Under the pieces are notes generated by a model that was not told the origin of the DNA, did no database searches, and was given only the letters and a program-made list of their open reading frames with translations. A stretch of DNA of 42,118 bases from Alphaproteobacteria bacterium (GTDB taxonomy: Bacteria; Pseudomonadota; Alphaproteobacteria; UBA828). Made by a program: the position numbers and the translations under genes. The DNA lies in NCBI GenBank assembly GCA_022826665.1, contig JAJDUK010000100.1, positions 1 through 42,118 of the forward strand, written 5' to 3'. Shown piece by piece: positions 1 through 42,118 of this stretch (its first letter is position 1; every line of letters begins with the position of its first letter).

Positions 1-535
1 CCCGAGCAGAAGCTCGATCGCGCCGCATAGAGCCTGCCCCGCGAAGCCGGGGCCGGATCCCGCCCGGAACTTCATCGCCAGCATCACCGCGCCGCCAATC
101 TCAGCCCGGGATACCCTGCGGTCCTTGGCGGATGCTTACGATGTATCGAGCATCATCCCAAGGCCCCTCTCGCCACTTAGCCATAACACGAAGCAAGCTT
201 AAGCCACCTTGTGTAAATTTAGTGTGACTTTGCGAGAGAGTGTCATGTTCATTTGGTGCCTTCTTGCGTCTGGCGGGCACGGCGGCGATCCACGCTGTCA
301 ATCGGCATTCAATATGGGCGCCCGATTGGAGAAGGGGGCCCCTGAGTTCGGACAGCATTCGAGTTCGAGAGCGATCTGCGGCGTGAGCGCGGAGACGCCG
401 AGAATGGATTGACGCGCTATCTAACAGAGCGTGAGGGGCAAACAGGCGACTTACGATAGAGCGGTCCGATACAATTCGGCCTTGTTCAGGATGTCGTTCA
501 TTGCAGGCACGCCCATGCGGTGAGGCTTCGCCGCG
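1..535. other. Stretch without a supported gene
   Basis: No convincing gene was found here. Small open frames exist on both strands but none resembles a known family or has a good ribosome binding site. Around 140-260 the composition is more AT-rich than the flanks, which fits non-coding or decayed DNA. The first 130 bases could be the edge of a gene lying mostly outside the window, but the piece is too short to name. Confidence 0.4.
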
Positions 536-2947
536 TCATGCTCTCAATCGCTGGTTCCGGGCATCGTAAAGCGGCTCGGCGAGCACCCGGGCCGCGCGGC
601 GCTCGCCCAGGATCGCGATCTCGAGCTCGCTGCCGGGCTCGGCGCAATCGGGCTCGACGTAGGCGAAGGCGATGCTTTGGCCGACGGCGTATCCGTACGC
701 ACCGCTGGTGGTGAGCCCGACCATGTGGCCGTCGGCATAGACCGGCTCGCTGCCGTGGGCGTCGGCGTCAACGGCGTCGACCGCGAGATAGACCAGCCGG
801 CTCTCGACGCCCTTGCGGGCCCGCTCGCGCACGGCAGCGCGGCCGATGAACGGGCTGTCGAAGTCGACGAAGCGCTCCAGTCCGCCCTCGATCGGCGTGA
901 TCTCGGTCGTCAACTCCAGCCCCCAGGCCTTGTAGCCCTTCTCCATGCGTAGCGCGTCGAGCGCGTAGAGGCCGACATCGGCGACGCCGTAGCCCTCGCC
1001 CGCCTCCATCGCGGCGTCGTAGAGCGCCGCCATGCGCTCCACCGGGTGGTGCAGCTCCCAGCCGAGCTCGCCCGCATAGGACACCCGGAGCGCCCGCGCG
1101 GGGACGCCCGCGACCTCGATTGCGCGCACCGACAGCCAGGGGAACGCAGCGTTGCCGAGATCGGCGTCGGTCAGGCGGGCGAGCAGGTCGCGCGCGCGTG
1201 GGCCAGTGACCAGCAGAACGCCGTAATCGTCGGTCACGTCCACGATCTCCACGTCCTCGTCCGCGCGCCGGTGCTGCGTCAGCCAGTCGAAATCGTGGAT
1301 CCGGGCGACGGCGGCCGACAGTAGATAGAGCCGGTCGGCGCCCAGCCGCGTGGCGGTGAACTCGCTCTCGATGCCGCCGAGTTCGGTGAGCGCGTGGACC
1401 AGTGCGATCCGGCCCTCGCCCGGCACGCGGTTGGCGAGGATGCGGTCGAGGAACGAAGCCGCGTCGGGGCCGGTCACGTCGAACTTGGAGAACGCCGTGA
1501 GGTCGAGCACGCCGACCCGCTCGCGCACCGCGCGGCATTCCTCGCCAACCGCGTCGAACCAGTTCATGCGGCGGAAGCCGTAGCGCTCCTCGACGCCTTC
1601 CGGCGCGAACCACTTGGCGCGTTCCCAACCGAACGTTTCGGCGAACACGGCGCCGCGCGCGGCGAGCCTGTCGTGGATCGGCGTGGTCATGATCGGCCGG
1701 CCGGCCGGCCGGTACTCGCCGGGATAATGGACCTCGTACATCTGTTGGTACTCGTCGACCGCCTTCTCGACGCTGTATTTGCCGACCGCCCAGTCGCCGA
1801 ACCGCCGCGCCTCCATCTCGCGCACGTTGACCTCGGTCTGGCCGTGCACCATCCACTGCGCGAGATACTTACCGGCGCCGGGCCCCTGGGTGATGCCGAT
1901 CCCCGCCCCGCAGCACATCCAGAAACTGTCGAGCCCCGGCGCAGGCCCGATCAGAAACCCGCCATCCGGGGTGTGGGTGATCGGACCGCTGACAACCCGC
2001 CTGATGCCCGCGTTCTCGAAGACGGGGATGCGCCTGGCGGCGTGCTCGAGCCACGGGATCAGCCGGTCGATATCGGGCGGCAACAACTCGGCGTCGAACA
2101 ACCAGTCGATCCCGTCGAGCGCCCAGGGCTGCGCGCCCGCGGTCTCGTAGGGGCCGACGATCAGCCCGTCCTGCTCCTGGCGGTAGTAGCACGACGCGCG
2201 CGGGTCGCGGACCACCGGCGGCTCCCGGTCCAGCGCGGCGACCTCGGGGAGGTTCTCGGTCACCAGGTACTGGTGGACCACGTTGACGATGGGGACTCCG
2301 AGCCCGACCATCGCGCCCACCTGCGGCGCGAACCCGCCCGCGGCGTTGACCACGTGCTCGGCGACGATGGTCCCCCGCTCGGTGACCACGTCCCACTCGC
2401 CGCCGGGGCGCCGGGCGATGTCGACCACGCGGTTGCGGAGTTCAATCCTGGCGCCGTCCCGGCGCGCGACGGCGGCCATCGCCATGGTACTGCCGGAGGG
2501 ATCGGTGTGCCCGTCGCCCGGCGTGTACGCGCCGAGCAGCACGCCTTCGGTGTCGAGCAGAGGGTGCAGCCGGGCGATCTCGGCCGGGCCGACCAGGTGG
2601 CACTCCGCGCCCACGCAGCGCAGCACGCCCTGCACGTGGTGGAACCAGTCGACTTCGTCTTCGTTGGTCGCGAGCCGGATCGCGCCGCAGCCGTGCCAGC
2701 CCGTGGCTTGGTCCGATTCCGCCTCTAGTCGCCGGTACAGCTGCGAGGCGTAGAAATGCACCTTCGCCAGGTTGAGGCTACCGTTGAAATGGGGGATCAG
2801 CCCCGCCGCGTGCCAGGTCGAGCCCGAGGTGAGCTCGCCCTTCTCGACCAGCACGACGTCGGTCCACCCCTCCTCGACGAGGTGGTAGAGGAGCCCGACC
2901 CCCATCACGCCGCCGCCGATCACGACGACGCGCGCCTGCGACTTCAT
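536..2947 (-). CDS. FAD-dependent dimethylglycine/sarcosine dehydrogenase-like protein with GcvT domain
   Basis: An 803-residue protein with the architecture of the dimethylglycine/sarcosine dehydrogenase family. The N-terminal oxidase fold carries the dinucleotide-binding GGGVMG at residues 11-16 and the motif STWHAAG, whose His46 aligns with the histidine that covalently binds FAD in this family. The second half (about residue 430 onward) is a glycine-cleavage T-protein (GcvT) domain, which in relatives passes the released one-carbon unit to tetrahydrofolate. The likely reaction is oxidative demethylation of an N-methylated glycine derivative in the cytoplasm, linked to an electron carrier; the exact substrate cannot be read. 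The ATG start places the Rossmann strand at the usual distance, although the ribosome binding site is weak. It is monocistronic here, and no methylglycine transporter adjoins it. Identification of the family is firm; assignment as sarcosine or dimethylglycine enzyme is inference. Confidence 0.85.
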   Translation of the reverse strand: MKSQARVVVIGGGVMGVGLLYHLVEEGWTDVVLVEKGELTSGSTWHAAGLIPHFNGSLNLAKVHFYASQLYRRLEAESDQATGWHGCGAIRLATNEDEVDWFHHVQGVLRCVGAECHLVGPAEIARLHPLLDTEGVLLGAYTPGDGHTDPSGSTMAMAAVARRDGARIELRNRVVDIARRPGGEWDVVTERGTIVAEHVVNAAGGFAPQVGAMVGLGVPIVNVVHQYLVTENLPEVAALDREPPVVRDPRASCYYRQEQDGLIVGPYETAGAQPWALDGIDWLFDAELLPPDIDRLIPWLEHAARRIPVFENAGIRRVVSGPITHTPDGGFLIGPAPGLDSFWMCCGAGIGITQGPGAGKYLAQWMVHGQTEVNVREMEARRFGDWAVGKYSVEKAVDEYQQMYEVHYPGEYRPAGRPIMTTPIHDRLAARGAVFAETFGWERAKWFAPEGVEERYGFRRMNWFDAVGEECRAVRERVGVLDLTAFSKFDVTGPDAASFLDRILANRVPGEGRIALVHALTELGGIESEFTATRLGADRLYLLSAAVARIHDFDWLTQHRRADEDVEIVDVTDDYGVLLVTGPRARDLLARLTDADLGNAAFPWLSVRAIEVAGVPARALRVSYAGELGWELHHPVERMAALYDAAMEAGEGYGVADVGLYALDALRMEKGYKAWGLELTTEITPIEGGLERFVDFDSPFIGRAAVRERARKGVESRLVYLAVDAVDADAHGSEPVYADGHMVGLTTSGAYGYAVGQSIAFAYVEPDCAEPGSELEIAILGERRAARVLAEPLYDARNQRLRA

Positions 2948-3468
2948 CGCCGGTCCCGCGGCGGCGGTTCAACGAACGGTATCGCGCTCGACATCGCCAC
3001 CCTCCCGCTTCGCGCCGCCGGTGCATCGGACGACTTCGCCCTTACCCACACCCTGGCGCCGCCGCAAGCGGTTTTCTCGAGTCAGCGCTCGCCGCGTGAA
3101 GGGGTTCCTCCACAAGGGTATGCGTCGTCGCAAATTTCCCGCTGATCGGAACCTGGAGCCTCCGGTTCTGGCCCAAGGCGGTGTACACGAACACGCGGGA
3201 GGCTGGGTGCAGGTGGCTGGAAGCGTCGAAGTATGGCTGCAAAGATCCCGAACTCCGGCCCTTTACCGGCGCGGTGCCCGGAGTGGAACGACGCCGTGGG
3301 CGGCCTGGGCGAGCTGATGCAGGCGGGAGCGACCGGCGGAATGCACCTCGCGCTCATGCGGATTCGGCGAAGGTTTGGGTGTAAGAGTTGACAGTGGGGA
3401 CTCTGGAGATCATCGCCGCCGACCTCCTCAGTGGCGACCCGGGCGGGTGGGCGGCCGGGCGAGGCCCT
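2948..3468. other. Intergenic region, about 520 bases, no supported gene
   Basis: The region lies between the start of the flavoprotein gene and the 3' end of the hybrid kinase gene. Open frames here lack family resemblance and ribosome binding sites. A TTGACA hexamer occurs near 3386 on the plus strand, but no acceptable -10 element follows it. The promoter of the leftward flavoprotein gene should lie within it but cannot be pinpointed. Confidence 0.4.
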
Positions 3469-5823
3469 TCACACCTCGCCCGGCTTGGCCATGCGGTAGC
3501 CGACGCCCCGCTCGTTGAATATGTAGATGGGGCGCGCCGCGTCGTCGCCGAGCTTCGACCGGAGCTTCATCACGAAGGCGCGCACGGACTTCCCGTCGCC
3601 GGCGTTGCGCGCGCCCCATCCCTGGCGGAGCAGTGAATCGGTGGTCACCACCCGTCCGGCGTTGACGGAGAGGATGCGCAGCAGCTCGTACTCGGTGGCG
3701 GTGAGCGCCACCGCGCGCCCGTCCACCGTCACCCGGCGCTGGTCGTAGTCGATGGCCAGCGCGCCGAGCACGAACGGCTCGGGTTCGGCGCGGCTGCGCA
3801 GCGCCGCTCCGACCCGCGCGGTGAGCTCGGTCGGCGAGAAGGGCTTGACGATGAAGTCGGTGGCGCCGGCCTCGAAGGCGCGCGCGATGGTCTCGTCGCG
3901 GCCGTAGCCCGAGATGAAGATGACCGGCAGGTCGGTGAGCTCCGGGACCTCGGCCATGAGCTCGATCCCGCCGGTCCCGGGCAGCATCAGGTCGAGCAGC
4001 ACGAGCTGCGGCTTCTCGGCGCGGACGAGGGCGGCAATCTCGCCCGGTTCGGCGGTGACCCGCACGGCGTAGCCCGCCTCGGTGAGCGCGTCGCGCACTG
4101 AGCGAAGCGTGTGCGGGTCGTCGTCCACGACGAGGATGCGCGGTTTCGCCGACGCATCGCCGGGCGGGCGCTTCGCAGCCGGCCGGGCCTTCGCACCCCC
4201 TTCCTGGCCTTCGACCACCGGGAGCGTGAAGATGAACCGCGCGCCCTGCCCGAGCCCGGCACTCTCGGCGCGGATGCGGCCCCCGTGCGCCTCCACCAGC
4301 CCCTTGCAGATAGCAAGTCCGAGACCGATCGCCTCGGTGCCGCCCTCGGCGTGGCCCCCGGTGAACGCGACATGCTTGCGAAAGAGCTGGCCCAGCATCT
4401 CAGGCGGCACGCCCCGCCCCTGGTCGGAGACCGAGACCGCGACGTGCGTCCCGTCGCGCGCCGCCTCCACCCGGACGGGAGAGGATTCCGGAGAGTGCCG
4501 GGCGGCATTGGAAAGCAGGTTATTCAGCACCTGCACGATGCGCTGGCGGTCGGCCATCACCCCTGGAAGGTCGGGCGGCAGGTCGATCGAGATCGTGTGT
4601 CTGGCACCGCCGCTCAGGAAGGTGTTGCGCGCCCGGTCCACGAGCGCAGCCACGTCGGAGGGCTCGGGATCGACCGAGAGCGTCCCCGCCTCGATGCGCC
4701 CAGCGTCGAGCAGGTTCCCGATGAGCCCCTGCATGTGGTCGGCCTGGGTGTCGATGATGCGGAAGAACTGGTCCACCTCGGCCTGCGGCAGGGCGGGTGC
4801 GGCGCTGCGCACCGCAGCCACCGAGCCCTTGATGGCCGCCAGCGGCGTGCGCAGCTCGTGGCTCACCATGCCCAGGAACTCCGCCCGCAGGCGCTCCAGC
4901 TCCCTGATCGGAGCCAGATCCTGCATGGTGACGACCACCGACGCCACGGTGCCGTCCTCGGCGCAGATCGGCGTTCCGTTGACCAGCATCGACACGCTCC
5001 GTCCGTCGGGCACCGAGACCTCGATCTCCTCGGCCCGCACCGTTCCGGAGTTCTTCAGCTCCTGCGCAACCGAGAGTCGATCGAGCGTCACCTCGCGCCC
5101 GTCGGCAAACCGGAGGGTCGATTTCCCCAACAGTTCATCGCCGGAGCAGCCCGGCGTGCGAAGGGGCTCGACGATGCGATTGGCCTCCCGGTTGGACGAC
5201 ACTGGCTCTCCGGTGCGGGCGTCGAACACCACCACGCCCACCGGCGAGGTGTCGATCAGGGCCTCCAGGTCGGCCCGGGCGCGTTGCTCGTCGCGGTGGG
5301 CGCGGGCGTTGGCAATGGCCGTCGCCGCCTGCGAGGCGAAGAGCATCAGCACCTCCTCGTCCTCGTCGGTGAACTCTGCAGCGCCCTCCTTCTCGACGAG
5401 GAAGAAGTTGCCGATCTGCTTGCCCCGGTAGCGCACCGGCATCCCCTGCAGGGTCTTCGACGATATCGGGTCAGGGGAGATACCGAGGTCGCGCAGGTAG
5501 GCCGGCAGATCCGCGACCCTCAGAGGTCCCGGCAATTCGGGCAGATGGGCGAATAGCCGGGGAACGACGGACGTCTTGAGGAACTGGCGCCACTCGTCGG
5601 AGGTGCTGCCCGAGGTCACGAACTCGCGCATCTCGCCGGCCTCGTCGATGGTGGCGATGACGCCGTAGCGCGCGCCGGTGAGCGCACAGGCGCTGTCGAC
5701 GACCTCCTGGAGCACGGTGGCGAGGTCGAGGCTGGCATTGGTGCGCAGGATGGCCGCGGTGAGCGTGGAGATGCGCGCCTCCAGGGCCTGGAGTCGGCGT
5801 TGGGTCTCGTCGGGACCGTTCAT
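3469..5823 (-). CDS. Hybrid GAF-PAS histidine kinase fused to receiver and OmpR-type winged helix
   Basis: A 784-residue protein that carries a whole two-component pathway on one chain. In order: a GAF-like sensor (about 15-165), a PAS-like region (about 180-300), a dimerisation/phosphoacceptor domain with MVSHELRTPL (His322), an HATPase domain with glycine boxes such as DQGRGVP and GLGLAICKGL (about 430-530), a receiver with acidic VVDDD, phosphoacceptor Asp near 611 in LLDLMLPG and the conserved Lys in VKPFSP, and a C-terminal OmpR/PhoB winged helix (about 690-784) with YELLRILS and RGVGYRM. No membrane segments are visible, so it is probably cytoplasmic and senses a soluble cue. Kinase-to-DNA-binding fusions are uncommon but known (the one-chain hybrid two-component type). 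Its first 40 residues are closely matched by a truncated paralog at 41858. Target promoters cannot be deduced. Confidence 0.9.
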   Translation of the reverse strand: MNGPDETQRRLQALEARISTLTAAILRTNASLDLATVLQEVVDSACALTGARYGVIATIDEAGEMREFVTSGSTSDEWRQFLKTSVVPRLFAHLPELPGPLRVADLPAYLRDLGISPDPISSKTLQGMPVRYRGKQIGNFFLVEKEGAAEFTDEDEEVLMLFASQAATAIANARAHRDEQRARADLEALIDTSPVGVVVFDARTGEPVSSNREANRIVEPLRTPGCSGDELLGKSTLRFADGREVTLDRLSVAQELKNSGTVRAEEIEVSVPDGRSVSMLVNGTPICAEDGTVASVVVTMQDLAPIRELERLRAEFLGMVSHELRTPLAAIKGSVAAVRSAAPALPQAEVDQFFRIIDTQADHMQGLIGNLLDAGRIEAGTLSVDPEPSDVAALVDRARNTFLSGGARHTISIDLPPDLPGVMADRQRIVQVLNNLLSNAARHSPESSPVRVEAARDGTHVAVSVSDQGRGVPPEMLGQLFRKHVAFTGGHAEGGTEAIGLGLAICKGLVEAHGGRIRAESAGLGQGARFIFTLPVVEGQEGGAKARPAAKRPPGDASAKPRILVVDDDPHTLRSVRDALTEAGYAVRVTAEPGEIAALVRAEKPQLVLLDLMLPGTGGIELMAEVPELTDLPVIFISGYGRDETIARAFEAGATDFIVKPFSPTELTARVGAALRSRAEPEPFVLGALAIDYDQRRVTVDGRAVALTATEYELLRILSVNAGRVVTTDSLLRQGWGARNAGDGKSVRAFVMKLRSKLGDDAARPIYIFNERGVGYRMAKPGEV

Positions 5824-6130
5824 TGGCGCAGCCCATCGGGAGTCGTGATCGGAGCCCGCGCGCAGGCGGCGTCGGCGCCGGGGAGGCCAGTGTAGCGATT
5901 CCAGGGCCGAATAAAACGGAAATAGGACACAGTTTTCTCAAATGGGGACACTACATTGACATAATCTCGGCTATTGTTTTGTGAGGTTACGAACGGAATC
6001 AGCATTTTCTGGCGCCATGTGCACGCGGCGCGGGCTATCCGCAGCAATTCGCTCCCTTCCTTCGCTCGCTGCTCTCCGGGCTGTGACCGGCGACGTGATT
6101 TCGAGCGCCGCCGGCGCAGGGTAGTCGCCA
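5824..6130. other. Divergent intergenic region with AT-rich patch
   Basis: This separates the leftward kinase gene from the rightward TadG-like fragment. Between about 5905 and 5995 it is clearly AT-rich compared with the surroundings and contains GGACAC twice, 20 bases apart (5927 and 5947), plus TTGACA at 5956 on the plus strand. The promoters for both directions probably lie here, but no element pair with good spacing was found. The repeated GGACAC might also be a scar of an insertion sequence end. Confidence 0.35.
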
Positions 6131-6583
6131 GTGCCAGCCAGGTACCGCGACATGGTCTTCGGCCCCGTTGGCACCCGGGTGCACCGAGCCGTGAGCCGCT
6201 TCCTTGTCGGCACCCGCGCCGGGGCCACGTCCATTGTGACGGCGGCGGTCGCGGTGATGTCGGTCGCAGGCCTCGCGTTCATCATCGACCACATCTGGCT
6301 GATCGATCAGCGCGACGTGCTCAAGAGCGCTGCCAGTGCGGCAGGGGTGGCGGCCACCAAGGAGATGGATCGCCTGCTCGTGCCCAGTCCGGACATGAGC
6401 CAGGCTGATCTGACCAGCGCGCTTACCCCTGTCGCGAGGAACTACATCGAACTCAACCTGGCCTATCTGTCGACGAACCGTCTCACACGAGCCAAGGAGA
6501 CGCTCACGCTGACCTCGGCGCTCAGGAGCAATCCCAGTTTCGGGATCGACCTCGACGCGACGCGGAGGGACAGTCCCGGGTAG
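6131..6583 (+). pseudogene. Truncated TadG/TadE-like Flp pilus assembly protein (N-terminal part)
   Basis: A 150-residue reading frame whose first 110 residues look like the N-terminus of TadG-type proteins. A positively charged leader is followed by GATSIVTAAVAVMSVAGLAF, a single membrane segment, and then the IDHIWLIDQRDVLKSAASAA region, typical of the pseudopilin-like N-terminus that precedes the large extracellular domain. Full TadG proteins are several hundred residues long; here the frame stops after a short stretch and no continuation in another frame was seen downstream. No other tad genes lie nearby. The start may be GTG at 6131 or ATG at 6152. It is probably a broken relic, though a short functional minor pilin-like protein cannot be excluded. 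Confidence 0.6.
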
Positions 6584-6686
6584 AACGGGATGTCGGCGCC
6601 TGCGGCTGACGTTACGTGACAGGTGAGCCGTGCCCAGAATGAGGGCAGGAGCGTTGAAGCTGGACTTGACAAAGAGGTATCGAACC

Positions 6687-7691
6687 ATGGCGCATGCCGC
6701 GATACGCGCAGCCGTCGCCCTTGCTTCTGCGGCGCTGCTCTCAATCTCGCTGACCGCGACCGCCGTCGCCGAGTCCGAATGGGACCTGCCGCTCGCCTGG
6801 CCGGACGGCAACTTCCACGTCGAGAACGCCAAGACCTTCGCCAAGGTGGTGGGGCAGGTGACCGGGGGCGAGGTCACCATCAACATCCATGCGGGCGGGT
6901 CCCTCGGCTTCAAGGGGCCGGAGATGCTGAACGCGGTCGGCGACGGCCTCGTGCCCATCGGCGAGATGTTGCTCAACCAGCAGGTGGGAGAGCGGAAGAT
7001 TCTAGGGCTGGAGACGCAGCCCTACATCATCGAGGACCTCGACCAGCTCGCGATCTTCCACAAGCACTTCCGCCCGGCCATCGAGCGGGTCGCGGCGGAG
7101 TACAACCAGAAGGTTCTCTACGTGGTGCCGTGGCCGCGCCAGTACGTCTACACCAAGGTGGAGGCGAAGGGGGTCGCGGACCTCACCGGCATCAAGATCC
7201 GTACCTACAACGACACGACGACCGAGATGTTCAACCGTATCGGCATGACCTCGGTGCAGCTGCCCTGGGGCGAGGTGGTGCCCTCGCTCGCGGCCGGCAC
7301 CATCGACGCGGTCACGACATCGGCGAGTTCCGGTGTGGACGGGAAGTTCTGGGAGTTCCTGACGCACATGTACCCGACGAGCCACGTCTGGTCGTCGAAC
7401 GCGGTTTCCGTGAACCTCGATGCCTGGAACGCGCTGACCGAGGGCCAGCGGGACGCCATCGAGGTGGCGGCGCGGATGCTTGAACCGGTGTTCTGGCAGG
7501 TCAGCAAGGCGGAAGATGCGGCGAAGTCGAAGATCCTGAACGAGCGCGGTGTGGCGATGGCAGCGGTGTCGGCGGAAATGCTGGCCGACATGCAGGCCGC
7601 GACCGAGCCGATGCTGGCGGAGGCGCTGGCTGAGCTTGGCGACGAGGGGCAGGCCATCATCGACGGCTTCAACCAGGGCATCGGCCGCTAG
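6687..7691 (+). CDS. dctP: TRAP transporter solute-binding protein, DctP family
   Basis: A 334-residue secreted protein of the TRAP binding-protein (DctP) family. A signal peptide with a long alanine-rich core ends near TAVAES. The mature part has the conserved GIKIRTYND segment, which contains the arginine that binds carboxylate ligands in this family, followed by the EVVPSLAAGTIDAV segment. It should act in the periplasm, delivering an organic acid to a DctQ/DctM membrane pair. The upstream start at 6630 would leave an unlikely charged extension before the signal peptide; ATG at 6687 is preceded by AGAGG. No DctQ or DctM gene is present in the window, so the protein is an orphan here. Its stop codon abuts the end of an IS630-type remnant, so loss of downstream permease genes by rearrangement is plausible. 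Confidence 0.87.
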   Translation: MAHAAIRAAVALASAALLSISLTATAVAESEWDLPLAWPDGNFHVENAKTFAKVVGQVTGGEVTINIHAGGSLGFKGPEMLNAVGDGLVPIGEMLLNQQVGERKILGLETQPYIIEDLDQLAIFHKHFRPAIERVAAEYNQKVLYVVPWPRQYVYTKVEAKGVADLTGIKIRTYNDTTTEMFNRIGMTSVQLPWGEVVPSLAAGTIDAVTTSASSGVDGKFWEFLTHMYPTSHVWSSNAVSVNLDAWNALTEGQRDAIEVAARMLEPVFWQVSKAEDAAKSKILNERGVAMAAVSAEMLADMQAATEPMLAEALAELGDEGQAIIDGFNQGIGR

Positions 7692-7698
7692 TGTCCTG

Positions 7699-7818
7699 TC
7701 AATCATCAAGTGTCGGGTAGAGGCGCTTGAGCTTCACCCGAGCATCATCGGTGGTGAACTGCCAGTTCACATTTGCGTGGATGCGGTCGCGGGAAGCCTG
7801 CCCAGCGGCGACCTCCCG
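7699..7818 (-). mobile_element. Remnant of an IS630-family transposase gene (C-terminal end only)
   Basis: Reading the minus strand, about 40 codons end in a stop at 7699-7701 and encode a tail containing NVNWQFTTDDARVKLKRLYP, which resembles the C-terminus of IS630-type transposases. The rest of the transposase is absent: at about 7818 the sequence joins the nuclease coding region. The outer edge lies next to a TA dinucleotide at 7689-7690, matching the TA target preference of this family. The element is dead. The family call rests on recalled resemblance of the tail and would be settled by a protein search. Confidence 0.5.
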
Positions 7819-8159
7819 CCGTTAACATCGAGCACGAGATCGGCGACGACGTGCCCGCCCCACTTGCCCCACTCGGGATCCCGGACCACGATCAACGACG
7901 CCATGTTGATCGCTCTATCGGCGAAGACGGTTGCGGCCTCGCCGACGATGCGCTCGGCCTCGCACTTCGGGCGCAGGGTCTCAGGGGTGTCCACGGAGCG
8001 CAAGCGCACCTTGAGGCTGGAGAGCTCCGGCGGCAGGTCGGCCGAGGCGTCCACCGCCACCGTGTCACCGTCAATCACCCGCGCCACTGGCCAGCGATAG
8101 TCAGCCGCCGTCGCCGGCAGTGCAATGACTGTCGCCAAGGCGACGGCTGAACGATGGAT
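7819..8159 (-). pseudogene. Broken thermonuclease-like (SNase family) secreted protein
   Basis: The frame encodes a hydrophobic leader ending near PATAADYRW, followed by the SNase-fold signature RVIDGDTVAVD, then LKVRLRSVDTPETLRPKCEAE and KWGGHVVADLVL. These match the start, the conserved arginine-containing strand and the late strand of small secreted thermonuclease homologs. The typical C-terminal helix is missing because the coding sequence runs into an IS630-type remnant near 7818. No good start codon lies just before the leader: the only ATG in frame is far upstream, over the opposite-strand STAS gene. Both ends therefore look damaged. It was probably once an exported nuclease. Confidence 0.65.
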
Positions 8160-8191
8160 GCGGCACGCCCGCTTTCCAGGGAGGCACGAAG

Positions 8192-8530
8192 ATGGAAGTG
8201 ACCACCGAGCGGCAGGACGGAGTCCTGTCAGCGTGCGTCGAAGGGCGCATCGAGAGCGCCCACGCGAAGCGGTTGGGGGAGACCGTCCGGGCCGCAATGG
8301 AGGATGGCGACCGTGCATTGATCAAGGACTTCGAGAACCTGCTCTATATCAGTAGCTTGGGCCTTCGCGTCGTGCTCATGACCGCGAAGATCCTGCGGGA
8401 GCGGGAAGGGACGTTCGCGCTTTACGGGCTGTCGGATGTCGTGCGGAAGGTATTCCAGATTAGCGGCTTCGACCAGCTCATCACCATCCATCCGACCAAG
8501 GCTGCGGCGCTGGCATACCCCGCTCGATGA
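8192..8530 (+). CDS. STAS-domain protein (anti-sigma factor antagonist-like)
   Basis: A 112-residue single STAS domain of the SpoIIAA/RsbV type. The strand-helix core reads LIKDFENLLYISSLGLRVVL, where family members carry their regulatory serine. Such proteins bind an anti-sigma or HPt-like kinase in partner-switching pathways and release a sigma factor or output protein when unphosphorylated. The residue that aligns with SpoIIAA Ser58 is Leu here; many relatives have Ala at that spot and may use the preceding serine. GGGAGG lies seven bases before the ATG. It lies 160 bases upstream of, and on the same strand as, an RpoD-like sigma factor gene. A paralog of identical length is at 40443. No anti-sigma kinase gene is seen in the window. 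Confidence 0.85.
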   Translation: MEVTTERQDGVLSACVEGRIESAHAKRLGETVRAAMEDGDRALIKDFENLLYISSLGLRVVLMTAKILREREGTFALYGLSDVVRKVFQISGFDQLITIHPTKAAALAYPAR

Positions 8531-8689
8531 CGCGGCGGTGCAGGCGCCGTTCACTCAGGATTGCCCGCATCGTCGCGCGGACAGAATGGGAATTCGGCGA
8601 GCGAGCAGGCTCAGCTTGGTACTGGTTTGGTCGCCGTTGCCGGGGACGGACCCAGGCTTGATCGGCATGGTGCGGGCACAATTGAGGCG

Positions 8690-10585
8690 ATGACGAATTC
8701 AGAATACATGGAGATCGGGCCGCTTGAGGTGAGCCTGGCCGTCGCGCGCGACGACGAGCCTGCCGACGCGACGGTCGCCGATCTTGTGGTCTCGCCGGAT
8801 GCTGCGGCGATCGCGCGCCGTGGGCAGCGTGGTTATGCCAATCCCGACGAACTCGACCGAGTGCTGCCGCCCAACGGGACCGGGGCCGATTGCATCGATC
8901 ACACGATGACGGTGCCGTCCGAGCCGGGCATGGCCGTGACCGACTGCGATGTGGCGGAAGAGGGCGCCGGTGAAGGGCCTCCGCCCGCCGTCGTGGCTGC
9001 GATCAACGGGGACGATCCCGGCCGCACCGATGATGCGGTGGCAATGTATCTGCGCGACATAAGGAGCGCCGCACAGCTGACAGGCGAAGACGAGGTGACG
9101 CTCGCGAAGCGGATGGAGGCGGGGCGCCGTGCCGTGCTGGCCGGACTTGGCGAGAGCCTGGTCGCAATGCAGGCGGTGGCCACGTGGGGCGAGGCAATCC
9201 GCGCGGGCTCGCTGAGGCTGCGTGATTTGATCGACATAGAGGCGACCCACGACGGTGAAGCGGCAACGGCCGGACACGGTTTCCCAGGTGAAGATGGCGA
9301 TGACGACAGGCCCCCGCTGACGGCGATGGAAGCGGCGGTCCCGTCCCGCGTCATGGCACCCTTGGAAGAGATTGCGTCCTCGTACGGGAAGCTGCGCCGG
9401 CTTGAAGCTCTGCGCATCGAACTGGCGCGGAAGAACCGGAGGCTCACGGCGTGGCAGGCGAGACGGCGGCGCGAGTTGAAGCGCGATCTCGCGTCGTCGA
9501 TGCAGAACCTCTACCTGACCGACGCGCGCATCGAGATGCTCGTGGTCGGCCTGCGGGAAGCGGCGGGGCGCTTGCAGCAGTACGAGAGCACGCTTCTGCA
9601 GCTGGCCGTCGGGTGCGGCGTATCGCGGGAGGCGTTCCTGAAGCAGCACGAGGGCCGCGAGCTCGAGTCGGCATGGCGGTCACGCGTGGGACGGTTGCGG
9701 GGCGAAGGATGGACAACGCTGGCCAGAAAAAGGCGTCCCGAGGTCCTCGCGCTACGCCGGGAGATTCTCGCGCTCGCCCGCGAGAGCACAACGGAGCCGT
9801 CGGAGCTCCGGCGCGTTGCCGCTGCGGTCCTGGCCGGGGACCGCGAGGCGCGGCAGGCCAGGGAGGAAATGATCGAGGCCAACCTGCGCCTCGTGGTCTC
9901 GATCGCCAAGAAGTACCAGCATAGGGGTCTGCCGCTGGCGGACCTGATACAGGAGGGCAATGCCGGCCTCATGAAGGCGGTGGACAGGTTCGAGTATCGC
10001 CGGGGCATAAAGTTCTCGACTTACGCCACCTGGTGGGTCCGGCAGTCGGTCTGGCGGGCGATCGCCAATTCTGGACATACGATCCGGGTTCCCGTGCACA
10101 CGTTCCAGACGGTCACCAGACTGAGGCGGGTCTCCTGGCTCATGGGCCGGGAGCTCCGGCGCCCGCCCATGCCCGAGGAGCTCGCCGAGCGCATGGGTAT
10201 GTCGGTCGACAGGATACGCAGGGCGCTGGAGGCAGCACGGGCGGTGACGGAACCGGTCAGCCTGGAGATGCCTATCGACGACGACGACGAACGGAAGCTC
10301 GGTGACCTGATCGAGGACAGGGAGGCGGTGCAGCCCTTGGACACGGCGATCGGCTCAGATATGCGGGAGACGCTGACGCGCGTGCTGGGGAGCCTGGCGC
10401 CAAGGGAAGAGCGAGTGCTGCGCCTACGCCTTGGCATCGGCACGGATACCGACCACACCCTTCAGGAAATCGGCGAACAGTTCTCGGTCACGCGGGAGTG
10501 CATCCGCCGGATCGAGGCCAAGGCGCTACGGAAGCTCGGGAGACCTTCGCGTGCGCGCGTGCTGCGGAGTTTTCTCGACCGCTAG
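8690..10585 (+). CDS. Divergent RpoD-like sigma-70 factor
   Basis: About 631 residues with the full plan of a primary-type sigma factor: a region 1.1-like segment ([17 protein letters not shown]), region 1.2 (AVAMYLRDI), a long acidic non-conserved region, region 2 ([31 protein letters not shown]), region 3, and region 4.2 ([20 protein letters not shown]). It should direct core RNA polymerase to a set of promoters. Positions that contact promoters in the E. coli protein differ: the residue at 440 is Trp instead of Thr, 425 is Ile instead of Tyr, and in helix 4.2 Arg586 and Gln589 are Cys and Arg. This argues for a specialised paralog rather than the housekeeping RpoD. The ATG at 8690 is chosen; a TTG at 8561 would add 43 residues without family resemblance. 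The upstream STAS gene suggests post-translational control. Confidence 0.88.
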
Positions 10586-10864
10586 GCGCGGTCAAGAGCG
10601 TAGCTTGGCCGCTTGGTATCCGCGCGACGCTTGGAACGCCGCCAGCCGCAACCGGATTCGGCAAGCGAACGGCGGTGCTGACTGCCGAAGGGTGTCATGG
10701 CGGCAGTGTAGTCGACATCGGCAATCCGAAGCGATCGGTTTCCATAACGACACACCGAAGTCGCGACAAACATGTCCAGAGTGTGGAATGGGGCCCCTGG
10801 CGCCTACCCCATTGGCACCGATACCGGTCTTACCAGGATGGGGAACTCGGCCTCGACCCGATTC
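10586..10864. other. Intergenic region before the IS21 end
   Basis: Nothing recognisable was found between the sigma factor stop and the terminus of the IS21-family element. The missing C-terminal half of the nearby integrase was looked for here on the minus strand and is not present. Confidence 0.4.
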
Positions 10865-11004
10865 TGTCAACGGCGGTGGGATTATGCGCCAGAGCGGCGG
10901 AGTAAAATTGTACCACTGGCACGGCTGCAGCTTTTCCCCGTAGCCCACGGGAGGGCCCCGCGCGCGGGGCGACGCGCCCTCGGCGCGGCTGGCGGCGGCC
11001 CGCG
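10865..11004. repeat. IS21-family terminal region, copy 1
   Basis: A 140-base stretch matching 41979-42118 in the same orientation with ten mismatches. It begins TGTCAACGGCGG and contains GGAGTAAAATTGTACCAC and a perfect GC-only palindrome GCCCCGCGCGCGGGGC. The second copy is cut by the window end, so the full length of the repeat is unknown. Confidence 0.85.
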
Positions 11005-11042
11005 CGTGGGAGGGGCCTGTGGGCCCACGGGGGCAAGCGGGG

Positions 11043-11844
11043 TTATTCGGAGGGAGGCCGGTGCCGCGATCGGCTCTGCTTGAGCCGGTAGCTTTCGCCG
11101 TTCATCTCCAGGATATGGACGTGGTGGGTGATGCGGTCGAGCAGCGCGCCGGTGAGCCGCTCGCTGGCGAAGACCGTCGTCCATTCCTGGAAGGGCAGGT
11201 TGGAGGTGACGATGGTGGCGCTGTTTTCGTAGCGCCGGCTGAAGACGTCGAACAGGAGCTCGCTTCCGGTCTGCGACAGGGGCACGTATCCGAGCTCGTC
11301 GACGATCAGCAGGTTCACCTTGGCGAGCTGGTCCTGGAAGCGGAGCAGTCTCTTCTCGTCGCGCGCCTCGATCATCGCGTGGACCATCTGGGAGGCGGTG
11401 GTGAAGCGGACGGCGAGGCCCTTCTGGCAGGCGGCGAGGCCCAGAGCCAGGGCGATGTGCGTCTTGCCGACGCCGCTCGGGCCCAACAGGATCGCGTTCT
11501 CGCGGCGCTCGATGTAGTCGCCGCGCGCGAGGTCGAGCACCAGCGTTCGCCTGCTCACTCGGACCAGTGGCGTTCGCAGGCTCAGTGTTGAGGCTCGGAA
11601 TGGCCTTGAAGTCGAAGCTCTCGAGCTGTTTGACGACGGGGAAGCGGGCCTGCCTGATGCGGCGTTCGACCAGGCGGCGCTCGCGGTCGATCATCTCCAT
11701 CTCCACCAGCCGGGCCAGGAACTGCACGTGATCCAGGCCCTCGTTGGCGCACTGGCGCGCCAGTTTCTCGTATTCCCGCAGGAAGGTCGGCAGCTTGAGC
11801 TTCTTCAGGTGGTGCTCAAGCAGGATGCGGGGCGCTTCAGCCAT
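11043..11844 (-). pseudogene. istB: IstB-like ATPase of IS21-family element, frameshifted
   Basis: The transposition helper ATPase of IS21. The N-terminal part (LEHHLKKLKLPTFLREYEKL, then FDFKAIPSLN) and the C-terminal part (Walker A GPSGVGKTH, Walker B LLIVDELGY, and TSNLPFQEW) are both well conserved but lie in different frames. Around 11552-11594 about 43 bases replace what is normally roughly two codons, a net insertion of about 37 bases, with the 8-base GCGAACGC repeated inside it. A GTG at 11558 could start a shortened protein of 171 residues that still has the P-loop. The ATG at 11844 overlaps the stop of the transposase frame, as in intact IS21 elements. Confidence 0.8.
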
Positions 11845-13732
11845 GGCCGGCCCCCGCGGCGAGCAGGGAGGCGTAGTCGGCGGTGCGGGTGGCGGCGACG
11901 AAGGGTTGGGGCAGGTGCGGATAGCGCGCCAGATCGAGATGCGCGGGCCGCCTTTCGATGCGTGCCAGCAGCAGGTGCTTGACGGCATCGAAGCCGATCA
12001 GGCGCCGCTTCACCGCGTCCCGCACCGCGGCCGTCACCTGGGTCTCGGGGAAGTCCTCCAGCAGGCGCAGCACCTGGATGTACTCGCGCTTGCCGCGCGG
12101 CCCGAAGCGGGCCTCAAGGAGGCGGCGCAGCGCGTCGAAGGCCGGATCGAGCTTCCATCCGCGCAGCGGCGCCGCCTGGTCCAGCGCGCCCGGCTTCTTC
12201 TCCAGCAGCGAGAGATAGTGCAGCGGGTCGTAGACCACATTGCCGCGGACGTAGCTACGTCGATGGCGGGCGACGATCTCGGCGCCGAGCGCGATCTCGA
12301 CGCGGTCGACATAGCCCTTGATCGTCACCTTCTTGTGGGCGTGCACCGTCGGCGCCGAGTAGTCCACCAACCGGTAGCGCACCAGGGAGGTCGACGAGAC
12401 TTGGCCCGGCACGTGCTCGCAGGCCTCGAAGGGGGCGGCGGGCCGGTCTCGCAACGCGTCGAGATCGGCCAGCAGCGATGACGCCTTCTCGCCCTGCTCC
12501 AGTGCGTCGAGCCGCTCCAGGCAGCGCGCCAGCAATCGCTCGTTCAGAGCGTCCAGGTCATGCACCTTCGGGACCGGCACCATGAACTTGCGCCGCGCCG
12601 TCTTCACCAGGGCTTCCACCTTGCCCTTGTCGTTCCCCTTTCCGGGCCGGCCGAAGCGGTCGCGGAACAGAAAGTGCGACTGCAGATGCGTGAACGCCCG
12701 GGTGCGCTGACGGGTGCCGTCGCCCAGGATCCGCGCCACCGCCAGCGTCGTGTTGTCATAGAGGATCGATCGCGGAACCCCGCCGAGGAAGGCGAAGGCG
12801 CCGACATGGCCGTCGAGGAAGGCCTCCGTCGTCTCCCTCGGATAGGCCTTCACGAACCAGACGTCGGAGTGCGGCAGGATCAGGCGGAAGAAGGCCACCT
12901 TCTCGCGACGGCCCGCGACCTCGACCGTCGCCTCGCCGAAGTCGACCTGGGCATGGCCGGGCGGGTGATGAAGCGGAACGAAGGCCTCGCGGTAGTAGCG
13001 CCACTTGAGGGAGACGATCTCGCCCTTGCGGCAGCCGGTGAGCAGCAGCAGCCGGACGATCGCCACGGCCTGCGGGTGGTCGGCCTCATGGCGTGCCAGC
13101 ACCTTGCCCAGCCGGCGGAACTCGGGGGTCGACAGGAAACGCTCCCGCCCCCGGCGGCGATAGCGCCTGATGCCCGTGCACGGATTGGCTCCCGCCGGCC
13201 GGTAGCCGTAGATCTCGGCCTGGCGCATGATGACCGACAAGATGGGGGCTGACCGGTCGGCCGATGCTGGGGTATTGTGGAGCGATGCGAACCAGCGCCG
13301 GACGTCGCGGACGTCGATGTCGGCGATCGGGCGCCCTTCGAACCAGGGCAGGATATGGTTGCGGTAGTAGTTCCGGTTGACCTCGAGGGTCGAGGGCTTC
13401 CAGTTCCGGGCGTAGCGCCGGAACACCTCGTCGGCAACGGCCTCGAACAGGATGTCGGGCGCCGCCGCGGTCTGCCCGCCGGTTCCGTCTCTGATCGAGG
13501 CCAGCATCGCCCTGGCTCGCTCGCGGGCCTCGTCCAGGCCGATGGCTCCGGGCTCGCCGACGATCTTCCAGACTCTGCGACCGTCATGCTGACTATGTAT
13601 GAAGTATCGCTTTGCGCCGGAGGGCAGGACTCTTGTGCCGAAGCCCTTGAGTTCGCGGTCTCGGACGTCGTATGTGGACCTGCGGGGCTTGAGCGCATCG
13701 ACACGGCGTTGGCTGAGGCGGGCGGTTGCCAT
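11837..13732 (-). CDS. Chimeric open frame: tyrosine-integrase N-terminus fused to IS21 IstA catalytic domain
   Basis: A 631-residue uninterrupted frame with two unrelated halves. Residues 1-244 are a phage-type integrase: the DUF4102 arm-binding domain (LSQRRVDALKPR, ELKGFGTRVLPSG), the SAM-like core-binding domain (about 95-180), and the start of the catalytic domain with the first catalytic arginine in LLLTGCRKGEI. From residue 245 the sequence is IstA: GHAQVDFGEA (Asp264), RSILYDNTTL (Asp326) and GNDKGKVEAL (Glu373) supply a complete DDE triad, followed by the IstA C-terminal domain. The normal IstA helix-turn-helix N-terminus and the integrase His/Arg/Tyr residues are lost. The ATG start is the integrase start. 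Whether the protein is made, or is active, cannot be told; the simplest reading is a deletion fusion between an island integrase and an inserted IS21. The open frame across the join is unexpected for plain decay. Confidence 0.8.
   Translation of the reverse strand: MATARLSQRRVDALKPRRSTYDVRDRELKGFGTRVLPSGAKRYFIHSQHDGRRVWKIVGEPGAIGLDEARERARAMLASIRDGTGGQTAAAPDILFEAVADEVFRRYARNWKPSTLEVNRNYYRNHILPWFEGRPIADIDVRDVRRWFASLHNTPASADRSAPILSVIMRQAEIYGYRPAGANPCTGIRRYRRRGRERFLSTPEFRRLGKVLARHEADHPQAVAIVRLLLLTGCRKGEIVSLKWRYYREAFVPLHHPPGHAQVDFGEATVEVAGRREKVAFFRLILPHSDVWFVKAYPRETTEAFLDGHVGAFAFLGGVPRSILYDNTTLAVARILGDGTRQRTRAFTHLQSHFLFRDRFGRPGKGNDKGKVEALVKTARRKFMVPVPKVHDLDALNERLLARCLERLDALEQGEKASSLLADLDALRDRPAAPFEACEHVPGQVSSTSLVRYRLVDYSAPTVHAHKKVTIKGYVDRVEIALGAEIVARHRRSYVRGNVVYDPLHYLSLLEKKPGALDQAAPLRGWKLDPAFDALRRLLEARFGPRGKREYIQVLRLLEDFPETQVTAAVRDAVKRRLIGFDAVKHLLLARIERRPAHLDLARYPHLPQPFVAATRTADYASLLAAGAGHG
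13001..13732 (-). pseudogene. Tyrosine recombinase (island/phage integrase), 3' half deleted
   Basis: This is the integrase part of the chimera, about 244 codons of a family that is usually near 400. It ends just after the box I arginine (TGCRKGEIVSLKW), so the catalytic His-x-x-Arg and Tyr are absent and strand exchange is impossible. It lies about 120 bases from tRNA-Pro and reads away from it, on the 5' side of the tRNA. The more usual arrangement has the integrase beyond the tRNA 3' end, so which tRNA or site it served is uncertain. Confidence 0.8.
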
Positions 13733-13853
13733 GGATTTTCCTCCTGCGTTCGGTTGCAGCCGGGGAGCAACCGCGGACCAGTTGCACGTTTTCCGACCGG
13801 GACAGGAGGAAAAAACGACGCTATTTCAATGGGTTAGCACCTGAGGTGCGGTA

Positions 13854-13930
13854 CGGGGTGTGGCGCAGCCAGGTAGCGCATCTGCTTTGGGAGCAGAGGG
13901 TCGCCGGTTCAAATCCGGCCACCCCGACCA
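13854..13930 (+). tRNA. tRNA-Pro (UGG)
   Basis: A 77-base cloverleaf with encoded CCA end. The acceptor arms CGGGGTG and CACCCCG pair. The anticodon arm TCTGC-TTTGGGA-GCAGA gives anticodon TGG, and the T arm has the GGTTCAAATC loop. A small hairpin (GCACC-TGA-GGTGC) lies about 15 bases upstream. No clear promoter hexamers were found in front. Confidence 0.95.
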
Positions 13931-14044
13931 GCACCACTGGCCTGACGTGAGGGCCTGAAGAACGCGATAAGTTGGTTCTAAATCAATAAGTTGCGCGAAA
14001 TTGGATTCGTTTTGTAATTTCTTGTTCTTGCCGCCGACCAGGCC

Positions 14045-14389
14045 TCAGTTGACGGCAAAGCTCTCGCCGCAGCCGCAGGTGCTGGTGACGTTGGGGTTGT
14101 TGAAGACGAAGGTGGCGCTGAGCTTGTCCTCGCTGAAGTCGAGCTCGGTGCCGATCAGAAACATTACCGCGGCCGGGTCCACCACCACCGTCACGCCCCG
14201 CTGCGTGATCACCTCGGCAGCGGGCGGCACCTCCTCCGCATAGTCCATGGTATAGGACATGCCGGAGCAGCCGGCGTTCCTGACCCCGATCTTGATGCCG
14301 ACGGCGGGCTCGGCATCGTCCGGCCGAAGCGACATCAGGTGGTTGATGCGCTCCGCCGCGCGCTCGCTGATGGTGAGAATGTCTTTCAT
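14045..14389 (-). CDS. sufA: A-type iron-sulfur carrier, SufA/HesB family
   Basis: A 114-residue A-type carrier that receives Fe-S clusters from the SufBCD scaffold and passes them to target proteins. The three invariant cysteines are present: Cys41 in NAGCSGMSY, and Cys105 and Cys107 in the C-terminal CGCGESF. It is the last gene of the leftward SUF operon, 26 bases after the SufT stop. The ATG at 14389 starts the protein immediately before the typical first strand (ILTISERAAERI). Confidence 0.93.
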   Translation of the reverse strand: MKDILTISERAAERINHLMSLRPDDAEPAVGIKIGVRNAGCSGMSYTMDYAEEVPPAAEVITQRGVTVVVDPAAVMFLIGTELDFSEDKLSATFVFNNPNVTSTCGCGESFAVN

Positions 14390-14415
14390 CTCTAGTTCCG
14401 CGCGTCCGATGGCGG

Positions 14416-14967
14416 CTACATGAAGCCGAGTTCGAGCTGGGCGGCCTCCGACATCATGTCGGGAGACCAGGGCGGATCCCACACCAGATCGACCTCCACG
14501 TCGCCGATCCCCTCCACCATGGTCGCGACAGCGTGCTCGACCATGCTGGGCATGCTGCCGGCCACAGGGCAGCCGGGCGTCGTCAACGTCATCGATATGC
14601 GGGCGTCGTTGGCCTCGTTCAAGGCCACGTCGTAGACGAGTCCGAGTTGGTAGATATCCACCGGGATTTCCGGGTCGTAGACCGAGCTCAAGGCTCGCGC
14701 GATTTGTCCCGCGAGCGGGTGCTCGGGGCTCAGGCCCGGCGGTGTCGGCAGGGTCTCGGCCGCCTCGGGCGCGGCCTCGACCAGCTGCGGCGCAAGCCCG
14801 CCAGCACCGACGGCGCCGGGCGGCCCGTCCGGCGCCCAAGCCTCGTAGCTCTGCGGACCGGCGGTCGGCGGAGGGGGCGGCGCAGAGGGAGTCTCGACCG
14901 CTTCGGGCGGACTGGCCGGCTCCGGCTCCGCCTCGGGCGGGCGCTTCTTGCGGAACAGGTTCATCAT
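14416..14967 (-). CDS. sufT: SufT-like MIP18/DUF59 protein with proline-rich N-terminal extension
   Basis: A protein of about 183 residues. The C-terminal 100 residues are a MIP18/DUF59 domain with DPEIPVDIYQLGLVYDV and TTPGCPVAGSMP, whose cysteine is conserved in SufT proteins that help Fe-S maturation. The first 80 or so residues are rich in Pro, Ala and Glu (for example SAPPPPPTAGPQ) and are probably a disordered linker; many SufT proteins lack such a long one. Its ATG overlaps the SufU stop, which indicates translational coupling. Two adjacent ATG codons make the start uncertain by one residue. Confidence 0.88.
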   Translation of the reverse strand: MMNLFRKKRPPEAEPEPASPPEAVETPSAPPPPPTAGPQSYEAWAPDGPPGAVGAGGLAPQLVEAAPEAAETLPTPPGLSPEHPLAGQIARALSSVYDPEIPVDIYQLGLVYDVALNEANDARISMTLTTPGCPVAGSMPSMVEHAVATMVEGIGDVEVDLVWDPPWSPDMMSEAAQLELGFM

Positions 14968-15425
14968 TCCGTCGTGATCTCCTCGCTCTCGCCCTCCAGC
15001 GCCGCCTTCATCGTGTGCCAGGGAAGCGTCGCACACTTGACCCGCATCGGGAACTCCCGCACGCCGGCGAGCACGATCAGCTTGTCCAGATCCGGAGTCT
15101 CGAAGCCCGCCTCGCAGGCCGGCTCGGTCGACGCCACCAGAGCGTGGAACTCGGCGAACATTGCCTCCACCTCGTCGCGGGACTTGCCGCGCAGCATCTC
15201 GGTCATCATCGAGGCCGACGCCATCGAGATGGCGCAGCCCCTGCCCTCGAAGCCGATGTCAGTCACCACGTCGTTGGCCACATCGACATAGATTGTGATC
15301 GTGTCGCCGCAGAGCGGGTTGTGGCCGTGGGATTCGCCGGTCACCGCCGGCGGCTTGCCGAAATTACGCGGCGACTTGCCGTGATCGAGGATCACCTCCT
15401 GATAGAGCTCGCGCAGCTCGGACAT
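14964..15425 (-). CDS. sufU: SufU-type sulfur-transfer/scaffold protein (NifU-like)
   Basis: A 153-residue member of the IscU/SufU family. The three conserved cysteines are Cys39 (NPLCGDTI), Cys64 (GRGCAIS) and Cys131 (RVKCATLPW), with Asp41 in the first motif. The insertion between the second and third cysteines and the absence of the LPPVK chaperone motif mark it as SufU type, which in studied species is a zinc protein that takes sulfur from SufS. The ATG at 15425 shares one base with the SufS stop. Confidence 0.92.
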   Translation of the reverse strand: MSELRELYQEVILDHGKSPRNFGKPPAVTGESHGHNPLCGDTITIYVDVANDVVTDIGFEGRGCAISMASASMMTEMLRGKSRDEVEAMFAEFHALVASTEPACEAGFETPDLDKLIVLAGVREFPMRVKCATLPWHTMKAALEGESEEITTE

Positions 15426-16690
15426 CAGCCAAAAATCTCCCGCACCTCGTCGAGTCCGTCGATCAGGCGGTCGACGTCGGCACGCGTGTTGTAGAGGCCG
15501 AAGGAGGCCCGCACGGTGCCCGCGATATCGAAGTGATCCATCAAGGGCTGCGCGCAGTGATGACCGACCCGCACCGCGACGCCCGCGCGGTCGAGAATGG
15601 TGCCGATATCGTGGGGATGCACGTCGTCCATGGTGAAGGAGACGATGGCGGCCTTCCCCGGCGCCGTGCCGTAGAGGCGGACGCTGTTCAGCGCGCTGAG
15701 CCGCTCGGTCGCGTAGGCGAGCAGGTCGTGCTCGTGGGCGGCGACGGCCGCCGGATCGAATGACGCGACATAGTCGATTGCGGCATGAAGGCCGACCGTG
15801 CCTGCGATGGGCGGCGTGCCGGCCTCGAAGCGCGCCGGCGGCGGGGCGAAGGTGGTGCGCTCGAAGGTGACGCGCTCGATCATGTCGCCGCCGCCCTGGT
15901 AGGGCGGCATGGCGGCGAGCAGCGCCTCCTTGCCGTAGAGCACGCCGATGCCGCTCGGCCCGTAGAGCTTGTGGCCCGAGAAGCAATAGAAATCGACGTC
16001 CAGCGCCTGCACATCCACGGGTTGGTGGACGATCCCTTGGGCACCGTCGACCAGCACCTTGGCGCCGTTGGCACGGGCGATGCGCACGACCTCGGCGACG
16101 GGGACCACGGTGCCCAGCACGTTGGAGACGTGGGTGAGCGCCACCAGCTTGGTGCGCGGCCCAACCAGCGCCTCGTAGGCGTCGAGCAGGAAGGCGCCGT
16201 TCTCGTCGGTCGGCACAACCTTGAGCACGATGCCGGTGCGCTCGCGCAGCAGCTGCCACGGCACGATGTTGGCGTGGTGCTCCAGCATCGAGAGCACGAC
16301 CTCGTCGCCTTCGCCGAGGAAGGCCCCGCCCCAGCTCGTGGCGACCAGGTTGATCGCCTCGGTCGTGCCCTTGGTGAAGACGATCTCGTTCGGCGAGCGG
16401 GCATTGACGAAGCGCTGCACCCTGGCGCGGGCACCTTCGTAGGCCTCCGTCGCCTTCGCGCTCAGCTCGTAGACGCCGCGATGGATGTTCGCGTACTCCG
16501 CCTCGTAGCAGCGCGAGATCGCATCGATCACCTGGCGGGGCTTCTGGGCGCTCGCGCCGCTATCGAGGAACGTCAGCGGCTTGTCGTGAACGGTGCGCGA
16601 GAGGATCGGGAAATCCGCGCGCACCCGCTCCGCGTCGAACGGCGCTGTAGCTGCGGAGTTGTCGAGGCGCTGGGCGGGGGCGGTGTTCAC
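15425..16690 (-). CDS. sufS: Cysteine desulfurase SufS
   Basis: A 421-residue PLP enzyme that removes sulfur from L-cysteine for cluster building. The PLP lysine is Lys241 in CFSGHKLYGPSG; the catalytic cysteine is Cys379 in VRVGHHCAQPLM, with the short loop typical of group II desulfurases. A GTG start at 16690 overlaps the SufD stop as GTGA. This start leaves a natural N-terminal length before the conserved ADFPIL segment. It sits in the middle of the SUF operon, between sufD and sufU. Confidence 0.94.
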   Translation of the reverse strand: MNTAPAQRLDNSAATAPFDAERVRADFPILSRTVHDKPLTFLDSGASAQKPRQVIDAISRCYEAEYANIHRGVYELSAKATEAYEGARARVQRFVNARSPNEIVFTKGTTEAINLVATSWGGAFLGEGDEVVLSMLEHHANIVPWQLLRERTGIVLKVVPTDENGAFLLDAYEALVGPRTKLVALTHVSNVLGTVVPVAEVVRIARANGAKVLVDGAQGIVHQPVDVQALDVDFYCFSGHKLYGPSGIGVLYGKEALLAAMPPYQGGGDMIERVTFERTTFAPPPARFEAGTPPIAGTVGLHAAIDYVASFDPAAVAAHEHDLLAYATERLSALNSVRLYGTAPGKAAIVSFTMDDVHPHDIGTILDRAGVAVRVGHHCAQPLMDHFDIAGTVRASFGLYNTRADVDRLIDGLDEVREIFG

Positions 16691-18012
16691 GACCGGCCTC
16701 CGTCGATCCAGGCGGCAACGCGTTCGGCAAGCACGGCGCGGGTCGGCTCGTGGCCGACCTCCTCCAGCAACTCGCCCATGAAGCCCTGGACGATCAGCTT
16801 GCGCGCGGTGCGCAGGTCGAGGCCGCGCGAGCGCAGGTAGAAGAGCTGGTCGGCCTCGGGCTCGCCCGCGGTCGCCCCGTGGCTGCACTTCACGTCATCG
16901 GCGTAGATTTCGAGCTCGGGCTTGGTGTCGATCTCGGCCTTGGGCGAAAGAAGCAGCGTGCGGTTGAGCTGGTGGCCGTCGGTTTTTTGGGCATCCTGGC
17001 GCACGATGATCTTGCCCTGGAAGACCCCGCGCGCCGTATCGTCGAGCACCCCCTTGTAGACCTCGCGGCTCTCGCAATGAGGCACGGCGTGGTCGATGAC
17101 CGTGGTGTTGTCGATATGCTGGCTGCCGCGCGCCATGTAGCCGCCGCGCAATTGGCAATCCGCGCCCTCGCCTGCGAGCCGGACATGAATTTCGTGGCGC
17201 GCGAGGCGGGCGCCGAGCGCCAGCAGGTGGCTCTCGTAGCGAGCCTCGCCGGCCAGCGCCGCCTTGGTCAGCGCCGTGTGATAGGCGCCATCGCCTTCGA
17301 CCTGCAGCTTCACGTGGCTCAGCGTAGCTCCCTCGCCGACCCGGATATCGACGAAGGGGTTGGACCACGTCGGTGCGCCCGCGGGCCCTTCATGGCACTC
17401 GATCAGGGTGAGGCTGCTGCCCGCGCCCAAACGCACGATGACGCGCGGATGGTAGGCGAGAGGTTCGCTTCCTGGCGCGGCGACGAAGCGCAACAAGACC
17501 GGCTCTTTTCCCGCCGCTTCCGGCTCGGTCTCGACGATGCAGCCGTCGGCCCCAAACGCCGCGTTGAAGGCCGCCATGAGATCGCCGTTGAGGGCCTCGG
17601 TGCCCCCGATCAGCGCCTCGATGCCGGCCGGATCGTCTGCGAGGCCCTGGGCCAACCCGCGCACGCGGAGGCCAGCAGGCAGGCCGTCGAGTTGCGCATG
17701 ACGTGCCGAGAGCCGCCCGTTGACAAACACAAGCGAGGGCCCTTCCAGCGCATCGAAGGCGCCGGGTCCGAGTTCGGCCGGTATGGCCTCTGTTAGAGTC
17801 GCCGCCGGGTGCGAGAATTCGAGTTCGGTTAGCGGCGCGAGACTGGTGTACTTCCAGGCTTCCGTGCGCGTGCCCGGCAACCCACCCGCGCTGAGCCGCC
17901 GACCCTCGCCGCGCAGCGCGTCGAGCCACGGCAGGCCGTCGCCCGGCAGCGCCGGCGCCGGGCTAGCGCTCGGTACCGGATAGTCGAACGGAATGGTCCG
18001 CGGGGCGGGCAT
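16687..18012 (-). CDS. sufD: Fe-S assembly scaffold subunit SufD
   Basis: A 441-residue SufD of the SufBC2D scaffold complex. The C-terminal beta-helix and tail contain the diagnostic segments VYKGVLDDTARGVFQGKI, QLNRTLLLSPKAEID and DDVKCSHGAT, followed by LFYLRSRGL. The N-terminal region has LPWLDALRGEG and TEAWKYTSL, also typical. The ATG at 18012 is preceded by GGGAG nine bases away; an upstream ATG in the same frame would overlap sufC. Confidence 0.92.
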   Translation of the reverse strand: MPAPRTIPFDYPVPSASPAPALPGDGLPWLDALRGEGRRLSAGGLPGTRTEAWKYTSLAPLTELEFSHPAATLTEAIPAELGPGAFDALEGPSLVFVNGRLSARHAQLDGLPAGLRVRGLAQGLADDPAGIEALIGGTEALNGDLMAAFNAAFGADGCIVETEPEAAGKEPVLLRFVAAPGSEPLAYHPRVIVRLGAGSSLTLIECHEGPAGAPTWSNPFVDIRVGEGATLSHVKLQVEGDGAYHTALTKAALAGEARYESHLLALGARLARHEIHVRLAGEGADCQLRGGYMARGSQHIDNTTVIDHAVPHCESREVYKGVLDDTARGVFQGKIIVRQDAQKTDGHQLNRTLLLSPKAEIDTKPELEIYADDVKCSHGATAGEPEADQLFYLRSRGLDLRTARKLIVQGFMGELLEEVGHEPTRAVLAERVAAWIDGGRS

Positions 18013-18028
18013 GGCAGTTGGCTCCCGC

Positions 18029-18799
<771 letters not shown>

Positions 18800-18820
18800 G
18801 GCTGTCCCGTACTGTCCGTC

Positions 18821-20284
18821 CTAGCCGACGCTGCCTTCGAGGCTGATCGCCACCAGTTTTTGGGCCTCGACTGCGAACTCCATTGGCAACTCCTGCAACA
18901 CCTCGCGGCAGAAGCCGTTCACGATCAGCGCCACCGCGTCCTCCTCGTCGATGCCGCGCTGCCGGCAGTAGAAGAGCTGGTCCTCGCTGATCTTCGACGT
19001 GGTCGCCTCGTGCTCGACCCGCGCCGTGGGGTTACGCGATTCGATGTAGGGCACGGTGTGGGCGCCGCATTCCGCGCCGATCAGGAGCGAATCGCACTGG
19101 GTGTGATTGCGTGCGCCCTCGGCCTTGGGCTGGATGCGGACCAAGCCGCGATAGGTGCTGTCCGAGCGCCCGGCGGCGATGCCCTTGGAGACGATCCGGC
19201 TCTTCGTGTTGCGGCCCATGTGGATCATCTTGGTGCCGGTATCGGCCTGCTGGCGGTTGTTGGTGATGGCGATGGAGTAGAACTCGCCCACGGAGTTATC
19301 GCCCTGCAGGATGCAGCTCGGGTCCTTCCAGGTGATTGCGGACCCGGTCTCGACCTGGGTCCAGGAGATCTTGGCGTTGGCGCCGCGACAGGCGCCCCGC
19401 TTGGTGACGAAGTTGTAAATTCCGCCCCTGCCCTCGGCATCGCCGGGATACCAGTTCTGCACCGTGGAATACTTGATCTCGGCGTCATCCAGCGCGATCA
19501 GCTCGACCACGGCCGCGTGAAGCTGGTTCTCGTCCCGCATGGGCGCCGTGCAGCCTTCGAGATAGCTCACGTAGGAGCCCTCGTCGGCGACGATCAGCGT
19601 GCGCTCGAACTGCCCGGTGTTGGCCGCGTTGATACGGAAGTAGGTGGAGAGCTCCATCGGGCAGCGCACGCCCTTCGGCACGTAGACGAAGGAGCCGTCG
19701 GTGAAGACCGCCGAATTCAGCGTCGCAAAGAAGTTGTCCGAATAGGGCACCACGGAACCCAGGTAACGCTGCACCAGCTCGGGGTGCTCCTTCACCGCCT
19801 CCGAGATCGAACAGAAGATGACCCCCATCTCGGCGAGTTTGTCCTTGAACGTGGTGGCGACCGAGACACTGTCGAACACTGCGTCCACCGCGACGCCGGC
19901 GAGCATCTCCTGCTCCTGGAGCGGGATGCCGAGCTTCTCGTAGGTCTTCAGCAGCTCCGGGTCGACCTCGTCCAGGCTCTTGGGCCGGTCCGAATCCGAC
20001 TTGGGTGCCGAGTAGTAGCAGGCCTCCTGATAATCGATGGGCGGATAGTGCAGCTTGGCCCAGGTTGGCTCCTCGTCCTCCATCTCAAGCCAGCGCTCGA
20101 ACGCCCTGATACGCCAGGTCAATAGCCACTCGGGCTCACCCTTCTTGGCGGAGATGAAGCGGATCGTGTCGTGGTCCAGGCCAGGCGGCGCGGAGTCGGC
20201 CTCGACGTCGGTGACGAAGCCATACTTGTAGCGCTCGCCGGCGTAGGACTCGACCGCCTGCGCAGCCTCCTGCTGGGCACTCAC
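18821..20284 (-). CDS. sufB: Fe-S assembly scaffold protein SufB
   Basis: A 487-residue SufB, the main cluster scaffold. Conserved blocks include the N-terminal [16 protein letters not shown], central [38 protein letters not shown] and C-terminal [22 protein letters not shown] start at 20284 overlaps the regulator stop as GTGA, so the two genes are translationally coupled. The length is normal for the family. Confidence 0.96.
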
Positions 20285-20745
20285 GATGCGTGCTCCCGGC
20301 CCGCAGTCTCAGCCGGCGCGCGCCACTCGCCCGTGCCCTCCGCCGCCTGGGCCATATCGGCCAATGTCACCTCCTCCAGCGCCACGCGGATCGCGTCGCT
20401 GATCTTCTGCCACGGGCCGCGCACAGAGCAAAAACTCTCCAGCTCGCAGATGCCGGAGGGGCCGTCGAGGCAATCGGCGAGCGAGATCGGCCCGTCCACG
20501 GCGGCGACCAGGTCCGCCACCGAGACCTGCTCCGGCGCATGCGCGAGCACGTAGCCGCCCTTGGCCCCCCGATGGGAGGTCAGAATGCCGGCCCTCGCCA
20601 GCAATTTCAGAAGCTTGCTCGCGCTCGGCTGGGGCACGCCGGTCTGCGCCGCGATGCTCGCTGCCGTGTGCCGGGCGCGCGGTTCGCGCGCGATGTGGGT
20701 CATGGCCACGACACCATAGTCGGCCATGCGGCTGACGCGGATCAT
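20281..20745 (-). CDS. iscR: Rrf2-family iron-sulfur regulator (IscR/SUF regulator)
   Basis: A 154-residue Rrf2 protein beginning [19 protein letters not shown], with a winged helix (about 25-65) and a cluster-binding loop holding Cys92, Cys100 and Cys106. The three cysteines are as in IscR, but the spacing here is seven then five residues rather than the C-x5-C-x5-C of E. coli IscR. It heads the SUF operon and probably represses it when its cluster is loaded. It could also be called SufR; the exact subfamily is not settled by eye. Confidence 0.88.
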
Positions 20746-20800
20746 GCTGTACCCCCTCGCAATCGCCTCGCCCGCGCTCTCGCCGGGCGTGCGTGACGGG

Positions 20801-20829
20801 CATATAGGACGAATTCAGTCCGCTTTCAA
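20801..20829 (-). promoter_or_regulatory. Probable SUF operon promoter with embedded near-palindrome
   Basis: On the minus strand TTGAAA (20829-20824) and TATATG (20806-20801) are separated by 17 bases, in front of the Rrf2 gene. The spacer holds GGACTGAATTCGTCC, a palindrome apart from one extra base (GGAC-GAATTC-GTCC), which is well placed to be the binding site for the regulator encoded just downstream. The promoter assignment is from sequence pattern only. Confidence 0.6.
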
Positions 20830-20896
20830 TAGGGAATATCGCCGGAATGTCAATCGGCGTGCATGGCGCGCCGCATGCAGGCGCGCGAACCTGCGA

Positions 20897-21253
20897 TCAG
20901 GAGGGCTCCATCCCCGCCTCCCTCAACAGCCTCTCGACATCGCGGCGCAAGGCCGGGAGCTTGGTCTCGACCACATCCCACACCAGGCGGTCGTCTACAT
21001 CTGCATAGCCGTGGATGAGGATATTGCGGAAGGCCACGATACGGCGGTGTTCGCCGATGCGAGCGGCGAGACCACGGTCGAGTTTGGCCAGCTGTGCCGT
21101 CGCCTCTCCGACAATCTCAAACTGGCGCTCGACTGCTGAACGCAACATGGCGTCGTGCTCGTAATCGGCGAACGCCTTACCCGCGGTGAAGTTGGTCAGC
21201 AACTCCACGGCACGCCAGATGTCGAACAGATACTTCTGGGCTTCAGGCTTCAT
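20897..21253 (-). CDS. hepT: HepT-like HEPN toxin (RNase)
   Basis: A 118-residue HEPN protein. The active-site motif is RNILIHGY, with Arg76, Asn77, His81 and Tyr83; in studied HepT toxins the R-x4-H pair cleaves RNA and the tyrosine nearby is modified with AMP by MntA to silence the toxin. It follows the MntA gene with an 11-base overlap, the standard order of this pair. The start at 21253 gives the usual family length. The motif is complete, so the toxin looks intact. Confidence 0.87.
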   Translation of the reverse strand: MKPEAQKYLFDIWRAVELLTNFTAGKAFADYEHDAMLRSAVERQFEIVGEATAQLAKLDRGLAARIGEHRRIVAFRNILIHGYADVDDRLVWDVVETKLPALRRDVERLLREAGMEPS

Positions 21254-21551
21254 AAAGCACTGCACTGGTCTGCTCGACCGACTGGCGAAAGAACGGGTTT
21301 CTGATAGCCGAACCCACGACCAGCTCCACCGGGCCGCCGAGTAGCTGCTCCAGGTCCTCCAGCAGGCCGAAATAGCTGTCCGCGTAGGCGCCGGCCGGCA
21401 GCGGCGGGAACTCCACCACGAAGTCATAGTCGCTCGCGCCGGCGCGGTGCTCGCCGGTTGCTGCCGAGCCGAACAGCGCAAGTCTCTGCACGTGATGACG
21501 ACCGCAAAGCCGCTGAATCTCGGCGGTGCGCTCGGCGACGGCGGCAATCAT
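21243..21551 (-). CDS. mntA: MntA-like minimal nucleotidyltransferase antitoxin
   Basis: A 102-residue minimal nucleotidyltransferase with the motif GSAATGEHRAGASDYDF: Gly28-Ser29 and the metal-binding Asp41 and Asp43. In characterised pairs it transfers AMP to HepT. The ATG at 21551 has GAGAGAGG five bases before it; an in-frame ATG 48 bases further up has no such site. It forms a toxin-antitoxin operon with the overlapping hepT gene. Confidence 0.86.
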   Translation of the reverse strand: MIAAVAERTAEIQRLCGRHHVQRLALFGSAATGEHRAGASDYDFVVEFPPLPAGAYADSYFGLLEDLEQLLGGPVELVVGSAIRNPFFRQSVEQTSAVLYEA

Positions 21552-21719
21552 GGGCGCCTCTCTCGTCTCACAAGGCGATTCGGGGGACGGAGCATTCACA
21601 ATCTTACCCGAACAGTTGGCAAATGCCTGCGCCGAAACTCTTGTCCCACACCTCGGTTCGTCGGGTCTCCCGTTCGGCGCGGGAGCCTGCTATGAGGGCG
21701 CGAAGGAAGTGGAGGAGCC

Positions 21720-23672
<1,953 letters not shown>

Positions 23673-23718
23673 CGTTCCGCCGCGCGGGCGAAGCGACCGC
23701 GGCAGTAGCCGCAGCACC

Positions 23719-25116
23719 TCAGCCGACGCGAATCCAGGTTTCCATCCCGCCGGCGGAATGCTCCGGCATGTGGCAGTGCAGGAGCCAATCGCCGGGGTTG
23801 TCGGCCACGAACGCGATCTCGGCGGCTTCCTGACGATCCAGAAGCAGAGTGTCGCGCAGCGGCCCGAGGGTGCCATCCTCGCCGACGCGCCGGAAATGGT
23901 GACCGTGCAGATGCATCGCGTGAGGCCAGGCGGTCTGGTTGACGATGGCGATCCGGGCCACTTCGTCGATCGCAAGGTCGAGCAAGGGGTGTGCGGCGAA
24001 GTCTGCGACGCCGTTGAAGGCCCAGACCTTTCCCAGGGCCACCATGTCGCGGATGTCTGTTTCGCGGCCGCCCATGACTGCGCTCTGCATGCCGCCCATG
24101 GCACCGCCCTGCATCAGAAGCCTCGCGCGCCTCGCATCGGCGAGCCCGCGCAGCGGGGCGAGAGGATTGGGAGCCAATGGCGTGGGCGCTGCAAGGCGCC
24201 GGGGTCGGATCGAGCCGTTCACGCGGAAGGTCGCGATCGTAAAGGCGCCGTCGCGCTCAAGCGAGACGAGGAACGCATCCGATCCCTCTTCGGCGGTCGC
24301 ATCGACGATTAGATCGGCGCGCTGCGCCGGCGCAAGCAGGAGCCGCTCGAGGGGCTCGGGCGCGGCCAGGGGCTGCCCGTCCAGGGCGACCACCCAGCCC
24401 TCCAGCCCGTGCAGCCCCAGCACCAGGATGCGTGCGTTGGCAGCGTTCGCCAGCCGCAGCCGGAGCCGCTCGTGCCGCCCGACCTCGACGCGCCATTCGC
24501 CCGCACCGTTGATCGTCACCCAATTGCCAATACGCCCCCCGTGCGAGCGATCGCCCATGGCGCCGAAGCTCGGGTCGATCCGCGCCTCCTGCGTGAGTCG
24601 CCAGTCGTCGATGAGCATGAGCTCGTCGCGGTCGACCTCGGGCCCACCGTCGGCTTCCTCGACGATGAGCGCTCCGTACAGTCCGCGGGCCAGCTGCTCC
24701 CAGGTCCGATTGTGGGAGTGATACCAGTAGGTTCCGGCGTCGGGCGCGACAAAGTCGTAAAGGAAGGTGCCGCCTGGCGGCACCGCTGCCTGTGTCAGGT
24801 CCGGCACACCATCCATGGCGTTGTCGATCCTGATGCCGTGCCAGTGCACGGTGGAGGCTTGGGGCAGTCTGTTGACGAACCGGCGCCTGACGCGCTCTCC
24901 CCGCCGGACGCGGATAAGCGGTCCCGGCACTTGCCCCTCATAGCCCCAGATGGGTGTTGCCGGCAACTCGGGCGGCGCGAGTTGGGCAAACCCCGTATTC
25001 GCCTCCAGCGTCGGGACATCCGCGCAAGCTGGTTCGACTCCGAATGCGGTGCTGCCCGCCGCCGCGAGGCCCACGAGTCCACCGTTGAACGCCCGTCGGG
25101 AAATACGCATGGTCAT
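23719..25116 (-). CDS. Tat-exported multicopper oxidase
   Basis: About 465 residues with a twin-arginine leader (ISRRAFNGGLVGL) ending near EPACA. The four copper-ligand clusters are present in order: TVHWHGIRI (about 89), TYWYHSHNRT (about 131), HAMHLHGHHF (about 400) and HCHMPEHSAGGM (about 448). The last supplies the type 1 Cys, His and a methionine axial ligand. It should act in the periplasm, oxidising metals or phenolic compounds with reduction of oxygen to water; CueO-like copper tolerance is one option, and a metal-rich loop (MQGGAMGGMQSAVMGG) near 320 recalls methionine-rich segments of cuprous oxidases. The ATG at 25116 is chosen as start of the leader. It ends convergently with aacS, 46 bases apart. 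Confidence 0.88.
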   Translation of the reverse strand: MTMRISRRAFNGGLVGLAAAGSTAFGVEPACADVPTLEANTGFAQLAPPELPATPIWGYEGQVPGPLIRVRRGERVRRRFVNRLPQASTVHWHGIRIDNAMDGVPDLTQAAVPPGGTFLYDFVAPDAGTYWYHSHNRTWEQLARGLYGALIVEEADGGPEVDRDELMLIDDWRLTQEARIDPSFGAMGDRSHGGRIGNWVTINGAGEWRVEVGRHERLRLRLANAANARILVLGLHGLEGWVVALDGQPLAAPEPLERLLLAPAQRADLIVDATAEEGSDAFLVSLERDGAFTIATFRVNGSIRPRRLAAPTPLAPNPLAPLRGLADARRARLLMQGGAMGGMQSAVMGGRETDIRDMVALGKVWAFNGVADFAAHPLLDLAIDEVARIAIVNQTAWPHAMHLHGHHFRRVGEDGTLGPLRDTLLLDRQEAAEIAFVADNPGDWLLHCHMPEHSAGGMETWIRVG

Positions 25117-25282
25117 TCCGCTTCCGGCCTCCTGCCCCGTGCATTCCCCATACAAGCGCCTGCCGGGGGAAGGTCAAGGAGCTTCGCCGTCGTTGAATCG
25201 ATGGAATCGGTGGAATTCCGTCGACCACAGGGAGAGAACTTGCGGGCAACACACGAGCTTGTTCCTGATCGGCGCGGCCATT

Positions 25283-25312
25283 GACACCCGGAAAACAAAC
25301 GTTCAGTTTGCA
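25283..25312 (+). promoter_or_regulatory. Possible promoter -35 and operator upstream of the ABC operon
   Basis: TTGACA at 25283-25288 lies 135 bases before the binding-protein start. It is followed by CAAACGTTCAGTTTG at 25298-25312, an inverted repeat with five-base arms and a five-base centre that resembles operators of small dimeric repressors such as TetR proteins. No good -10 hexamer is found at 17 bases, so the call is tentative. Confidence 0.3.
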
Positions 25313-25422
25313 TCGCGCCGGCGGAGGGAGACTGCGCGGGGGCTTCCCGCGCGGGCCGCGAACCTCACACCGCCCCGCCCATATGACGCCATAGCCCGAC
25401 ATTCGCCAAGGAGGAGCACAGC

Positions 25423-26952
25423 ATGTTCTCTATGCCCAAGAAGGCGCTGTACAAGCCGATCAGTCGCCGCAAATTCCTCGAGCTCGGAGGCGGTGTCGCA
25501 ACCGCACTCGGTGCGGGCTCGATCGCGGTTGGCATGAACTCGGTGATCACGCGCCGCCCGGTCTACGCCTATTCGTCCGATGAAGCCAAGTGGCGCCAGT
25601 ACGAGGGCTCGAAGCTCGTCTTCATGTCCGAGAACACGCCGCCTTCCTTCGCGATCCGCGACAACATTCAGGCGTTCTACGACCTCACCGGGATCGAGGT
25701 GGAAATCCTCACCGACGGTCTGCCGACCGTGCAGCAGAAGGTCGGTATCGACCTTCGTAGCGGCCAGGCCGACTATCACCTCAACTACGTGCAGGACAAG
25801 CCGATTGGCTCGCCCTTCGCGGACTTCTACGCCGACCTCAACGAGTTCTCGGTCGACGACACGCTGCCCCTCGACCCACAGGGCTACGGCAGCGACGTCT
25901 GGTTCGAGAACTACTTGGATGCCTGCGGCGTCTATTACGAGCGCGGCCCGATCCGTGCCTTCCCCTATGACTGCGCGGTGTCCTGCACCTTCTATCGGCA
26001 GGACCTGTTCGAGAAGCTGACCAAGGACTTCGAGGCAGACTACGGCTACCGCCTCGAGTTCACCGACGAGACGACCTACAAGGACATGGTCGATATCACC
26101 GAGTTCTTCGGGAAGATGCACGAGCGTGATTCGTCCATCCCCTATGGCTACGCGCAGCATCACGGCTCGTTCGGCTGGACCACGCAGCTCGACATCCAGC
26201 GGCACATGTACGCGCAGAACCAGTGGCTCGACTTCGCGGTCGACGACACACTGGGCTCGAAGAACCCCGGCCCGACCAACTGGGGCGATGCGCAGTCGGT
26301 CAAGGCGATGGAAGGCTACAAGGCGCTTGCCGATGTCAGCCATCCCGACAACCTGACCAACGGCACCCTGGAGCTGAACACGGTCTACGCCGCCGGCGGC
26401 GTCGCCATGCAGATCCAGTACCACGAGTTCGCGGCCTCGGTGGAGGACCCCGAGCAGTCCGTCGCGGCGGGCGGCAAGACGGGTTACGCCATGGGGCCCA
26501 AGGGCGCCGTCGAGTGGAACGTCGACGGCAGCGACAATGTCGTGAACGCCACCAACTGCGGCATCGGCGGCATCGGCATCAACGCCGGCGCGGACATGGA
26601 CCTGCAGCGTGCGGCGTTCATCTTCGCCAGCTGGGCCTGCAGCCACGATACGCAGCTCATGGTGCTGCGCGGCGTCGGCGGCACGCCCACCCGCAAGTCC
26701 GTCCTCGACGTGCCGGAGGTCCAGGAGGCGCGCAACCGGCCGACCACCATGCCGAACGCGCTCACCTTCGAGGCGGTCTACGACAAGGGCATCCGCACAC
26801 CCAACATGGTGCTCGGGCCGAAGCTGCCGAAGTCGAACGAGTATCACGAGATCGTTCGCGTCGGCACGCAGCAGTGCATCTCCGGCGAGCTGTCGGCTCA
26901 GGAGGCGTGCGACTCCATCAGGGACGAGCTGGACGCCATCCACGACGTCTAG
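25423..26952 (+). CDS. ABC transporter extracellular solute-binding protein (Tat-exported, family 1)
   Basis: A 509-residue periplasmic binding protein. It has a twin-arginine leader with SRRKFLELGGG at 14-24 and a hydrophobic core, then a family 1 solute-binding fold with NIQAFYDLTGIEVEILTDG and many aromatic residues, typical of binders of sugars, polyols or related neutral solutes. Tat export suggests folding, or loading of a cofactor, before export. AAGGAGGAG stands before the ATG. It heads a run of seven same-strand genes and is followed by a strong hairpin, which would allow it to be made in excess over the permeases. The ligand cannot be read from the sequence. Confidence 0.88.
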   Translation: MFSMPKKALYKPISRRKFLELGGGVATALGAGSIAVGMNSVITRRPVYAYSSDEAKWRQYEGSKLVFMSENTPPSFAIRDNIQAFYDLTGIEVEILTDGLPTVQQKVGIDLRSGQADYHLNYVQDKPIGSPFADFYADLNEFSVDDTLPLDPQGYGSDVWFENYLDACGVYYERGPIRAFPYDCAVSCTFYRQDLFEKLTKDFEADYGYRLEFTDETTYKDMVDITEFFGKMHERDSSIPYGYAQHHGSFGWTTQLDIQRHMYAQNQWLDFAVDDTLGSKNPGPTNWGDAQSVKAMEGYKALADVSHPDNLTNGTLELNTVYAAGGVAMQIQYHEFAASVEDPEQSVAAGGKTGYAMGPKGAVEWNVDGSDNVVNATNCGIGGIGINAGADMDLQRAAFIFASWACSHDTQLMVLRGVGGTPTRKSVLDVPEVQEARNRPTTMPNALTFEAVYDKGIRTPNMVLGPKLPKSNEYHEIVRVGTQQCISGELSAQEACDSIRDELDAIHDV

Positions 26953-26963
26953 GTAACACCGCT

Positions 26964-27003
26964 CCGCCCGAGGCGCGCCGGCATCCCGGCGTCTCTCGGG
27001 CGG
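26964..27003 (+). terminator. Strong composite hairpin between binding protein and permease genes
   Basis: CCGCCCGAG (26964-26972) pairs with CTCGGGCGG (26995-27003), and inside it CGCCGG pairs with CCGGCG around a CATC loop. Only three T follow. Such hairpins after binding-protein genes often act as partial terminators or protect the upstream message from 3' decay, giving more binding protein than permease. Confidence 0.65.
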
Positions 27004-27071
27004 TTTGCGGCTTCTGACCAACACCGACAGTAGCCGGCCGCGGACGGCGAAACGGCGCGGAGACCCAGCGC

Positions 27072-28046
27072 ATGGCCAACATCGCGAACATCGATGTCGC
27101 GGGCGGCGTCGTGCGCGGTGTGCGGACGATCGATTACGTGCCGGAGGAATTCAATCATCGGCCGCCGCGCTACTACCTGCTATGGCTGATGCTGCCGGCG
27201 ATCCTGCTACTGGCGGCAATCTCGCTCTATCCCCTGGTCTGGCTGGTCTACATGACCCTGCACGAGGTGCAGCTCGCGCCGGGCAAGTCGGACGTATGGG
27301 CCGGCATCGACAACTTCTCCCGGCTCGCCACCGACAAGAAATTCATCAGGGGCTGGCTCACGCTCTTCAAGTACAGCGCGCTCTGCCTCTCGGTCGAGAT
27401 CGGCCTCGGCGTGCTCGTGGCGGTCATCCTCAACAACAACCGCTTCGAGAAAATCCTCGTCACCATCTTCCTGATGCCGATGATGATGGCGCCCGTCGTC
27501 GCCGGCTTCCTTTACATGTTTCTCTATAACGGGACTTTCGGCTGGTATTTCTGGCTGTTGCAGAGCATCGGGCTGCTCGAAGGCGGCTCGATCCTCGGCA
27601 ACAGGTTCTGGGCGATGTTCGCGATCGTCGCGACCGACGTCTGGCAATGGACGCCGCTGATCGCGCTCATCACACTCGCCGGCCTCAAGCGCGTGCCGCA
27701 GGATCAGCTTGAAGCGCACATGGTCGACGGCGCCGGGCCGTTCCGCAACTTCTTCAGCGTCGCGCTGCCCAACCTCTACCCCTTCCTGCTGATCGCGATC
27801 CTGCTCCGCTTCATGGATAATTTCAGGTTCATCGATACGATCCTGATCATGACCGGCGGCGGCCCCGCCAACGCGACCAAGATCCTGCCGACCTACCTGT
27901 TCGACGTCTCGTTCAAGTTCTTCGAGCTCGGCCGTGGCGCCGCGATCGCGTTCACCCTTCTGCTGCTGACGATCCTGCTGGGCCTCGTGCTGACCAAGGT
28001 GTTCGAGGACCCGACCCGCAAGATCAGGACCGAGCGCGAGCACTAG
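27072..28046 (+). CDS. ABC transporter permease, MalF-like
   Basis: A 324-residue inner-membrane permease of the sugar/polyol importer type. The first membrane segment is LLWLMLPAILLLAAISLYPL, and several more follow. The cytoplasmic coupling loop that contacts the ATPase is DQLEAHMVDGAGPFRNFFSV, matching the EAA---G pattern, followed by a LP motif. It forms a dimer with the next gene product. It follows the binding-protein gene after a hairpin and leads by three bases into the second permease. Confidence 0.92.
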   Translation: MANIANIDVAGGVVRGVRTIDYVPEEFNHRPPRYYLLWLMLPAILLLAAISLYPLVWLVYMTLHEVQLAPGKSDVWAGIDNFSRLATDKKFIRGWLTLFKYSALCLSVEIGLGVLVAVILNNNRFEKILVTIFLMPMMMAPVVAGFLYMFLYNGTFGWYFWLLQSIGLLEGGSILGNRFWAMFAIVATDVWQWTPLIALITLAGLKRVPQDQLEAHMVDGAGPFRNFFSVALPNLYPFLLIAILLRFMDNFRFIDTILIMTGGGPANATKILPTYLFDVSFKFFELGRGAAIAFTLLLLTILLGLVLTKVFEDPTRKIRTEREH

Positions 28047-28049
28047 CCG

Positions 28050-28928
28050 ATGGCATCCCGCGAGATCGTCCGCTATCGCTCGCCGCTGCGCAGCGTTCTG
28101 CAGGGTCTCTCGATCCTGTTCCTGATCTTCTTCTTCGTCTGGACCGTGCTGCCGCTCTTCATCATGGTGGTCTCGTCCTTCAAGGACCTTCTGGATGCGT
28201 TCCAGCTGCCGGAGCCGGGCGATTGGGGCGACCTCGGCGTGATGTTCGACTTCAAGCCGACCGGCACGCACTACGTCGAACTCTTCACCGAGAAGCATTT
28301 CGGCACTTACCTGCGCAACAGCCTGATCGCGTCGCTGGGCTCGGCGGCGGTCTCCGTCTCGCTCGGCTCGATGGCGGCCTATGCGCTCTCCCGCGCCGAG
28401 TTCCGCGGCAAGCGCGATCTGCTCTTCTGGATCATCTCTACCCGGATGGCGCCGGTGGTGGCGGTGATGGTGCCGCTCTACGTGATCTTCCGCTCGTCCG
28501 GGCTGGTCGGCACCCTGCCTGGCCTGATTCTCGCCTACACCACCTTCAACCTCCCCTTCGCCATCTGGATTCTGAAGGGCTTCTTCGACAACGTTCCCTA
28601 CGCGATCGAGGAAGCCGCGCAGTGCGACGGCTGCACCCGCTGGCAGGCGTTCAGGCTGATCATTCCGCTGGTGGCGCCGGGGCTTGGCGCCTTCATCGTG
28701 CTGTGCGTGCTGTTCGGCTGGAACGATTTCCTGTTCGCCACGATCATCGGCTCGGGCGGCGCCAAGACCCTGCCGGTGGCCACGGCCGAGCTCGTCCAGC
28801 CTGTCAAGATTCAGTGGGGCATGATCATGGCCGCAGGCGTGGTCACGACCGTCCCGATGATGTTCCTGGGCCTTCTGATCCGACGCTATCTCGTCGCCGG
28901 CCTGACCATGGGCGCGGTCAGAGAGTAG
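28050..28928 (+). CDS. ABC transporter permease, MalG-like
   Basis: A 292-residue partner permease. It has an N-terminal membrane segment (LFLIFFFVWTVLPLFIMVVS), then five more, and the coupling loop AIEEAAQCDGCTRWQAFRLI, matching the EAA motif, followed by IPLVAPGL. It ends with the positively charged tail common in this family. The start lies three bases after the previous stop, which indicates co-translation. Confidence 0.92.
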   Translation: MASREIVRYRSPLRSVLQGLSILFLIFFFVWTVLPLFIMVVSSFKDLLDAFQLPEPGDWGDLGVMFDFKPTGTHYVELFTEKHFGTYLRNSLIASLGSAAVSVSLGSMAAYALSRAEFRGKRDLLFWIISTRMAPVVAVMVPLYVIFRSSGLVGTLPGLILAYTTFNLPFAIWILKGFFDNVPYAIEEAAQCDGCTRWQAFRLIIPLVAPGLGAFIVLCVLFGWNDFLFATIIGSGGAKTLPVATAELVQPVKIQWGMIMAAGVVTTVPMMFLGLLIRRYLVAGLTMGAVRE

Positions 28929-28964
28929 ACGGGAGCCTGATCGAATGCCTGTCTGGGGGTACTG

Positions 28965-30059
<1,095 letters not shown>

Positions 30060-30098
30060 GGCCGAACGCCACCACGCAGGCAAAGGGGAGCCACTGGT

Positions 30099-31067
30099 AT
30101 GCAGCTCAGCAGAGACGAATTGTTGAAGGCCTACACAACCATGCGCACGATTCGCGAGTTCGAGGAACGCCTTCACGTCGAGTTCGCGACCGGCGAGATT
30201 CCGGGTTTCGTGCACCTCTATGCCGGCGAGGAGGCGAGCGGCGTCGGCGTGTGCATGCACCTCGACGATCGCGACCGCATCGCCAGCACCCACCGCGGCC
30301 ACGGCCACTGCATCGCCAAGGGGTGCGACGTGGACGGCATGATGGCAGAGATTTACGGCCGCAAGGACGGCCTCTGCGCCGGCAAGGGCGGCTCCATGCA
30401 CATCGCCGATCTCGACAAGGGCATGATGGGCGCGAACGGCATCGTGGGCGGCGGCCCGCCGCTGATTTGCGGCGCAGGGCTCGCGGCCAAGCAGCTCGGC
30501 ACCGGCGGCGTCGCCATCGCATTCGTGGGCGACGGCGGCTCGAACCAGGGCACCACCTTCGAGAGCCTCAACCTGGCCTCGGTGTGGAACCTGCCCTGCA
30601 TCTTCGTGATCGAGAACAACGGCTACGCTGAATCGACCTCGTCCAAGTGGTCGATCGCCTGCGACGACGCCGCCGATCGCGCCAGCGGCTTCAACATGCC
30701 GGGCGTCGTGATCGACGGGCACGACTTCTTCGCGGTCTACGAGGCCGCCGGCGAGGCCATCAAGCGCGCCCGCGAGGGCGGCGGCCCGAGCCTGCTGGAA
30801 TGCAAGCTCAACCGCTACTACGGGCACTTCGAGGGCGATGCGCAGACCTACCGCGGACCCGACGAGGTCAAGAAGCTGCGCGAGTCGCGCGACTGCCTGG
30901 CAATGTTCCGCGAGAGGGTGACCGAAGCCGGCCTGCTCGACGCGAGCGACCTCGACGCGATCGACAGTGAGGCCGAAGCCCAGATCGATGGCGCGGTCGC
31001 CAAGGCCAAGGTGGCACCGCCGCCGACCGCCGCCGATCTTCTGACCGACGTCTACGTATCCTACTGA
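30099..31067 (+). CDS. acoA: Thiamine diphosphate-dependent dehydrogenase E1 alpha subunit, acetoin dehydrogenase type
   Basis: A 322-residue E1 alpha chain. The thiamine diphosphate motif runs from GDGGSN at 144-149 to ENN at 172-174, and the phosphorylation-loop region YGRKDGLCAGKGGSMHIAD is as in acetoin and 2-oxo acid dehydrogenases. With the beta subunit it cleaves a C-C bond next to a carbonyl and passes the two-carbon (or longer) fragment to a lipoyl group. The gene starts 39 bases after the ABC ATPase stop with a good site (GGGGAG), so co-transcription with the transporter is likely. Acetoin is the best guess because of the acoC-type third gene; pyruvate or another 2-oxo acid is possible. 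Confidence 0.85.
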   Translation: MQLSRDELLKAYTTMRTIREFEERLHVEFATGEIPGFVHLYAGEEASGVGVCMHLDDRDRIASTHRGHGHCIAKGCDVDGMMAEIYGRKDGLCAGKGGSMHIADLDKGMMGANGIVGGGPPLICGAGLAAKQLGTGGVAIAFVGDGGSNQGTTFESLNLASVWNLPCIFVIENNGYAESTSSKWSIACDDAADRASGFNMPGVVIDGHDFFAVYEAAGEAIKRAREGGGPSLLECKLNRYYGHFEGDAQTYRGPDEVKKLRESRDCLAMFRERVTEAGLLDASDLDAIDSEAEAQIDGAVAKAKVAPPPTAADLLTDVYVSY

Positions 31068-31082
31068 GCGAGGGAGAGAGTC

Positions 31083-32096
31083 ATGGCACGCACAGCGACC
31101 TACCAGCAGGCGATCAACGAAGCCCTCGCGCAGGAGATGGAGCGCGACGAGACCGTCGTCGTCATGGGCGAGGACGTGGCCGGCGGGCTCGGCACCGACG
31201 GCGAGCGCGACGCCTGGGGCGGCCCGCTCGGCATCACCAAGGGGCTTTACGGCAAGTACGGCGATCGGGTGATGGACACCCCGATCAGTGAATCCGCGTT
31301 CATCGGCGCCGCCGTGGGCGCGGCGACCGCGGGTCTCCGCCCGGTGGCGGAGCTGATGTTCATCGACTTCATGGGCGTCTGCTTCGACCAGATCTTCAAC
31401 CAGGCGGCGAAGTTCCGCTACATGTTCGGCGGCAAGGCCGAGACGCCGGTGGTGATCCGCACCATGTACGGCGCCGGGCTGCGCGCTGCCGCCCAGCACT
31501 CGCAGTGCCTCTATCCGGTGTTCACCCACATCCCCGGGCTCAAGGTCGTGACCCCGGCGACCCCCTACGATGCCAAGGGGCTGCTGATCCAGGCGATCCG
31601 CGACAACGACCCGGTGATCTTCTGCGAGCACAAGGGGCTCTACACCCTTGAAGGCGACGTGCCGGAGGAGCCCTATGCGCTCCCCTTCGGTGAGGCCAAC
31701 ATCGTGCGCGAGGGCGATGACGTCTCGATCGTGACGCTCGGCCGCATGGTTCATGTCGCGGATGAGGCGGCGAGTGCGCTCGCCAACGACGGCATCGAGT
31801 GCGAGATCGTCGACCTGCGCACGACCTCGCCGCTCGACGAGGACACCGTGATCGAGACGGTGGAGAACACCGGTCGCCTGGTGGTGCTGGACGAGGCGCA
31901 CCCGCGCTGCAACATGGCCACCGACATCGCGGCGATGGTCTGCGAGAAGGCCTTCGATTCGCTCAAGGGGCCGATCAAACAGGTGACCGCCCCGCACACG
32001 CCGGTGCCATTCTCGGATACGCTCGAGGATCTCTACATCCCCGACGCGGCTGCGGTGCAGAAGGCCGTGAAGGCGGTGATGGAGTCCAGCAAATGA
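31083..32096 (+). CDS. acoB: Thiamine diphosphate-dependent dehydrogenase E1 beta subunit, acetoin dehydrogenase type
   Basis: A 337-residue E1 beta chain with the transketolase-like pyrimidine-binding domain (VVVMGEDVAGGLG, DTPISESAFIGAAVGAA) and the C-terminal domain (VTLGRMVHVADEAA, VVLDEAHPRCNMATDIAA). It pairs with the upstream alpha subunit to form the thiamine diphosphate site. GAGGGAGAGAG precedes the ATG, and its stop overlaps the next start as ATGA. Confidence 0.87.
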   Translation: MARTATYQQAINEALAQEMERDETVVVMGEDVAGGLGTDGERDAWGGPLGITKGLYGKYGDRVMDTPISESAFIGAAVGAATAGLRPVAELMFIDFMGVCFDQIFNQAAKFRYMFGGKAETPVVIRTMYGAGLRAAAQHSQCLYPVFTHIPGLKVVTPATPYDAKGLLIQAIRDNDPVIFCEHKGLYTLEGDVPEEPYALPFGEANIVREGDDVSIVTLGRMVHVADEAASALANDGIECEIVDLRTTSPLDEDTVIETVENTGRLVVLDEAHPRCNMATDIAAMVCEKAFDSLKGPIKQVTAPHTPVPFSDTLEDLYIPDAAAVQKAVKAVMESSK

Positions 32097-33202
32097 GCGA
32101 AGGCATCCGCACCGTTTGCATGCCCAAATGGGGCCTCTCCATGAAGGAGGGGAAGGTGGCCGGATGGCTTGTGGATGAGGGCGCTTCGATTACGCCGGGC
32201 GATGAAATCATCGACATCGAGACCGAGAAGATCTCAAGCGCGGTCGAGGCGGCGGACGCGGGCACGCTCCGCCGCTGCGTCGCCCAGGAGGGCGACGTGC
32301 TGCCGGTCGGCGGCCTGCTCGGCATCGTCGCCGACGAGAGCGTCGCCGACGCCGATATCGACGCCTTCGTCACCGACTTTCAGGCCAACTTCGTGCCGCC
32401 CGAGGACGACGATGAGGACGGCGGCCCGGCGACCGAGTCTGTGGAAATTGCCGGGCGGACGATCCGCTACCTCACGCGGGGCGAGGGCGGCACGCCGGTC
32501 ATCCTGATCCACGGCTTCGGCGGCGACCTCAACAACTGGCTGTTCAACCATGAAGCGCTGGCCGCCAAGCGGGTTGTCCACGCTCTCGACCTGCCGGGGC
32601 ACGGCAGCTCCAGCAAGGACGTGGGCGACGGCTCCATCGGCTTCTTCGCCGATATCGTCACCGGCTTCGCCGACGCCTTGGAGATCGAGTCCGCCCATCT
32701 CGTGGGCCACTCCATGGGCGGCGCGATCGCGCTTGCCGTGGCCCGTGCGGCACCGGGGAGGGTGGCGTCGATCACCCTGATCGGCAGCGCCGGCCTGGGT
32801 TCCGATATCGACGGGGACTATCTGGAGGGCTTCATCTCGGCCGAGCGCCGGAAGGACCTCAAGCCCCATGTCGAGAAGCTGTTCAGTGATCCGGCGCTGG
32901 TGACCCGCCAGCTCATCAACGACCTGCTCGCCTTCAAGCGGATCGACGGGGTCACCGCCGCACTCAGCACGGTGCGGGACGCCTTCGCACCGGGCGGCGC
33001 CCAGGCCGAGGCGATGCGCGACGTGGCGGGCAGCGTGCCGACGCTGGTCATCTGGGGCGCAGGCGACCAGATCATCCCCGCCTCCCATGCCGACGGCCTG
33101 CCGGACGGTGTCGACTGCACGGTGATGGAGGGCCAGGGCCACATGGTTCAGATGGAAGCCGCCACCGAGGTGAACCGACTGATCGACGAACGCGTCGGCT
33201 GA
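32093..33202 (+). CDS. acoC: Lipoyl domain-alpha/beta hydrolase fusion, AcoC-like
   Basis: A 369-residue protein. Residues 1-80 are a biotinyl/lipoyl domain with the lipoylation lysine Lys46 in ETEKISSAV. Residues about 118-369 are an alpha/beta hydrolase with the oxyanion segment HGFGGDLNNW, nucleophile Ser207 in GHSMGG and a C-terminal histidine in QGHMVQ. This replaces the catalytic core of an ordinary E2 acyltransferase and is the plan of acetoin dehydrogenase E2 (AcoC). It accepts the acetyl group from E1 on its lipoyl arm. No dihydrolipoamide dehydrogenase (E3) gene follows, so E3 must come from elsewhere in the genome. Confidence 0.87.
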   Translation: MSEGIRTVCMPKWGLSMKEGKVAGWLVDEGASITPGDEIIDIETEKISSAVEAADAGTLRRCVAQEGDVLPVGGLLGIVADESVADADIDAFVTDFQANFVPPEDDDEDGGPATESVEIAGRTIRYLTRGEGGTPVILIHGFGGDLNNWLFNHEALAAKRVVHALDLPGHGSSSKDVGDGSIGFFADIVTGFADALEIESAHLVGHSMGGAIALAVARAAPGRVASITLIGSAGLGSDIDGDYLEGFISAERRKDLKPHVEKLFSDPALVTRQLINDLLAFKRIDGVTAALSTVRDAFAPGGAQAEAMRDVAGSVPTLVIWGAGDQIIPASHADGLPDGVDCTVMEGQGHMVQMEAATEVNRLIDERVG

Positions 33203-33226
33203 TCCTTCGGGTCAACTGGTAAGAGC

Positions 33227-33261
33227 AACGGGCCGCGTCCGCCACGGTGGGCGCGGCCGTT
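33227..33261 (+). terminator. Probable terminator after the ABC-dehydrogenase operon
   Basis: AACGGGCCGCG pairs with CGCGGCCGTT with a one-base bulge, around a loop that itself has GC pairing, followed by CCCTTTC. It lies 25 bases after the last gene of the operon, before the unrelated DUF1285 gene. Confidence 0.55.
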
Positions 33262-33317
33262 CCCTTTCAGGCGTTGGACATGACGCCGAAGGCCGGCCGC
33301 TTGGCTATACTGCGCTC

Positions 33318-33836
33318 ATGGGCGAATCGCAGGCACCGGCCGCCGGGCGGCCGCCGCAGCTCTTCTGCGGCGACATCAACATCAGGATTGCAGGCGACGG
33401 CACGTGGTTCCACGAGGGCTGCCCCATCGGCCGGCTCCCGCTGGTCAAGCTCTTCGCGAGCGTGCTGAGACGCGAAGACGGCGACTACTGGCTCGTCACG
33501 CCGGTGGAGAAAGCGCGCATCACGGTCGACGACGTGCCCTTCATCGCGGTCGAGATGGAGGCCGAGGGCAACGGCGAGGGCCAGCGCCTGCGCTTCCGCA
33601 CCAACCTGGACGAGTGGGTGAGCGCCGACGCCTCCCACCCCCTCGCCTTTCGCTCTTTGCCGGGGTCCGACGAGAAGGCTCCCTACCTCACCGTTCGCGA
33701 CGAGCTGGAAGCGCGAGTGGCGCGCGCCGCCTACTATCCGCTGGTGGAGCTCTGCGTCGAGCGCGAGGTCGAGGGCCGGCCGGTGCTCGGCGTCTGGAGC
33801 GCCGGCGTGTTCTTCCCCTTCGGCGACGCAGCCTGA
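33318..33836 (+). CDS. DUF1285 family protein
   Basis: A 172-residue protein of the DUF1285 family, recognised from the CGDINIRIAGDGTWFHEGCP start and the IGRLPLVKLFASVLRREDGDYWLVTPVEK segment. The family is all-beta and of unknown function in proteobacteria. It commonly sits beside the CoA pyrophosphatase and CCA transferase genes, as it does here, and probably forms one transcription unit with them. No catalytic residues can be named. Confidence 0.85.
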   Translation: MGESQAPAAGRPPQLFCGDINIRIAGDGTWFHEGCPIGRLPLVKLFASVLRREDGDYWLVTPVEKARITVDDVPFIAVEMEAEGNGEGQRLRFRTNLDEWVSADASHPLAFRSLPGSDEKAPYLTVRDELEARVARAAYYPLVELCVEREVEGRPVLGVWSAGVFFPFGDAA

Positions 33837-33856
33837 GCGCCGGCCGGTACAGACCG

Positions 33857-34519
33857 ATGCATGTCGACATTCTGCGCGGCGTGACGCAGCAGGCGCCGGG
33901 CGCGCCGGACCAGCCGTGGGAGGCGGTCATCGCCGCGGCGGAGCGGGCGCCCGCGGCCCGCGTGCCGGGCTCGCTCCGCCACAGCGAGGAGTCCTGGGGC
34001 CGTCTGCCGCAATCCGAGCCGATCACGCCTGCCGCCGTGCTCGTCGCCGTCGTCGAGCGTGCCGGCGCCCTCTCGGTGCTGCTCACCCGCCGCGCCGAGC
34101 GCCTCGCGCGCCACGCGGGCCAGATCAGCTTCCCCGGCGGCCGCGCCGACCCCGAGGACGGGACCCCGCAGAGAACGGCGCTGCGAGAGGCCGAGGAGGA
34201 GATCGGGCTGCCCGCATCGCAGGTCGAGATCGTCGGCCGGCTCGACGACTACCTGGTGGGCTCCGGCTACCGGATCACCCCTGTCGTCGGTTTCGTCACG
34301 GCGCCGCCGGCCTTCGAGGCGGATACCTGCGAGGTCGCCGAGGTCTTCGAGGTGCCGCTCTCCTTCGTCCTTGAGCCCGCCAACTACCGCCGCGACAGGA
34401 TGACCGTCGGCGGCGTCGAGCGGCGTTTTTACGTGATGCCCTACGAGGCGTATCATATCTGGGGCGCTACGGCGGCGATCCTCGTCAACTTCCGGGATGT
34501 GGTGCGCGCATCATGTTGA
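33857..34519 (+). CDS. CoA pyrophosphatase, Nudix family
   Basis: A 220-residue Nudix hydrolase. The CoA-specific motif precedes the Nudix box: LLTRRAERLARHAGQISFPG, then GRADPEDGTPQRTALREAEE followed by EIGL, which supplies the metal-binding glutamates. Such enzymes split CoA or its oxidised or acylated forms into a phosphopantetheine part and 3',5'-ADP. The ATG at 33857 is the first in this frame after the DUF1285 stop and gives the usual length. Its end overlaps the next start by seven bases. Confidence 0.88.
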   Translation: MHVDILRGVTQQAPGAPDQPWEAVIAAAERAPAARVPGSLRHSEESWGRLPQSEPITPAAVLVAVVERAGALSVLLTRRAERLARHAGQISFPGGRADPEDGTPQRTALREAEEEIGLPASQVEIVGRLDDYLVGSGYRITPVVGFVTAPPAFEADTCEVAEVFEVPLSFVLEPANYRRDRMTVGGVERRFYVMPYEAYHIWGATAAILVNFRDVVRASC

Positions 34520-34791
34520 GAACCACCCTCATTCATATTCTGATCCTGCTCGCGCCGACGATCCTCTATTTCGCGTTTCTCATCCTGTCGCGCCGGGTTC
34601 AGCTCAGCCGCAGCCATATGGCGGCGCAGCTGCGCAAAATGCCGTGGGTCAGGCTCCTCGGCAGCGGTCTCGTTCTCGCGGCGGCGAGCCTGGTGGTATG
34701 GGCGTTGACCGCCGGCGGCGACCCCGAGGGGACTTACGTGCCGGCGCGGATCGTCGATGGCGAGATCGTGCCTGGCGAGGTCATCGACTGA
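34513..34791 (+). CDS. DUF6111 family small membrane protein
   Basis: A 92-residue protein with two membrane segments (LIHILILLAPTILYFAFLIL and GSGLVLAAASLVVWALTA) and a short acidic tail YVPARIVDGEIVPGEVID, as in the alphaproteobacterial DUF6111 family. Function is unknown. It is wedged between the CoA pyrophosphatase and CCA transferase genes with overlaps at both ends, so its synthesis is coupled to theirs. Confidence 0.82.
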   Translation: MLRTTLIHILILLAPTILYFAFLILSRRVQLSRSHMAAQLRKMPWVRLLGSGLVLAAASLVVWALTAGGDPEGTYVPARIVDGEIVPGEVID

Positions 34792-36077
34792 GCGCCGTCC
34801 ACGCTCCCTGGATCACGGCGCCGGCCACTCGCGCGGTGATCGACGCGCTCACCGCCGAGGGCGCCGATGTCCGCTTCGTCGGCGGCTGCGTGCGCGACGC
34901 GCTGCTGGCGCAAGAGAGCAACGATATCGACATCGGCACGCCCGATCCGCCCGAACGCGTGATGGCGCTGCTGGAGGGCGCCGGCATCGAGACCCGCACC
35001 GTCCCGCGCGGCATCGAGCACGGCACCGTCACCGCGCTTGCCGGCGGCGAGCGCTACGAGATTACGACGCTCCGGCGCGACGAGCGCACCGACGGCCGCC
35101 ACGCCGAGGTCGCCTTCACCGACGACTGGCGGGAGGACGCGGCGCGGCGCGACTTCACCATCAACGCCATGAGCGCGTCGCCCGACGGCACTCTCTACGA
35201 CTATTTCGGCGGGCAGGAGGACCTGAAGGCCGGTCGCGTGCGCTTCGTCGGCGTCCCCGCGACCCGCATCGCCGAAGACCACCTCCGCATCCTCCGCTTC
35301 TTCCGCTTCTACGCCTGGTACGGCAAGGGTGAGCCGGACGCAGACGCACTCGAAGCCTGCGCTGCGGCGGCGCACACCCTCCCGCTGTTTTCGGCTGAGG
35401 CGACGAATACAATCCCGAGGATTTCGTACGAACGAGTACAGAGCGAGTTTATTGGTCTGCTTTCAGCGCCGGATCCTGCGTCATCCGTGCAAGCCATGTG
35501 GGATACTGGCGTGCTTGCTCGCCTGCTTCCAGAGACACAACGGACGGAACCTCTGTCCCGTCTCGTCACGGTCGAGAGGGCGTTTGCCCAGCCCGATCCG
35601 ATCAGGCGCCTCGCCGCTCTTAACTTAGACACCCACGAGGACAACTCCGAGAGGCGTGTCGACACTAGATTGCTCGCTGGCGTCTGGTTGCGAACCGGTG
35701 TCGATGCCGGGCGTCTTTTCTCCATCGCCTCGCAGGCGACTTCCCTCCCAGCTAGCCTCGACAGGCGTGTCCAACGAAGCCTCATCTATCAGTCCGGCAA
35801 GCAGCGCTTCCGTGACGTGGTGTTGCTCGCTTGGGCTAGGGACACGAAGCATGAGATCGCTTGGCGTGCGATGCTGGAAACTATTGAGCATTGGGAGGCA
35901 CCGACGTTTCCATTGACGGGTGCCGACGTGCTGGCCCGCGGCATACAGGAGGGGCCCGAGATCGGCCGCCTGCTCAAAGCCGTCGAAGACTGGTGGATCG
36001 AGCGCGACTTCGCGCCCGACCGCGCGGCCTTGCTCGAGAAGCTCGACGCCCTCGTCGCGGAGCGCCGCCGGGCGTAG
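34788..36077 (+). CDS. cca: CCA tRNA nucleotidyltransferase
   Basis: About 429 residues. The head domain shows RFVGGCVRDALL and the catalytic NDIDIGTPD, followed by RDFTINAMS and DLKAGRVRFVG and the nucleotide-selecting EDHLRILRFFRFYAWYG region, all typical of class II CCA-adding enzymes, which build or repair the 3' CCA of tRNAs. No ATG, GTG or TTG occurs near the expected start. The best candidate is CTG at 34788, overlapping the previous stop as CTGA; GTG at 34836 would cut into the first helix. From about 35395 to 35925 the codon choice and GC content change sharply to a less GC-rich style and then return, although the frame stays open. This looks like an imported internal segment. Confidence 0.9.
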   Translation: MSAVHAPWITAPATRAVIDALTAEGADVRFVGGCVRDALLAQESNDIDIGTPDPPERVMALLEGAGIETRTVPRGIEHGTVTALAGGERYEITTLRRDERTDGRHAEVAFTDDWREDAARRDFTINAMSASPDGTLYDYFGGQEDLKAGRVRFVGVPATRIAEDHLRILRFFRFYAWYGKGEPDADALEACAAAAHTLPLFSAEATNTIPRISYERVQSEFIGLLSAPDPASSVQAMWDTGVLARLLPETQRTEPLSRLVTVERAFAQPDPIRRLAALNLDTHEDNSERRVDTRLLAGVWLRTGVDAGRLFSIASQATSLPASLDRRVQRSLIYQSGKQRFRDVVLLAWARDTKHEIAWRAMLETIEHWEAPTFPLTGADVLARGIQEGPEIGRLLKAVEDWWIERDFAPDRAALLEKLDALVAERRRA

Positions 36078-36087
36078 CCGCCCGCTC

Positions 36088-37815
36088 CTACTCCGCTGCT
36101 TCGGCGGCGCCGTCCAGGCCGTAGTGCTCCCGCGCCGAGGCCGGCGAGATGTAGCCCTCGGCCAGATCCTCGATCACCTGCTCGCGCGAGCGCTGGCGCG
36201 GATCGCCCCAGCCGCCGCCGCCCGGAGTCTGGAAGCGGATCGAATCGCCCGGCCGGATGCGGACGTTGCTCCACTTGCTCGGGCTGGCCTTGCCGAAGGC
36301 CTCGTCGATCATGTGCCAGCTGGTCGTGTTCGCGGACTGGTGCCAGGTGCCGGCGAGGCCGCCAGGCTGGCCGCCGTGCAACCCCCAGGGCCGATTGCGG
36401 TGGCGGTCCGACATCTGGCTGCCCATGATCTCGGTATCCAGGCTCTTGAGCGTGCGCTGGGTGCTGAGCCCGCCGCGGTTCAGGCCGGCGCCGCCTGAAT
36501 CCTGCACCAGAATGTAGGACTCGGTGCGGAACGGGAAGCGGGTCTCGAACACCTCCACCGGCACCACCCGGCAGTTGCCGTTGATCGAATCGGTGGCGTC
36601 GTTGCCGTCGGCGAAGCTGCGCCCGCCCCAGCCCGAAAGCTCGATGGCGTAGCAGACGAAGGCCTCTCCGGTCTCCTCGTCGGTGCCGCCGAAGACAAAG
36701 TTGGTGTGCGTCGCGCCCTCCGCCGCCATGGTGCGATCCGGCAGCGCCGGCGCCAGCGCGCCGATCACCGCGCCCGCGATCTTGCAGTGGGTCTCGGTGT
36801 TGCCGCCGACCTCGGGCCCCGGATAGTCCACATTGAGCAGGGTGCCGGGCGGCGAGACCACGCGGATCGGACGGAAGCAGCCCGAGTTCTTCGGGATGGT
36901 CTCGTCGGTGACCTGCAGGATGCCGTTGTAGGCGGCAGAGTAGGAGACGCCGAGGGTGGCGTTGATCGGGCCCAGCGCCTGCGGCGAGGTGCCGGAATAG
37001 TCGATCACCACCTCCCCGCCCTGGACGTGGACCGCCACCTTGATCGTATACGGCTTGCTCTCGATGCCGTCGTCCTCGACCTGGTCCTGAAAGCGATAGA
37101 CGCCGTCCTCGATGGCGCCGATCTCCGCGCGCATGCGGCTCTCGGAGTAGTCCATCAGGTCGAGCACGTTGCGGCGGAACTGCTCCTTGCCGTACTTGCG
37201 GATGAGCTTGGCGAGCCCGCGCTCGCCCACGTCCACGCCCGCGATCAGCGCGCGCAGGTCGCCGTAGTTGTAGCGGGGGGTGCGGACGTTCGCGAGCAGC
37301 AGCTTCCAGACCTCCTCCACGTCCTCGCCGCGGCTCTTGATCTTGACCGGGGGCACGCGGATGCCTTCGTGGAAGATCTCGGTCGCCTCGCCGGCGAAGG
37401 CGCCCGGCACCATGCCGCCAATCTCCTGCAGATGCCCGATGGTCATGGCGAAGCCCATGAGCTCGTCATCGACGAAGACCGGCTTGATCAGGGTGTGCTC
37501 GGGGCAGTGCAGGCCGCCGCGATAGGGGTCGTTGTGGCAGATCACGTCGCCGGGCTCGAGGGTCTCCAGCGGGATCTCCTTGACGCAGCTGCGCACCAGC
37601 AGGGGCACGCCGCCGATCATCGAGGGGCAGTATTCGGCCTGCGCGATCATCTCGCCTTCGGGGCTCGCGAGCGCGCAGGTGAAGTCCAGCGCCTCGTTGA
37701 AGATCGTCGAGTACGACGTCTTCATCAGCACGATGCCCATCTCGCGGCAGACCGCGGTCATGGTGGAGTCGATGATCGACATGGCGACCATGTCGACGTC
37801 GGGCTTCTGGGTCAT
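36088..37815 (-). CDS. Hydantoinase/oxoprolinase B-family subunit
   Basis: A 575-residue protein of the HyuB family. Conserved stretches include TSYSTIFNEALDFTCAL, GDVICHNDPYRGGLHCPEH and GHLQEIGGMVPGAF, in which Asp and His residues probably bind metal in this family and in acetone carboxylase alpha. The C-terminal part has GGGGWGDP. It lies two bases from the A subunit gene and works with it in an ATP-dependent ring-opening or carboxylation reaction. Substrate (N-methylhydantoin, oxoproline or another) is not decidable here. It meets the CCA transferase gene end to end. Confidence 0.88.
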   Translation of the reverse strand: MTQKPDVDMVAMSIIDSTMTAVCREMGIVLMKTSYSTIFNEALDFTCALASPEGEMIAQAEYCPSMIGGVPLLVRSCVKEIPLETLEPGDVICHNDPYRGGLHCPEHTLIKPVFVDDELMGFAMTIGHLQEIGGMVPGAFAGEATEIFHEGIRVPPVKIKSRGEDVEEVWKLLLANVRTPRYNYGDLRALIAGVDVGERGLAKLIRKYGKEQFRRNVLDLMDYSESRMRAEIGAIEDGVYRFQDQVEDDGIESKPYTIKVAVHVQGGEVVIDYSGTSPQALGPINATLGVSYSAAYNGILQVTDETIPKNSGCFRPIRVVSPPGTLLNVDYPGPEVGGNTETHCKIAGAVIGALAPALPDRTMAAEGATHTNFVFGGTDEETGEAFVCYAIELSGWGGRSFADGNDATDSINGNCRVVPVEVFETRFPFRTESYILVQDSGGAGLNRGGLSTQRTLKSLDTEIMGSQMSDRHRNRPWGLHGGQPGGLAGTWHQSANTTSWHMIDEAFGKASPSKWSNVRIRPGDSIRFQTPGGGGWGDPRQRSREQVIEDLAEGYISPASAREHYGLDGAAEAAE

Positions 37816-37817
37816 GG

Positions 37818-39866
37818 TCAGGACTCCTCGGCGATGCGGCCGATCAGAAGATTGCCGTACTGATCCACCTTCATGGGTTGGCCGGGGCGTAGCACGGTCA
37901 CCGAGACCGGCTCCTCGATGACCGCAGGCCCGGTGATCGCGTGGCCGTCGCGCAGCTGGGCGCGGTTGTAGATCGGCGTCTCGTGGCGCCCGTCGTCGAA
38001 CACGACCGAGCGCGTCGAGACGACCTCGGGCTCGCCGTCGGCCTTGCCGATGGTGGCAAGATCGGGTTTTTCGGTGAGCGAGACGACGGTGGCCTTGACG
38101 GTGATGACCTCGATCACCTCGCGCGGGATGTTGAAGCCGAAGCGCGCGAGGTGCATGTCGTGGAACGCCTGCCAGACCTTGGGCGTGGTCTCGTCGGTGA
38201 AGGAATCGAAGGCGACCGGGATCTCCAGCTCGTAGTTCTGGCCGAGATAGCGCATCTCCAGCGAGCGGTAGATCTCGATGTTCTTGACGTAGCCCTGCGC
38301 CTTCAGCTCGGCGATGCCGGTCTCGATCAGCGCGTGCATCACCTCCGATGCCCGCGCCTGGTCGAAGCGCTTGGAGGTCATCTGCACCGTGCGCTGCACG
38401 TCGACGCGGGCATCGGTGAGGATGAAACCGAAGGCCGAGAACTGGCCCGGATAGTTGGGGATGACGCCCGACGGGATGCCGGCGTCGTTCATCAGGTCCG
38501 CCGAATGCAGCGGACCCGCGCCGCCGAAAGCGAGCAACGCGAAGTCGCGGGGGTCGAGGCCGCGCTCGATCAGCACCGAGCGGAGCGCCCCCACCATGTT
38601 GTTGTTGGCGATCTGCACGATGGCGAGTGCCGTCTCCTCGGCGGTGCGTCCCAAGGGCTCCGCAACCGTCGCGATCGCCTTCTCAGCCGCCGCGACATCG
38701 AGGGCCATTTCGCCGCCCAGGAAGTTCTCGGGGTTGATGCGCCCCAGCAGCAGGTTGGCGTCGGTCACCGCCGGGCGCTCGCCGCCGGTGCCGTAGCAGG
38801 CGGGGCCTGGGTTCGCACCGGCGCTCTCGGGCCCCACGCGCAGCATGCCGCCCTTGTCGATCCAGGCGATGGAGCCGCCGCCCGCGCCGATGGTGCGGAT
38901 GTCGATCATGGGGATCTGGATGGGGACGCCGAACTCCACCTCGTAGTCGGTGGTGAAGTTCTCCTGCCCGCCCACGATGGTCGACGTGTCGGTCGACGTG
39001 CCGCCCATGTCGAGGGTGACGAGGTGGCTGATGCCGCTCAGCTTGGCGACATGCTTGCCCGCGATCACCCCGCCGGTGGGGCCGGAGACGGTCATCTGGA
39101 TCGGCGTCCGCTGCGCCGCCTCCAGGGTCATCTCTCCGCCGTTGGACTTGATGACGACGGCCTGGTCGGTGACCCCGCTCCCCTTGAAGCGCTCGCGCAG
39201 GTTCGCGACCTGGCTGTTCACCACCGGCTTGACGTAGGCGTCCGCGATGGTGGTGGACGCGCGCTCGTATTCCTTCCACTTCGGCAGCACGTCGTAGGAG
39301 ATGGAGATCGGAATGTCCGGCAGCTCCTCCTCCAGAATCTCCTTGGCGCGCCGTTCGTGGTCCGGCGTCACGTAGGAGAACAGGAAGTTGACGGCCACCG
39401 CCTCGATGGAGCCCTCCTCCCTGATCTGCTGCGCGATGGCGCGGACCCCGTCCTCGTCGAGCGGCACGTGCACCGTGCCGTCGGACATGATCCGCTCGTT
39501 CACCTCGTAGCAGTTGCGGCGCTTCACTAGCGGCTTCGGCTTGATCCAGGTGATGTCGTAGTGGCTGCGCCTGTTACCCCGCTGGATGAACGGGATGTCG
39601 CGAAAGCCCTCGGTGGTCACGTAGGCCACCTTCGCGCCCTTGCGCTCCAGGATCGCGTTGGTCGCCACCGTCGTCCCCAGCCTGATGTTGCGGATGTCCG
39701 ACGGCGCCTCGAAGCGTCCGAGCCCGCCCAGGATGCCTTCGTTGGGGTCGTGGGGCGTCGACAGGATCTTCCAAACATCGACCGCCCTGGTCTCAGAATT
39801 GTAGCTCACGAAATCCGTGAACGTGCCTCCAACGTCGATCCCGACAAGATAATCTGTCAACACCAC
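37818..39866 (-). CDS. Hydantoinase/oxoprolinase A-family subunit (ATPase fold)
   Basis: A 682-residue HyuA-type protein with the actin-like ATPase fold: phosphate 1 loop GIDVGGTFTD at 9-18, VSGPTGGVIAG, and phosphate 2 loop LDMGGTSTDTS, followed by GAGGGSIAWIDKGGM. It phosphorylates or activates the substrate for the B subunit. The start is GTG at 39866, preceded by GGGAGA; the next codon is also GTG. It is transcribed leftward with the B subunit gene directly after. Confidence 0.88.
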   Translation of the reverse strand: MVLTDYLVGIDVGGTFTDFVSYNSETRAVDVWKILSTPHDPNEGILGGLGRFEAPSDIRNIRLGTTVATNAILERKGAKVAYVTTEGFRDIPFIQRGNRRSHYDITWIKPKPLVKRRNCYEVNERIMSDGTVHVPLDEDGVRAIAQQIREEGSIEAVAVNFLFSYVTPDHERRAKEILEEELPDIPISISYDVLPKWKEYERASTTIADAYVKPVVNSQVANLRERFKGSGVTDQAVVIKSNGGEMTLEAAQRTPIQMTVSGPTGGVIAGKHVAKLSGISHLVTLDMGGTSTDTSTIVGGQENFTTDYEVEFGVPIQIPMIDIRTIGAGGGSIAWIDKGGMLRVGPESAGANPGPACYGTGGERPAVTDANLLLGRINPENFLGGEMALDVAAAEKAIATVAEPLGRTAEETALAIVQIANNNMVGALRSVLIERGLDPRDFALLAFGGAGPLHSADLMNDAGIPSGVIPNYPGQFSAFGFILTDARVDVQRTVQMTSKRFDQARASEVMHALIETGIAELKAQGYVKNIEIYRSLEMRYLGQNYELEIPVAFDSFTDETTPKVWQAFHDMHLARFGFNIPREVIEVITVKATVVSLTEKPDLATIGKADGEPEVVSTRSVVFDDGRHETPIYNRAQLRDGHAITGPAVIEEPVSVTVLRPGQPMKVDQYGNLLIGRIAEES

Positions 39867-40073
39867 TCTCCCACGCAGTGAGGCGCACGCCGGGCCCCGC
39901 GGGCTCGACGACGCGCCGATTCGATCATGGCCCGGCCTCCCCGTGTGCCGGGCGGCCGAATGTTATGGGGAGACCGGCCTAGAGGCAACTGCCGAGCACT
40001 CGATCGAAAGCAGACGCGGCGCCCTCTATTCGCCGCCGTTCCACTAGGCGAGGCCGCTCCCTCCGCGGTGCGC

Positions 40074-40103
40074 TTGACAGGCGGCGAGGGCGCCGCGTAT
40101 AGC
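40074..40103 (+). promoter_or_regulatory. tRNA-Met promoter
   Basis: TTGACA at 40074-40079 and TATAGC at 40098-40103 are 18 bases apart, with a GC-rich stretch after the -10 element, as usual for stable RNA promoters. Transcription would begin about 15 bases before the tRNA. Confidence 0.7.
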
Positions 40104-40123
40104 GATGCGCTTCCGGCTCCTGG

Positions 40124-40199
40124 GGCGGGGTAGCTCAGTCGGTAGAGCAGTGGAATCATAATCCATGGGTCGGGGGTTCGAGTCCCTCCCCCGCTACCA
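40124..40199 (+). tRNA. tRNA-Met (CAU), elongator type
   Basis: A 76-base cloverleaf with encoded CCA. Acceptor arms GGCGGGG and CCCCGCT pair with a G-U at the end. The anticodon arm GTGGA-ATCATAA-TCCAT gives anticodon CAT. The first acceptor pair is a proper (wobble) pair, unlike initiator tRNA, and the ATCATAATCC loop is that of elongator tRNA-Met rather than the isoleucine tRNA that also has CAT. Confidence 0.9.
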
Positions 40200-40324
40200 G
40201 CTAGAGTCGGATAACTTATTGATGAACCGTCGTTTTCAGAGGCGACGCTAAATCATATACCCCGTTATATCCCACACTCAAGCGGGCTTGGTCGCCCCCG
40301 CCTGCAATTGCCCCCCGGGTGTTG

Positions 40325-40367
40325 TTGGTCGCCGTCGTTTGATTCCTCGGAATCAAAGGGAACCAAC
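40325..40367. repeat. Composite inverted repeat
   Basis: TTTGATTCC (40338-40346) and GGAATCAAA (40349-40357) form a perfect nine-base inverted repeat with only two bases between, and GTTGGT / ACCAAC outside extend the symmetry. It lies downstream of the leftward STAS gene and could end its message, but no T run follows on that strand; a protein-binding site is also possible. The flanking 40200-40442 holds no gene. Confidence 0.5.
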
Positions 40368-40442
40368 ACGTTGCCACGCCGATCGGCGTCCAATCTACGC
40401 ACCGAACAACAGGTAGGGTCTCCGAGGTACAAAACGACCGCG

Positions 40443-40781
40443 TCAACGGTCGAGCGCCGCCAGCGCGTCGGCACTCGTCGGATAGATCGCGATGATCCTG
40501 TCGAAGCCGCTGGTCCCAAACGCAGCGCGGACGACGTCGGAAAGGGAGCACAGCGCGAACCCGACGTCCCGGCTCCGGAGGCTCTTCGCGGTCATGAGCA
40601 CGGCCCGAAGTCCGGAGCTGCTGATGTAGACCAGCCGCTCGAAATCCATGATCACCGCGCGGTCGCCGTCTTCGGTGGCGCATCGGACAGTCTCCATGAA
40701 CTGCCGGACGTTGGCGCCGTCTATTCGCCCCTGCACGCGCACGGACAGGATGCCGCCCTCCCGATCTGCGCTCAACTCCAT
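40443..40781 (-). CDS. STAS-domain protein (anti-sigma factor antagonist-like), paralog
   Basis: A 112-residue single STAS domain, the same length as the protein at 8192 and clearly its paralog: both have DFE-L-YISS-GLR-VLMTAK-LR, then L-DVVR-F--SGFD--I-I-PT. Here the residue aligned with SpoIIAA Ser58 is serine (YISSSGLR). The ATG at 40781 is chosen because GGAGG lies eight bases before it and because it matches the start of the paralog. It probably acts in the same kind of partner-switching circuit; no sigma factor or anti-sigma gene adjoins it. The interrupted kinase copy lies 1.1 kb upstream on the other strand. Confidence 0.83.
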   Translation of the reverse strand: MELSADREGGILSVRVQGRIDGANVRQFMETVRCATEDGDRAVIMDFERLVYISSSGLRAVLMTAKSLRSRDVGFALCSLSDVVRAAFGTSGFDRIIAIYPTSADALAALDR

Positions 40782-40798
40782 TGCCATGACCTCCACCG

Positions 40799-40978
40799 CT
40801 AAAGCCCGCCGTACCTCACCTCCCGTACGCAACGCCTGCCGTCCTCGGCGTCACCAAGTACGATTTCGGGGGTGCCGAGGCTGAGGGCCGCCTGCGAATC
40901 CGGGTCGCTGCCTCCGCCGTAGACCGCGAGGGAGAGGACGGCTGATACCGCCAGGCCGCAGGCAGAACGGACCCTCAT
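40799..40978 (-). CDS. Small exported peptide candidate with damaged lipobox
   Basis: A 59-codon frame starting MRVRSACGLAVSAVLSLAVY and followed by GGGSDPDSQA. The leader looks like a lipoprotein signal peptide in which the position of the lipid-bearing cysteine is tyrosine, one base away from a cysteine codon (TAC for TGC). It stops 17 bases before the STAS start, reading the same way. No family is recognised. It may be a decayed lipoprotein gene. Confidence 0.35.
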   Translation of the reverse strand: MRVRSACGLAVSAVLSLAVYGGGSDPDSQAALSLGTPEIVLGDAEDGRRCVREVRYGGL

Positions 40979-41857
40979 GCTGGTGGACACCAAAAAAAGC
41001 GGCCGCCCGCCCACGGCAGCACAACAAGGCGTCACGAGGATGGGGCAGGCGGCCGAGTGGTCCCGAACCAATATTGGGGACCGAACCTTGAGATGGAGCC
41101 GTCCGCCAGTAAGGACGTTCCCGCCGCGACCGCAGGAACGAGGCGGACGGCCCCAAGGGACGGAAGCCGAGACAGGGATCGAGCTGATGCTCCAAAGGCT
41201 CCCGCCCTTTCCGTGATGCCAATGCCTCTTCTTCCGAAAGGGCCCAGCTTCCCCGGAGCAGGCCTTTGATGAGGGCAAGGCGCTCGCTGATAGAGCCCTG
41301 GTTTCTGTCGCGACCAAGCATGGCCCGACGCTGGTTTCACGCGACGCCTGCGACCGCAACACCCGCGAGGATGGCGACGAATTCGCGTATCCGCATCGTT
41401 CGACGACTCGTGTTGGTCACCAACCCACCACCTTCGGCAGGACCACACCAGGACCGACGTTCGGCACGACGCCGTCACCATCGGTTGCCCGCTCCGTTCC
41501 GGCCGCGTGGTGCCATCTTGCTCTTCGTGCCTCCTGAAGCCGCTTGTCTGGCATCCGCCGAACCAGAGTCATAAAGAACCGACATATGGAGAGCGTCCCG
41601 CCATTCCTGCTGCTGCGCGCGCGACACGCGCAAACGAGTGCCCTAGAGGGCAATTCTTACCGAACTATTTGTAAATTGTGTGTGCCGAGCTTAGCCATGT
41701 TGGTGTTTTTTCCGTAAATGTTGGAGTACGTTGGTCCCGGCGCATCTGTGCCGCCAGCACAGTCGAAGCCTCGCCGAGCGTGCGTCCCGTGCGCCGCAGC
41801 GGGCGACCGAAGGCTGCGGGAACTGGAGTGCGGACTGGGTCGGCGAAGGAGGAGGTC
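40979..41857. other. About 880 bases without a supported gene
   Basis: Several overlapping open frames exist on both strands, none with family resemblance. On the minus strand near 41400 a short leader-like frame MRIREFVAILAGVAVAGVA ends at once in a stop, suggesting a decayed exported protein. Around 41640-41730 the sequence is AT-rich, as expected for the promoter of the interrupted kinase gene that starts at 41858. Confidence 0.4.
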
Positions 41858-41978
41858 GTGAACGAGACCGGCGAACCGCGGCAGGAGGTCGAGGCGCTGC
41901 GCGAGCGGATCTCGGCACTCAGCGCGGCGATCCTGCGCATCAGCGCGAGCCTCGACGTCACCACCGTGCTGCAGGAGG
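41858..41978 (+). pseudogene. 5' fragment of a GAF histidine kinase paralog, cut by IS21
   Basis: About 40 codons from a GTG start with AGGAGG just before it. The product (ALRERISALSAAILRISASL, then TTVLQEV) matches the first 40 residues of the kinase encoded at 5823 (ALEARISTLTAAILRTNASL, then ATVLQEV). At 41979 the coding sequence joins the terminus of an IS21-family element, and the frame ends at a stop at 42017-42019 inside it. The rest of the gene may lie beyond the element outside the window. Confidence 0.85.
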
Positions 41979-42118
41979 TGTCAACGGCGGCGGGAATATG
42001 CGCCAGAGCGGCGGAGTAAAATTGTACCACGGTCTCGGCGGTAGCTTGTCCCCGTAGTCCACGGGAGGGCCCCGCGCGCGGGGCGACGCGCCCTCCGCGC
42101 GGCTGGCGGCGGCCCGCG
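41979..42118. mobile_element. IS21-family terminal region, copy 2 (runs off the window)
   Basis: The first 140 bases match 10865-11004 in the same orientation with ten mismatches. They begin TGTCAACGGCGG at the exact point where the kinase fragment loses homology, so this is the true tip of the element. By analogy istB and istA should follow to the right, read leftward. Confidence 0.85.

Follow-up and report, generated by a model that had tools for sequence, protein, structure and literature searches.

The window, by which we mean the whole analyzed stretch of 42,118 nucleotides, carries a gene, cca, which is present in a single copy in the genome and whose product is predicted to be a class II CCA-adding enzyme (Table 1). 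The codon at 34797 is GTC and serves solely as the origin of the cca numbering used in all comparisons, not as a claimed start. Both class II domains, the nucleotidyltransferase head (PolyA_pol, 6.7e-31, 107.7 bits, cut-off 23) and PolyA_pol_RNAbd (2.6e-9, 37.1 bits, cut-off 22), exceed their curated Pfam cut-offs, and the best NCBIfam match is the CCA model NF009814 (1.4e-51), which nevertheless scores under its own cut-off. The AlphaFold2 model of the protein (pLDDT 92.9) retains the fold of CCA-adding enzymes, including the neck, body, and tail, and such enzymes are its best fold matches in the PDB (query-normalized TM-scores of 0.71-0.76 to 4x4w, 8cbm, and 1miv); model confidence is lowest at an 11-codon insertion and at about residues 281-295. 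As stated in the initial annotation, the reading frame is unbroken, being open across the entire gene, middle included. In 17 of the 20 sampled tRNA genes of this genome CCA is encoded, whereas 3 lack it, and the enzyme is therefore probably needed. The genes for tRNA-Phe, tRNA-Thr, and tRNA-Val (L226, L235, and L243; genome G000) apparently end in ACC, with G as the next base and no encoded CCA, and the same appears to hold for a congener tRNA-Val gene (L187 17224-17298, G016). Pseudogene decay of cca was ruled out by the frame being open in all the genes, the omega of 0.22 in the middle (the same as in the ordinary middle of another genus), the confident fold, and the CCA-less tRNA genes. 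The 3′ end of cca adjoins a variable region in which the downstream neighbor differs by species: hydantoinase B/A genes follow in this genome (window 36088-39866) as well as in L132, L133, and L135, and a different block, which includes an Ig-domain protein and is 83-85% identical between the 2 contigs, occupies L134 1-9300 and L136 1-9300, which are not from sisters.

Table 1. The cca gene and its parts (coordinates refer to the window)
Feature	Coordinates	Strand	Description
cca, CCA tRNA nucleotidyltransferase (predicted)	34797..36077	+	426 aa counted from 34797; Pfam, AlphaFold2, and PDB fold matches
N part, native	34797..35327	+	Codons 1-177, head and start of neck; GC3 0.93; tracks the species tree
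Middle, hyperdivergent, low GC3	35328..35921	+	Codons 178-375, neck and body; GC3 0.66
11-codon insertion TLPLFSAEATN	35377..35409	+	Residues about 194-204; adjoins TIPRISYERVQ (imperfect duplicate)
C-terminal tail, native	35922..36074	+	Codons 376-426 (51 residues); GC3 0.94; closest to L007 (0.78 aa identity)

The base composition of cca changes twice along the gene. The best 2-breakpoint segmentation of codon GC3 delimits the middle of Table 1, with GC3 of 0.93 outside it and 2-logL support intervals of 35313-35346 on the left and 35912-35990 on the right. The logL gain of this fit is 26.2, compared to a maximum of 13.5 in 200 shuffles, and none of 300 synonymous-codon shuffles in which the protein was kept fixed matched the observed segment (maximum 15.5). 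Inside the middle, A/T-ending codons are enriched with an amino-acid-stratified odds ratio of 7.5. The initial annotation had described GC-ending codons at both ends of the gene and A/T-ending codons in between, which is borne out by GC3 values of 0.91 over the first ~580 bp, 0.66 in the middle, and 0.92 over the last ~155 bp; its placement of the segment at 35395-35925 was essentially right, with the change in GC3 starting about 65 bp further to the left. Codons for amino acids that are invariant in the genus still have a GC3 of 0.58 in the middle, and GC3 at variable residues elsewhere, both in the cca N part and in other genes, is 0.77-0.98. Thus, the step does not reflect a codon-accuracy effect of variable residues, and this candidate was rejected. 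Two further candidates were also rejected, namely, a dual-coding or antisense gene, because congeners do not consistently keep the antisense and alternative frames open, and cytosine-deamination hypermutation, because transversions are common too.

Comparison with the genus, represented by 7 other genomes of which 6 yielded a cca match, showed that divergence is confined to the same part of the gene. Near-identical records are metagenome-assembled bins labeled Rhodospirillales or Alphaproteobacteria; below, L002 denotes this genome and L007 (contig L134) its sister. Upstream of cca, the DNA is syntenic and 92-93% identical to that of L007 over about 10 kb, with identities of about 87-91% to the other congeners. 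The blastn alignment to L007 breaks at 35383 and picks up at 35848 with 78% identity, and a break inside cca is seen in 4 of the 6 relatives, L132 and L133 aligning through at about 79% overall. The middles of L002 and L007 are 44% identical at the amino acid level, and the identity at four-fold sites, which was preferred because codon-model dS is inflated by the strong codon bias in the cca N part, is 0.43 in the middle versus 0.84 in the N part, 0.74 in the C-terminal part, and 0.79-0.89 in neighboring genes. Synonymous sites are hence near saturation in the middle but not in the neighboring genes. Among 252 genes from long congener contigs, cca pairs rank (approximately) among the largest in-gene divergence islands, most of the other top islands coming from incorrect reading frames or from genes with only a weak relationship, and several cca comparisons lie above the 99th percentile for the drop in four-fold-site identity. 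A second in-gene island between congeners was found at L185 16901-18895 on the minus strand (G016), with amino acid identity of 0.58 inside and 0.84 outside and four-fold-site identity of 0.40 and 0.72, respectively; the frame tested there, possibly a wrong one, had no Pfam match. At the edges of the cca middle, identity declines gradually rather than sharply in several other species pairs. Furthermore, the sister genomes also differ strongly between genes, identity being only 0.63-0.68 in 2 intergenic gaps of ~110 bp, and the cca middle is therefore not hugely beyond neutral divergence. The TLPLFSAEATN insertion, which is missing from all congeners and sits in the alignments at the left edge of the sharp drop in identity, is a possible junction scar.

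The same segment stands out throughout the genus. In pairwise comparisons, the N parts are 84-94% identical at the amino acid level and the middles 44-60% (44-55% between L002 and its congeners), and the 2 identities are anticorrelated (Mantel r −0.57, 7 species), such that close relatives have the most unlike middles. GC3 of the middle is below that of the N part in all 6 congener cca genes (0.66-0.82 versus 0.87-0.96). Clear low-GC3 segments of their own are present in L003 (183-351), L004 (239-354), L005 (160-397), and L007 (226-377; all in the numbering of the protein described here), and no distinct segment was found in L006 and L008; a distinct GC3 drop with species-specific ends is accordingly found in 5 of the 7 species. 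When the genus was placed beside 112 other alphaproteobacterial cca genes, all 7 of its members were within the ten largest GC3 drops, and among the 112, only L081 (−0.16) drops comparably to the larger ones of the genus. At equal N-part identity, the middles of the other alphaproteobacterial genes are 0.59-0.92 identical, compared to 0.42-0.59 for pairs within the genus, and hardly any of those genes shows a GC3 step. Within the genus, private changes coincide with GC3 loss by lineage (r −0.36, p 0.01), a coupling that fits tract-like events better than a merely tolerant region. The L004 middle contains a near-perfect tandem duplication (GVLARLLPDT/GVLARILPIE) and the L007 middle a 15-residue insertion. 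No cca-like head domain was found in genome G018 of the same genus, which is 92% complete. In an Azospirillum set, the cca of Azospirillum oleiclasticum (L039) has a branch of 2.83 in the middle versus 0.78 in the N part, with no GC3 step, and is a possible second case in another genus.

Phylogenies of the different parts of the locus are in conflict. The upstream DNA and the cca N part both yield ((L002,L007),L003), with bootstrap values of 100 and 89 for the upstream DNA, and in the downstream block, considered for the 4 species sharing it, the partner of L004 is L006 rather than L002. By contrast, the middle groups L002 with L004 (support 97-99). In AU tests, each partition rejects the topology of the other (p 4e-5 and 0.001), and the repeats gave values of 9e-5 to 5e-4 with codons and 0.002-0.004 with amino acids. 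Alignments simulated on the species tree, with long branches as fitted, recovered the L002+L004 split in 16 of 200 replicates, with a dlogL advantage of at most 4.2 (60 replicates) versus the 19.7 observed, excluding a long-branch artifact as the source of this grouping. Consistently, L007 is closest to L002 over residues 1-177 and 376-426, and L004 is closest over residues 251-375 and over the whole middle. This conflict is the main evidence for, and supports, replacement of the middle. The initial annotation had proposed a homologous replacement inside the gene; the replacement is supported, given that separate trees of the N part and the middle differ and that the AU tests and simulations agree, but a one-off import from a distant lineage is not, given that congeners also have hyperdivergent middles, that these form one clade within the genus, and that no outside donor turned up in the collections searched. 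The annotation had also held that a segment sharing its tree position with the rest of the gene and its composition step with relatives would be native: the tree positions differ, and the step is shared by congeners, in weaker form and with boundaries of their own. Its suggestion that the C-terminal tRNA-binding half may have been swapped applies to the neck and body (178-375), whereas the final 51 residues of the protein are native.

Identity between the middles of L002 and L004 is a mere 55%, which excludes a recent L004 donor and implies either that their common ancestor is remote or that the segment changes rapidly. The middles of all 7 species form one clade, inside the genus, and the exchanged material therefore came from within or near the genus; the most divergent middles have somewhat raised distances to the outgroups. 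Searches of genome, plasmid, phage, and viral collections, in which the clade is thinly sampled, yielded no close donor: phages and viral contigs contained no donor match to the middle, and the best plasmid match was 35%. A single recent import from a distant lineage was rejected as the sole story on the grounds that the middles are monophyletic and that, over the segment as a whole, none of the outside sequences compared is closer. Searches of the genus for silent donor cassettes or partial cca copies revealed none (one copy per genome and one chance-level extra match, E 0.16), and cassette-based gene variation was rejected, there being no additional partial copies in the genus genomes.

Overall, the cca middle looks like the product of recurrent exchange within the genus-level clade, of accelerated divergence there, or of both. 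We consider it probable, at roughly 0.6, that the neck and body were replaced by homeologous recombination with a diverged cca of the same genus-level clade, probably repeatedly. The donor would have been an L004-like cca allele of lower GC3 from another, unsampled lineage of the clade, with the conserved head and tail sequences offering homology for crossovers that would leave the frame intact, and the left junction may retain an 11-codon scar. Because 5 of the 7 species each carry a low-GC3 tract whose ends differ from those of the others and which is deeply diverged from them, replacement of this stretch has probably recurred across the genus. The composition break and its position, the near-saturation of synonymous sites, the tree conflict, and the intact predicted fold are established by the data; we infer that recombination rather than accelerated evolution is most likely the main cause, and infer likewise the donor, the direction of exchange, the scar, and the recurrence. 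The 2 processes may also act together; one could speculate that a divergent tract would recombine poorly with the copies of its neighbors and would thereby lose the homogenization that keeps the flanks alike.

The most serious alternative, although clearly the less probable one, involves no import: the neck and body would have lost part of their protein and codon constraint and drifted towards mutational equilibrium at a speed varying by lineage. Such acceleration in situ would agree with the weaker GC3 step of the congeners, the monophyletic and star-like genus middles, the strongly diverged intergenic DNA, the long branches and some excess outgroup distance of the lowest-GC3 lineages, and the encoding of CCA in 17/20 sampled tRNA genes. 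However, 3/20 sampled tRNA genes lack it, the omega of 0.22 equals that of another genus's ordinary middle and the fold is intact, GC3 is 0.58 at invariant residues of the middle against 0.77-0.98 at variable residues elsewhere, and the conflict between flank and middle trees is not reproduced in the species-tree simulation. A more elaborate scenario, which we regard as doubtful, is that the genus maintains ancient, deeply separated versions of the neck and body, which recombination passes from species to species, perhaps since rare variants escape a tRNA-directed attacker; if true, a core enzyme would display trans-species allelic diversity at the level of a domain. A local mutation shower or a mutable site that altered the segment in several lineages is improbable: the small in-frame duplications or insertions in the L002, L004, and L007 middles and the independent tract ends could be so explained, but both transitions and transversions changed (kappa 2.4), frame and constraint were kept, and the grouping of L002 with L004 is left unexplained. 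Diversifying selection alone on the tRNA-contacting surface, imposed for example by tRNA-directed toxins or phages, is very unlikely; the segment does hold the neck and body, and the closest relatives do have the most different middles (the above Mantel test), but synonymous sites are strongly affected and the overall omega is 0.22. Therefore, selection at the protein level is not the sole cause and could only have favored recombinants. Finally, an assembly or binning chimera, conceivable for a metagenome-assembled genome in 106 contigs with an estimated contamination of 4.03%, is the least credible, given that 6 other congener genomes also have a hyperdivergent middle and that the frame is intact and the fold confident.

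The tRNA nucleotidyltransferase is normally regarded as a vertically inherited housekeeping gene. If its tRNA-binding middle has a history separate from that of the catalytic head and the tail, intragenic exchange can reach core RNA-processing enzymes across species boundaries, and such a history would make cca a risky marker gene for this group. Experiments on the interchangeability of the parts of the enzyme could then draw on the cca genes of the genus as natural chimeras.

In domain composition, fold, and single copy, the cca product resembles characterized class II CCA tRNA nucleotidyltransferases (4x4w, 1miv, 3h38), and it differs from them only in that the neck and body are hyperdivergent within the genus, with the 11-residue insertion at about 194-204. 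Chimeras of CCA-adding enzymes made in the laboratory show that regions can be swapped and that this changes substrate handling (PMC7730189). In that work, nematode and human enzymes exchanged a beta-turn of the catalytic core, whereas the case presented here would be a natural, bacterial exchange of the neck and body. Short intragenic blocks that are at least 24% diverged between otherwise close genomes, and that are enriched in both synonymous and amino acid changes, have been described in strains of Escherichia coli, Staphylococcus aureus, and Streptococcus pyogenes (PMC2884548; Genome Biol 2010;11:R45), with homeologous recombination, mutation showers, and positive selection discussed as causes, the last being disfavored by a synonymous-site argument. 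Three hallmarks of homeologous blocks are found in cca, namely, a divergent block between conserved flanks, enriched synonymous change, and tree conflict, and as in the published loci, the block lies inside an orthologous gene and synonymous sites are hit too. Unlike those loci, which were found among strains of one species, the cca case is between species of an uncultured genus, always falls in one and the same segment of a single tRNA-processing gene, and combines about 40-50% DNA divergence with a GC3 drop and a tree conflict. Thus, the cca case belongs to a known kind of variation, intragenic homeologous microdiversity, and what sets it apart is the gene concerned, the recurrence within one genus, and the between-species scale.
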